Assembly (NCBI RefSeq): GCF_001275135.1
Contig: NZ_LFQU01000022.1
Span: 1-60,053, forward strand
DNA from: Xylanibacter rarus
GTDB lineage: Bacteria > Bacteroidota > Bacteroidia > Bacteroidales > Bacteroidaceae
Direction of reading: 5' to 3'
Length of the DNA: 60,053 nt
Below, in pieces: positions 1 to 60,053 of the stretch. The translations under genes and the position numbers were made by a program. How positions within the stretch are numbered: position 1 is the first letter of the stretch; every line of letters begins with the position of its first letter. The notes below the pieces were generated by a model that saw only the letters and a program-made list of their open reading frames with translations, ran no database searches and had not been told where the DNA came from.

Positions 1-111
1 TGACGGATGGGAATGATAAGTAATGGGAATTATTATTTTAACCAAAATCGCTTTCTATGTTCAAATCTAAATATTTTAGCTATTATTTTTATAACATTGT
101 CTTTATTGTGG

Positions 112-310
112 CTTCTCCATGAGGGTGTGTCAAAACTCATTTTTTGAAAACATGAACTTATAATTTGAAATTTGAGTATTCTAAAAGGCTAAAGAAAGGG
201 CCGTATCATTACTCAATACAGAGTTTAATACGACCCTTTTAAATATTACAGTTATAATCTGTAACTTTGAGGAGTAGTCCTTTTAATTTTGACACACCCT
301 CATGGAGAAG
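112..310. mobile_element. MITE-like element with perfect 24-bp inverted ends
   Basis: Bases 112-135 and 287-310 are perfect inverted repeats containing GAGGGTGTGTCAAAA. Between them lie about 150 AT-rich bases without a gene, including a 12-bp near-perfect hairpin (AAAGGGCCGTAT near 195, ATACGACCCTTT near 228). Such ends on a short non-coding body fit a non-autonomous transposable element. Part of the 24 bp (CTTCTCCAT outward) is inverted flanking IS sequence, so the true ends are probably the GAGGGTGTG core. No transposase with these ends is in the window. Confidence 0.6.
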
Positions 311-832
311 TCCCACGTAAAGACAATAATCTCACAGAGCGGCAGGCATATAGTATCAGAACTGAACAAGGAGATAGAAAAGTTGGGCAGGCGGATATCA
401 GAGCTCATAGAGGCCAACTATGAACTCTCTGAGATTTACCGCATTGTAACTTCCATGCTGGGCATGGGATTCCAGAACGCGGTCTGTCTGATGGTATATA
501 CCTACAACTTCCGCAGGTTCAACTATGATGCAAGAAAGATAGCGTGTTACTATGGCATAGCTCCATTTGGCAAGGTTTCGTGTACCAGCATAAATACTGA
601 TCCCCATGTACACTATATGGCCAACTGGCAGATAAAGGCCATGTTGACGCAGGCTGCATTGGCTGCTATCAGATATAACAAGACCATTTCGAAATATTGT
701 TCGGGGCTTGTGGAAGAGGGGAAGAAAAATCAGGTCGCACTTAACAATGTCAAGAACAAACTGATCCATCTTGTTACTTCCATGGCCAGAAATCACAAAC
801 TTTACAATCCTGAATATAGAATGTCTACATAA
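302..832 (+). pseudogene. IS110-family transposase, C-terminal remnant
   Basis: The 176-residue product matches the C-terminal (Transposase_20, IS116/IS110/IS902) part of IS110-family transposases: a helical lead-in, then LGMGFQNAVCLMVYTYNFRR, YYGIAPFGKVS and a helical tail with MLTQAALAA. Family members are usually 300-400 residues with an N-terminal DEDD catalytic domain, which is missing. The only ATG lies inside the inverted repeat of the MITE-like element just upstream, so the 5' half has been lost or displaced. Not expected to be active. Confident in the family; the cause of truncation is inferred. Confidence 0.8.
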
Positions 833-1022
833 TTGTTTAAAAAATAGTTAAAATATTTGGATTTGAACATAAAAAGCGATTGGGGTTTAAACCATACTAT
901 GCCATGCTTATGATATCCTGATATTGTTTTTGTATTGATTCTTAGCTAAATGTTGATGGAATAACGGTTTTATGTGCATAAAATCACGGATTTCCGTTAT
1001 TGTGTAAATATATGTTTGTAGC

Positions 1023-1031
1023 TATATTTGC
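1023..1031 (+). promoter_or_regulatory. Promoter -7 element (TATATTTGC)
   Basis: TATATTTGC matches the Bacteroidetes -7 consensus TAnnTTTGC and lies about 100 bases before the membrane-protein gene at 1131. No clear TTTG -33 box sits at the usual 19-21 base spacing. Confidence 0.4.
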
Positions 1032-1130
1032 AAAAAATATTAAAAACAATATACATTCGTCTATGTAAATGTTGCAAACGACATCAGATGTGCCTGCACG
1101 CTGTAATAAGTTAAATATAATCTATATGCC

Positions 1131-1961
1131 ATGAAAGAAATTCTGTTAACGTCAACTCTGCCTTACTGGCTTGTCTTCCTGCTGGTATTGGGCGGCTTCG
1201 TTGCCCTGTTGTTTCAGGGGCGAAACGGCAGTAAAAGCAACCTGCCTATACTCACGGCTGCCGGCTGCATGCTTGCCGCCACTATCCTCGAGGTTCTTAT
1301 TTATGCCATAGTGGGCAACAACTGTATGTGGTGGTGCCTGTCAAAGGAGTACGGATTCTGGTCAAAGCTGTTCCGCATTATACCCTTTGCAGTGTTTGTG
1401 GTGCTTCAGATAGGACAGATATTCATGTTTAAGGGTGTGCTTGAGGAAATGATGGGCAAGTCGCTATCGATGAAACTGCTTTTCATCTGTTTTGTGCTTA
1501 CGTTTCCCGTAGTGTTTGTGCTATCTGTCGGAGCAGACATCTTCGGCGCTTCCGATGAAACAAAGAACAGCATCGGCACCACAGCCTTCTGGATTCTCGT
1601 CATAGCCGGACTTGCATGGTCGCTTGTGCGCAACATAATGTCTGTCGGTATAAAGCACGGCGTTGTCTTCACCGTGTTCTCGGCTGTCTGTGTCGTTGCC
1701 GTCTGCCTTGCTGTGTTCGTGTTCCTTGTAGCCCTTATTGCGCTGTTCTTCCAGGTGCTTATAACCGTGGCTGCCTGTGGCGCGATATTCTTTATACTTA
1801 CAAACGGAATGGGCAAGGGCAGCTCGATGGTTGACGAGTTTGCCAACCATAAGTCTCCCGGACCGGTGTTTCGCGATGATGACGGACATCTGCACCATAA
1901 TTCGGCGGCACGCGACAGTGCCAACCGGAAGATTGCCGAACGCAGGAACGGCGAAAGTTAG
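1131..1961 (+). CDS. Polytopic inner-membrane protein, unknown function
   Basis: The 276-residue product is dominated by hydrophobic segments, roughly at residues 12-30, 40-60, 85-103, 113-135, 149-165, 178-200 and 203-225, so about seven membrane helices are likely. It ends in a polar tail of about 45 residues, rich in His, Asp and Arg, which may be cytoplasmic. I recognise no catalytic or transport motif and cannot name a family. The gene is followed after 61 bases by a small secreted-protein gene on the same strand, so the two may be co-transcribed. The start is the first ATG after a -7 box at 1023. Confidence 0.75.
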   Translation: MKEILLTSTLPYWLVFLLVLGGFVALLFQGRNGSKSNLPILTAAGCMLAATILEVLIYAIVGNNCMWWCLSKEYGFWSKLFRIIPFAVFVVLQIGQIFMFKGVLEEMMGKSLSMKLLFICFVLTFPVVFVLSVGADIFGASDETKNSIGTTAFWILVIAGLAWSLVRNIMSVGIKHGVVFTVFSAVCVVAVCLAVFVFLVALIALFFQVLITVAACGAIFFILTNGMGKGSSMVDEFANHKSPGPVFRDDDGHLHHNSAARDSANRKIAERRNGES

Positions 1962-2022
1962 AAGTTACGAGCTTAAGTGCATTTTATAGAAATGATTGTT
2001 TAATATTAAAAATTTTTTGGTT

Positions 2023-2619
2023 ATGAAAAAGATTATCAGAACAGTTTGCATTGCTGCAATAGCTCTCTTTGCAATACCTCAGCAGGCCGATGCGCAGTTT
2101 TTCAAGAAACTGAAAGAAGCCGCCAAGGGCGTCGTGCAGGAAGTTACCGGAACCACTACTACCGGCACAGCCTCCACTACCACGACAGCTCAGAATGCTC
2201 CTTCTGTAAGCTATCTTCCGTCAGCCTCGGGTGTGTTGGTGGGCAATCCCGGCTCAAAGTATTTCACACTGGAGTTTGTTGAGGCCAAGGGCAGTAAGGG
2301 CTCCAACCGCGTTGACATTTATGTTAAGGTAAAGGCCGTAAGCCTGAGTATACAGAATGCGCTTGTAGGCGGAGCCGGTCTTACAAAGGCTTATGATGCC
2401 GACGGCAACGAGTATGGTGCTGGCTGCGACTATGACGACAAGAAGAACCTTAATCCCGATGTGGCTGTAAAACTGAAGTTTGCCACTATCTGTGAGGTAC
2501 CTTCCACGGTTACGTCGTTTGTACTTGTTAAAGGACCGTGGAATCTTGGCGGAGGCAGAAACTCGTCGTCCATCAACGAGTATATTCAGCTGAAGAACGT
2601 GCCTATTGTATGGGAATGA
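2023..2619 (+). CDS. Small secreted protein, unknown function
   Basis: A 198-residue protein with a clear signal peptide (MKKIIRTVCIAAIALFAIPQ, cleavage likely after ADA). A lysine-rich helix (FFKKLKEAAKGVVQE) follows, then a Thr/Ser-rich linker near residues 45-60 and a beta-rich domain to the end. A longer reading frame starting at a TTG at 1996 exists, but the ATG at 2023 puts the signal peptide at the N-terminus and is preferred. It sits 61 bases downstream of the membrane-protein gene and is followed by a strong terminator, suggesting it ends a two-gene unit. Export is well supported; function unknown. Confidence 0.8.
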   Translation: MKKIIRTVCIAAIALFAIPQQADAQFFKKLKEAAKGVVQEVTGTTTTGTASTTTTAQNAPSVSYLPSASGVLVGNPGSKYFTLEFVEAKGSKGSNRVDIYVKVKAVSLSIQNALVGGAGLTKAYDADGNEYGAGCDYDDKKNLNPDVAVKLKFATICEVPSTVTSFVLVKGPWNLGGGRNSSSINEYIQLKNVPIVWE

Positions 2620-2668
2620 TACAAAACCGATCAAAGATCTGAATGGACTCTTTATAATAACGTGAATG

Positions 2669-2700
2669 ACGGGACGCCTTGCTGGCGCCCCGTTTCTTTT
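2669..2700 (+). terminator. Rho-independent terminator
   Basis: ACGGGACGCC and GGCGCCCCGT form a 10-bp stem with one mismatch and a 5-base loop, followed by TTTCTTTTTG. It lies 50 bases after the secreted-protein gene. Confidence 0.8.
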
Positions 2701-2931
2701 TGTTCATTCTTTATATTTGATGTTTGTTGTGTAGGTTGCTTCCCGATTTTGAGCTAAAGTTCCAGTATCTGAAAAATTATAGTTTCCTGTCATAGTCTTG
2801 CCGTCTGTTTGATATAAGGCTGCAATCCTGCCGAAACTATATGACATGTCTGCGGTAAGTCGGAATATTCCGTCTCATCTTCATGCTATATTATTGACCT
2901 CCCTTTCCTGCCGCGTATAGATTTTAGGCTG

Positions 2932-3873
2932 TTAAGGCTTGTCGTAAAACTTCAGTATGTGCAGGGCAAGGCCGCGCATCTCCTCTCTCACCGCTTCAGG
3001 TTCTATTATCTCCAGCTGGTTTGCCTGCGCAAGTATCAGCTGATAGAAGTCGAACGTAGGCTTGAGGTGATATTCAAACAGTGTAGACTCTTCGTCGCTG
3101 CTGAGTTCGCGCTGCGACTCATGCAGCGGCAGCGTGCGCAGATAATCTGCGAAGTTGTCGTATGCACGCACCACAATCCTTTGCAAAGGTTCATCAGACG
3201 TAATCACTCCGCAGCAGCCTTCAAAGTATTTCGCCGCGTCGAAGTCTTTGTTCATTGTGAACGTCTTGTCTGTGTCCTTTATATCCATTATCCTGTCGAG
3301 GGCATATATCCGGAATACATCGTATGGCTTAATGCCTTTCTCCTTGTTCCTTTCAGAATAATAGGGACTTCGCGCCAGCACATACCAGCGGCGGTGAGCC
3401 ACTTTAAGGCAGTAAGGCTCTATGTCGAATGTCGTTGATTCCGACTTGCCGAATCCGTGATATGTTATGCTCAGCACCCTGTTGTTGCGCATGGCTTCTG
3501 CGATATGTGTCAGCCATGTCTGTCCCGACGGTATGTTCTCAAATATAATTCTGTTCTCCAGCTTGCTGTCGGCCTTTATCTGGTTGAGCGTAGAGTAAGA
3601 ACTTATGAGCCAGTTGTACAGGTTGTTGCTTTCAAGCCTTTCAGGCTCGTCAATATAATATCTGTATCCGTCCTTCTTGTCGCATTCTATATACACGTCA
3701 AAGATGTCCTTTATTGCATCCTGGTGGCGATGGAATGTCCTCAGTGGCAGTTCCTCGCCATAGCTTAGTCCGCTTTCCTGCCACAACGAACAGATTTCCT
3801 TAAATGTCAGGCGCTTATACCTGCGCAGGATGTCTATCAGCCATACATACCGTCCAAATATATTTGCTGCCAT
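2932..3873 (-). CDS. WYL-domain transcriptional regulator
   Basis: A 313-residue protein with an N-terminal winged-helix-like segment (about residues 8-60, RRYKRLTFKEICSLWQESG) and a WYL sensor domain at about 130-215. The latter contains LSITYHGFGKSE and EPYCLKVAHRRWYVLARS, the usual WYL signature region. A C-terminal extension (about 225-310) follows, as in many bacterial WYL regulators. WYL proteins bind nucleotides or nucleic acid ligands and often regulate defence or stress genes. No operon partner is seen. The next rightward block is the unknown module at 4.7-6.4 kb, on the same strand but 800 bases away, so a regulatory link would be speculation. Confidence 0.85.
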   Translation of the reverse strand: MAANIFGRYVWLIDILRRYKRLTFKEICSLWQESGLSYGEELPLRTFHRHQDAIKDIFDVYIECDKKDGYRYYIDEPERLESNNLYNWLISSYSTLNQIKADSKLENRIIFENIPSGQTWLTHIAEAMRNNRVLSITYHGFGKSESTTFDIEPYCLKVAHRRWYVLARSPYYSERNKEKGIKPYDVFRIYALDRIMDIKDTDKTFTMNKDFDAAKYFEGCCGVITSDEPLQRIVVRAYDNFADYLRTLPLHESQRELSSDEESTLFEYHLKPTFDFYQLILAQANQLEIIEPEAVREEMRGLALHILKFYDKP

Positions 3874-4007
3874 ATATTTATTGTTTTATTAGGTTACGCT
3901 GCAAAGTTACAATTTAGCCTGTGACAAATCATGACACAGGCTTGTCTTTTTTATTCTTTTGTCAGTAAATTTTCGTAAGAGATACTGCTGTGGAATAATG
4001 TATGCAT

Positions 4008-4375
4008 CAAATCCCGTGCCGCCGGGTATGTAGCAACAAAGCTAATGTACCGGCTGATTTGCAATTGTCGTGCAAGTGAGAGCAGAAGCAAATTATATTT
4101 GGTTATGCCGAGCGCAGCCGACAATCAATAAAATTAATCTCCCTACAATAGGCATATACCAACAAAACTATTGTGCCGGCTGATTTGCAATCTGCCGGAA
4201 TTAAGTATAAGGATTTTTCAATCCGCTTGCTTCCTCTTCCTTATTGCATAGGTATGAGTCTCGGATCACAGATCCTTATATTCGATGCTGTCGGATAGCA
4301 TATCCGACAGAACATTACTCTTGCTGTTTCTTTACAGGGTATGTAGCAACAAAGCTATTGTGCCGGCTGATTTGA
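4008..4375. repeat. Palindrome-rich intergenic repeat, copy 1
   Basis: The stretch holds repeated TAGCAACAAAGCTATTGTGCCGG-type units at about 4018, 4145 and 4330. Between them are short palindromes: AAGGATTTTTCAATCC, CGGATCACAGATCC, and CTGTCGGATAGC with its partner ATATCCGACAG. About 230 bases (4147-4375) recur in the same orientation at 6832-7055, and part recurs inverted at 36549-36660. No gene fits the stretch 3874-4673, which otherwise shows nothing else I can name. Confidence 0.8.
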
Positions 4376-4673
4376 ACACCGTTGGTCCTGATATTTTATA
4401 TTGTACTTCCAATCACCACAAAGCATTTCATAATTGGCTTGCGCCAAACTTGCTGTTGGTTTATATATGCATTCAGTCAGGCAGTCCCCATAGATTATAC
4501 ACACAACAATAGTTTCAGACAATATCTCTTGCCTGTTTTTAGGCTGACAAATTCGTCAATGCCATCGGGCATATTTGTCATTTCAGTGTTTGTCCAAGGA
4601 CAACCACTTTAATTATATGTTGTGATGTTAAACCTCATCTTCGTAAGTTCCGTTATTGCAACTAAGTTGATGT

Positions 4674-5468
4674 TCATTTATTAGTTCCTTTCTCTATATT
4701 CTTCATCCATCCTTTTACTTTTGATGATACATCACAGCCTTTTTCGTATATTGTTTCTAGCGTATAGGTGCCATCTTCATCATGGGTAAGGTTGCCACAT
4801 CCTTCCATCTTTTGTACCAATTGTTCGGTAAGTTGTGTCTGTTCCGCTCTATTGGAAAGTTCAATGATAATCTTTTCTGTTTTTGTATCGTGCTTTACAT
4901 CAATATATGGGCGACCGAATTCTTCACTGTCGTATTCGCATGCAAGTGTGTCCCATTCCCATGTGAATATAGACCAATTGGCGTGCAATCCAACCTTATC
5001 CAATAATTGGATTGTATTATGTTCGCGTTTTACAATGTCCATTAGGTCTTCTATCCAATCGTAGATATATTTGCGTAGCCCTTCATCGTTGCAGAAATTG
5101 TCATACAACTTGTTTTCAGGAATGTTATAAAACTTATTTTCGAAGTGTTTCCACCATGTTCCGTAGCTTCGCCTTCCGCCATATTTCGCCTTTAAGGCTT
5201 TTGCAAAATTAGGATCTCGCCAATATGAGGCCTGAATGTAATAATGACCATCGTACCATCCGATGTTTACGTGCGCCGGTTTGTTGTTGCCTGCATCAGA
5301 CCCAATAAGTGTAAGCATAAAGCCGTTATTGTCGGAAAGATAGTCATTGATGTTCCAGCCTTTACCTGTCCACTCATTTTTCATATTGATCCATTCTTCT
5401 TCTACGGCCTTTGTATCAGTATATATTACCTTATAAGTTTTTTTCGTCTGGCAATGTTTGTGGAGCAT
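4674..5468 (-). CDS. Unknown cytosolic protein, distal gene of accessory module
   Basis: I do not recognise the 264-residue product. It is hydrophilic, without signal peptide or membrane segment, and rich in Trp, Tyr, Lys and Asp (for example WYDGHYYIQASYWRDPNF near residues 71-88 and TWWKHFENKFYN near 103-114). The ATG at 5468 lies 38 bases inside the upstream membrane-protein gene in another frame, suggesting translational coupling. An internal ATG (MKNEWTGKGWN) could be the real start instead. DNA is AT-rich compared with the housekeeping genes. Possibly a nuclease-like or effector protein of a defence pair, but no motif proves it. Confidence 0.65.
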   Translation of the reverse strand: MLHKHCQTKKTYKVIYTDTKAVEEEWINMKNEWTGKGWNINDYLSDNNGFMLTLIGSDAGNNKPAHVNIGWYDGHYYIQASYWRDPNFAKALKAKYGGRRSYGTWWKHFENKFYNIPENKLYDNFCNDEGLRKYIYDWIEDLMDIVKREHNTIQLLDKVGLHANWSIFTWEWDTLACEYDSEEFGRPYIDVKHDTKTEKIIIELSNRAEQTQLTEQLVQKMEGCGNLTHDEDGTYTLETIYEKGCDVSSKVKGWMKNIEKGTNK

Positions 5469-6087
5469 TGCTGTCGCCTTTGTCTTGTGCGAAAGCTGTA
5501 GTGAAGTTTTTGAGCGTTTTTTCCCAATCAGAAGTTTTCAGGCCTTTGAAGTCTTGATACAGGTCTGCCTTGAATTCATCCATGACTTTAAATAATTCAC
5601 CTAACAGCTCATTCCATCCTTTTTCATTCAACGTTTCAAGTGCGTTGCCGTTATCGTTGATGCTTAGTTTGAATATCTTTTCTACACTTTCGCTTATTTT
5701 TTCTACACGATCATGTTCACAGTGCATTGCGACCGATGAAGTTTTGAAGGCCAACTTAAGCTTTTCGCTGTTAGAGTTCTTGCCGTCTTTTATCACTTTG
5801 TATAGAGTCGTAAGGTATTCTTGGTATATGCGCAACTTTTCTTCGAATACTTTACCCTTTTTCTCACGTTTCTCTTCGTTGTCTGTTTGGCCGACAAGCA
5901 ACATCATTGTTATGACAGCTGTAATGATAACTCCTATTATTGCTGCGAACATTTCGTACCAAAGTTCCTCGCCTGTGTAAAGTTTTAAGTAAACAGCAAA
6001 TGCACATGCTATGGCTATAAGGGCTATAATTACGGATGTGATAACAATATTTTTGTGATTTGCAAATTTCTGTTTTATAGTACTCAT
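5431..6087 (-). CDS. Two-helix membrane-anchored protein, accessory module
   Basis: The 218-residue product has two N-terminal hydrophobic helices (about residues 14-34 and 45-66) separated by a short charged loop. A long soluble, largely helical and charged domain with coiled-coil character follows (KVFEEKLRIYQEYLTTLYK near 99-117). Topology would place the large domain in the cytoplasm. It lies between a 73-residue ORF and the 264-residue gene on the same strand and overlaps the latter by 38 bases. No family recognised. A membrane anchor paired with a soluble partner is a common defence-module layout, but that is only analogy. Confidence 0.7.
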   Translation of the reverse strand: MSTIKQKFANHKNIVITSVIIALIAIACAFAVYLKLYTGEELWYEMFAAIIGVIITAVITMMLLVGQTDNEEKREKKGKVFEEKLRIYQEYLTTLYKVIKDGKNSNSEKLKLAFKTSSVAMHCEHDRVEKISESVEKIFKLSINDNGNALETLNEKGWNELLGELFKVMDEFKADLYQDFKGLKTSDWEKTLKNFTTAFAQDKGDSNAPQTLPDEKNL

Positions 6088-6173
6088 TATAAGTTTGTAT
6101 TAAATTGGTGAGATACTAACGGCAGGCAGCTAAGAAATAATATTAACTGCCTGCACCTTTTTCTTTAAAAGAA

Positions 6174-6395
6174 TTAATCTAACGCTTTGAACTCAAAATC
6201 GTTCTTGCTGCAACATGCCTTTTTGTAATCAAAATTGTATATACGCTTGTAAGCTTCCTGCAACTCTTTTGCTCCGTTGTAGAAAGGGTCAGATGTGTGC
6301 ATGTTGGTTGTTACTGTTACTGCCATTTCTGGCGTCAGAACGGTCCCGTTTGTGCGTTTAATGCGCTTTGGAATTACTTGGAATACTTTGCTCAT
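6174..6395 (-). CDS. Small protein, first gene of accessory module
   Basis: A 73-residue, basic product starting MSKVFQVIPKRIKRTNGTVL and ending in a lysine- and cysteine-containing tail (YKKACCSKNDFEFKALD). No family recognised. It precedes the membrane-anchored gene by 86 bases on the same strand, so the three genes probably form one transcription unit. Small basic proteins in this position can be regulators or antitoxins; nothing here proves that role. Confidence 0.55.
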   Translation of the reverse strand: MSKVFQVIPKRIKRTNGTVLTPEMAVTVTTNMHTSDPFYNGAKELQEAYKRIYNFDYKKACCSKNDFEFKALD

Positions 6396-6734
6396 GGTTG
6401 TATTTTTTTAGTTAAACGATAAGTTAATATATAATATTAAAGGTTTTTGTATGAAGTCTTATGTATTTTTGTACAAATATAGGGCGTATAATATGCAGAA
6501 TTGCGGCACAGTGCATTTTTTTGCATAGTTTCTTAAAAAGAAAGTTACATTTATATTAAACCTTATTTTTAGAAAGGCAATTGTATTACTTTGTAGGCGT
6601 CAAATAAATCTTTTATAAGTTTACGCTTATTTTTTTATTACAAAAAACTTGTATAGAATTTTGATTGGTAAGTAACATGTAGTATTAGTTGTGTCTTTGT
6701 CTCATTTAGTCCTCCTCTGTTTTTGTTGTTTTCT

Positions 6735-6767
6735 GCAAATATAGCGATTTTTTTCAATATGCTCAAA
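6735..6767 (-). promoter_or_regulatory. Bacteroidetes promoter reading toward the accessory module
   Basis: On the minus strand TTTG (window CAAA 6764-6767), a 20-base spacer and TATATTTGC (window GCAAATATA 6735-6743) match the consensus exactly. It points to the gene starting at 6395 with a leader of about 330 AT-rich bases. A second, weaker box (TATATTTGT, window 6473-6481) lies nearer the gene. Confidence 0.6.
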
Positions 6768-6831
6768 TTGTTTATTGGTAAATTTTTTATTTGTCAGGTG
6801 TTTATCTGTTAAGAACAAATATATCCTCCCG

Positions 6832-7055
6832 TGTGCTGGGTATTTAGCAACAAAGCTATTGTGCCGGCTGATTTGCAATCTGCCGGAATTAAGTATAAGG
6901 ATTTTTCAATCCGCTTGCTTACTATTGCTAATTTATAGGTATGTTTTTCGGATCGCAGATCCTTATATTTTTTGCTGTCGGATGGCATATCCGACAGAAC
7001 ATTAGTCTTGCTGTTTCTCTGCAATCGGTATGTAGCAACAAAGCTATTGTGTCTT
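6832..7055. repeat. Palindrome-rich intergenic repeat, copy 2
   Basis: Direct repeat of 4147-4375. The same units occur in the same order: the TAGCAACAAAGCTATTGTGCCGG unit, AAGGATTTTTCAATCC, a CGGATCGCAGATCC variant, CTGTCGGATGGC with ATATCCGACAG, then a second AGCAACAAAGCTATTGTG. Differences are scattered substitutions. Together the copies bracket the three-gene module at 4674-6395. Confidence 0.8.
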
Positions 7056-7134
7056 GCTTGCTGCCGCATCTCATTATTTCAACTGATTAATGTTCGGAAA
7101 TTTTATCATGACGGCACGGTTGCGACAGAAAACT

Positions 7135-7400
7135 TTTTTGTTTTGACGCTCTCAGACTTGCCGTCCTCATCTCATTTTCGGCTTTTCATGCGAAAAATGC
7201 TCAAAAATGAATATTCTTGTTAAGTTGCTGATATATTGTGAAATACGTGCTTTTGTGAATGGAGGTGCAAATGTTAAAAAACATAACTCGGCCACTTACG
7301 GTCGGTTAACCATAGGTTTGTCTCTTGAAAGTGGTGGGTTTTAAGGCGGAAAAGTGCTGTTTTGTGCCACGAAAACGATGATTTTAGATGATTGGGATGT
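7135..7400. repeat. Diffuse intergenic repeat, related to 23005-23290
   Basis: TTTGACGCTCTCAGACTTGC at about 7141 and GTTAAAAAACATAACTCGGCC at about 7273 recur with small changes at about 23009 and 23140, in the same order and strand. The later part relates loosely to the AAAGTGGCCCGTT repeats at 39690 and 57456. No gene is visible between 7056 and 7760. Confidence 0.55.
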
Positions 7401-7642
7401 GGTAAATGTAAACAAAAGTTAATTATTCTGCGGTCTATTCATTCTTTCTTAACATAAATTATACTGCAATTTTCTATTTCACAGAAAACTCTGTACACGG
7501 ATAATGTAAATAGTTTTCCTTTTGCCGTGCCTTTAGCTCCTTTGCTTTGGATGCAGCTTCTTGTTGCTTGCAGCCGTATGCTGATGCGCGGGCGTAAATA
7601 TTATTTATGACAGATTTGTGGTCGTGTTTGTTTTAAAATCAT

Positions 7643-7651
7643 TATATTTGC
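7643..7651 (+). promoter_or_regulatory. Promoter -7 element before the radical SAM gene
   Basis: TATATTTGC lies 110 bases upstream of the start at 7761. TTTG boxes are present at 7615 and 7627, but neither is at the preferred 19-21 spacing. Confidence 0.4.
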
Positions 7652-7760
7652 ATAATGGTCATCCTTGGTGTGTGTCGTACGTTAGGGCGCATATACGGCA
7701 GGATGAATTTATGGCAAGAAGTGTGTGCAGGCGTTTGACTAAGACCAAAAAAGTGAAGTT

Positions 7761-8381
7761 ATGAGCGAAGAGCAGTTTGTTCCGTTTATCGGTGTGTCGC
7801 GCCACAGGATGGCGACCGACGGCAACGGCGTTACCACGCTTGCCGCCTTTCATGGCTGCCGGCTCGGTTGTAGCTATTGTCTCAATCCGCAGTGCCGCGC
7901 AGACGATAGTCCGTGTTTGTGGCATACGCCCGAAACGCTGTATGAAGAAGTCAGGGCAGACGAGCTTTATTTCCTCGCCACAGGCGGCGGAATAACTTTC
8001 GGCGGCGGCGAACCGCTGCTGTATCCAGATTTCATCGTAAGGTTCAGAGAACTTTGCGGACCGCAGTGGAAAATCAATGTTGAGACTTCGCTCAATGTGG
8101 CAGCCGCCAATGTTGAGGCCATAGCCGATGTTGTAGACACATGGTTTATCGACGTGAAAGACCTTGATGCCGACATCTACCGCCGCTACACGGGGCACGA
8201 CAATGCGCAGGTAATAGATAATCTCTCGCTTATAGCCGGTGGCGGCAGGGCAGGGCGGTGCGTGATACGGCTTCCGCTCATACCCGGATATAACACCGAT
8301 GCCGACCGCACAAGTTCAGAAGCCAGGTTAAGGGATATGGGCTTTGAACATTTTGACAAATTTAATTATGAAATACCATGA
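7761..8381 (+). CDS. Radical SAM enzyme, activating-enzyme type
   Basis: A 206-residue protein with the CxxxCxxC iron-sulfur motif (CRLGCSYC, residues 34-41) and a GGE-type SAM-binding stretch (GGGITFGGGEPLLYP, about 75-89), as in pyruvate formate-lyase activase and relatives. It is shorter than PflA (about 245 residues), and no extra Cys cluster for auxiliary 4Fe-4S centres is seen. It should reductively cleave S-adenosylmethionine to make a 5'-deoxyadenosyl radical. The substrate is unknown; no glycyl-radical enzyme is nearby. Its stop codon overlaps the next start (ATGA, 8378-8381), which ties it to the Cys-rich TonB-like protein. Confidence 0.88.
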   Translation: MSEEQFVPFIGVSRHRMATDGNGVTTLAAFHGCRLGCSYCLNPQCRADDSPCLWHTPETLYEEVRADELYFLATGGGITFGGGEPLLYPDFIVRFRELCGPQWKINVETSLNVAAANVEAIADVVDTWFIDVKDLDADIYRRYTGHDNAQVIDNLSLIAGGGRAGRCVIRLPLIPGYNTDADRTSSEARLRDMGFEHFDKFNYEIP

Positions 8382-9142
8382 CACGGGGAAAGGAAATTTG
8401 TGGAATACTGAAAGACATACGCCGCCGTATAGCCGAGGCGAACGGTATTGAATATGTTGCAGCTGAATGCCGTTATGAAGGCGACTGCAGCGGCACTTGT
8501 CCGCGATGCGAGGCCGAGGCGGCTGCTCTATGGCGTCAGCTCGACATGCGCCGTGCCGCAGGCAGGGCAGTGGTGCTCGCAGGACTTTCAGCCGGACTGC
8601 TTACGGCGTCGGCACAGAGCAGCGGCGGAGCTGGGCAAGGCTGTGGCTCATGCCACTCAGGTTGTCAGCCGGCGGAAGTGTCAAGCCGTAATCCGGCTGC
8701 GGAAAATGTAGACACAATCAAGGTTATGCACAACAGCGGCAAGGCAGAGCCGCGCTTGTCTGCCGATAAAGACGACCGGCAATTGTTTGGCGCGATAAAC
8801 GAAGTGATGCCCCAGTTTAAGGGAGGCGTAAAGGCCATGGCAGATTATGTCAAGTCGTCGGTAGACTCTATTATGGTTAAGCGCAACCTGACTGTCGACT
8901 CCCGGTCGGCAGGCCGTTGCGTAGTTTCGTTTACAGTCAGGAAAGACGGCAGCATAGCCGATGTTAAGGTCGTTAAGAAACTTAACGATGCTTTCGACAG
9001 CGTAGCCGTTGACGTGGTGAAAGGCATGCCGCGCTGGAATCCCGGTAAGCGTAACGGCAAATGCATAGATGCAAGATACACCATACCGATAATATTTCGT
9101 GTTTATCCGGACGATGTGCAACCGGACAAGATGCAGCAATAA
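8378..9142 (+). CDS. TonB-C-domain protein with N-terminal cysteine motif
   Basis: A 254-residue protein in three parts. Residues 1-58 are soluble and carry Cys8 plus C31-x5-C37-x3-C41-x2-C44 in ECRYEGDCSGTCPRCEAE, a likely metal- or cluster-binding knuckle. Residues 62-79 are hydrophobic, a probable membrane anchor. After it come CGSCHSGC (Cys89, 92, 96) and a TonB C-terminal-like domain (about 160-250, VSFTVRKDGSIADVKVVK and a late IPIIFRVY strand). TonB domains transmit energy to outer-membrane transporters, yet no ExbB or ExbD is nearby. The 4-base overlap with the radical SAM gene suggests joint expression and perhaps an enzyme-substrate relation, which is inference. Confidence 0.8.
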   Translation: MTRGKEICGILKDIRRRIAEANGIEYVAAECRYEGDCSGTCPRCEAEAAALWRQLDMRRAAGRAVVLAGLSAGLLTASAQSSGGAGQGCGSCHSGCQPAEVSSRNPAAENVDTIKVMHNSGKAEPRLSADKDDRQLFGAINEVMPQFKGGVKAMADYVKSSVDSIMVKRNLTVDSRSAGRCVVSFTVRKDGSIADVKVVKKLNDAFDSVAVDVVKGMPRWNPGKRNGKCIDARYTIPIIFRVYPDDVQPDKMQQ

Positions 9143-9285
9143 ATTGGTTTGCAGATAGATTAATAAAAGGCAAACATGTAATCAGAAGCTGTGCCTGCAG
9201 CAGATGTCTTTATTGTGCCGGAACAATTTATGGCTTTGTTCTTGTGAGGTATAATTTTTTCTATATTGCGGTCTGCCGGAAAAAA

Positions 9286-9330
9286 TACAGCCTTGCGGCA
9301 TCTTCTTTGTCAAGTTTCCGCAAGGCTGTA
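9286..9330 (-). terminator. Terminator of the lipoprotein gene
   Basis: TACAGCCTTGCGG (9286-9298) and CCGCAAGGCTGTA (9318-9330) form a perfect 13-bp stem. Read leftward it is followed by a run of T (window A 9281-9285), so it ends the minus-strand lipoprotein transcript and may also limit the converging radical SAM operon. Confidence 0.8.
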
Positions 9331-9337
9331 TGTGTTG

Positions 9338-9970
9338 TTATGGTTTTACAAGCTCCATCTTTCCTTTGGCGTTCTTTCTGAAGTCGAGTTCATAGAACAC
9401 CGTTGAGGTCTGTCCCGCATTGCTTACGGTCTCCTTACCTTTCTCTACGACGTTGAGTTTTATTGAAACTTTCGGGTCGTCGTATGTGTTCATCGTGTAG
9501 CTGTCCATCGACTTAAACTCAAATTCGGCCGGTATCAGTGCCTTTGCAGCCTCAATGTCCTTCATCACCTCGGCAGGGTTAAGGTTGGCCATGTCTATGG
9601 CAGGCACGTCTTTGGCGTTGAGATTTTTGTGCCATTTCTCCCATCCTGCGTCAGTAAGCTCTGTTGCCTTCCAGCCCAGGTCAGACATGAACGACTGGTT
9701 CCACACGCGTCCGTCTTTGTCAACCATCTCATAGGTAAAAATAGAAACGTTGTTAGAAAGTTCGTCGCGCCCCATGCCTTCGGTCCACGACACGCTGATT
9801 ATCTTCCACTGGTCGGGCTTGATGTTGTCGGCTGCTATCGACTTGGCTTTCTCAACAGCGCTCTCCGTGTCCATTTTCACCCCTGTCAGATCTTTCAGCC
9901 CCGACTTGCTGCACGCCGTAATCATTATGGCTGCGAGGGCCAGCATAAGCACTCTCTGTAAGTTTTTCAT
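9338..9970 (-). CDS. Lipoprotein, unknown function
   Basis: A 210-residue protein with a lipoprotein signal (MKNLQRVLMLALAAIMITAC, acylated Cys at residue 20). The mature part is about 190 residues of mixed alpha/beta character, with phrases such as WKIISVSWTEGMGRDELSNN and VSIKLNVVEKGKETVS. It should be anchored to the inner or outer membrane. I do not recognise a named family. It is a single gene converging on the radical SAM operon, with its own terminator at 9286 and a TATATTTGC-like -7 box on the minus strand at 10084-10092. Confidence 0.8.
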   Translation of the reverse strand: MKNLQRVLMLALAAIMITACSKSGLKDLTGVKMDTESAVEKAKSIAADNIKPDQWKIISVSWTEGMGRDELSNNVSIFTYEMVDKDGRVWNQSFMSDLGWKATELTDAGWEKWHKNLNAKDVPAIDMANLNPAEVMKDIEAAKALIPAEFEFKSMDSYTMNTYDDPKVSIKLNVVEKGKETVSNAGQTSTVFYELDFRKNAKGKMELVKP

Positions 9971-10297
9971 AATAACTCAATTTTTTTAATTAAACAATAA
10001 ATATTCTTTGTCTTTCTCTAAAGTGTTTTTACCGTGTTGACCATATGCGGCAAACAAAACCGAACGGTCGTTCATATTTATCTGCAAATATATGAATTTA
10101 AACCGTTCGCATTGCAATTTCAACAAATTGTTAACACTTTATAACTTATCGCCGGGCGTTGCTTTGCGTCTGAAAGAAGCTTACATTTAGCCGGTGCCCA
10201 ACCGATGCGTGCAAAGCAGTTGCCGGCAACAATAGTATGAAAGGCATGCCGGCGTTATGATTAAACAGCCAAAACCATTAAAAATCAATGAATTTAT

Positions 10298-10329
10298 TTT
10301 GTCTTGCCCCCGATTTGCATTATCTTTGC
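10298..10329 (+). promoter_or_regulatory. Promoter upstream of purL
   Basis: TTTG (10298-10301), a 19-base spacer and TATCTTTGC (10321-10329) match the Bacteroidetes consensus. It sits at the start of the first 74-base repeat unit. Later units carry variant -7 boxes (TGTCTTTGC at 10395, TTTCTTTGC at 10469). Confidence 0.65.
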
Positions 10330-10499
10330 ACAAGAAAAGCTGCATCTCGGCATACCGCTCAAGCAAGCTTGGCGATTCTGCTCTCGATTTGCATTGTCTT
10401 TGCAGAAGAAAAGCTGCATCTCGGCATAACGTTCAAGCGAGCTTGACGATTCTGCTCTCGATTTGCATTTTCTTTGCACAAGAAAAGCTGCATCTCGAA
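10311..10499 (+). repeat. Tandem 74-bp promoter-bearing repeat, 2.5 units
   Basis: Units 10311-10384, 10385-10458 and a partial 10459-10499 begin CGATTTGCATT and contain TCTTTGCA, AAGAAAAGCTGCATCTCGG and CAAGC(A/G)AGCTTG. They differ by a few bases. The same unit appears 30 kb away at 40030-40147 before the DUF4248 gene. The rest of 9971-10310 holds no gene that I can see. Confidence 0.85.
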
Positions 10500-10570
10500 A
10501 TATTTTATGCCGGACGGCCAAGGAGAGCAGCTGAATATCTTTCAAGAACAAACAATTATATACCGTAAAT

Positions 10571-13500
10571 ATGATTCTTTTTTTCAGAACTCCATCACAA
10601 AGCGTTATTGCTACCGAAGCTGACCATCAGCTCAATAACGAGGAAATAAAGGAACTGTGCTGGCTTTATGGCGATGCCACACTCGTAGAAGACAACTGCC
10701 TCAGCGGATATTTCGTAGGCCCGCGCCGCGAGATGATTACCCCCTGGAGCACAAATGCCGTTGAGATTACACAAAACATGAATCTGAACGGCATTTCGCG
10801 TATAGAGGAATACTTCCCCGTAAGCAGCAAGGATGCCGACCACGACCCTATGCTGCAGCGCATGTACGACGGACTCGACCAGAGCATCTTCACTGTTGAC
10901 CACAAACCGGAGCCTATCAAGCACGTTGACAACCTTGAGGAATACAACGAGCAGGAAGGTCTGGCGCTGTCGCCTGAAGAAATTGAGTATCTGCACAAGA
11001 TTGAGAAAGAGCTCGGCCGTCCGCTGACCGACTCTGAGATTTTCGGTTTCGCACAGATCAACTCAGAGCACTGCCGCCACAAGATTTTCGGCGGTGTGTT
11101 CATCATCGACGGCAAGGAGATGGAGTCGTCGCTCTTCAACATGATCAAGAAGACGACAAAGGAGAATCCTCACAAGATTCTGAGTGCATACAAGGATAAC
11201 GTGGCTTTCTCTCAGGGCCCTGTCATCGAGCAGTTTGCCCCGGAAGACCAGTCAACATCTGACTATTTCCGTGTTAAGGACATCGAGAGCGTTATCTCTC
11301 TGAAGGCCGAGACACACAACTTCCCTACAACCGTAGAGCCGTTTAACGGTGCCGCTACAGGTACGGGCGGTGAGATCCGCGACCGTATGGGCGGTGGCGT
11401 AGGTTCATGGCCTATCGCCGGAACAGCCGTTTACATGACTTCTTATCCGCGCATCAACGGCGGACGCGACTGGGAGGACATCCTGCCCGTGCGCAAATGG
11501 CTGTATCAGACACCTGAGCAGATTCTTATCAAGGCTTCTAACGGTGCGTCAGACTTCGGCAACAAGTTCGGTCAGCCGCTCATCACAGGTTCTGTGCTTA
11601 CGTTCGAGCATAAGGAAGGCGACGAGAAATATGCTTACGACAAGGTTATCATGCTTGCCGGCGGCGTAGGCTACGGCACAAAGCGCGACTGCCTGAAGAA
11701 GGAGCCGCAGAAGGGCAACAAGGTTGTCGTTGTAGGTGGCGACAACTATCGCATCGGTCTCGGCGGCGGAAGCGTTTCTTCTGTTGACACAGGTCGCTAC
11801 AGCAACGGCATTGAGCTTAACGCCGTTCAGCGTGCCAACCCCGAGATGCAGAAGCGTGCTTACAACCTTGTACGTGCCTTGTGCGAGGAAGATGTAAACC
11901 CGGTTGTCAGCATCCACGACCACGGTTCGGCAGGACACGTCAACTGTCTGTCGGAGCTCGTTGAGGAGTGCGGCGGTCAGATAGACATGACCAAGCTGCC
12001 TATAGGCGACAAGACCTTGTCGAGCAAGGAGATTATAGCAAACGAAAGTCAGGAGCGTATGGGTCTGCTCATTGACGAAAAACATATTGAACATGTGCGC
12101 AAGATTGCTGAGCGCGAGCGTGCTCCGCTGTATGTGGTAGGCGAGACCACAGGTGACGCCCACTTCTCGTTCGTTCAGGGCGACGGCGTTAAGCCTTTCG
12201 ACCTCGACGTTGCTCAGATGTTCGGTCATTCACCAAAGACATATATGGTGGACAAGACCGTAGAGCGCCACTATGAAGACGTAACTTACAGCCAGGACAA
12301 GCTCGACGAGTATCTCAGCCGCGTGCTGCAGCTTGAGGCCGTTGCCTGCAAAGACTGGCTCACAAATAAGGTTGACCGCAGCGTTACAGGTAAGATTGCG
12401 CGCCAGCAGTGCCAGGGCGAAATACAGTTGCCTCTGTCTGACTGTGGCGTCGTAGCTCTCGACTATCGCGGACGCAAGGGTATAGCCACAGCCCTCGGAC
12501 ACGCTCCTCAGGCAGGTCTGGCTTCGCCCGAGGCAGGCAGCGTGCTGTCAGTGGCCGAGTCGCTCACCAACATAGTATGGGCTCCGCTCGAGGACGGTCT
12601 CGACAGCGTAAGCCTCTCTGCCAACTGGATGTGGCCCTGCCGCTCACAGGAAGGTGAGGATGCACGTCTTTACAGCGCAGTCAAGGCTCTGTCAGACTTC
12701 TGCTGCGACATCAAGGTGAACGTTCCTACAGGTAAAGACTCTCTCTCAATGAGTCAGCAGTATCCCGACGGAACAAAGATTATCAGCCCGGGAACAGTTA
12801 TCGTCAGCAGCGGCGGTGAGGTTTCAGACATACGCAAGGTGGTTTCTCCCGTTGTTGTCAACGATGCAAACTCAAGCATCTATCACATCGACTTTTCGTT
12901 CGATGAGCAGCGCCTGGGCGGAAGTGCCTTTGCACAGAGCCTCGGCAAGGTAGGCGACGACGTTCCTACTGTGAAGAATCCCGAATACTTCCGCGATGCG
13001 TTCAACACCGTTCAGGAGCTTATCAAGAAAGACCTCGTAATGGCAGGTCACGACATCAGCGCCGGCGGTATGATAACCACTCTTCTCGAAATGTGCTTCG
13101 CCAACACAAAGGGCGGCATGGACATCGACCTGAAGGAGATTGGCGGCGACGACATGGTTAAGATTCTTATGGCTGAGAACCCCGGCGTTATAGTTCAGAT
13201 TGCCGACAAGGATGCCGAAGAGTTCAAGACCATAATGGACAACAACAGTATAAGCTACGCCATGATAGGCAAGCCGGCTGTAGGCACACGCACGCTGAAG
13301 GTTGCCAAGGGTGCGTTCAACCACGAATTTGATATCGACGCTCTGCGTGACGTATGGTACAAGACTTCATATCTGCTCGACCGCGACCAGAGCATGAACG
13401 GATGTGCCGACGCCCGTCATGACAACTATAAGAAACAGCCGCTGGAGATGAAGTTCAACGACTCGTTCACAGGCAAGCTCGAGCAGTATGGCATTTCAGC

Positions 13501-14272
13501 CGACCGCCGCGAGCGCACAGGCATCAAGGCTGCCATCATACGTGAGAAGGGAACCAACGGCGAGCGCGAGATGGCTTACTCGCTCTATCTTGCAGGCTTC
13601 GACGTTAAGGACGTGATGATGACCGACCTTATCAGCGGCCGCGAGACTCTCGAGGACATCAACATGATTGTGTTCTGCGGCGGTTTCTCTAACTCTGACG
13701 TGTTAGGTTCTGCCAAGGGATGGGCAGGAGCGTTCCTCTTCAACCCGAAGGCTAAGGAGGCTCTCGACAAGTTCTATGCCCGCAAGGACACCCTGTCGCT
13801 CGGCATCTGCAACGGCTGCCAGCTGATGGTTGAGCTCAACCTCATCAATCCTGAGCACGAGAAGAAGGCCAAGATGCTGCACAACAACTCACACAAGTTT
13901 GAGAGCAGCTTCCTCAGTCTTGACATCCAGCAGAACAACAGCGTAATGTTCGGCTCGCTGAGCGGCAACAAGCTGGGCATCTGGGTGGCTCACGGAGAAG
14001 GCAAGTTCTATCTGCCCGAAGGCGAAGACAAATATAACGTTGTTGCAAAATACAACTATGCCGAATATCCGGGCAACCCCAACGGCTCTGACTATGCCGT
14101 TGCAGGTATCTGCTCAGCCGACGGACGCCATCTGGCAATGATGCCTCACCTTGAGCGCGCCATCTTCCCGTGGCAGAACGCATGGTATCCGGCTGACCGC
14201 CGCAACGACGACGTTACGCCGTGGATTGAGGCATTTGTCAATGCGCGCAAGTGGATTGAAGAGAACAAATAA
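10571..14272 (+). CDS. purL: Phosphoribosylformylglycinamidine synthase (large form)
   Basis: This 1233-residue enzyme makes formylglycinamidine ribonucleotide (FGAM) from FGAR, ATP and glutamine, the fourth step of purine synthesis. It is the single-chain form, with a PurS-like N-terminal region, duplicated synthetase domains and a C-terminal glutamine amidotransferase. Visible signatures include FAQINSEHCRH, KAETHNFPTTVEPFNGAATG, and the amidotransferase nucleophile in LGICNGCQL (Cys1080) with a late HGEG and HLERAIFPWQNAWYP. Length fits the family (about 1230-1300). It stands alone between the promoter repeats at 10.3 kb and the chromate transporter pair. Strong codon bias and the tandem promoters suggest high expression. 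Confidence 0.97.
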   Translation: MILFFRTPSQSVIATEADHQLNNEEIKELCWLYGDATLVEDNCLSGYFVGPRREMITPWSTNAVEITQNMNLNGISRIEEYFPVSSKDADHDPMLQRMYDGLDQSIFTVDHKPEPIKHVDNLEEYNEQEGLALSPEEIEYLHKIEKELGRPLTDSEIFGFAQINSEHCRHKIFGGVFIIDGKEMESSLFNMIKKTTKENPHKILSAYKDNVAFSQGPVIEQFAPEDQSTSDYFRVKDIESVISLKAETHNFPTTVEPFNGAATGTGGEIRDRMGGGVGSWPIAGTAVYMTSYPRINGGRDWEDILPVRKWLYQTPEQILIKASNGASDFGNKFGQPLITGSVLTFEHKEGDEKYAYDKVIMLAGGVGYGTKRDCLKKEPQKGNKVVVVGGDNYRIGLGGGSVSSVDTGRYSNGIELNAVQRANPEMQKRAYNLVRALCEEDVNPVVSIHDHGSAGHVNCLSELVEECGGQIDMTKLPIGDKTLSSKEIIANESQERMGLLIDEKHIEHVRKIAERERAPLYVVGETTGDAHFSFVQGDGVKPFDLDVAQMFGHSPKTYMVDKTVERHYEDVTYSQDKLDEYLSRVLQLEAVACKDWLTNKVDRSVTGKIARQQCQGEIQLPLSDCGVVALDYRGRKGIATALGHAPQAGLASPEAGSVLSVAESLTNIVWAPLEDGLDSVSLSANWMWPCRSQEGEDARLYSAVKALSDFCCDIKVNVPTGKDSLSMSQQYPDGTKIISPGTVIVSSGGEVSDIRKVVSPVVVNDANSSIYHIDFSFDEQRLGGSAFAQSLGKVGDDVPTVKNPEYFRDAFNTVQELIKKDLVMAGHDISAGGMITTLLEMCFANTKGGMDIDLKEIGGDDMVKILMAENPGVIVQIADKDAEEFKTIMDNNSISYAMIGKPAVGTRTLKVAKGAFNHEFDIDALRDVWYKTSYLLDRDQSMNGCADARHDNYKKQPLEMKFNDSFTGKLEQYGISADRRERTGIKAAIIREKGTNGEREMAYSLYLAGFDVKDVMMTDLISGRETLEDINMIVFCGGFSNSDVLGSAKGWAGAFLFNPKAKEALDKFYARKDTLSLGICNGCQLMVELNLINPEHEKKAKMLHNNSHKFESSFLSLDIQQNNSVMFGSLSGNKLGIWVAHGEGKFYLPEGEDKYNVVAKYNYAEYPGNPNGSDYAVAGICSADGRHLAMMPHLERAIFPWQNAWYPADRRNDDVTPWIEAFVNARKWIEENK

Positions 14273-14426
14273 TAAACAAGCAAGCTGAAAAGTAAAAAGA
14301 CAAGAGCCCTGTCATGACGGCCGTCAGCACAGCCCGTGGCGCCTTTACTGTAAGGCGGTGCGGCAAAGGCCGGACAAGGCGGAGCGCGTGTCTTTTTACT
14401 TTCGTTTTTAAACAACTAAAACAAGG

Positions 14427-14972
14427 ATGAGCAACTTTTATTTAGAGAGCTTCAAGACTTTTTTCAAGATAGGCCTGTTCACCCTGGGAGGCGGCTACGC
14501 CATGATTCCTATAATAGAGTCGGAGGTGGTCGACAAGAAGAAGTGGGTGAGCAAGGAAGACTTTCTCGACATCATAGCCATAGCCCAGAGCTGTCCGGGC
14601 GTGCTCGCCATCAACGTGAGCGTGTTTATAGGCTACAAGATGAAGAAGGTGAAGGGCGCCGTGTGTACCAGTCTGGGCACAGCCTTGCCCTCGTTTCTTA
14701 TCATTCTGGCCATAGCCATGTTCTTCCATCAGTTTGAGGACAACAAGGTGGTTGCGGCCATCTTCCGCGGCATACGTCCGGCTGTTGTGGCTCTCATTGC
14801 CGTGCCTACGTTCAAGCTGGGACAGAGTGCCAAGATCACTCTTACTAACTGCTGGATACCCATTGCCGGTGCGCTGGCTATATGGCTGCTCGGCGTCTCG
14901 CCCATACTTGTTATCCTCATTGCCGGCATCGGCGGCTATGTCTACGGCAAGTATATAAAGCCTACGGAGTGA
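14427..14972 (+). CDS. Chromate transporter, first half-size subunit
   Basis: A 181-residue membrane protein of the CHR family with the N-terminal signature FFKIGLFTLGGGYAMIP and later IAIAQSCPGVLAINVSVFIG. About five to six hydrophobic helices are visible. Short CHR proteins occur as pairs of genes, each about 180-190 residues, and together equal one long ChrA. The partner follows after 44 bases. In resistant bacteria ChrA exports chromate; in the short-chain pairs of anaerobes the physiological substrate is uncertain. Family assignment is firm; transport of chromate here is only the family inference. Confidence 0.9.
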   Translation: MSNFYLESFKTFFKIGLFTLGGGYAMIPIIESEVVDKKKWVSKEDFLDIIAIAQSCPGVLAINVSVFIGYKMKKVKGAVCTSLGTALPSFLIILAIAMFFHQFEDNKVVAAIFRGIRPAVVALIAVPTFKLGQSAKITLTNCWIPIAGALAIWLLGVSPILVILIAGIGGYVYGKYIKPTE

Positions 14973-15016
14973 CATTAATCTAAAAAAATGACGAACCAAA
15001 TAAAGAGCATATTCTT

Positions 15017-15592
15017 ATGATTTACCTGTATTTGTTCATAACGTTCTTTCAGATAGGTCTGTTCGGCTTCGGCGGCGGCTACGGCATGCTCTCGCTCATT
15101 CAGGGCGAGGTGGTGCACAATCACGGATGGCTCACCACGGGCGAGTTTACCGACATCGTGGCCATAAGTCAGATGACGCCGGGCCCTATCGGCATCAACT
15201 CTGCCACCTACTGCGGCTATACTGCTGTTCACAATGCCGGCTACGGCTACTGGATGTCTATCCTGGGCAGCGTAACAGCCACCTTTGCGCTGGTGCTGCC
15301 GTCGTTAATACTAATGATTCTGATATCGCGCCTGTTCATGAAATATATGAACACGCCCACAGTTCAGAGCGTATTCTCAGGCCTTCGTCCTGCCGTTGTC
15401 GGACTGCTCGGCGCTGCCACTCTGCTGCTTATGACGCCCGAGAACTTCAGTGCCCCGTCTGTCAATCCCTGGCAGTTCTGGATTAGCTGTTTCCTCTTTG
15501 TGGCAACCATGGTGGGTACGTGGCATTTCAAGATCAATCCGATACGCATGATATGCTACAGCGGCTTTGCCGGCCTGATTCTGTTATACTGA
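15017..15592 (+). CDS. Chromate transporter, second half-size subunit
   Basis: A 191-residue CHR-family protein: FFQIGLFGFGGGYGMLSLIQ near the N-terminus, ISQMTPGPIGINSATYCGY near 50-70, and hydrophobic helices through the C-terminus. It is homologous to the preceding gene, and the two halves are expected to assemble with opposite topology in the inner membrane. The 44-base gap and the terminator right after this gene define a two-gene operon. Confidence 0.9.
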   Translation: MIYLYLFITFFQIGLFGFGGGYGMLSLIQGEVVHNHGWLTTGEFTDIVAISQMTPGPIGINSATYCGYTAVHNAGYGYWMSILGSVTATFALVLPSLILMILISRLFMKYMNTPTVQSVFSGLRPAVVGLLGAATLLLMTPENFSAPSVNPWQFWISCFLFVATMVGTWHFKINPIRMICYSGFAGLILLY

Positions 15593-15612
15593 TAAACATA
15601 GTTTGAGATAAT

Positions 15613-15657
15613 ATCCCCTTGGCTCTTCGGTTGTTGTGAGTTGAGGGGATTTTTTTA
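15613..15657 (+). terminator. Terminator of the chromate transporter operon
   Basis: ATCCCCT (from 15613) pairs with AGGGGAT (to 15650) around a GC-containing loop, followed by seven T. Confidence 0.75.
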
Positions 15658-15840
15658 TTGCATAATTTCCGTAAATACAGATTCCGCTTTACGCAAAACG
15701 CCATCAACTGTATTGCAAAAGGTAGCTTTTCACATACTCAAAGGTGGCCTTTTGCATTATGAAAAGGCATGTTTCGCAGTATGAAAGGCTACTTTTTGCG
15801 CCATGTAACATGGCGGCAGAGAGCATAAGCAAAAAAGTTT

Positions 15841-16041
15841 TTGTTAAAAACTCGTCACTCGTCACATCATGGTTTAATGTGCTGTCTGTCAGAATGTTAT
15901 GGTGTGACGAGTTGATTTCGTAACTCGTCACCGCCGGAGACAGCAGGGCTTGCGTGACGAGTTGGAATCTCAACTCGTCACACTCTAATGCTTTGTAAAT
16001 CAGAAGGTTATGTGCTGATGTGACGAGTGATGAGTTTTTAA
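15841..16041. repeat. Nested palindrome built from ACTCGTCAC units
   Basis: ACTCGTCAC or its complement GTGACGAGT occurs at 15850, 15857, 15904, 15923, 15954, 15973 and 16020, with a GTGATGAGT variant at 16027. Two inner hairpins (15904-15931 and 15954-15981) lie inside an outer inverted repeat (about 15843-15867 with 16014-16039). No gene is visible in 15658-16376; 15715-15810 also holds short repeats around CTTTTGCATTATGAAAAGG. Confidence 0.8.
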
Positions 16042-16246
16042 AGAAAAATAATTACGCTTTATATTCCTGCTTTGGGTTGACTTCATGCAGGCCAACACTT
16101 GTTTTTAGTTGACTATAGCCCGTGTTATCGCTATTGCCTGTTGACTTTATGCGCCATTGTATGTTATTTGTTTTTGCGTTGCCGTATGCTTAATGATTGG
16201 TGTTAAGTGCCGATAGTCAGGATGAATATATAGCGACAAAATAAAA

Positions 16247-16276
16247 TTCCGGCAGATTTTTTAATGTCTGCCGGAA
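16247..16276 (-). terminator. Terminator of the outer-membrane-protein operon
   Basis: TTCCGGCAGA and TCTGCCGGAA form a perfect 10-bp stem. On the minus strand it is followed by TTTTATTTTG. It lies 100 bases after the last gene of the sigma-factor locus. Confidence 0.75.
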
Positions 16277-16376
16277 CATGAAGCATTGTACAGTAATAAG
16301 CCTATTTAATTAGATTCGTAGTATTTCGGAAATACTCTTTAATGTTTTTATATTGTTACGTCATATCTGATGTTTG

Positions 16377-17276
16377 TCATTTCTTCTTGTCGCTTTTAAA
16401 ATAACGTATCATTTCCGGCAGATTAATGCCCATATGAATGGAAGTATAATAAGCCTTATTGTTTGTTATTGTCTTATACAATGGAGTTAAGGACATTGAC
16501 GCTCCCATATATATACCCATGAAACAAAAAGAATATTCAAGGTTAAGTCCGAAGCGGTTAAGTCTTATGGCGTCAGGGACGTTCGGTGCGGCACTGCCTG
16601 CTGCAGGAGAGAAGCGGTAAGCACCATTAGTGCGCACCTCTGCGGATATTCCGAGATTCATGCAATATGAACGATAGTCATGTTGTAAAGAGAGCATCAA
16701 AGGTATGCGCAGTGTTCCGTAATTCATGTTGTTGCCTGATGCCTTCATGTCAAGTTTGGTGAAGTCGAGCCTGTCGCCCTGCATGCCTGCTGCATAGTTC
16801 TTGTCGAAACACATGTGTACCCATGTAAGCTGAACGCCTCCAACCAGTCCTAATGTATTGCTCTTGTCGAATGGCAAGGCAAACGACCATGGCGTTATAC
16901 CTATTTCAAATGATTTGCTTCTGCGGCTGTATATGCCCTCATTTTTAGTAGAACCTATTTTGTTGCCCATATAGTTGTAACCATACCATATAGTCGGCAG
17001 ATATGAGCGGAATTTCAGGTTCTGCAGATTTTCTGTTGGAATTAGCGGTGAACCTACATAAACCTGCTCCACTTCCTGACCGTTAACGTACTCCATTTCA
17101 CGTGTTTTCAGAAGCTGAAAACCGTTGTTGTCGTAAACTTTCACTATTGTTTTGCTGTCCTGCACGTCTACAACTATTTTCTTGTCTTTCACGTTGAACG
17201 TAGTGTCGTTGGCCTCCTCGGCGTATGCTGTGGCAGAAAGTATGAGTGCCGTAAATAAGAATAGCAGTTTCATCAT
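16377..17276 (-). CDS. Outer-membrane beta-barrel-like protein, paralog 2
   Basis: A 299-residue protein with signal peptide (MMKLLFLFTALILSATAYAE). It has an N-terminal DTTFNVKDKKIVVDVQD segment, then NGQEVEQVYVGSPLIP and a beta-rich remainder with alternating hydrophobic and aromatic residues, suggesting an outer-membrane barrel. It shares the order and wording of these segments with the gene at 17304-18170 (DTTFVVNNKKIVVND, DGQEIERVYVTSPFIP), so the pair arose by tandem duplication and then diverged strongly. It is the last gene of the leftward ECF sigma locus, 27 bases behind its paralog. Function unknown. Confidence 0.78.
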   Translation of the reverse strand: MMKLLFLFTALILSATAYAEEANDTTFNVKDKKIVVDVQDSKTIVKVYDNNGFQLLKTREMEYVNGQEVEQVYVGSPLIPTENLQNLKFRSYLPTIWYGYNYMGNKIGSTKNEGIYSRRSKSFEIGITPWSFALPFDKSNTLGLVGGVQLTWVHMCFDKNYAAGMQGDRLDFTKLDMKASGNNMNYGTLRIPLMLSLQHDYRSYCMNLGISAEVRTNGAYRFSPAAGSAAPNVPDAIRLNRFGLNLEYSFCFMGIYMGASMSLTPLYKTITNNKAYYTSIHMGINLPEMIRYFKSDKKK

Positions 17277-17303
17277 TAATGTGTTTTAGGGTTATTGTTT
17301 GTG

Positions 17304-18170
17304 TTATATACGTATGCCCAGTCCGAACGACACGGGATAGCATTTGGGTGCAACGCTTGTCTTGAGCAGCGGCGTGAGAGCCGTGCGCGCATAGATCATC
17401 AGACAGCCGTAGCCGGCGCGTATGTCGAGGTTGAGGCCTACGGGATTCATGTTTATGTCGCCCGTCTCGGTGGTCTTGTTCTTTCCGATGAAGTAGCGCG
17501 AATGGTCGTTCCAGCGCAGTTCGACAGACGGACCTATTGCCGCGAACATATCAGCGCCGCCGGTGCGCTTCTGCCACTCTAACATAACCGGAATGCGGAT
17601 GAAGGTGTAGCTTATGTAGCTCTTCTTGAGCGTCTCGCCCTCAATCTGCCTCATGGAGGTTATGCCGTCGGTTGTAGACAGCACGTAGTTGTCCTGAAAG
17701 TGATGATGCACCTGACCTATCTGAAACGCCGATGTAAGCGCCAGCGGATTGGTTATTCTGAAGGCCAGACTCGTCAGCGTGAAGCCATATTCCCACGACT
17801 TTGAGTCGCGTGTGTGCATGCCGGCGTTGCCTCCCGTGCCCATCACGCTTCCGGCAAGCTGGCTGAAGCCCATGAAGAACAGCGGATAGTGGCTTCTGGG
17901 CTTGCTCTTCTTGCGGTTGAGGCTTTGCGGAATGAAGGGCGACGTTACATATACGCGCTCAATCTCTTGTCCGTCAACAAAGTTAGTCTCGTATGTGCGG
18001 TTAAACTTCTTGCCGTCGCTGCCGTAGACAGATATTTTTGTGCTTCCTGCTGAATCGTTTACAACAATCTTCTTGTTGTTCACCACGAATGTAGTGTCGC
18101 CGGTTTCGGCGGCCATGCCCGTCAGGGGCAGCAGCGCCGCCAGAAGTAGTGTCTTTTTCATATTTGTCAT
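17304..18170 (-). CDS. Outer-membrane beta-barrel-like protein, paralog 1
   Basis: A 288-residue exported protein; the signal peptide MKKTLLLAALLPLTGMAAET starts at residue 4, so the ATG at 18161 may be the true start. After the conserved DTTFVVNNKKIVVND head and FVDGQEIERVYVTSPFIP comes a beta-rich domain ending in an aromatic-containing strand (PVSFGLGIRI), typical of outer-membrane barrels. Paralogous to the following gene. It lies 21 bases after the small secreted-protein gene, inside an operon that begins with an ECF sigma factor, so its expression is probably tied to envelope signalling. Confidence 0.78.
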   Translation of the reverse strand: MTNMKKTLLLAALLPLTGMAAETGDTTFVVNNKKIVVNDSAGSTKISVYGSDGKKFNRTYETNFVDGQEIERVYVTSPFIPQSLNRKKSKPRSHYPLFFMGFSQLAGSVMGTGGNAGMHTRDSKSWEYGFTLTSLAFRITNPLALTSAFQIGQVHHHFQDNYVLSTTDGITSMRQIEGETLKKSYISYTFIRIPVMLEWQKRTGGADMFAAIGPSVELRWNDHSRYFIGKNKTTETGDINMNPVGLNLDIRAGYGCLMIYARTALTPLLKTSVAPKCYPVSFGLGIRI

Positions 18171-18191
18171 ATTTATTGTTTGTTTCTTTGA

Positions 18192-18818
18192 TTATGCGTA
18201 ACACAGTTTCATTATGTCGTCGGGCGAGAGTTCGCCCTCAATGTATATCACCGTTCCCCGGTTGGGCTTCACCTTGCTGAACAGTATGTAGCGGTTGATG
18301 CCCTTGCTCTTTGGCGGCATTATGTAGTATCCGCTCACTATCTGACCGTTCTCGACCACCTCGCGTATCTTCTTGGCGTTCTTTCTGTCGGCCTTCAGAT
18401 AAGGCTCTATGCTTGCTCCGATGTTCTTGTAGGTAAGGCTCTTGTACACCTTCAGCTCATACCCCTTCAGCTTGGCGTTGTGCATCTCCACCATCTTGCA
18501 GCCCTTGGCATGTCCGAACCGCTGAAACACCTTGTTGACGTTAAGCCCCTCCTGCGCCATGGCTGGCGTTGCGGCTGTAAGGGCCAGTGCGGCTATGAGC
18601 AAGATGCGGCATAGTCCGTGCCACATAGTGCCGCTCCGTGCGCGGCTTGTGCCTTTGGCGTTGCGTCGTGTGGCCTCGCTGTTGCCGAAGTATGTGTTGA
18701 CCGGCAGTCTGCATGCCGCGGCAAGGCGTGTCATGGCCGTTATCATTATCGCGCATACAACATCTATGGCGTCAGCATGCGTTGCCGGCAGTTGCGGGTT
18801 ATAATATTGCTGTTTCAT
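18192..18818 (-). CDS. Small secreted protein in ECF sigma locus (DUF4252/DUF6108-like)
   Basis: The frame encodes 208 residues, but a normal signal peptide (MWHGLCRILLIAALALTAAT, cleavage near AMA-QE) only begins at Met65. The ATG at 18626 may therefore be the real start, giving 144 residues. The mature part (about 120 residues) contains LNVNKVFQRFGHAKGCKMVE, KSLTYKNIG and VIYIEGELSPDDIMKLC. Bacteroidetes ECF sigma/anti-sigma pairs are often followed by small exported proteins of DUF4252-like type, and I place this near that group without certainty. The gene lies between the anti-sigma and the two barrel-protein genes, all on the minus strand. Confidence 0.72.
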   Translation of the reverse strand: MKQQYYNPQLPATHADAIDVVCAIMITAMTRLAAACRLPVNTYFGNSEATRRNAKGTSRARSGTMWHGLCRILLIAALALTAATPAMAQEGLNVNKVFQRFGHAKGCKMVEMHNAKLKGYELKVYKSLTYKNIGASIEPYLKADRKNAKKIREVVENGQIVSGYYIMPPKSKGINRYILFSKVKPNRGTVIYIEGELSPDDIMKLCYA

Positions 18819-18901
18819 ATCTCGGGTTAATGTTTTTTACATTGTTGTTTATATTATCGTCTTTCATGTGCCTGCATGAGGCGTTCAGCAGTAAGAGAGC
18901 G

Positions 18902-19351
18902 TCATTGGCGCATCAGTTCGAGCGCGCCAAAGTTGTCTTCCTCGTCAGATGATACCATTTCGAGAGCCTTCAGGGCTTCTTCCTCAACCACCTTCTTGTT
19001 GGTGTACACCTTGCCGTCTATCACGGCATAGTTGTCGTTCTGGCGCGGCAGCGCGATCATCACCACCGCAATAAGTATGGCTGCCGCTGCCGTTATGGCC
19101 GTGTATATCCATCCGTGGCGGCCGGTCTTCCTTGCTTTGTTGAGGCTGCTGTCGGCTGTTGGGGCAGTCTCGACGGCGTCGGCCCGTTCTTCGGCAATGT
19201 AGGCAAACAAAGCCTTGTATGGCATCCATTCCTCAGGAATGTTGTTGTCCCTGTTGGTAAAATATCCGCGCAGAGCCCTTTCCTCAGCCGATGAAGTCTC
19301 ACCGTCGAGATATTTGTCGAGCAGCTGCTTAATATATTCTTCCTTTTTCAT
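18902..19351 (-). CDS. Probable anti-sigma factor, single-pass membrane protein
   Basis: A 149-residue protein: cytoplasmic N-terminal domain (MKKEEYIKQLLDKYLDGETS), then KARKTGRHGW, one membrane helix (about residues 82-103) and a short periplasmic tail rich in acidic residues. The arrangement directly after an ECF sigma gene indicates a membrane-bound anti-sigma factor that holds the sigma factor until a signal arrives. A TTG at 19372 would extend it by seven residues and overlap the sigma stop codon (TTGA); the ATG at 19351 is preferred. No classical zinc-binding HxxxCxxC motif is visible, so the inhibition mode is unclear. Confidence 0.72.
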   Translation of the reverse strand: MKKEEYIKQLLDKYLDGETSSAEERALRGYFTNRDNNIPEEWMPYKALFAYIAEERADAVETAPTADSSLNKARKTGRHGWIYTAITAAAAILIAVVMIALPRQNDNYAVIDGKVYTNKKVVEEEALKALEMVSSDEEDNFGALELMRQ

Positions 19352-19368
19352 CACACTATAAATATCGT

Positions 19369-19893
19369 TCAAAGCGTCAGTAAATCTTTTCTCTTGGCCC
19401 TTATGGCCGTAAGTTTTATAAAGTCCTCACGTATCTTGCGGCGTGCCCTCGACAGGTTTTGCCGTAGGCTTTCGGCCGTGCATCCCGTGATTTTCATTAT
19501 CTCAGAGCTTTCGTAGCCCTCAATCTCCTTCATCTTGAATATCTGTCTTTGCAGCTCGGGCAGATGTTCAACGATAAGTCTTATCAGGTCGGCCTCGTCT
19601 TTGGCTTCAGCCCTGTGCCAGTCGTCGGCTGTCAGGCCTGTTGCTGAGGCCTTTCCGTCTTCCAGCCGGTCGTGGCGCCACTGGTCGCTGTATTTGTTGC
19701 GCAGCATGGTCATGGCCAGTGCCCTTTTGTTTTCATACCGGTCGAGCGTAGCCCGCATGCTCCAGAGCTTGAGCATCACCTCCTGCACCAGGTCCTCAGC
19801 GCTGTAGTCGTCTCCCGTAAGCTTGCGTGCCAGCCCTTTCAGCTCGTCGCGCATGGGTATTATTATGCGGTTAAATTCTTCCGGTTTCATCAT
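19369..19893 (-). CDS. ECF-family RNA polymerase sigma factor
   Basis: A 174-residue sigma-70-family protein. Region 2 spans about residues 10-75 (YSAEDLVQEVMLKLWSMRA), where the DLVQEVMLKLW core binds polymerase. Region 4 spans about 108-160 (LPELQRQIFKMKEIEGYESS and an HTH ending LRQNLSRARRKIRE) and contacts the -35 side of promoters. Length fits ECF factors. It heads a leftward locus of sigma, membrane-bound regulator, small secreted protein and two barrel proteins, so it probably controls this envelope locus and itself. The inducing signal is unknown. Confidence 0.92.
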   Translation of the reverse strand: MMKPEEFNRIIIPMRDELKGLARKLTGDDYSAEDLVQEVMLKLWSMRATLDRYENKRALAMTMLRNKYSDQWRHDRLEDGKASATGLTADDWHRAEAKDEADLIRLIVEHLPELQRQIFKMKEIEGYESSEIMKITGCTAESLRQNLSRARRKIREDFIKLTAIRAKRKDLLTL

Positions 19894-20149
19894 TGTTTCA
19901 TAAAGGTAACGTATGACGAGGAAAAACGTGACATCAAAAAAGAACTTTTTTTAAAATTGTTTTGAAAAGCTGGATTGAAGCCGGGCTGCCGATGATGGCA
20001 GAAGCTTGCGGATTGCATAGTTTTAACTTCAATCGGTTGATTTGGGCTTGATGTTATCATAGCTCCGTCGTGCCTATGTTGAAAGCCTGTTGTGATAGGT
20101 CTTTCCCATGCTCGTCTGCCGGTGCCGGCTTGTGTTTATAAAAATAAGA

Positions 20150-20178
20150 ACGGCCGGAGAGAAATTTCCTCCGGCCGT
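20150..20178 (-). terminator. Terminator of the secreted T9SS-type protein gene
   Basis: ACGGCCGGAG and CTCCGGCCGT form a 10-bp stem. Read leftward it is followed by TCTTATTTTTAT. It lies 28 bases after the gene. Confidence 0.8.
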
Positions 20179-20205
20179 AATATGGTCTGCCATGATGCGG
20201 CGTCT

Positions 20206-22587
20206 TTACTTCTTCATAAACTTATATCCCCTGACGTTGCCGTCGGCTGATTTTACAGTGGCAATGTATATTCCTGCCGGAAGCGATGACAGGTTGACAA
20301 CGTTGCCTTCGGCAGTCAGTGTGGTGCGGCCTGCCGTGTCGCTGATAGCTATGCTCTTTGTGCCTTCGGCGGCCCGCAGTTCGTTGCCCGATATCATGAT
20401 GCCTTCGCCCTCGCCGGTAACGGCTGTTACGCCTGTTCCTGTAGAGCCGGTGTATATGCCTATGTTGTCGAGCAGCAGACAGTCGCCACCTTTGGTCCTG
20501 AGGCGTATTGCTATATAGATGTCCTTGCCGTCATAGTCGGCCAGACTTATTCCTCGTGTCTTCGGTTCTGCTGTCTCGCCCTCAACGTTGAACACTTCTG
20601 TGTATGCTGCGCTGTTGTCTTCGGTGGCAGACACCATTATCTGATAGTCTTCAAGGAACTGCTGATTGAAAGAGTTTGCGTCCCACACGAGATAGCTGTC
20701 TTTGCCTTTGATGCTTACCTTCGGCATTATGAGCCAGCGGTCGGCCTGGTCGGTGCCTTCGAGCCATGATGTTCCTGCCAGCATATATTCGCCGAACACG
20801 TTATGCGCTACGATGTTGAACAGACCCCATCCGTCTGCGTTAAACTCGTCGCCGGCTGACGGGTCTACGGTGCCGTTGTCCTCGGCGCGGAATGTGAAGT
20901 CAGATGGAAGTTTGCCGTCCTCAAAGTCCCAGAATTTCACTGGCTTGCTTACCGCGGTGAAGTCTTTTGTCAGCACGTTGTTGTCGGCGTTCTCGTCGTT
21001 GTCGTTCGCAACTTCCACCTTCAGCTTGTGGCTGCCGTCGCTCAGGTCTGCCAACAGGCCGCTGAACGTAACGGTTGTGGCGCTCTGAGCCTTCATGGCG
21101 ATGGTGCTGTCCTTAACGGCCACGTCGTCGATGCTAACTGTTACTTTGGCGTCGAGGTCAGCCACGCCGCTGTTGGCCAGGTTGAATATCACGTCCTTGA
21201 GGTTGCTCTCGCGCACAAAGTCGTAAGGACTCTGCAGGTCGGAAACGGCAAGGTCGTTGAGATTGCTTTCAACCTTCTCGAACGAAACGTCGTCAACGAG
21301 AATGAGGTTCTGGTTCTTGTCGCTGAACGCATAGAAGCCTAAATAGATGGTCTGCGCCTTGTCGAAATGAACAACGTTGACAGACTCCTCGTATTTGTTG
21401 TTCAGAATGGGGTTGAACTCCACAATCTTGTTGGTCATGGCCTCAGGCTTGGCCTCGTTGCCCCAGTATACGGCCATCTTCTCGGGATAAGAGTCGAGGT
21501 TTGAATACCAGAACTTCAGCACATAATAGCCCGGTTCAACGTTTATCGGGTCGAGCATGGCCCAGTCGTCGCCGCTGTTGTTTGAGTCATAGCCGTAAGC
21601 CAGACAGCCGTTGCCGGTGTGCGCCATGTTGAAGAAACCTGATTCGATGCTTACGTCCCATGTGCCCTCGTCGTTGTTGAGGTTGTAGAAGGTGAAGTCC
21701 TGTGTGTTCTCCGAAGCCTCGAAGCCCATTGTGTAAGGAGCATTCAGCGGTGCTTTGTGCCTTACCGATGTGTAGCATGTGTCGTTCGTGTGGTCGAAGT
21801 CGTCGGGATGAGTGGCCCATGCCTTTATTTCGTATGTAGTCAGCGGGGCAGAGAGGTCGGCTTTGGTCTTGAACGTATATTCAAGTGTCTCGCCGGCTGC
21901 GAGCGGCTCGCTCACAGTCTCGTTGGCAATCTCCTTGCCGTCAACGGCAAACGCTACGTCAAACCCGCTCAGGTTAGTGCGTCCGCTGTTCTTTATCGCC
22001 ACCTTTACAGTCTCCTGTCCGAGGCCGTAGCCCGTGATAGGACTCAGAATCTCCGCAACTTTTATGTCTGTCGGGTTGGCAATCGGCTCAACAGTAACTG
22101 AGCAGAGATAAAGATAGTCCTTGTAAGCCGTAGATGTGGCGCGGAACGCTATGTGGAACGGTTCGCCGGCCTTGGCGTCAACGAGAAAATAGCCCGACTG
22201 CTCGTCTTTCTTTATATTGTCGTATGTAGCCTCCTTGCTGGTCATGTCTTCCACGGTGCCGCCCTTGCCCGAGTACACCTCCATGCTTTCGCCATACATG
22301 CTTCCGCTGAATGTATATTTCACTATCAGCGTGCCGGTCTCGCTTGGCGTTATGGCAGGCGAAATCAGCCAGTCGTCGCCGTTGTTGAAGTAGTCGTACT
22401 TATAAGCCACTTTCGACGGGGTGCCTTCTTCGTTGAAGAGCCATGTGGCGCCGTCGCTGTTGGCATCAACCACGGTCCATGCGTTGAACTCGTCAACCGT
22501 CTCAAATGCTGTTGTATAGATTGCGTCTGCATGTGCAGAAACAACCGACAGCATAAGGAAAAGTAAAAACGTAGATATCTTCCTCAT
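20206..22587 (-). CDS. Large secreted protein with T9SS-type C-terminal tail
   Basis: About 793 residues from the ATG at 22587 (an upstream ATG at 22635 would add 16 residues and bury the signal peptide). The signal peptide MRKISTFLLFLMLSVVSAHA is clear. At least three jelly-roll, choice-of-anchor-J-like segments follow (FNAWTVVDANSDGATW near residue 30, GDDWAMLDPINVEPGYYVLK in the middle, WLIMPKVSIKGKDSYLVWD later), alternating with two CARDB/Ig-like repeats. The last 70 residues (AGRTTLTAEGNVVNLSSLPA, then GIYIATVKSADG) match a type IX secretion sorting domain, so it is probably exported and surface-attached. Substrate unknown; adhesin or carbohydrate binding is possible. Confidence 0.85.
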   Translation of the reverse strand: MRKISTFLLFLMLSVVSAHADAIYTTAFETVDEFNAWTVVDANSDGATWLFNEEGTPSKVAYKYDYFNNGDDWLISPAITPSETGTLIVKYTFSGSMYGESMEVYSGKGGTVEDMTSKEATYDNIKKDEQSGYFLVDAKAGEPFHIAFRATSTAYKDYLYLCSVTVEPIANPTDIKVAEILSPITGYGLGQETVKVAIKNSGRTNLSGFDVAFAVDGKEIANETVSEPLAAGETLEYTFKTKADLSAPLTTYEIKAWATHPDDFDHTNDTCYTSVRHKAPLNAPYTMGFEASENTQDFTFYNLNNDEGTWDVSIESGFFNMAHTGNGCLAYGYDSNNSGDDWAMLDPINVEPGYYVLKFWYSNLDSYPEKMAVYWGNEAKPEAMTNKIVEFNPILNNKYEESVNVVHFDKAQTIYLGFYAFSDKNQNLILVDDVSFEKVESNLNDLAVSDLQSPYDFVRESNLKDVIFNLANSGVADLDAKVTVSIDDVAVKDSTIAMKAQSATTVTFSGLLADLSDGSHKLKVEVANDNDENADNNVLTKDFTAVSKPVKFWDFEDGKLPSDFTFRAEDNGTVDPSAGDEFNADGWGLFNIVAHNVFGEYMLAGTSWLEGTDQADRWLIMPKVSIKGKDSYLVWDANSFNQQFLEDYQIMVSATEDNSAAYTEVFNVEGETAEPKTRGISLADYDGKDIYIAIRLRTKGGDCLLLDNIGIYTGSTGTGVTAVTGEGEGIMISGNELRAAEGTKSIAISDTAGRTTLTAEGNVVNLSSLPAGIYIATVKSADGNVRGYKFMKK

Positions 22588-23004
22588 AATAATAATGTTG
22601 GGGCTCACTTGAAAATAACGCCTGAACGCCCGCAAGGCTGATCCCCCTTTAACCTTACGAAAGTTGGCCTGATGAAATGTTTAGATTATAAATATAGTAA
22701 AAGAATCGTTATGTATGGTTGCAAAATGAAATACTTTAATTAAAATTAACTCAAAAATGAAAGCAAACAGAAGTTTGGTAGATAATATGTGATATATGGG
22801 ACAAACAACGTGAGACATAAGACGGCGACAAAATGAAGCAAAAAGACAACCGGCAGCATGAATAGAAATAGATAAAACCGTCATTAGCTTAATGAAATAT
22901 TGTGGCTTTGTAACGTCGAAAAATACATCTCCTGTAATGTTCTGCGTTTGGTGTTTTTGATAAATAAATTAAACGGAGTTTGTAAACATTTATGACATTT
23001 TCCG

Positions 23005-23290
23005 TCCGTTTGACGCTATCAGAATGGCGATGCCCGTCCTCAATCCAATTTTTACCTTGAAAATCGCCATATTTTGCTCATTTCTGTTAAGTCGTTGTCC
23101 TACAGATATTTACGTAAAAATGCGATCAAAATAGCAATAGTTAAAAAACATTACTCGGCCGTTTATCACTCAAAAGTGGCCCGTTTACGATGCGTTACCA
23201 ATCACTTTTCGCATCAAAAGCAACCGTTTTTGCATCAAAAAACGCCTGTTTCAGCTCAGTTTTATGGGGTAAAAGTGAATAGAAGTTAAT
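23005..23290. repeat. Intergenic repeat region before the R-M system
   Basis: Contains TTTGACGCTATCAGAATGGC, TTAAAAAACATTACTCGGCC and AAAAGTGGCCCGTTTACGA, which recur at 7135-7400, 39690-39760 and 57456-57522. The flanks, 22640-23004 and 23291-23632, are very AT-rich, with no convincing gene. Confidence 0.6.
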
Positions 23291-23632
23291 ATATTTATTG
23301 TGTAAAGGTTGCTGTTTTAACTTTCGTTATAATTTGATTTTCTAGATTGAGAAAATATTTTGTCATGATTATTTACTGTGAAGTGGATGGAAATTTTGTA
23401 TGTAAAATTCGTAATGGTGTATTGTGGTTTATATTTAAGATTAAAAATTTTTCTTTAATTATTATAGTTTGGAACTTTTAGATAAATGTTTATTTAATAA
23501 ATACTACTTTAGTTTTGGAATATATTATTTCAATGCTTTTCATTTTGTCTCATTAAAGTCTTCTTGGATATAAATAATATTTTGTTTAAATATTATTTTT
23601 TCAAAACAGATTATATTATTGATGTTATTTTG

Positions 23633-23640
23633 TATCTTTG
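23633..23640 (+). promoter_or_regulatory. Likely promoter -7 box for the R-M operon
   Basis: TATCTTTG lies 220 bases before the endonuclease start; no TTTG box at proper spacing is seen. The leader holds two tiny ORFs: a 17-codon one from the ATG at 23703, and a 15-codon one ending 13 bases before the endonuclease start. They may be chance or affect translation. Confidence 0.35.
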
Positions 23641-23859
23641 TACATTATTTCAGATTTAAAACCAGATAACGGTATAAAGTTATACTTATACTGCAAAACG
23701 GAATGTCAACAGATAAAAATCTTATTAGAAAGCATAAATATAAGGCAATAGGCTAGCTGAGTTTAATCTTATTTTAAATAGAGAAATGGTAAATTTCTAT
23801 GACAGATTTTGAAATGTTGATGTCAAGTTTTATATGTAAAGCGTAACCACAATTTTATT

Positions 23860-25461
23860 ATGGCTGTTACAAAAGATAGAAAATATACAAAATCATATAT
23901 TTATGACCTATTAGAAGGCGTAAAGGGAAAAACCTTAGGAGAAGTTGATTCTTCTGGTCAGTTTTCTCGTACAGTTAAAAGTGAAAAAATTACAGGCATA
24001 GCGGGCGATGTTATAGAACAATCAGTTTTCAAATACGAACGTGATAGTAGGCAAGAATGTGATATTGAAATAGATGGTGTCCTTACAGAGCTAAAAACGA
24101 CAGGTGTACGGATACGCAAATCTGATTTGAATAAAGTAAAAGGAAAGTCTGGTTATGACTATAATATATATTTAGGGGCAAAAGAAGGCATCAGCATAAC
24201 AGGTGTTACATTTGAACCGACTATTCAGACAGACTTTGTTGCTTCTCATTTTTGGGAAAAAGCAGAGCATTTGCTTATTGTCTTTTATGAGTATAAATCT
24301 TATGATGTTGTTCCTGCATCTGCTTATGCAGACTTTCCGATAATTGATTATTGTTACAATACTTTTTCAGAAAATGAGAAAGGGCAGCTGAAGGCTGATT
24401 GGGAAATTGTCAGGGATTATCTTAAGGATGTTTATGATAAATATGAGAAACAAGAAGACCGTTATGAACATCTTGTTGGATTCACTCATTTGCTTCGTCC
24501 AAATCTTTTACTGATAGAGCTGGTTCCAGGTTTTAAAAAAAGGTCTACAGGTGGTTATCAGAAGCCACGATACAGACTAAAACAGACTTTTGTAGATTAT
24601 CTTGTTAAAGGCCATTTTAATAAGAGCCGTGGAGATGTTGAAGTTCAGTTAAAAGAGTCTTTTTCCAGTTTTTCTGAATTAGATTCACGTTGTCACAAAT
24701 TGACAGAAATGTACAAAGGTAAAACATTTGTAGAACTTAAAGATATACTCGGAATAGATGCAGATGTTACAGATAAAGATTTTGGTGCAAAGTGTATCTT
24801 AAAGATGTTTGGTGCAGATTGCAAACGATTAAATCAGATTTCGGATTTCTCTAAAGCCGGTATTATCGCGAAGACTATCACAGTTACTCCCAGTGGAAGT
24901 AGAACGGAGGATATGAAATTGCAGCATATTGATTTTGAAGAATGGGCGGATAGAGATATTGATTTTGTTGAGTCAAATGTATATTCTTATTTTTGTGAAC
25001 ATAGTTTCTTGTGTCCTATATTTTGTGAAAGAGGAAATACAAAAAGAATTAAAATGAGAGATTGTTCACTTCAGAAAAAAGAAGATGCCAGAGTTGTTAC
25101 CGAGTTAGGTAAGACAACTTTTGAAGGTTTCAAAAGATTTGCTTTTGATGAAAAATTCATTGAAGAGCAAGTTAAACGGACATGGGAAGATTCGAGAGCA
25201 TTGATTCATCAAAATAAACTTGAATGGGAGTATGTTTTAGATAAAGATGGACAAAGACAAAAAAACAATAGTGGCTCATACAAAGGTGCTCCAAATTTTC
25301 CGAAAAGTTCAGGATATGATGTGTTTTTTAGAGGCGGAGCAAATGATTCGAGTGACAAGGCTAAAACAGAATGTGTAAATGGTGTAAGAATGTTACCACA
25401 ATTCTTTTGGTTGAAAGGGTCATTTATAGCAAACAAACTCAAAACAATTCCTTACTTGTAA
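23860..25461 (+). CDS. Type II restriction endonuclease, Sau3AI/MutH family
   Basis: A 533-residue protein resembling Sau3AI, which has two MutH-like halves. The catalytic core of the first half is CDIEIDGVLTELKTTG, with Glu77 and Lys79 as the ExK pair and Asp68 or Asp72 as the metal-binding acid. The C-terminal half carries the Sau3AI-like VKRTWEDSRALI, YDVFFRGGA and FWLKGSFIANKL, a likely DNA-binding second lobe. Sau3AI cuts GATC, so GATC specificity is plausible but untested. It is the first gene of the operon; the C5-methyltransferase starts three bases after its stop. AT-rich compared with neighbours, suggesting transfer. Confidence 0.85.
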   Translation: MAVTKDRKYTKSYIYDLLEGVKGKTLGEVDSSGQFSRTVKSEKITGIAGDVIEQSVFKYERDSRQECDIEIDGVLTELKTTGVRIRKSDLNKVKGKSGYDYNIYLGAKEGISITGVTFEPTIQTDFVASHFWEKAEHLLIVFYEYKSYDVVPASAYADFPIIDYCYNTFSENEKGQLKADWEIVRDYLKDVYDKYEKQEDRYEHLVGFTHLLRPNLLLIELVPGFKKRSTGGYQKPRYRLKQTFVDYLVKGHFNKSRGDVEVQLKESFSSFSELDSRCHKLTEMYKGKTFVELKDILGIDADVTDKDFGAKCILKMFGADCKRLNQISDFSKAGIIAKTITVTPSGSRTEDMKLQHIDFEEWADRDIDFVESNVYSYFCEHSFLCPIFCERGNTKRIKMRDCSLQKKEDARVVTELGKTTFEGFKRFAFDEKFIEEQVKRTWEDSRALIHQNKLEWEYVLDKDGQRQKNNSGSYKGAPNFPKSSGYDVFFRGGANDSSDKAKTECVNGVRMLPQFFWLKGSFIANKLKTIPYL

Positions 25462-25464
25462 TTT

Positions 25465-27195
25465 ATGGTTAAGAATAAATATAGTATAAAAGTTGCTGAA
25501 TTATTTGCTGGCGTGGGAGGTTTCCGTATTGGCTTAGAAGGTGCGTCAGATGTTTATGATACAATATGGAACAATCAATGGGAACCATCGACTGTACGCC
25601 AAGATGCATCTTTGGTTTATCAGGCGCGTTTCGGTTCTAAAGGACATTCAAACGTAGATATAAATAAAGTAAAGACAGAAGAAATACCTGATCATGACCT
25701 CTTGGTTGGAGGCTTTCCTTGTCAGGATTATTCTGTTGCAGCAACATTAAGTCGTTCTGGTGGGATAGAAGGTAAAAAAGGTGTCCTGTGGTGGCAAATA
25801 TATCGTATACTAAATGAAAAAGGTGATAAACGGCCTCATTATATATTTTTTGAAAATGTTGACCGCTTATTAGGTTCTCCTGCCAAACAGCGAGGTAGAG
25901 ATTTTGCTATAATATTGGCATCATTATCTGATTTGGGATATACTGTAGAATGGAGAGTTATAAATGCAGCAGAATATGGAATGCCACAACGTAGACGGAG
26001 AACTTACATTGTTGGTTATCTTGAAGGCTCAAATGTATATAATAAAATAGAGAGTTTAAGAGATTGGATGCTGTTTGATGGTGTTATGGCTAAAGCATTC
26101 CCTTTTATAAAAGAAGAAAAATCTGATTCAGAATTTAAGATTGAAGGTACAATAAAAGAGGTTTCTGATAATTTTAATAAAGGTCTTAAAGATAGCCCGT
26201 TTGGTAATGCCGGAATAATGCAAAACCGTATGGTGTATTCTGTTGATGCAAATCCTGTTTATGATGGAACAAGGATGACCTTAGGTGGTATTTTAATTGA
26301 TGAAAGTTTTGTCCCTGAAGAATTTTTCATATCAGAAGAAGAACTTCCTAAATGGAAGTATGAGAAAGGTGCGAAGAAAATAGAAAGAGTTTCAAAGGAA
26401 GGATATAGTTATGTCTTTTCTGAGGGAGCCATGGCTTTTCCTGATGCTTTGAATCGTCCGTCAAGAACAATAATTACAGGAGAGGGTGGATCTGCTGCCT
26501 CCCGTTTTAAGCATGTAGTACAAACGCCATCTGGTAGGTATAGAAGATTAATTCCATTGGAATTGGAAAGATTAAATATGTTTCCTGATAATCATACGCT
26601 TCATGCAGACGTCTCTGACGGAAGAAGGGCTTTTTTAATGGGTAATGCCCTTGTTTGTGGCATTGTTCAAGAAATAGGTAAATCACTTTATCGTTTTATA
26701 TATGGCGAAGAACCTGTGTCAACTCGTCCTATAGAGATGCAAAGAGATGCCTGTCCAAAATTGGAATTTAATTTATTTGATAATGAATCTGAACCATTAA
26801 TCCATAATACAAGGAAGAAAGTATATACATTAGATAATACAAAACATGTCCTTATTGGATTTGTAAAGCCAGATAATCAAGATTATTTCCTAGATGGTGG
26901 ATTGACAAAAATTTATTATACAGGCAAGACGAAGTCTTTTCCTTCAACTGTCGCTCTAAATAAACTTTATTATTTCATGCCTTATATAAAAGGAAAAGGT
27001 GTAAAGGATTTATATTTGGTACGGATAGTAAGAATTGGAAATAAGGCCGAAATACATCCTGAAATAAAAGATAAAGATCCGAGGTTGGTTTTTGAATTAG
27101 AGTATCTTGAGAGTTTACCTGAGTATATCCCAATTAAGCTCAATTTGTTTCATACTTATTGTGATACTTTGTTGGGCAGAATTAAAAGCAAATAA
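25465..27195 (+). CDS. DNA (cytosine-5) methyltransferase of the R-M system
   Basis: A 576-residue C5-cytosine methylase with ordered motifs: I (AELFAGVGGFRIGLEG, residues 11-26), IV (GGFPCQDYS with nucleophile Cys86), VI (FENVD, 129-133), VIII (QRRRRTYIVGY) and X (GNALVCGIVQEIG). Motif spacing leaves a variable target-recognition region between VIII and X. A C-terminal extension of about 150 residues follows motif X, with no obvious motif, perhaps regulatory or DNA-binding. It protects host DNA from the upstream Sau3AI-like enzyme, from which it is separated by three bases. The 5-methylcytosine it makes is the type of mark McrBC systems attack. Confidence 0.93.
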   Translation: MVKNKYSIKVAELFAGVGGFRIGLEGASDVYDTIWNNQWEPSTVRQDASLVYQARFGSKGHSNVDINKVKTEEIPDHDLLVGGFPCQDYSVAATLSRSGGIEGKKGVLWWQIYRILNEKGDKRPHYIFFENVDRLLGSPAKQRGRDFAIILASLSDLGYTVEWRVINAAEYGMPQRRRRTYIVGYLEGSNVYNKIESLRDWMLFDGVMAKAFPFIKEEKSDSEFKIEGTIKEVSDNFNKGLKDSPFGNAGIMQNRMVYSVDANPVYDGTRMTLGGILIDESFVPEEFFISEEELPKWKYEKGAKKIERVSKEGYSYVFSEGAMAFPDALNRPSRTIITGEGGSAASRFKHVVQTPSGRYRRLIPLELERLNMFPDNHTLHADVSDGRRAFLMGNALVCGIVQEIGKSLYRFIYGEEPVSTRPIEMQRDACPKLEFNLFDNESEPLIHNTRKKVYTLDNTKHVLIGFVKPDNQDYFLDGGLTKIYYTGKTKSFPSTVALNKLYYFMPYIKGKGVKDLYLVRIVRIGNKAEIHPEIKDKDPRLVFELEYLESLPEYIPIKLNLFHTYCDTLLGRIKSK

Positions 27196-27267
27196 TGATG
27201 TTGTTGTGGATATATGTTCAAATTTATATAGATAAAATAATTGATTTTATTTTAGTTCGGAAGAATA

Positions 27268-27307
27268 AAAATAGGCAGTTTCAAACTTTGAGATGGCCTA
27301 TTTTTTA
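27268..27307 (+). terminator. Terminator of the R-M operon
   Basis: AAATAGGC and GCCTATTT pair around an inner TTTC/GAGA stem and loop, followed by a T run. It lies about 75 bases after the methyltransferase stop. Confidence 0.7.
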
Positions 27308-27618
27308 TATGAAATAAATTTAAATCGTTATTTCGCCAACATGTTCTTTGTTCCACGAAAAGTGGGGCCATTCTTTATGTTCATATATATACATAGGCAG
27401 AATTGTTTTTTGCAAATATACAGTTTTGCGGACAATTAACCGCATATTTTGCGGCTTATTGTCCGCAAAGAACGATGATTTTAATGATTTAGTTATGTAA
27501 AATGTGATTTGTATCTGCTGTTTGTGCAATGTATTTTGTTGGTCTTTCATTGGATATTTACATTGCCGGGCATGGGTTTATGCATTTGTTATTGCCGCTT
27601 TTTGTGTGTTTAATGAAA

Positions 27619-27653
27619 ACAAAAAATCCTGATTTCGAAATGAAATCAGGATT
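27619..27653 (-). terminator. Terminator of tRNA-Phe
   Basis: AATCCTGATTTC (27625-27636) and GAAATCAGGATT (27642-27653) form a perfect 12-bp stem. On the minus strand it is followed by TTTTGTTTTC. It lies just past the tRNA 3' end. Confidence 0.8.
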
Positions 27654-27667
27654 CTGTTTGTTGAGAG

Positions 27668-27740
27668 TGGTACCACCAGGAATCGAACCGGGGACACAAG
27701 GATTTTCAGTCCTTTGCTCTACCAACTGAGCTATGGCACC
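27668..27740 (-). tRNA. tRNA-Phe (GAA)
   Basis: Read on the minus strand: acceptor GGTGCCA pairs with TGGTACC (one G-U), D-arm AGCTCAGTTGGTAGAGCA, anticodon loop CTGAAAA with GAA, T-arm GGTTCGATTCC, discriminator A. 73 bases without encoded CCA. Confidence 0.96.
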
Positions 27741-27763
27741 ATCGTTATTGCTTGATTGCGGGT

Positions 27764-27796
27764 GCAAAGATATGCCTTTTTTGTTAATCATACAAA
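27764..27796 (-). promoter_or_regulatory. Promoter of tRNA-Phe
   Basis: On the minus strand TTTG (window 27793-27796), 20 bases, TATCTTTGC (window 27764-27772). Perfect consensus, 24 bases before the tRNA. Confidence 0.8.
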
Positions 27797-27846
27797 TTTT
27801 TGAGCATTTTTTTTGAAAAAAATGCACGAGTTTCAAAAAAATGCTT

Positions 27847-27855
27847 TACCTTTGC
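27847..27855 (+). promoter_or_regulatory. Promoter -7 box of tRNA-Pro
   Basis: TACCTTTGC lies 17 bases before the tRNA 5' end and matches TAnnTTTGC. Confidence 0.65.
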
Positions 27856-27872
27856 ACTCGCTTTTAAGGCAT

Positions 27873-27948
27873 CGGGATTTAGCGCAGTTGGTAGCGCACT
27901 ACGTTCGGGACGTAGGGGTCGCTGGTTCGAGTCCAGTAATCCCGACCA
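27873..27948 (+). tRNA. tRNA-Pro (CGG)
   Basis: Acceptor CGGGATT pairs with AATCCCG. D-arm AGCGCAGTTGGTAGCGC, anticodon stem CTACG/CGTAG with loop TTCGGGA (anticodon CGG), T-arm with GGTTCGAGTCC, then discriminator A and an encoded CCA. It is divergent from tRNA-Phe, 132 bases away. Confidence 0.95.
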
Positions 27949-27949
27949 G

Positions 27950-27996
27950 AAGAGGTCAACAGGTTGGAGACAGCATGTTGGCCTCTTTTGGTTTTT
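27950..27996 (+). terminator. Terminator of tRNA-Pro
   Basis: AGAGGTCAAC (27951-27960) pairs with GTTGGCCTCT (27977-27986, one G-U), followed by TTTGGTTTTT. Confidence 0.75.
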
Positions 27997-28228
27997 GAAG
28001 CTTTATTAAAGTTGGATATTTGGACAGAAAGACACAATAATTTTGTATATTTGTATGCCCGTTGTATCATTACGGGGCATGGCTTGTGCTTTAAGCATGA
28101 TAATTAAAATGCTGAAGCCGGTGGAGTGGGTGTCTTTATAATATAAAGTATGTCTTTGCCCGGACGGCAGTCGGTTTGCTGCGACAGGCATAACAGGGCT
28201 GACAGACTTATAAATAATATTGCAGGTT

Positions 28229-29020
28229 ATGAAAATATCGGTAATTGGTGCCGGTGCCATGGGTGGAGCCATGGTGGAAGGCTTTGTCAAGTGCGGGATG
28301 TTGGCGGCAGCCGACATCACTGTTTCGGCTCCTCATGAAGCGACGCTCGAGCGCTTCAAAAGTCTCGGAGTTAATGTTACTACTGACAACAAAGTAGCGA
28401 CAGCAGCAGGCGATGTGGTGTTTGTCGTGGTGAAGCCATGGCTGGCAGAGCAGGTTATAGGCGAAATACGGGCGGCTGTTGATTACAACCGGCAGATCAT
28501 TGTGTCGGTTATGGCCGGCGTAAGCGGCAGTCAGCTTAAGGAATGGTTTGGCGGAACAGACGGAAAGCAGCCCCGGCTGTTTATCGTGATACCCAACATA
28601 GCCATTGCCGTGAAAAGTTCGATGACGTTTATCGTTCCGGTTAATGCAGATGAAGAAGCCACGGCTGTAATGGCTGCCCTGTTTGACTCAACCGGATTGC
28701 AGATGGTTACGGAGGAACGGCTGCTCGGAGCTGCCACTACGCTTGCATCGTGCGGCATAGCCTACGCCATGAGGTATGTCAGGGCTTCGACAGAAGGCGG
28801 CGTTGAACTCGGATTCAAGGCGCGTGACGCGCAGCGGATAGTGATGCAGACGATGAAGGGAGCCGTAGACTTGTTGCAGGCCAGCGGCAGTCATCCTGAA
28901 GTTGAGATAGACAAAGTTACTACGCCCGGAGGCATGACGATACGCGGACTTAACGAAATGGAGCATGCCGGATTTACGAGTTCTGTGATACGCGGGCTGA
29001 AAGCCGGAATGTCGAAATAA
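28229..29020 (+). CDS. proC: Pyrroline-5-carboxylate reductase
   Basis: A 263-residue enzyme that reduces 1-pyrroline-5-carboxylate to proline with NAD(P)H, the last step of proline synthesis. The N-terminal Rossmann dinucleotide motif is VIGAGAMGGAMVEG. The C-terminal dimerisation domain carries the family signature around DKVTTPGGMTIRGLNEMEHA, with Thr-Pro-Gly-Gly-Met at the active site. The ATG at 28229 is preferred over a TTG three codons upstream. It stands directly upstream of the arginine gene argF' on the same strand but is separated by 494 bases. Length matches the family (about 260-275). Confidence 0.95.
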   Translation: MKISVIGAGAMGGAMVEGFVKCGMLAAADITVSAPHEATLERFKSLGVNVTTDNKVATAAGDVVFVVVKPWLAEQVIGEIRAAVDYNRQIIVSVMAGVSGSQLKEWFGGTDGKQPRLFIVIPNIAIAVKSSMTFIVPVNADEEATAVMAALFDSTGLQMVTEERLLGAATTLASCGIAYAMRYVRASTEGGVELGFKARDAQRIVMQTMKGAVDLLQASGSHPEVEIDKVTTPGGMTIRGLNEMEHAGFTSSVIRGLKAGMSK

Positions 29021-29514
29021 GACAGAAACTTCAAAATGAATTTCTGATAACAGTGAAACCTGTATATTAGATAAATTATAATGCAAGTTTTATCCGTAAT
29101 TTACGGATTGTAGAATATTTCGCTGTTTAAGTTTCTTTTTTTTCAAATTTAATTGTTACTTTTGGCAAGTTATATTTGGAGCCTGTGCAAAGGTGAAGAT
29201 AAGAAATGCTCATGGCGGATGCTATGCCAATGCCTCTGTCGGGATTAGCCGAAAGGCACTTGGCGCTTAGCCTTGTGAGTATGCGGCCGGTTTGCTCTTT
29301 GTGGGCGATGAGGCTGTGAACGTTGAATATTTTAAGGCAACAGAATCTGATTTGTTGAGCAGGTGTAAGACGATACGGCATCTGCCATGCGTGATGCGCA
29401 GGCCTCCTGTCTCACTTTGCAGAATACAGGACTGCAAATCTGCTACACTGTCAGACGGAAAGTCAGACGTTTTTATGAACTTTCAGGTATTAGGGAAATT
29501 TTTAATAAAAAGAT
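29021..29514. other. Long non-coding gap between proC and argF'
   Basis: No convincing gene. An 84-codon frame on the minus strand (29127-29381) has no recognisable product. TTTGGCAAGTTATATTTGG near 29160 resembles promoter boxes at short spacing. No terminator hairpin with a T run is obvious after proC. Confidence 0.4.
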
Positions 29515-30477
29515 ATGAATACATTTATAAACGTAGAAGATATCGGCAATCTGCAGCAGGCACTTGCCGAAGCACAAGAAATAAAGAACGACCGCTTTAA
29601 GTATCAGCATCTTGGCAAGAACAAGACACTGATGATGATTTTCTTCAACAACAGTCTGCGCACACGACTCAGCACGCAGAAGGCAGCCATGAATCTTGGC
29701 ATGAACGTGATAGTGCTCGACGTAAATGCCGGTGCATGGAAGCTGGAGACAGAGCGCGGAGTAATCATGGACGGCGACAAGAGCGAGCACCTGCTCGAAG
29801 CCATTCCGGTGATGGGTTGCTATTGCGACCTTATCGGTGTGCGCTCGTTTGCTGGCCTGACCGACCGCGAGTATGATTATGCCGAAACCGTGCTCCATCA
29901 GTTTATCAAGTACAGCGGCCGTCCTGTGTTTGCCATGGAAACGGCAACGGTGCATCCTCTTCAGGCTTTTGCCGACCTCATTACCATTGAGGAGCACAAG
30001 ACAAAAGCCCGTCCGAAGGTTGTCCTGTCATGGGCACCCCATTGCCGTGCATTGCCGCAGGCCGTTCCAAACTCGTTTGCGCAGTGGATGAACGCTGCCG
30101 ACGTAGACTTTGTTGTCACTCATCCCGAGGGTTATGAACTCGACCCGAAGTTTGTTGGCAATGCCCGTGTTGAGTACGACCAGATGAAAGCTCTTGAAGG
30201 AGCCGACTTCGTTTATGCCAAAAACTGGAGCTGTCCCGGCGTGACCAGTCCGGCTGATTACGGCAAGATATTAAGCAAGGACATGTCGTGGACAATAGAC
30301 GCGGCACACATGGCCGTTACAGATAACGGCAAGTTTATGCACTGTCTGCCTGTACGCCGCGGTCTTATCGTAACAGACGATGTGATAGAAAGTCCTAATT
30401 CGCTCGTCATTCCAGAAGCTGCCAATCGCGAGATTTCTGCTTCTGTGGTAATCAAGCGAATGCTCGAGTCATTATAG
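29515..30477 (+). CDS. argF': Acyl-ornithine carbamoyltransferase (N-succinyl or N-acetyl)
   Basis: A 320-residue transcarbamylase with the carbamoyl-phosphate loop (FFNNSLRTRLSTQKAAMNLG, like STRT families), RSFAGL, the HPLQAFADL motif (H-P-x-Q) and the MHCLPVRRG stretch. It closely resembles the Bacteroides fragilis enzyme, which uses N-succinyl-ornithine, rather than ornithine transcarbamylase. The specificity position reported as Pro90 in that enzyme (Glu92 in the Xanthomonas acetyl form) appears to be Ser90 here (DGDKSEH), so the acyl group accepted is uncertain. It makes acyl-citrulline, which needs deacylation before argG. A terminator follows. Confidence 0.9.
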   Translation: MNTFINVEDIGNLQQALAEAQEIKNDRFKYQHLGKNKTLMMIFFNNSLRTRLSTQKAAMNLGMNVIVLDVNAGAWKLETERGVIMDGDKSEHLLEAIPVMGCYCDLIGVRSFAGLTDREYDYAETVLHQFIKYSGRPVFAMETATVHPLQAFADLITIEEHKTKARPKVVLSWAPHCRALPQAVPNSFAQWMNAADVDFVVTHPEGYELDPKFVGNARVEYDQMKALEGADFVYAKNWSCPGVTSPADYGKILSKDMSWTIDAAHMAVTDNGKFMHCLPVRRGLIVTDDVIESPNSLVIPEAANREISASVVIKRMLESL

Positions 30478-30510
30478 AGTTCAACATTTTAAATCATATT
30501 TGCTAACGGA

Positions 30511-30551
30511 GAATGCAGGCCGATGATGACAAGTCGGGTCTGCATTCTTTA
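30511..30551 (+). terminator. Terminator after argF'
   Basis: AGAATGCAG...CCG pairs with CGG...CTGCATTCT, with a small internal mismatch, then TTTAT. Confidence 0.7.
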
Positions 30552-30630
30552 TGGCTACAACCGGAAATAGTTCAGGCATTTATATATTAATACTCATTTT
30601 ATTGAGTAAAAGGATATATTAAAAATAAAA

Positions 30631-31542
30631 ATGGATAACATTGTCATACAGATGATCATACTCCTGCTGCTTGTAGTGGCGGGATTTGTTTCAAACAGAT
30701 GCGGACTTATGGGCGGCGATTTCGACCGTAAGTTGTCAGGTTTTATTATCAACGTGTCGTGTCCATGTCTTATCATATCGTCAGTGATGGGCGACGTTTT
30801 TCCCGACCGGGGCATGATATTGCCATTGCTCGGCGTAGGCATGATTACTTATGTACTGCTGTTTTTGATAGCCTATTTCCTTCCACGCTATTTTGTCCGC
30901 AAAGCCGACTATCGCGGAATGTATAGTTTTATGCTTATGTTTGCCAACGTTGGTTTTATCGGCTATCCCGTTGTGGCATCAATCTTTGGCAGCCAGGCCG
31001 TATTCTATGCCAGTCTGCTCAACATCCCCAACACACTTTTCATCTTTATTGTCGGTTTGTCGTTTGTCCTTGGAAGCACAGACGGACACAAGTTTAATGT
31101 CAGCACGCTGTATTGTCCGCCAATGGTGGCGTCTTATGTCTCGATAGTTATAGTGGCCCTTGGACTTGATTCTATACCGAGGGTGGTGTCTGAGCCGTTT
31201 CATCTTTTGGGAGGCATCACCGTTCCGGGAGCGTTGCTTGTTATCGGTTCTTCGATGGCCCAGATGGATACCCGTCATATACTCGGCACAAGGTCGGTCT
31301 ATGTCATGTCAGCCTTCCGTCTCTTGATAATCCCCGTGGTCATATATTTCCTGTTGCGCCTTTGCGGAGTAGACGAGACAATCAACCGCATCAACACCGT
31401 GCTTATTGGCATGCCGGTGGCCTCTTATGGCACGATGTTTTGCCTGAGATACGGGCGCGATGAGAGCGAGATGGTTGAGGGCACGCTGATCACTACCATT
31501 CTTTCCGTTGTCACCATACCTTTGCTTACGCTGATATTTTGA
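30631..31542 (+). CDS. AEC-family transporter (auxin efflux carrier-like permease)
   Basis: A 303-residue protein with about ten hydrophobic helices arranged as two five-helix repeats, as in the AEC/BART superfamily. Recognisable pieces are FVSNRCGLM near the N-terminus, MLMFANVGFIGYPVVASIFG (the conserved N-x-G-F-x-G-x-P type motif, about residues 107-126) and GMPVASYGTMFCLRYG near 256-271. Family members export small organic acids or related anions; the substrate is unknown here. It stands alone between argF' and the RidA-like gene, with no sign that it belongs to the arginine pathway. Confidence 0.9.
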   Translation: MDNIVIQMIILLLLVVAGFVSNRCGLMGGDFDRKLSGFIINVSCPCLIISSVMGDVFPDRGMILPLLGVGMITYVLLFLIAYFLPRYFVRKADYRGMYSFMLMFANVGFIGYPVVASIFGSQAVFYASLLNIPNTLFIFIVGLSFVLGSTDGHKFNVSTLYCPPMVASYVSIVIVALGLDSIPRVVSEPFHLLGGITVPGALLVIGSSMAQMDTRHILGTRSVYVMSAFRLLIIPVVIYFLLRLCGVDETINRINTVLIGMPVASYGTMFCLRYGRDESEMVEGTLITTILSVVTIPLLTLIF

Positions 31543-31670
31543 TGCGCAGATGTTGACCGGTGTGAATGAAATATTATGTCTTTGATGTCAATTTTGTGAT
31601 AAAAAAGCTGTTTTTGCGTATGCTTTAAATTTTAAAGCATTATTTTTGCGCCTAAAAAGAATATCTGCTT

Positions 31671-32696
31671 ATGGAAAAATATGCTGTTCTGTCGGCCGTT
31701 GCCAGGGGAAATTTCTGGGAGCGGCTGTGCCATCTCTACATGAAGACGGGCGATTATGTTGATATGGAGAATCTTGAAAACCGCCATATCGTTTATGTTA
31801 AGGTGTTTCTTAGCGACATCCGCAACCAATATGCCGCTCTGCTCGAGTCGCAGCTGTGGCACGACTATCTTTCGCATGTGCCGTGTTCCGTGGTAGGGCA
31901 GGCTCCGCTTGACGGGTCGAAGGTTTCGCTTCTTGTATGCACGTCTGATGCTTCGTCGGTTTCTTCGTTTTGCAGTTTAAGGCTCTGCGGGACCGACCTG
32001 GCCGGTAAGGATGCCTATGGGCAGGCTGTGGCTCTGTTCGAAAAGTTTGTCGGCTCGGCTCATCTTGCCGATGACGCTTCAGGAGTTGGCTGCCTGCGCG
32101 TGTGGCTTTATGTGGCTGATACTGACGGCTGTCTTGATGCCGTTGAGAAGGCACGCGACGACGTGTTCGGGCGTTATGGCATTGATGCCGGCAAATTGCG
32201 TATGGCTGTTACGGTTGTTGGCGGAGTAACACATGCCGACGGAGCCGTGGTGGCTCTCGACTATCTGTCGTTTGGTGGCGATGCCAAGGCTGTCGTTCCT
32301 CCTTGCTCTGATGAAGGCTCGGCAAAAGATGAGTCTGCCGCAGGCTATGGCTGTATAGACCTTGGCGTAGATTTAGGCAGCGGATTGCGTGTTGACATTC
32401 CGCCGTTCGTACTTCCTTCTGCGACTGATGCCGACATGAGTCAGCTCGATGTGCGCCAGTATACCGGACAGATTCTTGGCGACATGGGCGTAAGGCTTAA
32501 GCGCTACGGTCTGACGATGAACCACGTAAGTTGCTTTGTGGCTTATCTTCGTGACTTTTCTGACTATACCGATGTCGATCGTCTGCTCTCCATGGCTTTC
32601 CCTTATGTGCCTCACGTCATTGTATGTGCCGACGGAGCCGGCGGCTGCTTGCCGGTGATGATAGAGAGTGTTGCCGAGAGACCTGCTGAGGCCTGA
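31671..32696 (+). CDS. Two-part RidA/YjgF-like protein, unknown function
   Basis: A 341-residue protein. The first part has a segment typical of RidA/YjgF folds (YVKVFLSDIRNQ, then LSHVPCSVVGQAPLDG near residues 70-85). A second, similar segment appears near the C-terminus (LKRYGLTMNHVSCFVAYLRD, then FPYVPHVIVCADG), so two RidA-like domains are likely. RidA proteins deaminate reactive enamines. The typical arginine that binds the substrate carboxylate is not clearly identifiable, so activity is uncertain. A TATTTTTGC -7 box at 31641-31649 lies 22 bases before the start. Chorismatase-like proteins share this fold and are an alternative. Confidence 0.6.
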   Translation: MEKYAVLSAVARGNFWERLCHLYMKTGDYVDMENLENRHIVYVKVFLSDIRNQYAALLESQLWHDYLSHVPCSVVGQAPLDGSKVSLLVCTSDASSVSSFCSLRLCGTDLAGKDAYGQAVALFEKFVGSAHLADDASGVGCLRVWLYVADTDGCLDAVEKARDDVFGRYGIDAGKLRMAVTVVGGVTHADGAVVALDYLSFGGDAKAVVPPCSDEGSAKDESAAGYGCIDLGVDLGSGLRVDIPPFVLPSATDADMSQLDVRQYTGQILGDMGVRLKRYGLTMNHVSCFVAYLRDFSDYTDVDRLLSMAFPYVPHVIVCADGAGGCLPVMIESVAERPAEA

Positions 32697-32913
32697 CACG
32701 GGGCCTATCTGTCATGTACAGCGACATTTACGTCTGTCACAATGTCTGTATATACGGAATATTTGTGAATAATCAATGATTTTTATTAAAACAAAGGCAT
32801 TTGTCGCTTTTTTTGCTTATGTTTGCATAACATATTATGCCTGCTTTGTCGGGCATTTAAGAGTTATGAGATAAAAAAAGAAATCATAAAAACAACAAAA
32901 CCGAAAAGAAAAA

Positions 32914-33633
32914 ATGAACGAAGAAAGATTGTATGATCTCATACGCGAGAAAGAAAACATCGCGTCGGTAGCCTTCCCGTCGCTTATGCGCAAGGTTTAC
33001 GTGTGGATGACTCTGGCCCTTGTCATAACAGGCTTTGTGGCTTATGGCGTGGCCTCAAGTCCCGGCATAATAACAGCCCTGGTGTCTAACAAACTGCTGT
33101 TCTGGGGCTTGTTCATAGCCGAGCTAGCTCTGGTATGGACTGTTTCGGCACGCATCAACCGCCTGTCGCTTACCACAGCCACACTGCTGTTTATCCTTTA
33201 TTCTGCCCTCAACGGAGCCACGCTGTCGCTTATTCTGCTCGTATATACAATGCAGTCTATTGCCAGCGTATTCTTTATCACGGCCGGCACGTTTGCCGTT
33301 ATGGCAGCCATAGGCTATTTCACCAAGGCCGACCTGTCTTCATTGGGCAAGATACTTATGATGGCCCTTATCGGTCTGATCATCGCCACTGTGGTCAACG
33401 CCTTCCTGCTTAAGAGCGGCGGCTTCAGTCTTATACTTAGCTACGTCGGCGTACTGATCTTTGTCGGTCTTACAGCCTACGACACTCAGAAGATAAAGCA
33501 GATGCTGATTATGGCAGACGATGTTAACGAGGAGACACAAAAGATAGCCCTTTTAGGCTCGCTTTCGCTCTATCTCGACTTTATCAACCTCTTCCTTTAT
33601 CTGCTCAGGATATTCGGAAACAGCAGAGAATAA
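32914..33633 (+). CDS. Bax inhibitor-1/YccA-family membrane protein
   Basis: A 239-residue protein with seven hydrophobic helices. It carries family features: a soluble N-terminus, YVWMTLALVITGFVAYGVAS near 30-50, LFILYSALNGATLSLI near 91-106, and the C-terminal GLTAYDTQKIKQM with the conserved aspartates, then SLYLDFINLFLYLLRIFG at the end. Members form pH-sensitive channels or transporters and interact with proteases (E. coli YccA with FtsH). It is a single gene with a strong terminator. Confidence 0.93.
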   Translation: MNEERLYDLIREKENIASVAFPSLMRKVYVWMTLALVITGFVAYGVASSPGIITALVSNKLLFWGLFIAELALVWTVSARINRLSLTTATLLFILYSALNGATLSLILLVYTMQSIASVFFITAGTFAVMAAIGYFTKADLSSLGKILMMALIGLIIATVVNAFLLKSGGFSLILSYVGVLIFVGLTAYDTQKIKQMLIMADDVNEETQKIALLGSLSLYLDFINLFLYLLRIFGNSRE

Positions 33634-33679
33634 AAGATTCATCAGTTGCGCCTTTTGACGGTGCAAATTATAATTGTTG

Positions 33680-33711
33680 AAGCAGGATGCAGTTGTGCAT
33701 CCTGCTTTTTT
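33680..33711 (+). terminator. Terminator after the Bax-inhibitor-like gene
   Basis: AAGCAGGATGCA and TGCATCCTGCTT form a 12-bp stem followed by TTTTG. Confidence 0.85.
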
Positions 33712-33774
33712 GTTGAATATATATTCAGAAATATGTGAAAAATAGTTCTATTGGCGTATTTTTATACAAAAATG

Positions 33775-33807
33775 TTTGTATATATACGTGAATGATTGTA
33801 TATTTGC
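33775..33807 (+). promoter_or_regulatory. argR promoter with possible ARG box
   Basis: TTTG (33775-33778), 20 bases, TATATTTGC (33799-33807). Just after it, AATGAATAAATATACAG (about 33815-33831) resembles half-conserved ArgR operators (TGAAT-n4-ATTCA type), which would allow autoregulation. The operator is inferred from resemblance. Confidence 0.65.
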
Positions 33808-33835
33808 AAACATAAATGAATAAATATACAGGCAA

Positions 33836-34312
33836 ATGAAATCAAAGAACGGTAGATTACAGACTTTGCGTATGCTTATCTCAAGCCAGGAGCTTTGTTG
33901 TCAGGACGAGGTGCTCAAGGCTCTTGAGAAAGAAGGCTACAAGGTTACGCAGGCCACGTTGAGCCGCGACATGAAACAGCTTAAGGTGGCAAAGGCTACA
34001 AGTTTGAGCGGCAAATACTTCTATGTGCTGCCCAACGAGACGATGTATAAGCGCGTGTCGAGCCCTAAGACGGCTGCCGAGATGCTGCTTACGTCTGGAT
34101 TTATGTCTATCAACTTTTCTGGCAACATGGGCGTTATAAGGACACGTCCGGGCTATGCCAGCAGTCTGGCTTACAACATCGACAACAGTGGCATACCATT
34201 GATATTGGGCACTATTGCCGGCGATGACACTATTTTTATTGTCATAAAGGACGGTGTGAGGCACGGAGACATTGTGGCCGAGCTGCGCAACGTCATTCCT
34301 GACATAAAATAA
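33836..34312 (+). CDS. argR: Arginine repressor
   Basis: A 158-residue ArgR/AhrC protein. The N-terminal winged helix spans about residues 1-70 (MLISSQELCCQDEVLKALEK, then VTQATLSRDMKQLKVAKA with the conserved SRD recognition helix). The C-terminal oligomerisation and arginine-binding domain has ILGTIAGDDTIFIVIKD, where GTIAGDDT is the arginine-binding signature. With arginine bound, the hexamer represses biosynthetic genes. It heads the cluster argR-GNAT-argG-PspC-argC-argD. Confidence 0.96.
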   Translation: MKSKNGRLQTLRMLISSQELCCQDEVLKALEKEGYKVTQATLSRDMKQLKVAKATSLSGKYFYVLPNETMYKRVSSPKTAAEMLLTSGFMSINFSGNMGVIRTRPGYASSLAYNIDNSGIPLILGTIAGDDTIFIVIKDGVRHGDIVAELRNVIPDIK

Positions 34313-34445
34313 AGGTGGCAATAGATAATAAATAACAGAAACTTTTTAATATAAACAATGTATCAATGCCGGTTTCGTCCGGTCTTTCCCGTGCCTCATT
34401 TGGTTCGGGCAGGGACTTGACGTCCTTTACGGCAGAAACGTTACA

Positions 34446-35051
34446 ATGATGAAAGAAATTGAAGTAATGGTGGCTGATGCGTCACATGAGAAATATGTTG
34501 ACACCATTCTCGATACAATGGCGGCAGCCGCCAAGGTGCGCGGAACGGGTATTGCCAGCCGTAGCCATGAGTATCTGGCAACCAAGATGAGAGAAACCAA
34601 GGCCGTTATAGCCCTGTGTGACGGAAGGTTTGTCGGCTTCAGCTATATTGAGACATGGGGCAACAAGCATTATGTAACCACTTCGGGACTTATCGTTCAT
34701 CCCGACTACAGGGGCATGGGCGTGTCTAAGCGCATAAAGGACATGACCTTCACGCTGGCCCGCACACGCTGGCCTAAGGCAAAGATATTCAGCTTGACGA
34801 GCGGTTCGGCCGTGATGCGCATGAACACGCAGCTGGGCTATCTGCCCGTAACCTTTGCCGACCTTACCGATGATGAGGCTTTCTGGCGCGGATGCGAGGG
34901 CTGCATCAACGTAGACGTGCTGAAGCGCACGGGCCGCCGCTACTGCATCTGCACCGGCATGCTTTACGACCCGGCCGAGCACGAGGGCGACAAAACTCCG
35001 ATAGAGTTGCCCGCAAGCGTTATTGAGAGAATTAAAAGAATTGGAAACTGA
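34446..35051 (+). CDS. GNAT-family acetyltransferase in the arginine cluster
   Basis: A 201-residue GNAT protein: RFVGFSYIETWGNKHYVTTS (beta strands 2-4 region), LIVHPDYRGMGVSKRIKDM (acetyl-CoA pyrophosphate loop R/Q-x-x-G-x-G/S, about residues 93-111), and FSLTSGSAVMRMNTQLGYLP. A C-terminal extension has paired Cys residues (GCEGCINVD, RRYCICTG). Location between argR and argG suggests a role in arginine synthesis. It could acylate glutamate at the first step, replacing ArgA, but this is inference from context. Confidence 0.82.
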   Translation: MMKEIEVMVADASHEKYVDTILDTMAAAAKVRGTGIASRSHEYLATKMRETKAVIALCDGRFVGFSYIETWGNKHYVTTSGLIVHPDYRGMGVSKRIKDMTFTLARTRWPKAKIFSLTSGSAVMRMNTQLGYLPVTFADLTDDEAFWRGCEGCINVDVLKRTGRRYCICTGMLYDPAEHEGDKTPIELPASVIERIKRIGN

Positions 35052-35069
35052 TTAAAAAACATATTTGTT

Positions 35070-36275
35070 ATGGCAGACAAGAAAAAAGTAGTTGTGGCAT
35101 TCTCAGGTGGACTCGACACCTCTTACACAGTGATGAAACTATCGCACGACATGGGCTATGAAGTCTATGCTGCATGCGCCAACACTGGCGGATTCAGCGA
35201 CGAGCAGCTCAGGCAGAACGAGGAAAACGCCTACAAACTGGGCGCAAAGGAGTATGTCACGCTCGACGTTACACACGAATATTATGAGAAAAGTCTGAAA
35301 TATATGATTTTCGGCAATGTGCTCCGCAACAACTGTTATCCCATTTCAGTGTCGTCAGAGCGCATCTTCCAGGCCATTGCCATTGCACGCTACGCAAAGC
35401 AGATTGGTGCCGACGCCATTGCTCACGGCTCAACAGGAGCAGGCAACGACCAGATACGTTTCGACATGACGTTCCTCGTTATGGCTCCTGGCGTTGAGAT
35501 TATCACGCTTACACGCGACAAGGCTCTGTCGCGCAAGGAGGAGGTCGACTATCTTAACGAACACGGATATTTTGCCGACTTCACCAAACTGAAATACTCT
35601 TACAATGTTGGCATCTGGGGCACGAGCATCTGCGGCGGCGAGATTCTCGACTCAGCACAGGGACTGCCCGAAGAGGCTTACCTGAAGCACGTTACACGCA
35701 ACGACGAGAGCGAACTGCGCATAGAGTTCAAGAAGGGAGAAATAGTTGCCGTCAACGGTGAGAAATACGACGACAAGGTTAAGGCCATACAGAAGATTGA
35801 GGAGATTGGTGCAGCCTACGGCATAGGCCGCGACTGCAACGTTGGCGACACTATCATCGGCATAAAGGGTCGTGTAGGTTTTGAGGCTGCCGCTCCGAAA
35901 CTGATAATAGAGGCTCACCGCATGCTCGAGAAATATACGTTGAGCAAGTGGCAGCAGTATTGGAAAGACCAGGTTGCTAACTGGTATGGAATGTTCCTGC
36001 ACGAGAGTCAGTATCTTGAGCCTGTAATGCCCGACATCGAGGCTATGCTCACCAGCAGCCAGCGCAACGTAAATGGTACGGCCATACTGAAGCTCCGTCC
36101 GTTAGGCTTTGAGTGCGTAGGTGTTGATTCGCCCGACGATCTGCTTAAGTCAAAACTTGGCGAGTACGGCGAGATGCAGCACGGCTGGACAGCCGAAGAG
36201 GCCAAGGGCTTCATAAAGGTGTTGAGCACTCCGCTGAGAGTTTATTACGGAATACACGAGGACGAGGAAAGATAA
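35070..36275 (+). CDS. argG: Argininosuccinate synthase
   Basis: A 401-residue enzyme that joins citrulline and aspartate with ATP to argininosuccinate. The ATP pyrophosphatase P-loop FSGGLDTSY lies at residues 11-19, with later ISVSSERIFQ and AHGSTGAGNDQIRFDMTF, which bind citrulline and aspartate. Length fits the family (about 400). It sits 18 bases after the GNAT gene and 4 bases before the PspC gene, so co-transcription is likely. In this group the substrate citrulline comes from deacylated acyl-citrulline; no argininosuccinate lyase (argH) or deacylase is in the window. Confidence 0.96.
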   Translation: MADKKKVVVAFSGGLDTSYTVMKLSHDMGYEVYAACANTGGFSDEQLRQNEENAYKLGAKEYVTLDVTHEYYEKSLKYMIFGNVLRNNCYPISVSSERIFQAIAIARYAKQIGADAIAHGSTGAGNDQIRFDMTFLVMAPGVEIITLTRDKALSRKEEVDYLNEHGYFADFTKLKYSYNVGIWGTSICGGEILDSAQGLPEEAYLKHVTRNDESELRIEFKKGEIVAVNGEKYDDKVKAIQKIEEIGAAYGIGRDCNVGDTIIGIKGRVGFEAAAPKLIIEAHRMLEKYTLSKWQQYWKDQVANWYGMFLHESQYLEPVMPDIEAMLTSSQRNVNGTAILKLRPLGFECVGVDSPDDLLKSKLGEYGEMQHGWTAEEAKGFIKVLSTPLRVYYGIHEDEER

Positions 36276-36279
36276 CGGT

Positions 36280-36483
36280 ATGATAGGCCGAAAATTATAT
36301 TTGTCGGATAAAGACCGCAAGATTGCGGGTGTATGTGGCGGCTTGGCCGAATATCTCGGAATAGATTCTACCATTGTACGTATATTATGGGCTTTGGCCG
36401 TAATGGTGAGTTATGGCACAGGCTTCATTCTTTATCTCGTCTTTTGGCTTATCGTTCCACGAGAAAGAAATATACTTCCTTGA
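36280..36483 (+). CDS. Small PspC-domain protein
   Basis: A 67-residue protein matching the PspC domain: LYLSDKDRKIAGVCGGLAEY, LGIDSTIVRILWALAVMVS and YLVFWLIVPRE, with a hydrophobic helix at about 38-62 that spans or hugs the inner membrane. PspC domains sense envelope stress in enterics; in Bacteroidetes single-domain versions are common and unexplained. It starts four bases after the argG stop, so it is likely carried along in that transcript. Confidence 0.88.
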   Translation: MIGRKLYLSDKDRKIAGVCGGLAEYLGIDSTIVRILWALAVMVSYGTGFILYLVFWLIVPRERNILP

Positions 36484-36548
36484 AAACTGCAATGATCAGA
36501 GTTGAGTGAATTTAGATAGAGTGAAAAGTGAACAATTCAAATGCTGAG

Positions 36549-36660
36549 TTGCTCTATAACGACAATAAAACTACAAAGCTATTGTTCTGTCGGATTTGTA
36601 ACCCGACAGTATAAAGTATCAGGATCTGTGATCCGAAACTCATACCTATTAATAAAAAAT
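36549..36660. repeat. Palindrome-rich intergenic repeat, inverted partial copy
   Basis: CTACAAAGCTATTGTTCTG, CTGTCGGATTTG/ACCCGACAG and AGGATCTGTGATCCG followed by AAACTCATACCTAT match the reverse complement of parts of the 4.1-kb and 6.9-kb repeats. It lies between the PspC and argC genes. Confidence 0.65.
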
Positions 36661-36713
36661 AGGAAGTAGGCAAATTGAATTTAGCTTCACAGATTGTTGG
36701 CTCTTTATTTATA

Positions 36714-36780
36714 GCAACAAGGCATTTGACTTTAACTCCTAGCCAACTTGTTGGCGATAACTCCTCTAACTCCTTTAACT
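36714..36780 (+). repeat. Left copy of a 67-bp inverted repeat around argC-argD
   Basis: GCAACAAGGCATTTGACTTT through AACTCCTTTAACT, with an inner GCCAACTTGTTGGC palindrome, ends nine bases before the argC start. Its reverse complement, with three or fewer differences, lies at 39544-39610, past argD. Confidence 0.85.
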
Positions 36781-36788
36781 ACTTTAAA

Positions 36789-37757
36789 ATGATAAAAATC
36801 GGAATACTTGGTGCCGCCGGATATACCGGCGGCGAACTTATAAGATTATTGATAAATCATCCGCAGGCAGAGATTGTGTTTGCCAACAGCGAGAGCAACG
36901 CAGGCAATCCTGTTACTGATGTTCACGAAGGACTTTACGGCGACACGGATATGTGCTTCACGTCGGATATGCCGTTTGATAAGGTGGATGTTGTGTTCTT
37001 CTGTTTCGGTCACGGCAAGAGCCGTCAGTTCCTTCAGGAACACGACATACCGGCCAACGTAAAGATAATAGACCTCGCGCAGGACTTCCGTCTGGCTGAG
37101 CCGGGCAACGACTATGTTTATGGCCTGCCAGAAATCAACCGCGACAAGATAGCCAAGGCCAATCATGTGGCTAACCCGGGATGCTTCGCAACCTGCATAC
37201 AGCTCGGTCTGTTGCCTGCCGCCGCCATGAAACTTATCAACGACGACGTGGCCGTTAATGCCATTACAGGCAGCACGGGTGCAGGACAGAAGCCTGGCGC
37301 GACAACGCATTTCAGCTGGCGCAACAACAACCTGAGCATCTACAAGGCGTTCAGTCATCAGCACGTGCCCGAGATTAGGCAGAGCCTCACGCAGGTGCAA
37401 GGCTCGCTCGATGCCGACATCGACTTCATCCCTTATCGCGGCGACTTCGCCCGCGGCATCTTCGCCACTTGCGTAGTGAAGACCGACGCTCAGGCTGATG
37501 AGATAATAGAGGGCTACAAGTCGTTCTACAAGGACGCCCCCTTCACTCATTATGTCGACAAGGCCATCGACCTGAAGCAGGTAGTAAACACCAACAAGTG
37601 CCTTGTTCACTGCGATAAATTCGGCAACAAGCTTCTCATCACTTCATGCATAGACAATCTCCTTAAAGGTGCCGTAGGTCAGGCCGTGCAGAACATGAAC
37701 ATCATGTTCGGCATTGACGAGACAGAAGGACTAAGATTAAAGCCGACGGCTTTTTAA
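36789..37757 (+). CDS. argC: N-acetyl(acyl)-gamma-glutamyl-phosphate reductase
   Basis: A 322-residue NADPH-dependent reductase, third step of arginine synthesis. N-terminal Rossmann motif GILGAAGYTGGELIRLL; catalytic Cys132 in ANPGCFATC; HFSWRNNNLSIYKAFSHQHV as in the short (type 2) ArgC family. The ATG at 36789 fits the conserved N-terminus; an in-frame TTG at 36675 would add 38 residues encoded by the repeat and is rejected. The stop codon lies inside the left 41-bp inverted repeat of the four-helix-bundle element. Confidence 0.95.
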   Translation: MIKIGILGAAGYTGGELIRLLINHPQAEIVFANSESNAGNPVTDVHEGLYGDTDMCFTSDMPFDKVDVVFFCFGHGKSRQFLQEHDIPANVKIIDLAQDFRLAEPGNDYVYGLPEINRDKIAKANHVANPGCFATCIQLGLLPAAAMKLINDDVAVNAITGSTGAGQKPGATTHFSWRNNNLSIYKAFSHQHVPEIRQSLTQVQGSLDADIDFIPYRGDFARGIFATCVVKTDAQADEIIEGYKSFYKDAPFTHYVDKAIDLKQVVNTNKCLVHCDKFGNKLLITSCIDNLLKGAVGQAVQNMNIMFGIDETEGLRLKPTAF

Positions 37758-38280
37758 GTGAAGAGTGAAGAACGAAGAGTGAAGAATTCAATTGTATAAT
37801 TTATATAATGGCATGGGAACTAAAATAATAAACGAATATAACCGCAGCGATTCACCTTTACATCGGAAAAGTTATGAATTTTCGATACGGATAGTCAATA
37901 TGGTGAAGTATATCAAATGTTCTGCCAAGGAATATGCACTTACCAATCAAGTGCTTCGCTCTGGTACGGCAATTGGCGCATTGGTGAGAGAAGCCGAATT
38001 CGCTCAAAGTTCTTCTGACTTCATAAATAAGCTGTCAGTAGCATTGAAAGAATGTAATGAAACTTTTTATTGGTTGAATCTTCTTAGAGATACAGATTCT
38101 ATCAATGACAAAGAAGCAGATAGCATGTTGCAAGACTGTAACGAACTGACTGCCATATTGGTGGCATCAGTAAAAACGGCAAAACAAAGAAATAATAAAT
38201 GATATGGTGAAAAAACGAGGTGAATCAATCATAACAAAGCAATTGAATTCTTCACTCTTCGTTCTTCACTCTTAACTTAA
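37754..38280. mobile_element. IVS-like element: 41-bp inverted repeats flanking a four-helix-bundle gene
   Basis: Bases 37754-37794 and 38240-38280 are inverted repeats 41 bp long with one mismatch (position 37760), containing GAAGAACGAAGAGTGAAG. They enclose only the four-helix-bundle gene. The left arm overlaps the argC stop codon and the right arm ends five bases before the argD start, so the element exactly fills the argC-argD gap. Family knowledge: four-helix-bundle proteins were first described in 23S rRNA intervening sequences, which also have terminal inverted repeats. Mobility here is inference. Confidence 0.8.
37813..38202 (+). CDS. Four-helix-bundle protein (23S rRNA IVS-protein family)
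   Basis: A 129-residue, all-helical protein with family marks: SYEFSIRIVNMVKYIKC (helix 1), KEYALTNQVLRSGTAIGALV (the LxRSGTSIGAN-like motif, about residues 41-60), REAEFAQSSSDFINKLSVAL and KECNETFYWLNLLRDTD. The family (S23/IVS proteins) forms pentameric bundles, and its function is unknown. It begins at the ATG at 37813; an in-frame TTG at 37792 is inside the repeat arm. AT-richer than argC and argD. It is the only gene inside the 41-bp inverted repeats. Confidence 0.9.
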   Translation: MGTKIINEYNRSDSPLHRKSYEFSIRIVNMVKYIKCSAKEYALTNQVLRSGTAIGALVREAEFAQSSSDFINKLSVALKECNETFYWLNLLRDTDSINDKEADSMLQDCNELTAILVASVKTAKQRNNK

Positions 38281-38285
38281 ATAAA

Positions 38286-39428
38286 ATGACTTTATTCGAC
38301 GTTTATCCATTATTCGACATTAACATAGTAAAAGGTCGTGGCTGTTCTGTTTGGGACGACAAGGGACAGGAGTATCTCGACCTTTACGGCGGTCATGCCG
38401 TTATAAGCATTGGCCACTGCCATCCGCATTATGTAGAGAAACTCACTGAGCAGCTCAATGCCCTCGGCTTCTACAGCAACTCGGTTGTTAACACGCTGCA
38501 GCGTCAGCTTGCCGAAAGACTTGGCAAGGCGTGCGGCTACGACGACTATCAGCTGTTCCTGATCAACAGCGGAGCCGAGGCTAACGAGAACGCGCTGAAG
38601 CTGGCTTCGTTTAAGACGGGACGCACGCGTGTGCTGTCTGCCTCAAAGGCGTTCCACGGACGCACCTCGCTTGCCGTTGAAGCGACAGACAATCCTAAGA
38701 TTATCGCGCCCATCAATGCCAACAATCACGTAACTTATCTGCCTCTTAACGACCTTGATGCGTGGGAGCACGAACTGGCTAAGGGCGATGTCTGCGCCTG
38801 CATCATTGAGTGCATACAGGGTGTGGGCGGCATAAAGCTTGCCACAGAGGAGTTTGCCAAGGGACTTCAGGCAGCATGCAAGAAATACGGTGCTGTGCTG
38901 ATATGCGACGAGATACAGTGTGGTTACGGCCGTTCGGGCAAGTTCTTTGCTCATCAGTGGCTCGGCATACGTCCCGATCTTATCACCGTGGCCAAAGGCA
39001 TAGGCAACGGCTTCCCCATGGGTGCCGTACTTATCTCGCCCGACTTCAAGCCTGAATACGGACAGCTCGGCACAACTTTTGGCGGTAACCATCTGGCATG
39101 TGCAGCAGCTCTTGCAGTGCTCGACGTTATTGAGAGCGAGCATCTTGTAGACAATGCGCATGAGGCAGGCGAATATCTCATGGCTAAGCTGAAAGAGTTA
39201 CAGACTACGGAGAAGCGCATCACCGACGTGCGTGGCCGTGGCCTCATGATAGGCATCGACCTCGACATACCTCACAAGGCGCTGCGTCAGAATCTTGTTT
39301 ACACCCAGCACTGCTTCACGGGCTGTGCCTCAACAAACATTCTCCGTCTTCTTCCGCCCCTGTGCTTCACCAAATCCATGGCCGACGATTTCATCGGACG
39401 TCTCAAAAAGGCGTTCGCCGAGATTTAG
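38286..39428 (+). CDS. argD: Acetylornithine/succinylornithine aminotransferase
   Basis: A 380-residue class III PLP aminotransferase that converts acyl-glutamate semialdehyde to acyl-ornithine with glutamate. Visible are INSGAEANENALKLASF (PLP phosphate region), AFHGRTSLAVEAT, CDEIQCGYGRSGKFFAHQ (Asp208 contacting the pyridine) and the Schiff-base Lys237 in TVAKGIGNGFPMGA. Length fits ArgD. It is separated from argC by the IVS-like element and followed by a strong terminator. Together with argC and argF' it covers the middle of the pathway. Confidence 0.95.
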   Translation: MTLFDVYPLFDINIVKGRGCSVWDDKGQEYLDLYGGHAVISIGHCHPHYVEKLTEQLNALGFYSNSVVNTLQRQLAERLGKACGYDDYQLFLINSGAEANENALKLASFKTGRTRVLSASKAFHGRTSLAVEATDNPKIIAPINANNHVTYLPLNDLDAWEHELAKGDVCACIIECIQGVGGIKLATEEFAKGLQAACKKYGAVLICDEIQCGYGRSGKFFAHQWLGIRPDLITVAKGIGNGFPMGAVLISPDFKPEYGQLGTTFGGNHLACAAALAVLDVIESEHLVDNAHEAGEYLMAKLKELQTTEKRITDVRGRGLMIGIDLDIPHKALRQNLVYTQHCFTGCASTNILRLLPPLCFTKSMADDFIGRLKKAFAEI

Positions 39429-39479
39429 GCTTAATATGGATTTATGGTTAATCATTATAGTAATAAATGCTTCATCCTA

Positions 39480-39511
39480 GGGCAGCCGACATTCTCGGCC
39501 GCCCTTTTTTG
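39480..39511 (+). terminator. Terminator after argD
   Basis: GGGCAGCCGA pairs with TCGGCCGCCC around CATTC (one internal mismatch), followed by six T. Confidence 0.85.
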
Positions 39512-39543
39512 TTGAAATAAAACAGTGCTGTATTTCATGCTGG

Positions 39544-39610
39544 AGTTAAAGGAGTTAGAGTAGTTATCGCCAACATGTTGGCTAGGAGTTAAAGTCAAAT
39601 GCCTTGTTGC
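39544..39610 (-). repeat. Right copy of the 67-bp inverted repeat around argC-argD
   Basis: Reverse complement of 36714-36780, including the GCCAACATGTTGGC palindrome. The pair brackets a 2.8-kb segment with argC, the IVS-like element and argD. Confidence 0.85.
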
Positions 39611-39690
39611 AATAAAGTAGTTCAGCAATTTGATTTTTCACTTTTCACTTTTCTTTTTTAACTTTCGTCAGAATACACATTGATTTACGA

Positions 39691-39760
39691 CTAAAAAACG
39701 GCCCACTTTTGCATCAAAAGTGGCCCATTTACGACCCGTAAACGATAGGTTAATGATTTG
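39691..39760. repeat. AAAGTGGCCC-type interspersed repeat
   Basis: ACGGCCCACTTTTGCATCAA, AAGTGGCCCATTTACGACCC and AACGATAGGTTAATGATTTG recur with variation at 57456-57522 and, less fully, at 23170-23240. No gene is visible in 39512-40249. Confidence 0.65.
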
Positions 39761-40028
39761 AAACCAATACACATGATTTTGCTTACAGTTACTCTTTAAT
39801 CTGTATTCTTTTTACGTTTATGTTAATCATAATCCACGATTTTCCTTTCAGTTTTTGGACCTTGTCAAAATTTATTCTACTTTTTGATGTCGCCAAATTT
39901 GATTTGATCTTAGCTGATTCACCATGTCAATGTTCTTAAATCTTTACATTGTGCTGATTTGTTGGCTTTGTAATAATTTGAAAATCAGTTTGTTGTAAAC
40001 ATCTAGCGTGATGTCTAGCGTGTTAAAA

Positions 40029-40147
40029 TTTGCATTCTCTTTCAAGATGTGTTATCTTTGCAATAAGATAATCTGCATCTCGGCATAACATTCAAGCAAG
40101 CTTGATGCTTCTGCTCTCGATTTGCGTTATCTTTGCACAAGATAAGC
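40029..40147 (+). repeat. Promoter-bearing repeat, second locus
   Basis: A 75-base unit (40053-40127) and a partial second (40128-40147) match the purL-upstream repeat (CTGCATCTCGGCATAAC, CAAGCAAGCTTG, CTGCTCTCGATTTGCG). The first unit carries a consensus promoter: TTTG 40029-40032, 20 bases, TATCTTTGC 40053-40061. A second TATCTTTGC lies at 40128-40136. It faces the DUF4248 gene. Confidence 0.8.
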
Positions 40148-40249
40148 GCCCGGCTGTATAATATTATAATGTCAGCAAAAGTAGTTTTATGATTAAGCCG
40201 GACGGCGTAAGCAAAATAAATTAGGATAACAAACAAAAACATAAATATC

Positions 40250-40483
40250 ATGAAAGATACACAGACACAGATTGAATTCAGGATCCGCGCCTATGGCCGC
40301 ACAGAACTAGCCCAGCTTTATTGTCCCACACTGACTCCCGGTGCCGCCTACCGCAAGCTCCGCCAGTGGATAACCCTAAGTCCCGGCCTCACCGCCCGTC
40401 TCGAGACGTTAGGCAGCGGCAAGTCGCGCACATGGACACCTGCCGAGGTAAAAGAGATTGTTGAGGCGTTGGGGGAGCCGTGA
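40250..40483 (+). CDS. DUF4248 family protein
   Basis: A 77-residue protein with the layout of DUF4248: FRIRAYGRTELAQLYCPTLT, then AAYRKLRQWITLSPGLTARL and a C-terminal TPAEVKEIVEALGEP. The family is restricted to Bacteroidetes as far as I know and is often found near HU-like DNA-binding proteins in accessory regions, as it is here (HU copies at 43.8 and 48.4 kb). The fold resembles a small helix-turn-helix, which suggests DNA binding but is unproven. It is driven by the promoter-bearing repeat just upstream. Confidence 0.8.
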   Translation: MKDTQTQIEFRIRAYGRTELAQLYCPTLTPGAAYRKLRQWITLSPGLTARLETLGSGKSRTWTPAEVKEIVEALGEP

Positions 40484-40513
40484 AAATATATTCTAACTTT
40501 TATTACCTATTTG

Positions 40514-40675
40514 ATGAATAAAAGCGTTGGTATTGTAAAGTTATTGGATAACAGTGGGTTACATGATAATTCAGTTGTTAAGAATTACTTAATAACTGAT
40601 TATGAAGGTATGGATAATATAATGTTTTGTGCGCATGATATTGATATATTTGTCAAAACAATCAAATTTGCCTAA
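40514..40675 (+). CDS. Possible 53-residue ORF
   Basis: ATG at 40514 opens a 53-codon frame ending at TAA 40673-40675 (MNKSVGIVKLLDNSGLHDNS at the start). It lies 30 bases after the DUF4248 gene on the same strand. No family recognised; it may be a remnant of a larger gene or a chance frame. The remaining bases to 40835 hold nothing else that I can see. Confidence 0.3.
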   Translation: MNKSVGIVKLLDNSGLHDNSVVKNYLITDYEGMDNIMFCAHDIDIFVKTIKFA

Positions 40676-40835
40676 AAAGTTAAACAATGAATGAAGAAAA
40701 AGTATATAGGATACAGCATTTCTGTAATTACCGTAAAGCTTTAAGCTGATTAGCTACGGCAGTGGAGATTGTTACAAAACAGATCTATGATGACGATGAA
40801 ATCTGAAGGATTTCATGCTGTTTATGACATTTATA

Positions 40836-42155
40836 TTACATATCCTCCATTGACAGTGCCTTGTAGGATATGTTATACCCTTTGAACTCGCCAGTGGCAC
40901 GCAGAAAAGCTGCTGCTTTTTGTTTCAGCACCTCTATGTCAATATTTGCGGCTTTACGTTTTACCTCGAAAAACGTAGCTTCATTGTTCAGCTCGTTCTC
41001 GGCCACAATGTCAATTTCATTTTCACCTTTGCGGTCCCACCATCCGCCAATCCGTGTATAGGCTTTACGTTCAATCAGCACGCGTCTGAAATAGCGTTCG
41101 AGCATCAGGCCACTGAATGTTTCGTAGTCACGGTTTATAATCGCTTTCATACTTTCGTAGTTATCTATTTCCAGCATATAGCTGTATTTGTAGATAAAGC
41201 GGAACCAGAATATGAAGAAGTTGTCTTCTATTGTATAGCGGACATTCTTGGTGGAACTTTTTTCAAACAAAGGCTGTTTTTTTGCTATAACCTCATACTC
41301 GTTTTCCAGTTTTGTCAGGTAGCCACCGATTTCCCTACCTACCACGCTTTCTATTTCCGAACGGGATGTCTTGCCTCTTGCTATAGCTGATAGAATTGAA
41401 AAATAAACACCGTAGTCTTTGCCAAACTCCTCAATAAGTATGGCTTTGCCTTCTCCTAAGAAAATGGAATCGGCCTTTACGATTTGATTCAGCATTTTTT
41501 CTTTGGTCGTAGCTCCAGCATCTACAAGCAATTGTACATATTTTGCCACACCTCCGGTAAATGAATATAAAGCCAACAAGTCTTCTGCTGTGTAATCGGG
41601 ATTATATTCTGTCAGGATTTCCTTTAGTACGGATGGAGTAAATGGACGCACTGTCATAAAACGTGTCTGCCTGTTATATAATGGTTCTTTCTTGTCTTTG
41701 AATATCTTTGTCATCATGGAATAAATAGAACCGCAAACAATCAGGTTGATATGGGTTTTATTACTGTAAATGTCCCAGATACGTTGCATGTCGCTGTATA
41801 CCGACTTGTTCACGCGGAAGAATTCCTGAAACTCATCAATGAACAGCGTTATAGGACGGTCTATGGAAAGTTTCATCAGAAATTCAAATATGTCTGTAAA
41901 ATGTTCAGCCCGCCCCATTGTCGGTATTCCCAACTTATTTTCGATTTCAAGCTGATAATCCTCGCATAAGTCACTTTCAGCTTTGCGGGCAACGAAGAAA
42001 TAAAGGATAGGTTCGTTCTCGTACGCTTTCCATACAAGAGATGTCTTGCCTATGCGACGACGTCCTGTCACTACTGTGAATTGTGCGTTATTCTTTGCTA
42101 TCTCACGAATTTCATGCAGAGATGCTATTTCTTCTGATCTATCAAAAAATTTCAT
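40836..42155 (-). CDS. ATPase of the archaeal-type/DUF234 family
   Basis: A 439-residue STAND-like ATPase. Walker A is VVTGRRRIGKTSLVWK (G31-T38), Walker B is ITLFIDEFQEFF (about residues 101-112), and the DUF234 C-terminal domain (from about 330) ends with ENEIDIVAENELNNEATFFE and VKRK, resembling a PD-(D/E)XK nuclease fold (E-x-D-I-V, then E-V-K). Such proteins are common in Bacteroidetes and archaea; their role is unknown, possibly in mobile elements or defence. The minus-strand -7 box TATATTTGC (window 42217-42225) precedes it. A truncated copy of its 3' end lies at 47735-47919. Confidence 0.88.
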   Translation of the reverse strand: MKFFDRSEEIASLHEIREIAKNNAQFTVVTGRRRIGKTSLVWKAYENEPILYFFVARKAESDLCEDYQLEIENKLGIPTMGRAEHFTDIFEFLMKLSIDRPITLFIDEFQEFFRVNKSVYSDMQRIWDIYSNKTHINLIVCGSIYSMMTKIFKDKKEPLYNRQTRFMTVRPFTPSVLKEILTEYNPDYTAEDLLALYSFTGGVAKYVQLLVDAGATTKEKMLNQIVKADSIFLGEGKAILIEEFGKDYGVYFSILSAIARGKTSRSEIESVVGREIGGYLTKLENEYEVIAKKQPLFEKSSTKNVRYTIEDNFFIFWFRFIYKYSYMLEIDNYESMKAIINRDYETFSGLMLERYFRRVLIERKAYTRIGGWWDRKGENEIDIVAENELNNEATFFEVKRKAANIDIEVLKQKAAAFLRATGEFKGYNISYKALSMEDM

Positions 42156-42316
42156 ATTTTATTCTTTTTATCCCAACGTCCGAAACGACTGTTTCCGAAA
42201 CGGTCATTTCGCTACTGCAAATATAGCGTTTTTTTCTGTAATTCTGTTGTTAGGCTTTATAATTCTGTAAAATATAACAAGTATAAATATTACCAGATCA
42301 ATATTTTATACCCGAA

Positions 42317-42400
42317 AATCTTCTCTAACCTTTCGTAATCTACAGCAATCAGCAAACTTAAAAATTGATTGTTGTATCTTTGCAATGTTGAAAGAAACAA
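42317..42400 (+). repeat. HU-promoter repeat, copy 0 (no HU gene attached)
   Basis: AACCTTTCGTAATCTACAGC through GTATCTTTGCAATG (TATCTTTGC 42375-42383) and AAGAAACAA match the promoter region before both HU genes (43572-43653 and 48180-48262) at roughly 80 percent. Here no HU gene follows. Confidence 0.75.
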
Positions 42401-42469
42401 TAAATAGATTATTATGTATCATAATGCTGAATTTGTTTCTTATAATTAAAGATTTTCATAGAAATTCTC

Positions 42470-42478
42470 TACCTTTGC
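42470..42478 (+). promoter_or_regulatory. -7 box of the rod-RNA/secreted-protein unit
   Basis: TACCTTTGC lies 42 bases before the closing stem of the predicted rod RNA. No perfect TTTG at -33. Confidence 0.45.
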
Positions 42479-42519
42479 ATTTGGTTAGAGGCGACTCTTT
42501 CCAATGTTTATGAAAAAGA

Positions 42520-42686
42520 AGAAGCGTTATGCTTGTCTTGTCAATGGAAACCTGAGAAATTTCTAATTAGATACAAGGATGGCATGATGGTTCTCACGCA
42601 TAGCGTGGGTTGCTATCTGTGTATCTGTATCTAAAGGTTTTCTCAGGACCTCCATTGAAGATGTCGCATATTAGCCCCACGCTTCT
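42520..42686 (+). ncRNA. Candidate rod-shaped structured RNA, 6S-like
   Basis: Nested pairing gives one long hairpin: AGAAGCGT 42520-42527 with ACGCTTCT 42679-42686; TATGC 42528-42532 with GCATA 42666-42670; a 9x8 internal loop; CAATGG 42542-42547 with CCATTG 42652-42657; CCTGAGAAA 42551-42559 with TTTCTCAGG 42639-42647; TTAGATACA 42567-42575 with TGTATCTAA 42626-42634; GATGGCA 42578-42584 with TGCTATC 42611-42617; CACGC/GCGTG 42595-42607. A 167-base rod with an internal bubble resembles 6S RNA, which binds housekeeping RNA polymerase. It could instead be the 5' leader of the gene at 42737. Pairing is seen; identity is inference. Confidence 0.5.
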
Positions 42687-42736
42687 ATGGTTTAAAATAT
42701 GACATTTTAGGGCTGAATGTCACAAATTTTGTAATA

Positions 42737-43240
42737 ATGAAAAAACACTTTTTGAAATTGGCATTTGTAATGGGACTTATTATGTCACAAGTAAATGTTT
42801 ATGCACAAAAGCAAGTAGCTGAAGTCAAGTCGGGTACAGTTATTGAGCTTAAATCAATTAAAACAGTTTATGCCAGAGATGTGGAAGTGGGCGATGATGT
42901 TAAATTTACTGTTTTAAGTGATGTGAAGAGAGGTGGTGTTGTACTTATTCCTGCCGGTACTATTGCAAATGGTGTGGTTTCAGAGGCTAAAAAATCATCA
43001 CTTGCTGGTACTAAAGGTAGACTTTCTGTTGATTTTAGAAGTCTGACACTTGCCGATGGAACAAATGTTCCATTGTCAGGTAATGTTCGTGTGTCTGGTA
43101 AAAATCGTACACCTTTGGCTGTAATTACAGCATTATTTGTATGGCCATGTATTTTTATACCAGGTACAAAAGCTGTTCTTCCTGAAGGATATAATGCAAC
43201 TGCTACCGTTATTGCAAATACGGAGGTTCCTGTTGAATGA
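42737..43240 (+). CDS. Secreted beta-rich protein, unknown function
   Basis: A 167-residue protein with a signal peptide (MKKHFLKLAFVMGLIMSQVN, cleavage after VYA). The mature part is beta-rich: VKSGTVIELKSIKTVYARDV, VLIPAGTIANGVVSEAKKSS, SVDFRSLTLADGTNVPLSG. It also has a hydrophobic stretch near 135-148 (AVITALFVWPCIFIPG) and ends in VIANTEVPVE. The pattern of short strands with PAGT and G-x-V turns recalls TrbI/VirB10-like or PEGA-like beta domains, but no family is certain. It follows the rod-RNA candidate and precedes HU copy 1, between two HU-promoter repeats. Confidence 0.65.
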   Translation: MKKHFLKLAFVMGLIMSQVNVYAQKQVAEVKSGTVIELKSIKTVYARDVEVGDDVKFTVLSDVKRGGVVLIPAGTIANGVVSEAKKSSLAGTKGRLSVDFRSLTLADGTNVPLSGNVRVSGKNRTPLAVITALFVWPCIFIPGTKAVLPEGYNATATVIANTEVPVE

Positions 43241-43571
43241 TTAGATAATCTTAAATATAAATTATTCGTATTCATATTTTAAAATTTGGTTGCTTTCCCT
43301 TCTAGCTTAATGCTATTCTTATGTTCATTGAACATTTGTGTCTACTACGATATGTGTTGATGAAAGTTTTTCTTTTAAGTTTACTAGTAAGTCACATAAA
43401 GATCGTTTATAACTGGCATATCAGTTTTTCTGCTTACATAGTAGAAAAGCTGATTTTGTTTTTTCCTAGGATAGAGGTGTGAAATAAATCTTTTTATGCC
43501 ATCTGTAAAAACATGGTTGAAATGATGAATATATCAATTTCTATCTAACTTTCTTATCCTTTACAACCAAC

Positions 43572-43653
43572 AATCCTCTCAAACCTTTCGTAACCTGCAG
43601 CAATCTGCAAACGCGAATTTGGTTGTTGTATCTTTGCAATGTCGAAAGGAACA
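43572..43653 (+). repeat. HU-promoter repeat, copy 1
   Basis: Promoter region of HU copy 1, with TATCTTTGC at 43629-43637. Part of a roughly 700-bp direct repeat (from 43549) of the region starting at 48157. A leader of about 130 bases precedes the HU ATG. 43241-43548 holds no gene. Confidence 0.8.
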
Positions 43654-43772
43654 AGGCGGCACGGACATTAAAGCCACAGCCGGCAGGCGGAAATGAACGT
43701 AGCGGCAGTTCTGGAAGGCATGAGAGATAATAAACAAATAATGTATAACAACCAAAAAGAAAGGAAAGAAAC

Positions 43773-44201
43773 ATGATTAGGTATAAACTTTATCAGAACC
43801 GCAATTCAAACAGTAATACAAACGGTAAATGGTATGCACGCGCGGTGTGCGAGGAAACTTACGATACAGAGAAGCTGGCGGCTCACATGTCATCACACAG
43901 TTCGCCGTTCTCGGCCGGTGTTATCCACGGCGTGCTGAAAGACATGATAGCATGCATCAAGGAACTCGTGATGGACGGCAAGAACGTGAAGTTGGACGAC
44001 TTGGCCATATTCTCGGCAGGTCTGAGAACATTGCCGGCAAACAGTCCCGAAGAGTTCACCGCCTCTGCCAACATCGACAGCGTTCGCCTGAGAGCACGCT
44101 CAACAGGAGTGTTCCGCTCATCAGTGCTGACACGCGAGGCAAAGACCAAGCAGTTCTCACAATATACGGTAGGCGAGGGCAGCGAAGTAGAGATGCCGTA
44201 A
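43773..44201 (+). CDS. HU-like DNA-binding protein, copy 1
   Basis: A 142-residue member of the Bacteroidetes HU-related family: MIRYKLYQNRNSNSNTNGKW, then TYDTEKLAAHMSSHSSPFSA and GVIHGVLKDMIACIKELVMD, as in the HU alpha-helical dimer core. A beta-arm segment follows (LDDLAIFSAGLRTLPANSPE) and a C-terminal extension. It differs from copy 2 (48381-48809) by one residue (Ala versus Ser in LAAHMSS). Nucleoid proteins of this kind bend DNA. Near-identity at protein level with some synonymous differences points to a fairly recent duplication or gene conversion. Confidence 0.88.
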   Translation: MIRYKLYQNRNSNSNTNGKWYARAVCEETYDTEKLAAHMSSHSSPFSAGVIHGVLKDMIACIKELVMDGKNVKLDDLAIFSAGLRTLPANSPEEFTASANIDSVRLRARSTGVFRSSVLTREAKTKQFSQYTVGEGSEVEMP

Positions 44202-44617
44202 TGCAGTAGAGTGAAGCTGCCATAATCCTTTCAAGAAGCTTACTTTCATTGTGTTAATAATGTTGACGGGCATTGGCCGCGCTGATTTAAGCAGGCCGGT
44301 GTCCGTAAATTTTTATAATACGGACAAGTGTTTATGGACATAATGAATGTATGACATTTGTTACAGGTGATGAATGTTTGGGCTTTGCCTGTTTTTGTTA
44401 TAGTTGTGATGGGTGTTTCATTTTATAACATTAAAAACTTTGTAGAATTTACTCGCGATAAAGAAAAAATCAGTAACTTTGTCTAGGTGGATTACTGCGA
44501 TTATTGCTTGTAATTTATTAATTCTCAGTGTGATAAATTTATAACAATTTTCGCTAATTGCTAAATCTACAAAAAATTGTATTTCGTTGAGTCCACATTA
44601 CTTAAATTGAAATTATT
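44202..44617. other. Non-coding stretch between HU copy 1 and McrB
   Basis: The first 60 bases or so repeat the tail of the HU unit (GAAGCTTACTTTCATTGTG). GTTGACGGGCATTGG at about 44260 recurs at about 49105, after the MITE copy. TAACTTTG at 44474-44481 could be a -7 box for McrB. Otherwise AT-rich with no gene seen. Confidence 0.5.
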
Positions 44618-46657
44618 ATGCAAGACCGTAGACTATTATATAGACAATTTCAAGAGACCTTTCCAATAGAGAGCTTGAAGGACATGACATTGGATGAATA
44701 TACGAATCTTGATAAAGCAAGTTCGTTCTGTTATTGGCTAGAATTTAGAACGTATGAATTGGGTTCTATCAGAGGTGGATCTGCATACAAATTTGGAATA
44801 TTCAAGTTTAATAAGGCTCCAACTGATAATAAACAAATGTATTCTCATGATGAGAGTTATTCTTGGTATAGCCGTTTGGGTAAAACTGCTGTTGAAGTAT
44901 TTGCGTTAATTAAAAATACTATTATAAAAATAGTAAAGTTTGCACAACTTGGGGATTGGAGTAAAATAGAAAATTTAGAAATGGAGAAGGTGTTGGGACC
45001 ACTGATTATATGGAAAATAGCATTTCTTTATTCTAATGAACGACTTTTGCCTATATACGATAAGGATGGATGGCTTGTTCCGTTGGCAGAACATTTTGGA
45101 TTGTCTACTGCAAAAAAAACTTCAAGAGCGGAATTATATGAATATCTTCTGAGCCAAAAAGGTGATAAAGATTTGTATGCCTTTTATGATGAATTGCTTA
45201 AAATAATGAGCAGAAGTAAGGAAAATGTTAATTGGATACATAACGACGAATGGAATTATTCTATAGCAAAACAACCTTTAACGAATTTGAGTGATATTAG
45301 TAAAAACACAGATTTGGTAAAAAGTTTAAATGATATGGTTGTTAATAATAACGTTGCCACATTATCAGAAGCAACATCCGGCCGTAATTATTGGTGGCTG
45401 GTTGCAAATCCTAAAATATGGAGTATTGCTAATATGCAAGTCGGAACAATTCAAGATTATACTTTATATAATGATAATGGCAATCGCAGGCGTATCTTTC
45501 AGAATTTTCTTGACGCAAAGGAAGGCGATATGGTCATTGGATATGAGTCGACTCCTACAAAACAGATTGTGGCATTGGCAGAAATAGCCAAGCCAAATGA
45601 TGGGAAATTAATATATATCCGCAAGACAGAGTCTTTGCCTGTTCCAATTGATTATTCAAAAATCAAGAGTATTCCAGAATTGGCAGACATGGAATATATG
45701 AAAAATCAGCAAGGATCTTTCTTTAAACTCAAAGAAGATGAATACAACATCATAATGGATATAATCCGGGAAGATAATCCTGTCAGGGTTGAGCAAAAGA
45801 ATGATATTTATGATGAAGAAAGTTTTTTGAACGACGTATTTATGGATAAAAGTCAATATGCTCGTCTAAAATCATTGTTGCTAACTAAAAAGAACGTTAT
45901 ACTTCAAGGTGCTCCAGGTGTGGGTAAGACATTTGCCGCGAAAAGACTGGCTTATTCAATACTTGGCGAAGTTGATAAATCACATGTAGAGTTTGTACAA
46001 TTTCATCAAAGTTATACTTATGAGGATTTTATCATGGGCTTTAGACCAAATGAAGAAGGCGGCTTCTATCTGAAACGTGGGATATTTTATAATTTCTGCA
46101 AAAAGGCAAAAGCAGCCCCTGACAGTAAGTATTTCTTTATTATAGACGAGATAAACCGTGGCAATTTAAGTAAGATATTTGGTGAACTCCTGATGTTAAT
46201 AGAAAATGATTATCGTGGAGAGTCTATAAAACTTGCTTATAGTGATGAATTGTTTGACGTGCCACGTAATCTGTATATCATCGGTATGATGAATACGGCA
46301 GATAGAAGTCTTGCAATGATAGACTATGCCTTACGCCGCCGTTTCAGTTTCTTTGATATGATACCGGCCTTTCAGACAGAAGGCTTTAAAGCGTATCAGA
46401 AAAAGTTAGATAATAAACAGTTTGATAATATCATTGACGGCATAGTTAAATTAAATGATGTTATAAGCAAAGATGACTCTTTAGGACAAGGCTTCTGCAT
46501 CGGTCATAGTTATTTCTGTAATCAGAAAGAGGTTAATATAGAATGGCTTCAGAATGTTATAGACTATGATATTCTGCCTATGCTTAAAGAATATTGGTTC
46601 GACGATATAAAGCAATATGAACAACAATCAAACATATTAAAAGCATTGCTGAAATGA
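44618..46657 (+). CDS. mcrB: McrB-type GTPase with EVE domain, 5-methylcytosine restriction
   Basis: A 679-residue motor subunit. Residues 1-250 form an unassigned helical domain. An EVE domain at about 258-385 (NYWWLVANPKIWSIA, YTLYNDNGNRRRIFQNF, GYESTPTKQIVALAEI) is of the type that reads modified bases. The McrB AAA+ domain follows: Walker A GAPGVGKT (431-438), Walker B FFIIDEINRGN (506-516) and the McrB signature MNTADRS (558-564), which makes it a GTPase. Assembled as a ring with McrC, it translocates and triggers cleavage of DNA with methylated cytosine. It overlaps mcrC by four bases. Confidence 0.92.
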   Translation: MQDRRLLYRQFQETFPIESLKDMTLDEYTNLDKASSFCYWLEFRTYELGSIRGGSAYKFGIFKFNKAPTDNKQMYSHDESYSWYSRLGKTAVEVFALIKNTIIKIVKFAQLGDWSKIENLEMEKVLGPLIIWKIAFLYSNERLLPIYDKDGWLVPLAEHFGLSTAKKTSRAELYEYLLSQKGDKDLYAFYDELLKIMSRSKENVNWIHNDEWNYSIAKQPLTNLSDISKNTDLVKSLNDMVVNNNVATLSEATSGRNYWWLVANPKIWSIANMQVGTIQDYTLYNDNGNRRRIFQNFLDAKEGDMVIGYESTPTKQIVALAEIAKPNDGKLIYIRKTESLPVPIDYSKIKSIPELADMEYMKNQQGSFFKLKEDEYNIIMDIIREDNPVRVEQKNDIYDEESFLNDVFMDKSQYARLKSLLLTKKNVILQGAPGVGKTFAAKRLAYSILGEVDKSHVEFVQFHQSYTYEDFIMGFRPNEEGGFYLKRGIFYNFCKKAKAAPDSKYFFIIDEINRGNLSKIFGELLMLIENDYRGESIKLAYSDELFDVPRNLYIIGMMNTADRSLAMIDYALRRRFSFFDMIPAFQTEGFKAYQKKLDNKQFDNIIDGIVKLNDVISKDDSLGQGFCIGHSYFCNQKEVNIEWLQNVIDYDILPMLKEYWFDDIKQYEQQSNILKALLK

Positions 46658-47706
46658 CAAACGATAAAGGAATTTTGATTCGTAATATATTCTATATGCT
46701 GACGTATGCTTTTCAAGAGTTGCGTAGGAATAATTACGAAAAGATTGCCGGGGAGGATTTCGACAACATATATGATTTGTTTGCTGAAATCCTTGCCTGT
46801 GGAATCTCTTATCAATTGAAACAGGGCCTTCATCGTGATTATGTTCAGTATAATGACACGCTTTCCGCGCTTAAAGGGAAGCTGGATATAAATAGTACAA
46901 TACGAAATTTCATAAACCATAATAATAAACTTGGTTGTGAATTTGATGAACTTTCAGTTGATAATAAGTTTAATCAGATACTGAAAGCAACAGCCTATAT
47001 ATTGTTGAAGCACAAGGATGTTAAACCTGCACGTAAGGTTGCACTGAAAAAACTGATGCCTTATTTTATGGATGTCTCTGCGATAGAGGTTAAGAATATA
47101 AAATGGAATACGATGCGTTTCGACAGAAATTGCAAGACGTACAGAATGTTGATGTATATTTGTTATTTCGTAATTGATAACATGTTGCTTACAACAGAGA
47201 AAGGTGAATATATGATGAATACATTTTCTGACGAACATATGTGCCGATTGTATGAGAAGTTTATTTTAGAGTATTTTAAACGGCACCATCCAGAGACAAA
47301 AGCAAGGGCAGCGCAAATTGATTGGAACATTGACAAAGAAACCTCAACCGTTAGCATACTCCCAATTCTTCAAACAGACATCTTGCTCGAATTGAAAGGT
47401 AGAACCTTGATAATAGATGCTAAGTATTATGGCAAGACATGGCAGGAACACTATGGCAAGCGAACAGTGCATTCTCATAATCTTAACCAAGTGTTTACAT
47501 ACGTTATGAATTATGATTGTAAATTGACCGGAATGGTTGATGGTATGCTGTTATATGCTAAAACACAAGAAGAAGTGGTGCCTGATGGTAAGGTTAATTA
47601 TAATACGGGTAATACAATTTATGTCAAGACTTTAGACTTAAATCAGAAATTTGAAGGTATTAAGGCCCAATTAGATAAACTTATAAGTTATTGTAGCACG
47701 GACTAG
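46654..47706 (+). CDS. mcrC: McrC, nuclease subunit of the McrBC system
   Basis: A 350-residue protein. The N-terminal part is helical (NIFYMLTYAFQELRR), with an ALKGKLDINSTIRN stretch that stimulates McrB in homologues. The C-terminal PD-(D/E)XK nuclease core is LPILQTDILLE (Asp242) then TLIIDAKYYGKTW (Asp255, Lys257), where D-x12-DAK is the expected catalytic pattern. It uses the McrB motor to cut between two methylated recognition sites. The start overlaps the mcrB stop by four bases (ATGA), typical of this pair. Codon use is AT-rich, like mcrB and unlike the chromosomal core genes. Confidence 0.92.
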   Translation: MTNDKGILIRNIFYMLTYAFQELRRNNYEKIAGEDFDNIYDLFAEILACGISYQLKQGLHRDYVQYNDTLSALKGKLDINSTIRNFINHNNKLGCEFDELSVDNKFNQILKATAYILLKHKDVKPARKVALKKLMPYFMDVSAIEVKNIKWNTMRFDRNCKTYRMLMYICYFVIDNMLLTTEKGEYMMNTFSDEHMCRLYEKFILEYFKRHHPETKARAAQIDWNIDKETSTVSILPILQTDILLELKGRTLIIDAKYYGKTWQEHYGKRTVHSHNLNQVFTYVMNYDCKLTGMVDGMLLYAKTQEEVVPDGKVNYNTGNTIYVKTLDLNQKFEGIKAQLDKLISYCSTD

Positions 47707-47734
47707 ATTTGTGGCGTTCTTTGTGACATTTATA

Positions 47735-47919
47735 CTACATATCATCCATTGACAGTGCCTTGTAGGATATGTCATACCCCTTGAACTCGCCAGTGGCACG
47801 CAGAAAAACTGCTGCTTTTTGTTTCAGCACCTCTATGTCAATGTTTGCGGCTTTACGTTTTACCTCGAAAAAAGTAGCTTCATTGTTCAGTTCGTTCTTG
47901 GCCACAATGTCAATTTCAT
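47735..47919 (-). pseudogene. Truncated copy of the DUF234 ATPase 3' end
   Basis: About 185 bases match 40836-41025 (the last 60 or so codons of the ATPase) at about 95 percent, with stop TAG instead of TAA. They are then joined directly to the sequence just upstream of the ATPase start (similar to 42156-42260, with CCGAAAC and GCTACTGCAAATATAGCG). The junction lies in AATTTCAT, a short sequence present at both edges in the full copy, so about 1.1 kb was lost, probably by microhomology deletion. No usable start remains. Confidence 0.9.
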
Positions 47920-48156
47920 TTTTTATTCCTTTTGTTTCAACTTCCGAAACAGCCGTTTCCGAAATGGTTGTTTCGCTACTGCAAATATAGCGTATTTTCC
48001 TGTAATGATGTTATTCAGCTTTATAACTTTATGAAAGTATAGCAAGTGGCGTGTCGTATTACGAGCAGGCGGACGGCTGAAATATTTATAATAGGTATTA
48101 GCTGAAAATCGAAAATTCTTAGTATGAACGTCAGTTTTTTTATGAACATTGCCATG

Positions 48157-48863
48157 CTTTCTTATCCTTTACAACCAACAATCCTCTTAAACCTTTCGTA
48201 ACCTGCAGCAATCTGCAAACGCGAAATTGGTTGTTGTATCTTTGCAATGTCGAAAGGAACAAGGCAGCACGGACATTAAAGCCACAGCCGGCAGGCGGAA
48301 ATGAATGTAGCGGCAGTTCTGGAAGGCATGAGAGATAATAAACAAATAATGTATAACAACCAAAAAGAAAGGAAAGAAACATGATTAGGTATAAACTTTA
48401 TCAGAACCGCAATTCAAACAGTAACACAAACGGTAAATGGTATGCACGCGCGGTGTGCGAGGAAACTTACGACACTGAGAAGCTGGCGTCTCATATGTCA
48501 TCACACAGTTCGCCGTTCTCAGCCGGTGTTATCCACGGAGTGCTGAAAGACATGATAGCATGTATCAAGGAACTCGTGATGGACGGCAAGAACGTTAAGC
48601 TGGACGACTTGGCCATATTCTCGGCAGGTCTGAGAACATTGCCGGCCAACAGTCCCGAAGAGTTCACCGCCTCTGCCAACATCGACAGCGTTCGCCTGAG
48701 AGCACGCTCAACAGGAGTGTTCCGCTCATCAGTGCTGACACGCGAGGCAAAGACCAAGCAGTTCTCACAATATACGGTAGGCGAGGGCAGCGAAGTAGAG
48801 ATGCCGTAATGCAGTAGAGTGAAGCTGCCATAAACATTAAGAAGCTTACTTTCATTGTGTTAA
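48157..48863 (+). repeat. Direct repeat of the HU unit, copy 2
   Basis: Starts CTTTCTTATCCTTTACAACC (48157, matching 43549 with a constant offset of 4608) and runs through the HU gene to GAAGCTTACTTTCATTGTG. The HU-promoter repeat (48180-48262, TATCTTTGC 48237-48245) is included. Identity to copy 1 is very high; a small indel lies after the stop codon. Confidence 0.85.
48381..48809 (+). CDS. HU-like DNA-binding protein, copy 2
   Basis: 142 residues, identical to copy 1 except Ser for Ala in the LASHMSSH segment. Same fold and probable role. It lies after the truncated ATPase copy and its promoter repeat. Together with copy 1 it brackets McrBC in direct orientation, so recombination between the two HU genes would delete McrBC and the broken ATPase while leaving one intact HU gene. 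Confidence 0.88.
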   Translation: MIRYKLYQNRNSNSNTNGKWYARAVCEETYDTEKLASHMSSHSSPFSAGVIHGVLKDMIACIKELVMDGKNVKLDDLAIFSAGLRTLPANSPEEFTASANIDSVRLRARSTGVFRSSVLTREAKTKQFSQYTVGEGSEVEMP

Positions 48864-49097
48864 CCCAAATCTGGAGTTATGATTCTGCCTGTATTTTTGC
48901 CTTGTGTAGAGCTGATTTTCGTTTGATTTTTCGCAGGCACTTTTATAATTCATAATTAACAATTCATAATTAACAATTAGCTGGCGCTGAACTTCGTTTG
49001 CGCTTAGCACCTTGCGCCAAAAGAAACAAAAAGACGGATGGAGGCAGAAATACATAAAATAGACAAAACTATATGCGGTCTGATGATGATTTGGGTT
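48862..49097 (+). mobile_element. MITE with AACCCAAATC ends, copy A (236 bp)
   Basis: AACCCAAATC at 48862 and GATTTGGGTT at 49088-49097 are inverted ends. The element separates the HU tail (GTGTT) from GTTGACGGGCATTGG, which are adjacent in HU copy 1 at 44258, so the insertion is directly visible by comparison. An inner AATTCATAATTAACAATT repeat makes it longer than copy B. No gene inside. Confidence 0.85.
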
Positions 49098-49323
49098 TTG
49101 TAACGTTGACGGGCATTGGTCATGCAGATTTAAGCTGGCCGATGTCTGTCAACTTTGTTAATAAAACGGAAGCGTGTCGTGAAGTATATCTTATGACAGT
49201 CAGACATTTAGCTCCTGCCTTGGCTGCTCAGGACTGTTTGTGCACCTGAATTTTTTATCGGTGCATTGATGTTGTTTACATCTATTTTTTATAAATTTGC
49301 CAATTGAAACACAGACAATTTTT

Positions 49324-51087
49324 ATGATAAAGTTTAAGGATATAACAGAAGACGACAAGGAACTGATACAGAGTTTTACGCTTTGGGGCGAAAGACAAAA
49401 CTGCGACCTGTCGTTCTCGAACCTGATAAGCTGGCGCTTTCTTTACAACACACAGTTTGCGATAGTGGACGACTATCTGGTGTTCCGTTTCTACATGGGA
49501 CATCATCTGGCCTACATGATGCCTGTGCCGCGGCCGAAGCGGCAAGAAGACGGAACGTTTAAGGTGGAGCCGTGTGACGAATGCTCGGTGAGCGTGATAC
49601 GTGCAATACGCGACGACTCGATAGCAATGGGACATCCGTTCCTGATGCTTGGCGTGTGCAACTATATGCGTGACATCATTGAGGAGCATTTTCCCGACAC
49701 GTTCGACATAAAGCCCGACCGCGACTTCAGCGACTATATCTACACTCGCGACAAGCTGATAAACCTTTCGGGAAAGAAACTGCAGAGCAAGCGCAACCAC
49801 ATAAACAAGTTTAAGAACCTTTATCCTGACTACATATACCGCGAGCTTACGCCCGACCTTATTCCGCAATGCCTCGAACTGGAACGGCAGTGGCGCCGCA
49901 CGTCGAAAGACGACAACGGAGATGTGCCCGATGAGGACCTATCAGAGGAACTGCGCTCAATGACGCGGGCATTTAACCGATGGGATAGGCTGGGACTTGT
50001 GGGCGGAACAATATTTGTAGGCGACAAGCTTGTGGCCTTCACCTTCGGCTGCCCGATAAACCAGTGTACGTTTGACGTGTGCGTTGAGAAGGCCGACGTA
50101 AACTATGAAGGAGCGTTCACGATAATAAACCAGGAGTTTGTGAAGCATCTGCCCGAGCAGTATTATTATATCAACCGTGAGGAGGATATGGGCGACGAAG
50201 GACTGCGACGCGCCAAACTGTCGTATAAGCCCGACATCCTGCTTGAGAAGAACGTGATAATGGAGAAACATCCGCTGGCGGCATTTGAAGATCAGGACCG
50301 CATAAAGGAAGAAACGCGTGAGATATGGAAACAGGTGTTCAACGATCCCGACAAGTTTATCGACCTTTACTTCTCGCGTGTCTACCGCAGCGAGTATAAC
50401 GTGTGCTGCCAGATAGACGGAAAGGTGGTGGCTGCGCTGCAGACATTGCCTTACACCATGATTTATGACGGACGTGAGGTGAAGACTGTATATGTAAGCG
50501 GAGTGAGCACACGGCCGGAATATCGCCGTCAGGACATAGGCAACAACCTGATGCGGCAGGCCCATTTCCGTGTATATTACAGGGAAATAGTGTTTGCTTC
50601 TCTTATTCCTGCCGAAGACTGGCTATATGAATGGTATGAGAAGTGCGGCTATGCCCGCGTGATGACATGCACGCCTCCGCCGGCAGATACCATGGCTACG
50701 TCGTTTGAAGAGTTCGACCGCATTCAGCGCGCAAAGCGTTGTGTGCTTCTGCATGATGAAGATGGCTATGAGGTTATACGCGAAGACATACGCCTGGCAG
50801 GTGATGAATATCGTCCGCAGGCCAAAAACATTCAGGCCATGTTGCGCGTGATAAACGCCAAGAAGGCTCTGGAATTGTATGCCGAACTGAATCCTGACAA
50901 AGATATGGTGCTGAGGGTTGAAGGTGATGCCGACATTCCGATGAATAATGCCTACTATGTAATAAAGAACGGAAAGGTGCGTCAGACGGATGAACCTTAC
51001 GCCGATGCCTTGAAGCTGACAATAAACGGCCTGGCAGAATTTCTGTTTGATGGCGTAGGGGCGGAAATGAACCTGATGCTGAATTAA
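49324..51087 (+). CDS. DUF2156-GNAT-SCP2 fusion acyltransferase
   Basis: A 587-residue protein from the ATG at 49324 (a TTG nine codons earlier is rejected). The N-terminal half (about 1-290) matches DUF2156, the C-terminal part of phosphatidylglycerol lysyltransferases, a double GNAT-like fold (LSGKKLQSKRNHINKFKNLY, INREEDMGDEGLRRAKLSYK). A second GNAT domain (about 330-440) has VSGVSTRPEYRRQDIGNNLM, an acetyl-CoA loop. An SCP2-like end (about 480-580, DMVLRVEGDADIPMNNAYYV) gives the whole C-terminal half an Eis-like layout. The substrate is unknown, perhaps an aminoacyl or acetyl donor on lipids or peptides. The gene lies alone between two inverted MITE copies. Confidence 0.85.
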   Translation: MIKFKDITEDDKELIQSFTLWGERQNCDLSFSNLISWRFLYNTQFAIVDDYLVFRFYMGHHLAYMMPVPRPKRQEDGTFKVEPCDECSVSVIRAIRDDSIAMGHPFLMLGVCNYMRDIIEEHFPDTFDIKPDRDFSDYIYTRDKLINLSGKKLQSKRNHINKFKNLYPDYIYRELTPDLIPQCLELERQWRRTSKDDNGDVPDEDLSEELRSMTRAFNRWDRLGLVGGTIFVGDKLVAFTFGCPINQCTFDVCVEKADVNYEGAFTIINQEFVKHLPEQYYYINREEDMGDEGLRRAKLSYKPDILLEKNVIMEKHPLAAFEDQDRIKEETREIWKQVFNDPDKFIDLYFSRVYRSEYNVCCQIDGKVVAALQTLPYTMIYDGREVKTVYVSGVSTRPEYRRQDIGNNLMRQAHFRVYYREIVFASLIPAEDWLYEWYEKCGYARVMTCTPPPADTMATSFEEFDRIQRAKRCVLLHDEDGYEVIREDIRLAGDEYRPQAKNIQAMLRVINAKKALELYAELNPDKDMVLRVEGDADIPMNNAYYVIKNGKVRQTDEPYADALKLTINGLAEFLFDGVGAEMNLMLN

Positions 51088-51091
51088 GTTA

Positions 51092-51289
51092 AACCCAAAT
51101 CAGTCATTAGACCGCATATAGCTTTATCTATTTCGTGCATTCATGCTTTCAGTCCGTATTTTTGTTTCTATTGGCATCTTTTTGTTCGCTTTTTCTTGAC
51201 ATAGCCCGCTATGCCTGCGAAAAATCTAACGAAAATCCGCTCAATATAAAGCAAAAATCCCGGCTGAATACTAATGCCAGATTTGGGTT
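51092..51289 (-). mobile_element. MITE with AACCCAAATC ends, copy B (198 bp)
   Basis: Starts four bases after the GNAT stop. Its reverse complement aligns along its length with copy A: CCCAAATCTGG, GATTTTCGTT(A/T)GATTTTTCGC, AAACAAAAA, and CTATATGCGGTCT before the end. A third, solo AACCCAAATCAG end is at about 53370. Confidence 0.85.
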
Positions 51290-51384
51290 AAAAGTGAAAA
51301 GATAAAAGTGAAAAATCCATTAGCTATCTTGCTTTAATACAATGGCTAATGGATTCTTCACTTTTCACTTTTATCTTTTCACTT
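51290..51384. terminator. Large hairpin between convergent genes
   Basis: AAAAGTGAAAAGATAAAAGT and AATCCATTAGC (51290-51324) pair with GCTAATGGATT and ACTTTTATCTTTTCACTT (51345-51384). The hairpin ends one base before the murF stop and serves the converging GNAT and murF transcripts. Confidence 0.7.
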
Positions 51385-51385
51385 C

Positions 51386-52684
51386 TTAGAGTTTCGTTTT
51401 CAGCTCGTAAAGTTTTGTAGAGTTGCTGCCTTTGATGAGTATGCAGAAACCTTCAGGCTTGTTCTCGTCAATGGCTTGCTTAACCTCTTCAACGTTGTTG
51501 AACTTGCGGAACGGGCAGTCAGTAGATTTAAACTCATCTCCTACGAGCCACACCTGCTCGATATCTAAGGCTTTCAGCATGTCTGCAACCTTTTGATGTT
51601 CCTCGTCGCTCACTTCGCCAAGTTCCTTCATTGCGCCTATTATGGCCATCTTGTGGTCGGCCTTTATCTCTCTGAAGTTCTTCAGTGCAGCCTCCATGCT
51701 TGTCGGGTTGGCGTTGTATGCGTCGATAATCAGTTCGTTGTTTGCCGTAACCTCCAGTTCTGAGCGGTTGTTGGTAGGCACGTAGTTGGCAAGTGCATGG
51801 CATATCTGCTCTTCGGTAACATCAAAATAAAGACCTATACATGCTGCAGCGAGCATGTTGTATATGTTGTAGCTGCCAATCATGTGAGTCCTTACTTCGT
51901 TCCACTGGGCTTTGCCGTGGCGCCATCTGAAGTTGAGGAACGGGTCGCATGACAGGAACTCTCCGCATACGCTAAGTTCATCGCTGTCTGTGGTGCCGTA
52001 TTTTATAAGGTTCAGTCCGCTTGAAATTTTCAGCAGATGTTCGTTGTCGTTGTGTATAAACACTTTGCCGTTGTGCTCGCGCAGATAGTCGTAGAGTTCG
52101 CCCTTGGTGCGTATCACACCATCAAACGAGCCGAAACCTTTAAGGTGAGCCTTGCCCACGTTGGTTATTATGCCGTAGTCAGGCTCGACAATGTTGACCA
52201 AAGTCTTGATTTCGCCCGGATGGTTGGCTCCCATCTCTATCACGGCAATGTCGTTTTCGGCAGTTAGGCGCAGCAGCGTCTTAGGCACGCCGATGTGGTT
52301 GTTGAAGTTGCCCAGAGTGTAGAGCACGTTATATTTTTCGGCCAATACGGTTGCCACGAGTTCCTTTGTCGTGGTCTTGCCGTTGGTGCCGGTTATTCCA
52401 ATGATTTTAGTTCCAAGTTTGCGGCGGTGATAGTTGGCCAGCTGCTGCAGCGTGGTCAGACAGTCTTCGGTAAGAATATACCTGTTGTCGCCTTCAACGG
52501 CAAACTCTTTTTCGTCGATAACGGCATACGAGCAGCCCTGTTCGAGAGCCTTGGCAGCAAAGGCGTTGCCGTTGAACGATTCGCCTTTCAGCGCAAAGAA
52601 AATAGAACCTTTAGGGCAGTCGCGGCTGTCGGTGGTAACCTGCGGATGCTCGGTGAAGATTCTGTATAATTCTGATATGTCCAT
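51386..52684 (-). CDS. murF: UDP-MurNAc-tripeptide--D-Ala-D-Ala ligase
   Basis: A 432-residue Mur ligase that adds D-Ala-D-Ala to the UDP-muramyl tripeptide, the last cytoplasmic step of peptidoglycan precursor synthesis. The N-terminal domain has TTDSRDCPKGSIFFALKG, the MurE/F uridine-binding motif. ATP binding is GITGTNGKTTTKELVATVL, and the central part has EMGANHPGEI (MurF signature) and VGKAHLKGFGS. A C-terminal domain starts near IDAYNANPTSMEAALKNF. The start at 52684 gives the usual MurF N-terminus (MDISELYRIF); 28 upstream codons are in frame but poorly conserved in character. It converges with the GNAT gene. Confidence 0.95.
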   Translation of the reverse strand: MDISELYRIFTEHPQVTTDSRDCPKGSIFFALKGESFNGNAFAAKALEQGCSYAVIDEKEFAVEGDNRYILTEDCLTTLQQLANYHRRKLGTKIIGITGTNGKTTTKELVATVLAEKYNVLYTLGNFNNHIGVPKTLLRLTAENDIAVIEMGANHPGEIKTLVNIVEPDYGIITNVGKAHLKGFGSFDGVIRTKGELYDYLREHNGKVFIHNDNEHLLKISSGLNLIKYGTTDSDELSVCGEFLSCDPFLNFRWRHGKAQWNEVRTHMIGSYNIYNMLAAACIGLYFDVTEEQICHALANYVPTNNRSELEVTANNELIIDAYNANPTSMEAALKNFREIKADHKMAIIGAMKELGEVSDEEHQKVADMLKALDIEQVWLVGDEFKSTDCPFRKFNNVEEVKQAIDENKPEGFCILIKGSNSTKLYELKTKL

Positions 52685-52867
52685 GTGTGATAGTTTTATT
52701 GGGTGCAAAAGTACATCAAAAAATCGTACCATGACAATTTTGCGGCCAAATAATAATCTGTTCTGCACATATTTTCTTACCTTTGTGATTCTGTTGATAC
52801 AGAAAAAATTATTGATGAAACAAAAGATATATTGTTATAAATGCTAATCTGAAACTTTTTGAATAAA

Positions 52868-53353
52868 ATGAAATACGTAAACGAAACGGTGCGCCGCCAG
52901 GACCGCCTGCTCAGCGAAGAGCGTGCCTTGCAGCTTATTAGAGACAGCGAATATGGAGTGTTGTCCATGGTCGATGCTGACGGTGGAGCCTATGGCCTGC
53001 CGCTGAATTATGTTTGGGACGGCGAACACAGTCTTTATATACATTGTGCTCCTGAAGGAAAGAAACTCAGGGCCTTGGCGCACAATCAGGATGCGTCGTT
53101 CTGCATAGTTGGCCATACTAATCTGTTGCCGTCTCGCTTCACTACCGAATATGAAAGCGTGGTTATGAAGTGTAATGCCGTAATTGTGCTTGATGATGAA
53201 GAAAAGAGGCACGCACTGCAACTGCTGATAGACAAACTGGCCCCTGAATATAAAGAAGCCGGAATTAAGGCCGCTGAAAAATCGTTTCATCGTGTAGGCA
53301 TAATACGTCTTGACATAATTGAGTTCAGCGGCAAGTGTAAGGCTGTTCCGTAG
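52868..53353 (+). CDS. Pyridoxamine 5'-phosphate oxidase-like flavoprotein (NimA-like)
   Basis: A 161-residue split-barrel protein: VRRQDRLLSEERALQLIRDS, then YGVLSMVDADGGAYGLPLNY and LYIHCAPEGKKLRALAHNQD, typical of the FMN-binding pyridoxamine-phosphate-oxidase-like superfamily, close to NimA nitroimidazole reductases. Nim proteins reduce nitroimidazoles to amines and can give metronidazole resistance, but most family members in Bacteroidetes are of unknown role, so no resistance call is made. The ATG at 52868 is preferred to a TTG three codons upstream. It is divergent from murF (start 52684). Confidence 0.85.
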   Translation: MKYVNETVRRQDRLLSEERALQLIRDSEYGVLSMVDADGGAYGLPLNYVWDGEHSLYIHCAPEGKKLRALAHNQDASFCIVGHTNLLPSRFTTEYESVVMKCNAVIVLDDEEKRHALQLLIDKLAPEYKEAGIKAAEKSFHRVGIIRLDIIEFSGKCKAVP

Positions 53354-53512
53354 GCTCATTGAGGTTTAAACCCAAATCAGGCGTCTTGGATATAAATATA
53401 TTTTCCGACTTGTTTTTATTCTTTATAAAAAACGTCAAAAATATAAAGAGTCTCAATATTTATGAGTATTTTTGCCATCTGTTGAGATTAATTTTATTCT
53501 TTAATTTATATT

Positions 53513-54394
53513 GTGAAAAGCTTTATTCCATATATATTGAACGTTAACGGGCAACTGATTGATTTGTCAGAGCCTTGTGTTATGGGCATTCTCAATGCCA
53601 CTCCCGATTCTTTTTATGCCGGCAGCCGTAAGCAGACTGAAGCTGAGATTGCTGCAAGGGCCGACCAGATAATGGCCGAAGGCGGCAAGATTATCGACGT
53701 AGGAGCTTTCTCTACGCGCCCCGGTGCGGCTCATGTTACTGAGGAAGAAGAAATGGAACGCATGCGCATGGCATTGAAAGCCGTAAGAAGCGTGCAGCCC
53801 GATGCCCCCGTTTCAGTCGACACATTCAGGCCCGAAGTGGCCCGTATGGCCGTTGAAGAGTTTGGGGCTGGCATAATAAATGATGTATCTGAAGGCAACG
53901 TCAACGGTGCTTTCGGCGGCAGCGAGGCTTATACGGCAGGCGATGAGGTCGGCGAAGGCGGATGTGAGTGTCCCGAGATGTTCAGGATGGTGGCCCGTCT
54001 TGGCGTGCCTTACATACTCATGTCGGTCAAGCCCGACATAATGAGCATGATGAAGGCCTTTGCTCATGAAGTGCAGACGCTCCATTCTCTTGGTGTTAAG
54101 GACGTGATTCTCGACCCTGGCTTCGGCTTTGGCAAGACGCTTGAGCAGAACTATGAACTGCTTGCCTCTTTGGGAAAGTTGCGCGAGTTTAATCTTCCGC
54201 TGCTTGTCGGCGTGTCGCGCAAGTCGATGATTGCGCGCCTGCTCGGCACTGATGCCGATCATTCGCTCAACGGCACATCGGTTGTCAACACCATTGCCAT
54301 GATTAATTCGGGTGCGTCAATTCTGAGAGTACACGACGTAAAGCCGTGTGTTGAGGCTGTTACTATTGTAAAAGAAGTATTTAAGTATGTTTGA
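53513..54394 (+). CDS. folP: Dihydropteroate synthase
   Basis: A 293-residue TIM-barrel enzyme joining p-aminobenzoate to dihydropterin pyrophosphate in folate synthesis, the target of sulfonamides. Motifs: VMGILNATPDSFYAGS (loop 1), IIDVGAFSTRPGA (loop 2), PVSVDTFRPEVARMAVE, GIINDVSEG, ILDPGFGFGKTLEQNYELLA and the SRKSMI helix. The start is a GTG at 53513; no ATG lies between it and the first conserved motif except the Met inside VMGILNA, so a GTG start is needed. It overlaps cdaA by eight bases, implying translational coupling. Confidence 0.95.
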   Translation: MKSFIPYILNVNGQLIDLSEPCVMGILNATPDSFYAGSRKQTEAEIAARADQIMAEGGKIIDVGAFSTRPGAAHVTEEEEMERMRMALKAVRSVQPDAPVSVDTFRPEVARMAVEEFGAGIINDVSEGNVNGAFGGSEAYTAGDEVGEGGCECPEMFRMVARLGVPYILMSVKPDIMSMMKAFAHEVQTLHSLGVKDVILDPGFGFGKTLEQNYELLASLGKLREFNLPLLVGVSRKSMIARLLGTDADHSLNGTSVVNTIAMINSGASILRVHDVKPCVEAVTIVKEVFKYV

Positions 54395-55157
54395 ATTTGG
54401 CATAAAAGATTTTGTCGATATATTTTGCGTGGCCCTGATGCTGTATTACATTTACAGACTGATGAAGGAGTCGCGCTCGCTCAACGTGTTTATCGGCATC
54501 ATGGTGTTCATCGTTGTCTGGCTGTTTGTAAGTCAGATTCTTGAGATGCGCCTGCTCGGAAGCATTATGGACAAGCTGGTAAGCGTGGGTGTCATTGCCA
54601 TAATAATATTGTTTCAGGAAGAAATACGCAAGTTCTTGTATAATCTTGGTGCACACCGTCGCGTGAACGGAATAATAAGGCTCTTTGTTTCGGGCGATAA
54701 TAAGGATAAGGTTGACATGGAGTCGATAATGCCTGTCGTGATGGCTTGCATGAACATGGGCAAGGCGCGCATCGGAGCGCTCATTGTCATCGAGCGAATA
54801 TCGTCGCTCGACGATATCGTTGAAACCGGCGATATCATCGACGCAAACATAAACCAGCGACTTATAGAGAACATCTTCTTCAAGAATTCGCCTCTGCACG
54901 ACGGTGCGATGGTCATATCAAAGAAGCGTATCAGGGCTGCGGGATGTATCCTTCCCGTGAGCCACAGCATAGATATCCCGAAGGAACTCGGACTGCGCCA
55001 CCGTGCTGCAATGGGCATATCGCAGGACAGCGATGCCATAGCCATTGTCGTGTCAGAAGAGACCGGGCGCATTTCTGTGGCCATAAAGGGACAGTTCCAC
55101 CTGCGTTTGTCGGCCGAACAGCTTGAGAGCATACTTACACGTGAACTTGACTTCTGA
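54387..55157 (+). CDS. cdaA: Diadenylate cyclase, CdaA type
   Basis: A 256-residue membrane enzyme that condenses two ATP into cyclic di-AMP. Three hydrophobic helices (about residues 8-22, 34-50, 60-76) precede the DAC domain, with NSPLHDGAMVI (catalytic Asp172, Gly173, Ala174) and GLRHRAAMGIS (Arg204, His205, Arg206). Length fits CdaA (about 270). In Firmicutes cdaA is linked to cdaR and glmM; here it follows folP with an 8-base overlap, an order I believe is usual in Bacteroidetes. Its product regulates osmolyte and cell-wall homeostasis. Confidence 0.95.
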   Translation: MFEFGIKDFVDIFCVALMLYYIYRLMKESRSLNVFIGIMVFIVVWLFVSQILEMRLLGSIMDKLVSVGVIAIIILFQEEIRKFLYNLGAHRRVNGIIRLFVSGDNKDKVDMESIMPVVMACMNMGKARIGALIVIERISSLDDIVETGDIIDANINQRLIENIFFKNSPLHDGAMVISKKRIRAAGCILPVSHSIDIPKELGLRHRAAMGISQDSDAIAIVVSEETGRISVAIKGQFHLRLSAEQLESILTRELDF

Positions 55158-55159
55158 TG

Positions 55160-55208
55160 CATGACGTCATGGCATGGATGCCGGAAAGGCACAAGCCATG
55201 ACGTCATG
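55160..55208 (+). terminator. Hairpin after cdaA
   Basis: CATGACGTCATGGC and GCCATGACGTCATG form a perfect 14-bp stem. There is no T run, so it may protect the 3' end rather than terminate alone. Confidence 0.6.
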
Positions 55209-55218
55209 ATTCATTTAA

Positions 55219-55256
55219 CTACAGCCGTAATCAGTATTCAGCAGGCTGTAGTTTTA
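55219..55256 (+). terminator. Terminator of folP-cdaA
   Basis: CTACAGCC (55219-55226) and GGCTGTAG (55244-55251) form an 8-bp stem followed by TTTTAT. Confidence 0.7.
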
Positions 55257-55675
55257 TGTTGATTGTATTTCCGCTTTTTATTTTCTTGGTCATAGTGGAC
55301 TGTTAATGGAAATACAAACAATATTACAATAGAAAACAAGAAGACGGCAGAATACACCGATATGTTTATATAACATTTAGAACATATCCTGCCAGCTGAT
55401 TTTGCTTTGTTTTATTTTATTCCTTTTATCTTGTTGATGCCGACGGCTTTCTTCGTGTTTCACATTGAAACTGATATCATTCCCATATATTCTTCATGTT
55501 CTTTTTGATTCTATTCCGGTGACAAATTGCTTTTGTTTCAATAATATGTATCACAAAAAGTATAAAATATTGCTTGTTTAGTTAATAAAAGTAATTTTTA
55601 TCTTGAAAACAATTAAAAAATGAAATTGTAACGCTTTTTTAATGCCTCGTATTTTTATTTCTGAAAATAAAGAAC

Positions 55676-55683
55676 TATATTTG
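55676..55683 (+). promoter_or_regulatory. Promoter -7 box for the 96-residue gene
   Basis: TATATTTG lies 28 bases before the start at 55711. The 55257-55675 stretch before it is AT-rich and shows no gene. Confidence 0.5.
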
Positions 55684-55710
55684 TGAAGTCTCAATTTATA
55701 GTTTGTTATC

Positions 55711-56001
55711 ATGATAGATTTTAAAAATTTCTCAGCTATTCAGACTTGTCTCGACGAGTATATGTCGCTTGCAGGCAAGAATGAAATTAACGACATGGAA
55801 GCCAACCGTGAGTTGGCCCGTGCCGGTTTGTTAGACGATTCTCTTCCAAATCCTGGCAAGCCATTAAGAATGCTGCTCGCCGGTTTGAGAGATGCTAATC
55901 TTTTGCCTCAGAATATTAGGCAGATATACGGAACATGGGTTATCCGGCTGTCTACGACGATAGCCAAATGTCCGCTTGTCAACCAGTTTCAGTATTGCTG
56001 A
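55711..56001 (+). CDS. Small helical protein, unknown function
   Basis: A 96-residue, soluble, helix-rich product (FKNFSAIQTCLDEYMSLAGK, ANRELARAGLLDDSLPNPGK, LRMLLAGLRDANLLPQNIRQ), ending in cysteine. It has its own promoter box and terminator, so it is likely a real single-gene unit. The repeated Leu-Leu and Asn-Pro-Gly pattern gives no family that I recognise. No neighbour suggests a role. Confidence 0.65.
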   Translation: MIDFKNFSAIQTCLDEYMSLAGKNEINDMEANRELARAGLLDDSLPNPGKPLRMLLAGLRDANLLPQNIRQIYGTWVIRLSTTIAKCPLVNQFQYC

Positions 56002-56046
56002 AAGTCAGCAGCTACAGGCTTGCCGGAAAAGATTAAATAACTGATT

Positions 56047-56096
56047 TTCAATGCACCTCATGGCATGTAAAAAGGCTGTGGAGTGCATTGAATTTA
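56047..56096 (+). terminator. Terminator of the 96-residue gene
   Basis: TTCAATGCAC and GTGCATTGAA form a perfect 10-bp stem with a 26-base loop, followed by TTTAT. Confidence 0.7.
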
Positions 56097-56205
56097 TATG
56101 TGCCTTATGGCTGTTTCGGTTTAACGGTTGTTTACTTTACACGCTTATTGGCGTTAAATAATGCTAATGACATTCAACTTTAGCGCAACTTATCCGTCTT
56201 ATACG

Positions 56206-56214
56206 TAAATTTGC
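56206..56214 (+). promoter_or_regulatory. Promoter -7 box for the OmpA-like lipoprotein
   Basis: TAAATTTGC lies 34 bases before the ATG and matches TAnnTTTGC; the -33 box is weak. Confidence 0.45.
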
Positions 56215-56247
56215 AACAAATTATAACCTAAAAATAAACGAAAATTT

Positions 56248-57126
56248 ATGATGAAGAAGAATTTATTGATTGTATCATTGGTTGCAGGATGCTTCATGGT
56301 GAGCAGCTGCGTAAGTAAAAAGGACTTGGAAAACTGCCAGCTTGAGAACAAGGAACTGACAAATAAATATCAGGAAACACAAGGCAAACTCTCTGACGCT
56401 AACTCTGAACTTGCTGCAAGCAAGGTGCGCGTTACAAGTCTTGAGGAGCAGCTTGCTCAGACTAAGAGCGCATATGAGGCACTGCAGAGCTCGCTCGACA
56501 AGAGTCTTACTGCAAGCAACCAGACAACTGTGAACATCTCTAAGCTGGTTGACCAGATCAACGAGTCAAACCAGTACATCCGTCACCTCGTTGAGGTTAA
56601 GAGCAAGAGCGACTCTCTGAACCTTATCCTCACAAACAACCTTACACGCTCGCTCAGCAAGGAAGAGCTGAAAGAGGTTGACGTTCAGGTGCTCAAGGGT
56701 GTTGTTTACATCTCTCTTGCCGACAACATGCTCTACAAGAGCGGAAGCTACGAGATCAACGACCGTGCAGCCGAGACTCTGAGCAAGATTGCAAAGATTA
56801 TCAAGGACTATAAGGACTACGATGTGCTCATCGAGGGTAACACCGACAACGTGCCTGTAAACACATCTTCAGCTGCGATGAAGAACATCCGCAACAACTG
56901 GGATTTGTCTTGTCTCCGTGCATCAAGCGTTGTTCAGGCTCTTATCAATCAGTATGGCGTAGAGCCGAAGCGTCTAACTGCTGGTGGACGTGGCGAGTTC
57001 AACCCTGTTACATCTAACGATACTGAGGTTGGCAAGCAGCGCAACCGCCGCACTCAGATTATCATCACTCCGAAACTCGACCAGTTCATGGACCTTATCG
57101 ACAAGGCTCCCGAGAGTGCTGAATAA
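56248..57126 (+). CDS. OmpA-family lipoprotein with coiled-coil linker
   Basis: A 292-residue protein: lipobox VSSC with acylated Cys at residue 21 (MMKKNLLIVSLVAGCFMVSS precedes it); a long heptad-type coiled coil at about 25-95 (LENKELTNKYQETQGKLSDA, VTSLEEQLAQTKSAYEALQS); and an OmpA C-terminal peptidoglycan-binding domain at about 165-285 (VLIEGNTDNVPVNTSSA, LTAGGRGEFNPVTSNDT, KQRNRRTQIIITP). It should sit in the outer membrane and grip peptidoglycan, stabilising the envelope like Pal. Strong codon bias suggests high expression. Confidence 0.93.
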   Translation: MMKKNLLIVSLVAGCFMVSSCVSKKDLENCQLENKELTNKYQETQGKLSDANSELAASKVRVTSLEEQLAQTKSAYEALQSSLDKSLTASNQTTVNISKLVDQINESNQYIRHLVEVKSKSDSLNLILTNNLTRSLSKEELKEVDVQVLKGVVYISLADNMLYKSGSYEINDRAAETLSKIAKIIKDYKDYDVLIEGNTDNVPVNTSSAAMKNIRNNWDLSCLRASSVVQALINQYGVEPKRLTAGGRGEFNPVTSNDTEVGKQRNRRTQIIITPKLDQFMDLIDKAPESAE

Positions 57127-57160
57127 TCAGAACATTAGAACTTAGATAATATAATCATAA

Positions 57161-57205
57161 GGTCGGACATACGGCAGGCGCCGTTTGTCCGGCCTTTTTC
57201 TTTTT
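57161..57205 (+). terminator. Terminator of the OmpA-like gene
   Basis: GGTCGGACA pairs with TTGTCCGGCC (small bulge), enclosing an inner ACGGC/GCCGT stem, followed by TTTTTCTTTTTTT. Confidence 0.85.
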
Positions 57206-57455
57206 TTATATTCTTCTCATAAATGCCCTAGGCTTTCTGCCTTTTGTCTTTTTCCTATAGTATTTGTTTTTGCTTTTGGGGGATTGCTGTGCTGTATGCT
57301 TACATGTCTCTGCATCATCTCAATATGTTTTCATGTTATTTTGTGCTCTTGCTGCCGTTTTCATGTTAAGTTTCTCATTTCTTTCCTTGCCGTTTATTGC
57401 TTGCGTTGGACTATGTGGTGCGGATGTTGCTCAAAACTCATTGGTTTTCATTCAA

Positions 57456-57522
57456 AAAAGCGGCCGTTTTTGCTTCAAAAGTGGCCCGTTTTCGGGGTGA
57501 AAACAATAGGTTAATGATTTAA
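57456..57522. repeat. AAAGTGGCCC-type interspersed repeat
   Basis: AAAGCGGCCGTTTTTGCTTC, AAAAGTGGCCCGTTTTCGGG and AACAATAGGTTAATGATTT match 39691-39760 at about 80 percent. The surrounding 57206-57699 stretch has no convincing gene. Confidence 0.65.
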
Positions 57523-57699
57523 AACTTATTCATGCGGTTTTACTTTCACTATTTGCGCTTTTGACGTTTGGTTTTGCCTGGTTGAAATAAAACAGGAGCA
57601 GTTTCCTTACACTTTTTCGTGCTTTTCTTTTTGATGCTTTGTCTTGTCCTTGTCGTTATGCTTTTTCGTGCTTCTGTTCAGATATCCGTTATTGTTCTG

Positions 57700-57757
57700 C
57701 CGGCCTGCGCACGCGTAGACAAAAGATACTGTCAACGCTGCGCAGGCCGGTAGCCTT
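57700..57757. terminator. GC-rich hairpin between convergent units
   Basis: CCGGCCTGCGCA (57700-57711) and TGCGCAGGCCGG (57739-57750) form a perfect 12-bp stem. TTTTT follows on the plus strand. It lies 11 bases beyond the stop of the minus-strand endonuclease gene. Confidence 0.7.
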
Positions 57758-57768
57758 TTTCTTCAGTA

Positions 57769-59250
57769 TTATCTGTTCATCACCTTCCAGGTCTTTCCGT
57801 CCTGTACGATAATCATTATTCCTTTATAGTCTTTTGGCGAAGCTATTCTCTGTCCGTCAGCGGTGTATGCCTTGTATGGCTTTTGCATGTCCGGCGTGCA
57901 GTCAGCCGTAGTGCCGTCTATTCCCGTTGTCGTCCTTTTGCCTGTTATCGTTATTCTTTTTATTTCCCATGTTCCTGCCTCCGAGTCGTTGCTCTTGTAG
58001 TGGAACACTATGCTGATTTTCTTTCCGGCATAGCTGTTTAGCGATATCTCGCCCGAGTCGATAAACGTCCAGTTGTTGCCTGCCGGCCATGTTATTCCGT
58101 CGAGTGTGTTTGTCGTTCCGTCGCATATTACTTCTACGCTGAATGTGCTTTCGGGCGACTTGCAGAAGTTTATTGCATGGTTAAATGTCAGTGTTGCCTC
58201 GCTGAATCCTGTAAGGTCTATTTCAGGAGAAGTCAGCGTTGCTTCTGCCGCGTATGCCCTGTTGTTGGCATATCCGGTGCCTTTCCATCCATATTTCGTG
58301 TCTCTTGTCCACACCTCAAATCCGCTGTATGGCTCGCTTATGTTCTTTGCCGTGAAGCTGCCGGTTTCTGATGTGAATGTTGCCTGATATATTGTTTCTT
58401 CCGTAGGAACGTCCGGATTGTCTGTATAGTCAGATGTCGTTACGGTGTTTTCCGGGTCGAAGGCATAGTCTATGCTGTCGCCCCATATATATTCCATGAG
58501 GTTGGGGAAGTCCACAAACGGATTGCGGTTGCCCTGAATCTTGTACACTTCGTTGTTGCGCTCCACTTCAGTCTGGTCAACGCCGTCGGTCTTGGCCCAC
58601 TCTATATATAAGGTGTATGCCCATTCGCGCAGGGTGGGGTAGTCTCCTTGCTGAAGTATCTGCAGGGCCTGCGTGCCCGACCATGTAAAGTCCTGGTATG
58701 CCGTAGCCATATACATATATCCTCGCGCAAAGTCGCCTTTCCATTTGTCTGCCGGCTCCCACAGCTTATATCCGTTGCTGCCCGTGCCCACCTTGGTGCA
58801 TCCGTTGTCGGTGCTGGCGTTGTTAACCTTTCCCATCGGGTAGTTCGATTTTGCCGAGTTTATCTTCTGTTCCGACGGCATCAGGTTATACAGGTCTTTG
58901 TATGCCTGATTCTCGCTTCCGCCCCACCAGCTTTTCGGGAAAGAGTGCTCTATGTTCATGCCGCTTACAGCCTGACCTTTGTTGCCGAAGTATCTTTTGT
59001 CGTTGCTGTAGCGGTCAACCACCTGTCCGTCGTCCAGGCGGTCTGTCGTGTAGAAGCCTTCCCATGTGCGTCCTGAGCCTGAGCCGTATTTTAGCACAGT
59101 GGCATTCTTTATTATGTTATGCACTGCCGTTTTCAGTTCGGCTCCCTTCTTGCCTTTCAGCGAACTGTAATAGTTTTGCGGAATCTGTGCTATTGCGGCT
59201 GTTGCCGTCAGCATGGCCGTTGTTATGGCCGCGATAAAAAATTTTCTCAT
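57769..59250 (-). CDS. Secreted endonuclease I-family nuclease
   Basis: A 493-residue exported protein. Signal peptide MRKFFIAAITTAMLTATAAI with cleavage near IAQ. The endonuclease I domain (about 25-260) has the catalytic stretch MNIEHSFPKSWWGG (His102) and DLYNLMPSEQKINSAKSNYP, a beta-beta-alpha metal finger. The middle (about 300-440) is a jelly-roll-like domain (SEATLTFNHAINFCKSPEST), and the last 35 residues (AYTADGQRIASPKDYKGIMI) resemble a type IX sorting tail. It would digest extracellular nucleic acids for nutrients or biofilm remodelling. Confidence 0.9.
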   Translation of the reverse strand: MRKFFIAAITTAMLTATAAIAQIPQNYYSSLKGKKGAELKTAVHNIIKNATVLKYGSGSGRTWEGFYTTDRLDDGQVVDRYSNDKRYFGNKGQAVSGMNIEHSFPKSWWGGSENQAYKDLYNLMPSEQKINSAKSNYPMGKVNNASTDNGCTKVGTGSNGYKLWEPADKWKGDFARGYMYMATAYQDFTWSGTQALQILQQGDYPTLREWAYTLYIEWAKTDGVDQTEVERNNEVYKIQGNRNPFVDFPNLMEYIWGDSIDYAFDPENTVTTSDYTDNPDVPTEETIYQATFTSETGSFTAKNISEPYSGFEVWTRDTKYGWKGTGYANNRAYAAEATLTSPEIDLTGFSEATLTFNHAINFCKSPESTFSVEVICDGTTNTLDGITWPAGNNWTFIDSGEISLNSYAGKKISIVFHYKSNDSEAGTWEIKRITITGKRTTTGIDGTTADCTPDMQKPYKAYTADGQRIASPKDYKGIMIIVQDGKTWKVMNR

Positions 59251-59991
59251 GTCTTTCTTAATGCAGGTTTTTAAATTTAGACAAATCTTCTGTTTGTAAA
59301 TACTTGTATTATGAATTTTGCAAATGTATCGAAATATTTTTTAATCATACAACCTTTTCCTCTATTTTTATTCATTATTCTAAATATGTCGTCTCGTATT
59401 CGCCCGTGTTTCCGTTTGCTTTTTCGTCATCATGTAAAGCTGTGTCAACGAAAAGCAGACGGCTATACTCTCAAAATAAAATAATAAGGCGCCTGAGAGC
59501 GTCTGTCCGGTTGCGGAATTTAACGCGTCTGCATCCTAATGGCAGATTGGCTGCATCATACACTTTTATATTATTTTTATGATTCCTCCTTTTCGTGGCA
59601 ATGCTCTTAATGGTTTTTATTCCTGTCCTTTTGGAAAAGTTTGTCTTTCATGCCATTTTCTCGGTCAGAATGGGATTTTAAATCATATATACAATATTTT
59701 ACTTTTGTCCTGTCCGATTTTTTGCATGAATGTGTTGTTTGTGTTTTCGCTTTTTGTCAATCTTCATGCTTTATGATTTCAGTTTTACCTTTAAATTCTG
59801 CCATCGGTCTTTGAATTTTGCCATTAGCATATGATTTTCATCCTTTCCGTCCTGTCTTATGTCCTGTTCCTGTGTCACAAGTCAGCTTATTTCTTTTGTA
59901 AAATATAATAATGTAAATGGTGTAAAATCCGCACTTAATATGTGAACGTCTGTTAAAATCGGTCTAAAATTAAAACTTTTTTCAGAAAACA
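59251..59991. other. Non-coding stretch at the window end
   Basis: About 740 AT-rich bases with many T runs. Short frames of 65-92 codons lack start context and resemblance to any family. No repeats shared with the rest of the window were noticed. Confidence 0.5.
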
Positions 59992-60024
59992 TTTGGCGGT
60001 TTGGTGAAAACCCCGTACTTTTGC
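59992..60024 (+). promoter_or_regulatory. Promoter of a gene beyond the window, probably an RNA
   Basis: TTTG (59992-59995), 20 bases, TACTTTTGC (60016-60024): full consensus. The following ATCCGCTTTTGAGAGCTGAC resembles the short leader seen before the tRNAs at 27.8 kb (ACTCGCTTTTAAGGC), so a stable RNA may follow just outside. Confidence 0.65.
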
Positions 60025-60053
60025 ATCCGCTTTTGAGAGCTGACGCTCCCTGA

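Follow-up and report, generated by a model that had tools for sequence, protein, structure and literature searches.

The DNA analysed here, a stretch of 60,053 nucleotides from Xylanibacter rarus referred to below as the window, carries an arg cluster in which Pfam searches recovered argG, a PspC-domain gene, argC and argD as neighbours, as the original prediction had it. An S23 / 23S_rRNA_IVP four-helix-bundle gene (37813..38202, forward strand) lies between two co-oriented genes, argC upstream (36789..37757, forward; PF01118, PF22698) and argD downstream (38286..39428, forward; a class III aminotransferase, PF00202), outside any 23S rRNA gene. It is bracketed by a 5' arm (37753..37794, forward) and a 3' arm (38240..38281, reverse), which are 42 nt long, 98% complementary and 445 nt apart, the second reading as a colinear inverted copy of the first with one mismatch. 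The 5' arm is an array of degenerate heptamers (GTGAAGA twice, then ACGAAGA and again GTGAAGA) with ATTCAATTG at its inner end. The argC stop codon TAA (37755-37757) lies within this arm, and 4 nt separate the end of the right arm from the argD ATG (38286). An inverted repeat of 41 bp with one mismatch had been predicted around a single S23 gene, in an element filling the gap from the argC stop to the argD start; the coordinates bear out both points, with arms of 42 nt rather than 41 bp. Only one ORF of at least 60 aa is listed between the arms (37792-38202), measuring 136 aa from the TTG at 37792 or 129 aa from the ATG at 37813. The ORF matches Pfam PF05635 (23S_rRNA_IVP, E 3e-23), NCBIfam TIGR02436 (four helix bundle, E 1e-27) and the solved PDB chain 2rld (E 7e-31); by title, the solved S23 relative comprises five four-helix bundles. 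The Pfam search of the bracketed gene returned PF05635 only and no transposase of known family. The predicted fold of the transcript has an energy of -163.2 kcal/mol versus -109.3 (sd 5.9) in shuffled sequences, its complementary termini being able to form a stem; since none of 100 shuffles folds as low, the inverted repeat is not due to chance. A further inverted repeat of 73 nt, 96% complementary (36708-36780 and 39544-39616), encloses the whole argC-S23-argD stretch.

The arrangement is not peculiar to the window. We examined 72 S23 genes of the genus, namely the window gene, two paralogs in its own genome and 69 genes from relatives, a non-random set drawn from the 30 best loci (20 of them taken wider), 40 loci chosen from the matches listed and the two own-genome genes. 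An inverted repeat scoring at least 18 was present within 220 nt of 67/72 S23 genes versus 13/321 neighbouring ORFs of the same loci (Fisher p 8e-56, made too small by related rows), and the 13 controls above the threshold include one run of N and several ORFs that adjoin an S23 element and share its arm. For the most part the arms consist of arrays of a 7-bp unit, which varies among elements (e.g., AGTGAAG, AATTAAG, ATTGATA, CTGAGAA, ATTGACC, AGATAAC) and is matched in both arms of any one element. In the flanks of the 72 genes, autocorrelation computed without use of the inverted repeat reached 0.475 upstream and 0.436 downstream at lag 7 versus 0.26-0.32 at other lags, with raised values also at lags 14 and 21; lag 7 was best in 61/72 upstream and 59/72 downstream flanks. 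The 20 wide relative loci (239 kb), which were chosen for holding S23, contained 47 period-7 arrays including the S23 arms themselves, 12 arrays at lag 14 and five or fewer at any other lag tested. At the same threshold the window has one period-7 array, at 48945.

The two arms of each element were compared in register for 58 of the 72 elements. Arm identity was 90% in register, a value somewhat inflated as the register is set by alignment, versus 68-70% when shifted by 7 in either direction, and the in-register position was best in 57/58. The two arms of an element are colinear copies. The median arm-pair score was 27 for real pairs versus 8.5 for arms mixed between elements; the own 3' arm was the single best partner of the 5' arm in only 31/72, because related elements share units. 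It could be argued that the arms are ordinary intergenic repeats, such as terminators or processing signals, that stand on both sides of S23 by chance; heptamer arrays do occur apart from S23 in these genomes, and some neighbour genes are bracketed too, as the 13/321 indicate. We regard this as highly improbable, given the excess at S23 genes (67/72), the unit matched between both arms, the recurrence across phyla and the joint presence or absence of arms and gene on plasmids described below. Continuous co-evolution of arms at fixed sites was also considered and rejected, on a mixed outcome: when real pairs were compared with arms mixed between orthologs, real pairs in genus g43 scored higher in 23 cases, equal in 29 and lower in 12, and the window trio was consistent (6/6). 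The arms are therefore read as born alike and then drifting.

The arm is also a dispersed repeat in its own genome. The element used as query gave 53 matches there, both strands counted, and by our own count arm copies occur at about 30 places outside the window, 40 of 59 candidates having been scored in this search. Among 20 arm stretches inspected most were single arms, many beginning TTTAAGTGAAG, and some lay in direct repeats. Inverted arm pairs without an S23 gene were found at three loci (L013, L020 and L012); at L013 the arms measure 50 nt, with 55 nt between them, and the flanking ORFs converge. The window itself has, at about 51286-51383, an inverted pair without an ORF, whose heptamers are of the type seen in the S23 arms, again between converging ORFs. 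ORF-less paired arms and single arms thus exist beside S23 elements. A protein search placed S23 at three loci of this genome, two of them additional to the window and each with its own inverted flanks, and PF05635 placed it at five.

Comparison with relatives indicates which gaps are filled. Among the 30 best ArgC loci of 398 genomes, S23 occupies the argC-argD gap only in the window and in G078; G089, outside these 30, also carries it there. In the 28 relatives without S23 at this position the gap is 2-28 nt in 14/28, and it contains a lone heptamer array in G015. Several relatives have other palindromic repeats or a small ORF: gaps of 125-363 nt with GC-rich palindromic repeats and no S23 occur in L257, L261, L267, L273 and L282, and in L275, L276 and L280 the gap contains a conserved small hydrophobic ORF of ~30 residues (MAKFDKDLFANTFIIGALLGGIIYIVIKVI in L276). 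Related S23 elements are found between argG and argC in G094 and after proC in G142 and G037. In G121 an S23 gene lies about 2.4 kb past proC, the argG-argC gap has a single arm, and the argC-argD gap (L074 2142-2262, reverse) holds an array of a ~8-bp unit, ATAACGTC-like, without an S23 gene. In G089 a DUF559 gene (PF04480, 1e-34), flanked by CCCCC-type repeats in inverted orientation, occupies the argG-argC gap (L064 5260-5920); this may be another cassette of one gene with repeats at its ends. No relative among the 30 best loci was both empty at the argC-argD site and close enough to the window copy. Sister species of genus g43 differ in the content of one tight gap: it is empty in G264, is filled by one S23 element in G253, G225 and G299, and in G237 is occupied by another S23 element whose arms are different. 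The window element is an insertion.

The strongest sign of mobility comes from near-identical cyanobacterial plasmids, some of which have an S23 element and some not. The element is present in Trichormus plasmid C and in two further records, and six records lack it while matching the query at 97.5-97.9% identity over 82% of its length, in two pieces; this comparison was made among 20 of 48 records listed, and the site was read in L295, L297 and L299. Relative to the empty plasmids, the filled ones have 423 bp of element and, in addition, a 5-bp direct repeat, GTAAT, which we read as a target duplication, the background rate of such a 5-bp match being 0.13%. At the same site, L296 has a truncated remnant and L298 an ORF-less inverted pair. 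Four further plasmid pairs with flank identities of 85-98.7% gave no clear target duplication, so that one is clear at only one of the five plasmid sites compared, which counts against a mobile element. In these pairs the element lies beside an integrase gene (L283 vs L300 and L304), within the 3' end of a gene on the plasmid, which receives its new stop codon from the left end of the element (L294 vs L302, L303 and L305), antisense between nrdB and nrdA (L288 vs L306), and between cas6 and cas4 (L291 vs L301). L301, with 98.7% identical flanks, has no S23 gene and is not a clean empty site because a different sequence occupies its gap. Homologous elements are gained or lost as arms plus gene. 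On type I-D CRISPR plasmids (L289 and L291), S23 genes stand between the cas6 and cas4 genes, a location that may bear on the listing of S23 near CRISPR systems in two earlier reports (PMC3936711; PMC10910872).

Taken together, the argC-argD gaps of relatives, either short or occupied by other sequence, the other arg-cluster sites, the ~30 dispersed arm places and the filled and empty plasmids uphold the proposal of an inserted, mobile IVS-like element. Neither do all relatives share the gene at this site, nor are the arms confined to it. That first reading did not include the 7-bp periodicity of the arms, their dispersal as a repeat in the genome, the occurrence of the layout in many phyla or the all-frame stops of many 5' arms.

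With regard to orientation, the upstream neighbour was co-oriented for 71/71 genus S23 genes versus 99/132 controls, and both neighbours for 65/71 versus 80/132; the median distance from the upstream stop to the S23 start was 47 nt, about one arm. In the window's genus, S23 elements thus occupy gaps behind a co-oriented gene. Both neighbours were also co-oriented for 60/73 S23 genes in a set of loci from many phyla (124/191 controls), but the trend was reversed in g43 (21/29 versus 76/85), so that a sense bias was rejected as a general rule. These counts took in 71/72 genus, 73/80 many-phyla and 29/30 g43 loci. Antisense copies exist in 4/29 g43 loci and in plasmid loci L287 and L288. An explanation at the RNA level would have the arms form a stem in the operon mRNA that is cut by RNase III, the element spreading through a reverse-transcribed RNA copy into transcribed intercistronic sites. 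The sense-orientation bias in the genus, the strong predicted stem and a protein family common to rRNA IVSs agree with it, and intercistronic sites would presumably tolerate RNA cutting like rRNA loops do; the rRNA IVS of C. burnetii is reported to be cut by RNase III in vitro (PMC4990558). We nevertheless consider this explanation unlikely, in view of the antisense copies, the lack of sense bias in g43 and two further results. First, G-U and A-C mismatches between arms numbered 58 vs 51, 60 vs 75 and 16 vs 16 in three sets (70/72, 59/80 and 24/30 elements), with no G-U excess; nothing therefore shows that RNA pairing keeps the arms alike, and selection for such pairing was discarded on this null result in all three sets. 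Second, RVT_1 had no match in 9/23 near-complete S23-positive relatives, and a reverse transcriptase was rejected as constant partner on this result; at the window locus none was found among the ten proteins scanned (33.8-43.2 kb). No enzyme partner for S23 was found.

The reading of a mobile element is also supported by another property of the arms, that of stop codons. Repetition of a 7- or 8-bp unit brings a stop codon into every frame, which a unit of 6 or 9 bp does not. Of 70 genus elements, 59 have a 5' arm that closes all three sense frames, versus 31% expected from composition shuffles and 64% from period-keeping permutations. In the many-phyla set 25/57 5' arms (44%) closed all frames versus 14% of shuffles, and 9/57 closed none; the counts cover 70/72 genus and 57/80 many-phyla elements. 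The 3' arms exceeded shuffles as well (21/70 versus 11% in the genus, 10/57 versus 4% in many phyla); this and the incomplete closing outside the genus count against the reading. Forward TAACTGA arrays were also reported to hold stops in all frames (MacGregor, 2015; PMC4679880).

The S23 protein is under strong purifying selection. Window S23 and the same-site copy of G078 differ by dN 0.085 and dS 1.68 (dN/dS 0.05), and dN/dS was 0.03-0.13 in 17/22 S23 pairs; among the other five, two had saturated dS, one gave zero and two gave 0.21 and 0.28 at low dS. Pairs L072/L074 and L065/L066 stand in different contexts, and some g43 pairs were compared regardless of site. In 25 aligned family members the residues Q, R, E and E are invariant. 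The low dN/dS implies that the protein is needed, by the element or by the host. No catalytic domain was recognised in S23, which counts against a mobile element, and we know of no agreed function for S23 genes outside rRNA. Copies have persisted at their sites over dS >1 with purifying selection acting on them, which is compatible with a host role as well. A resident S23 protein might be a host regulator that binds heptamer arrays before genes and tunes translation or mRNA stability, its mobility being rare and incidental. Selection at a fixed site and the dispersed arm copies are in line with this, as is the proposal by MacGregor (2015; PMC4679880) that TAACTGA arrays ahead of start codons have an unknown repeat-binding protein, which might itself be the mobile element. 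Such a regulator seems to us quite improbable, however, as the gene is present or absent between near-identical plasmids, and as arrays are numerous in G010 (96 matches), where S23 had no match, and few in some S23-positive genomes. Array number per genome was not significantly related to S23 presence (p 0.12; 0.34 after Pfam reclassification), a test in which a reversed control pattern likewise matched many arrays. The protein search with window S23 undercounts, 5/12 of the genomes that it left unmatched passing the PF05635 cut-off.

Flanking inverted arrays recur at S23 genes of many phyla, more weakly than in the genus. Within the phylum, PF05635 is present in 116/148 sampled genomes, and arms scoring at least 18 were found at 7/28 S23 genes versus 1/61 controls; 28/30 loci were scored, L143 and L147 having no central ORF and L142 being kept though its ORF was miscalled as 8 aa. 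The many-phyla set comprised the best 80 of 590 matched stretches, all of them scored, 50 being from Bacteroidota and 30 from others according to record titles. Inverted arms were present in 40/80 versus 16/426 controls at a score of at least 15, and in 26/80 versus 8/426 at a score of at least 18. The favoured period was 7, then 8, the array unit elsewhere being sometimes 8-bp rather than 7-bp; lag-7 autocorrelation was 0.39 and 0.38, and control flanks also gave some signal (0.33). Units elsewhere include AGTAGCTG in Flavobacterium, AGTGGTT in a Ruminococcus MAG and GGGACTA/T in a Planctomycetales MAG. Of 25 records of cyanobacterial plasmid S23 loci 12 were examined, several with clear arrays (e.g., GGGTGTA, AGGGAGT, CAGAATT/CAGGAGT); L287 and L290 had little or no inverted pairing, and arrays were present and unpaired in L289. 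A search of 50,697 phage records with one query protein gave no S23 match.

On balance we believe that the window locus is probably one copy of a very small mobile element, in which an S23/IVP gene lies between inverted 7-bp arrays and which was inserted in sense. S23 would bind the repeated units at both ends, hold the ends together and promote insertion with a short staggered cut, the cutting and joining chemistry coming from a host enzyme or from an unrecognised activity of the protein. As the unit is not a multiple of three, its stop codon would pass through all three frames, and many 5' arms could close the upstream ORF wherever they landed, making insertion beside or inside gene ends tolerable. 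In mRNA the arms may pair as a long stem, as in rRNA IVSs. The element might be mobilised as DNA or via an intermediate, and in the genus be retained at positions following another gene and read in sense. A wider proposal, that S23 elements are a distinct class of mobile element over many phyla and the source of much dispersed heptamer repeat, rRNA IVSs being copies that landed in 23S genes, is one that we advance tentatively and with less than even confidence. The same reserve applies to the attributes that such a class would have, namely a size of ~400-550 bp, a single four-helix-bundle protein of no known nuclease chemistry, and ends of element-specific inverted arrays, with 7- or 8-bp units, to which the protein would bind and in which stops in all frames are frequent.

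Intergenic heptamer arrays have been described before, namely TAACTGA (MacGregor, 2015; PMC4679880) and GGGAATC in Xanthomonas and GGGGA(C/T)T in Nostoc (Rehm, 2015; PMC4692102); like the arms studied here, they are intergenic arrays of 7-bp units. The second study also counted close convergent heptamer pairs, 70 in Xcc and 75 in Xac (Rehm, 2015; PMC4692102). According to these papers, among the long simple repeats of many bacterial genomes heptamers are the most abundant or are over-represented, and polymerase slippage was proposed as their origin (PMC4679880; PMC4692102). The main texts of both contain no mention of 'S23' or 'four helix'. Among the matches listed in our literature search, whose scope excluded most subscription journals, titles and the starts of abstracts indicated neither an S23-heptamer link nor S23 elements outside rRNA. 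Linking S23 to heptamers would offer a testable origin for both and make S23 a mobile, repeat-associated protein; if the link is true, the entry of IVSs into rRNA genes becomes a special case, and the layout may help to explain where heptamer repeats come from. A 7- or 8-bp unit with all-frame stops would be a simple reason for tolerated insertions among genes. To our knowledge, the S23 element would be among the smallest protein-encoding mobile elements.

Several known systems share features with this element. Avd of diversity-generating retroelements is a relative of the S23 fold, but the window element has no reverse transcriptase among ten neighbouring proteins. Like IS or MITE DNA transposons it has terminal inverted repeats, and unlike them it has no transposase of known family. 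The resemblance to 23S rRNA IVSs includes a PF05635 protein, a similar size and inverted-repeat ends able to form a long stem, whereas the window element lies between protein genes and its arms are heptamer arrays of a dispersed repeat. In REP/RAYT systems a single gene is bracketed by inverted copies of a short dispersed repeat, and ORF-less paired copies occur. The window gene is similarly bracketed by inverted copies of a dispersed repeat and ORF-less pairs exist; however, its product is a four-helix bundle with no HUH (Y1) nuclease match, and the repeats are heptamer arrays rather than single palindromes. The element thus fails a defining feature of each of the last two, working in parts like an IVS and, toward its dispersed repeat, like a REP/RAYT system.
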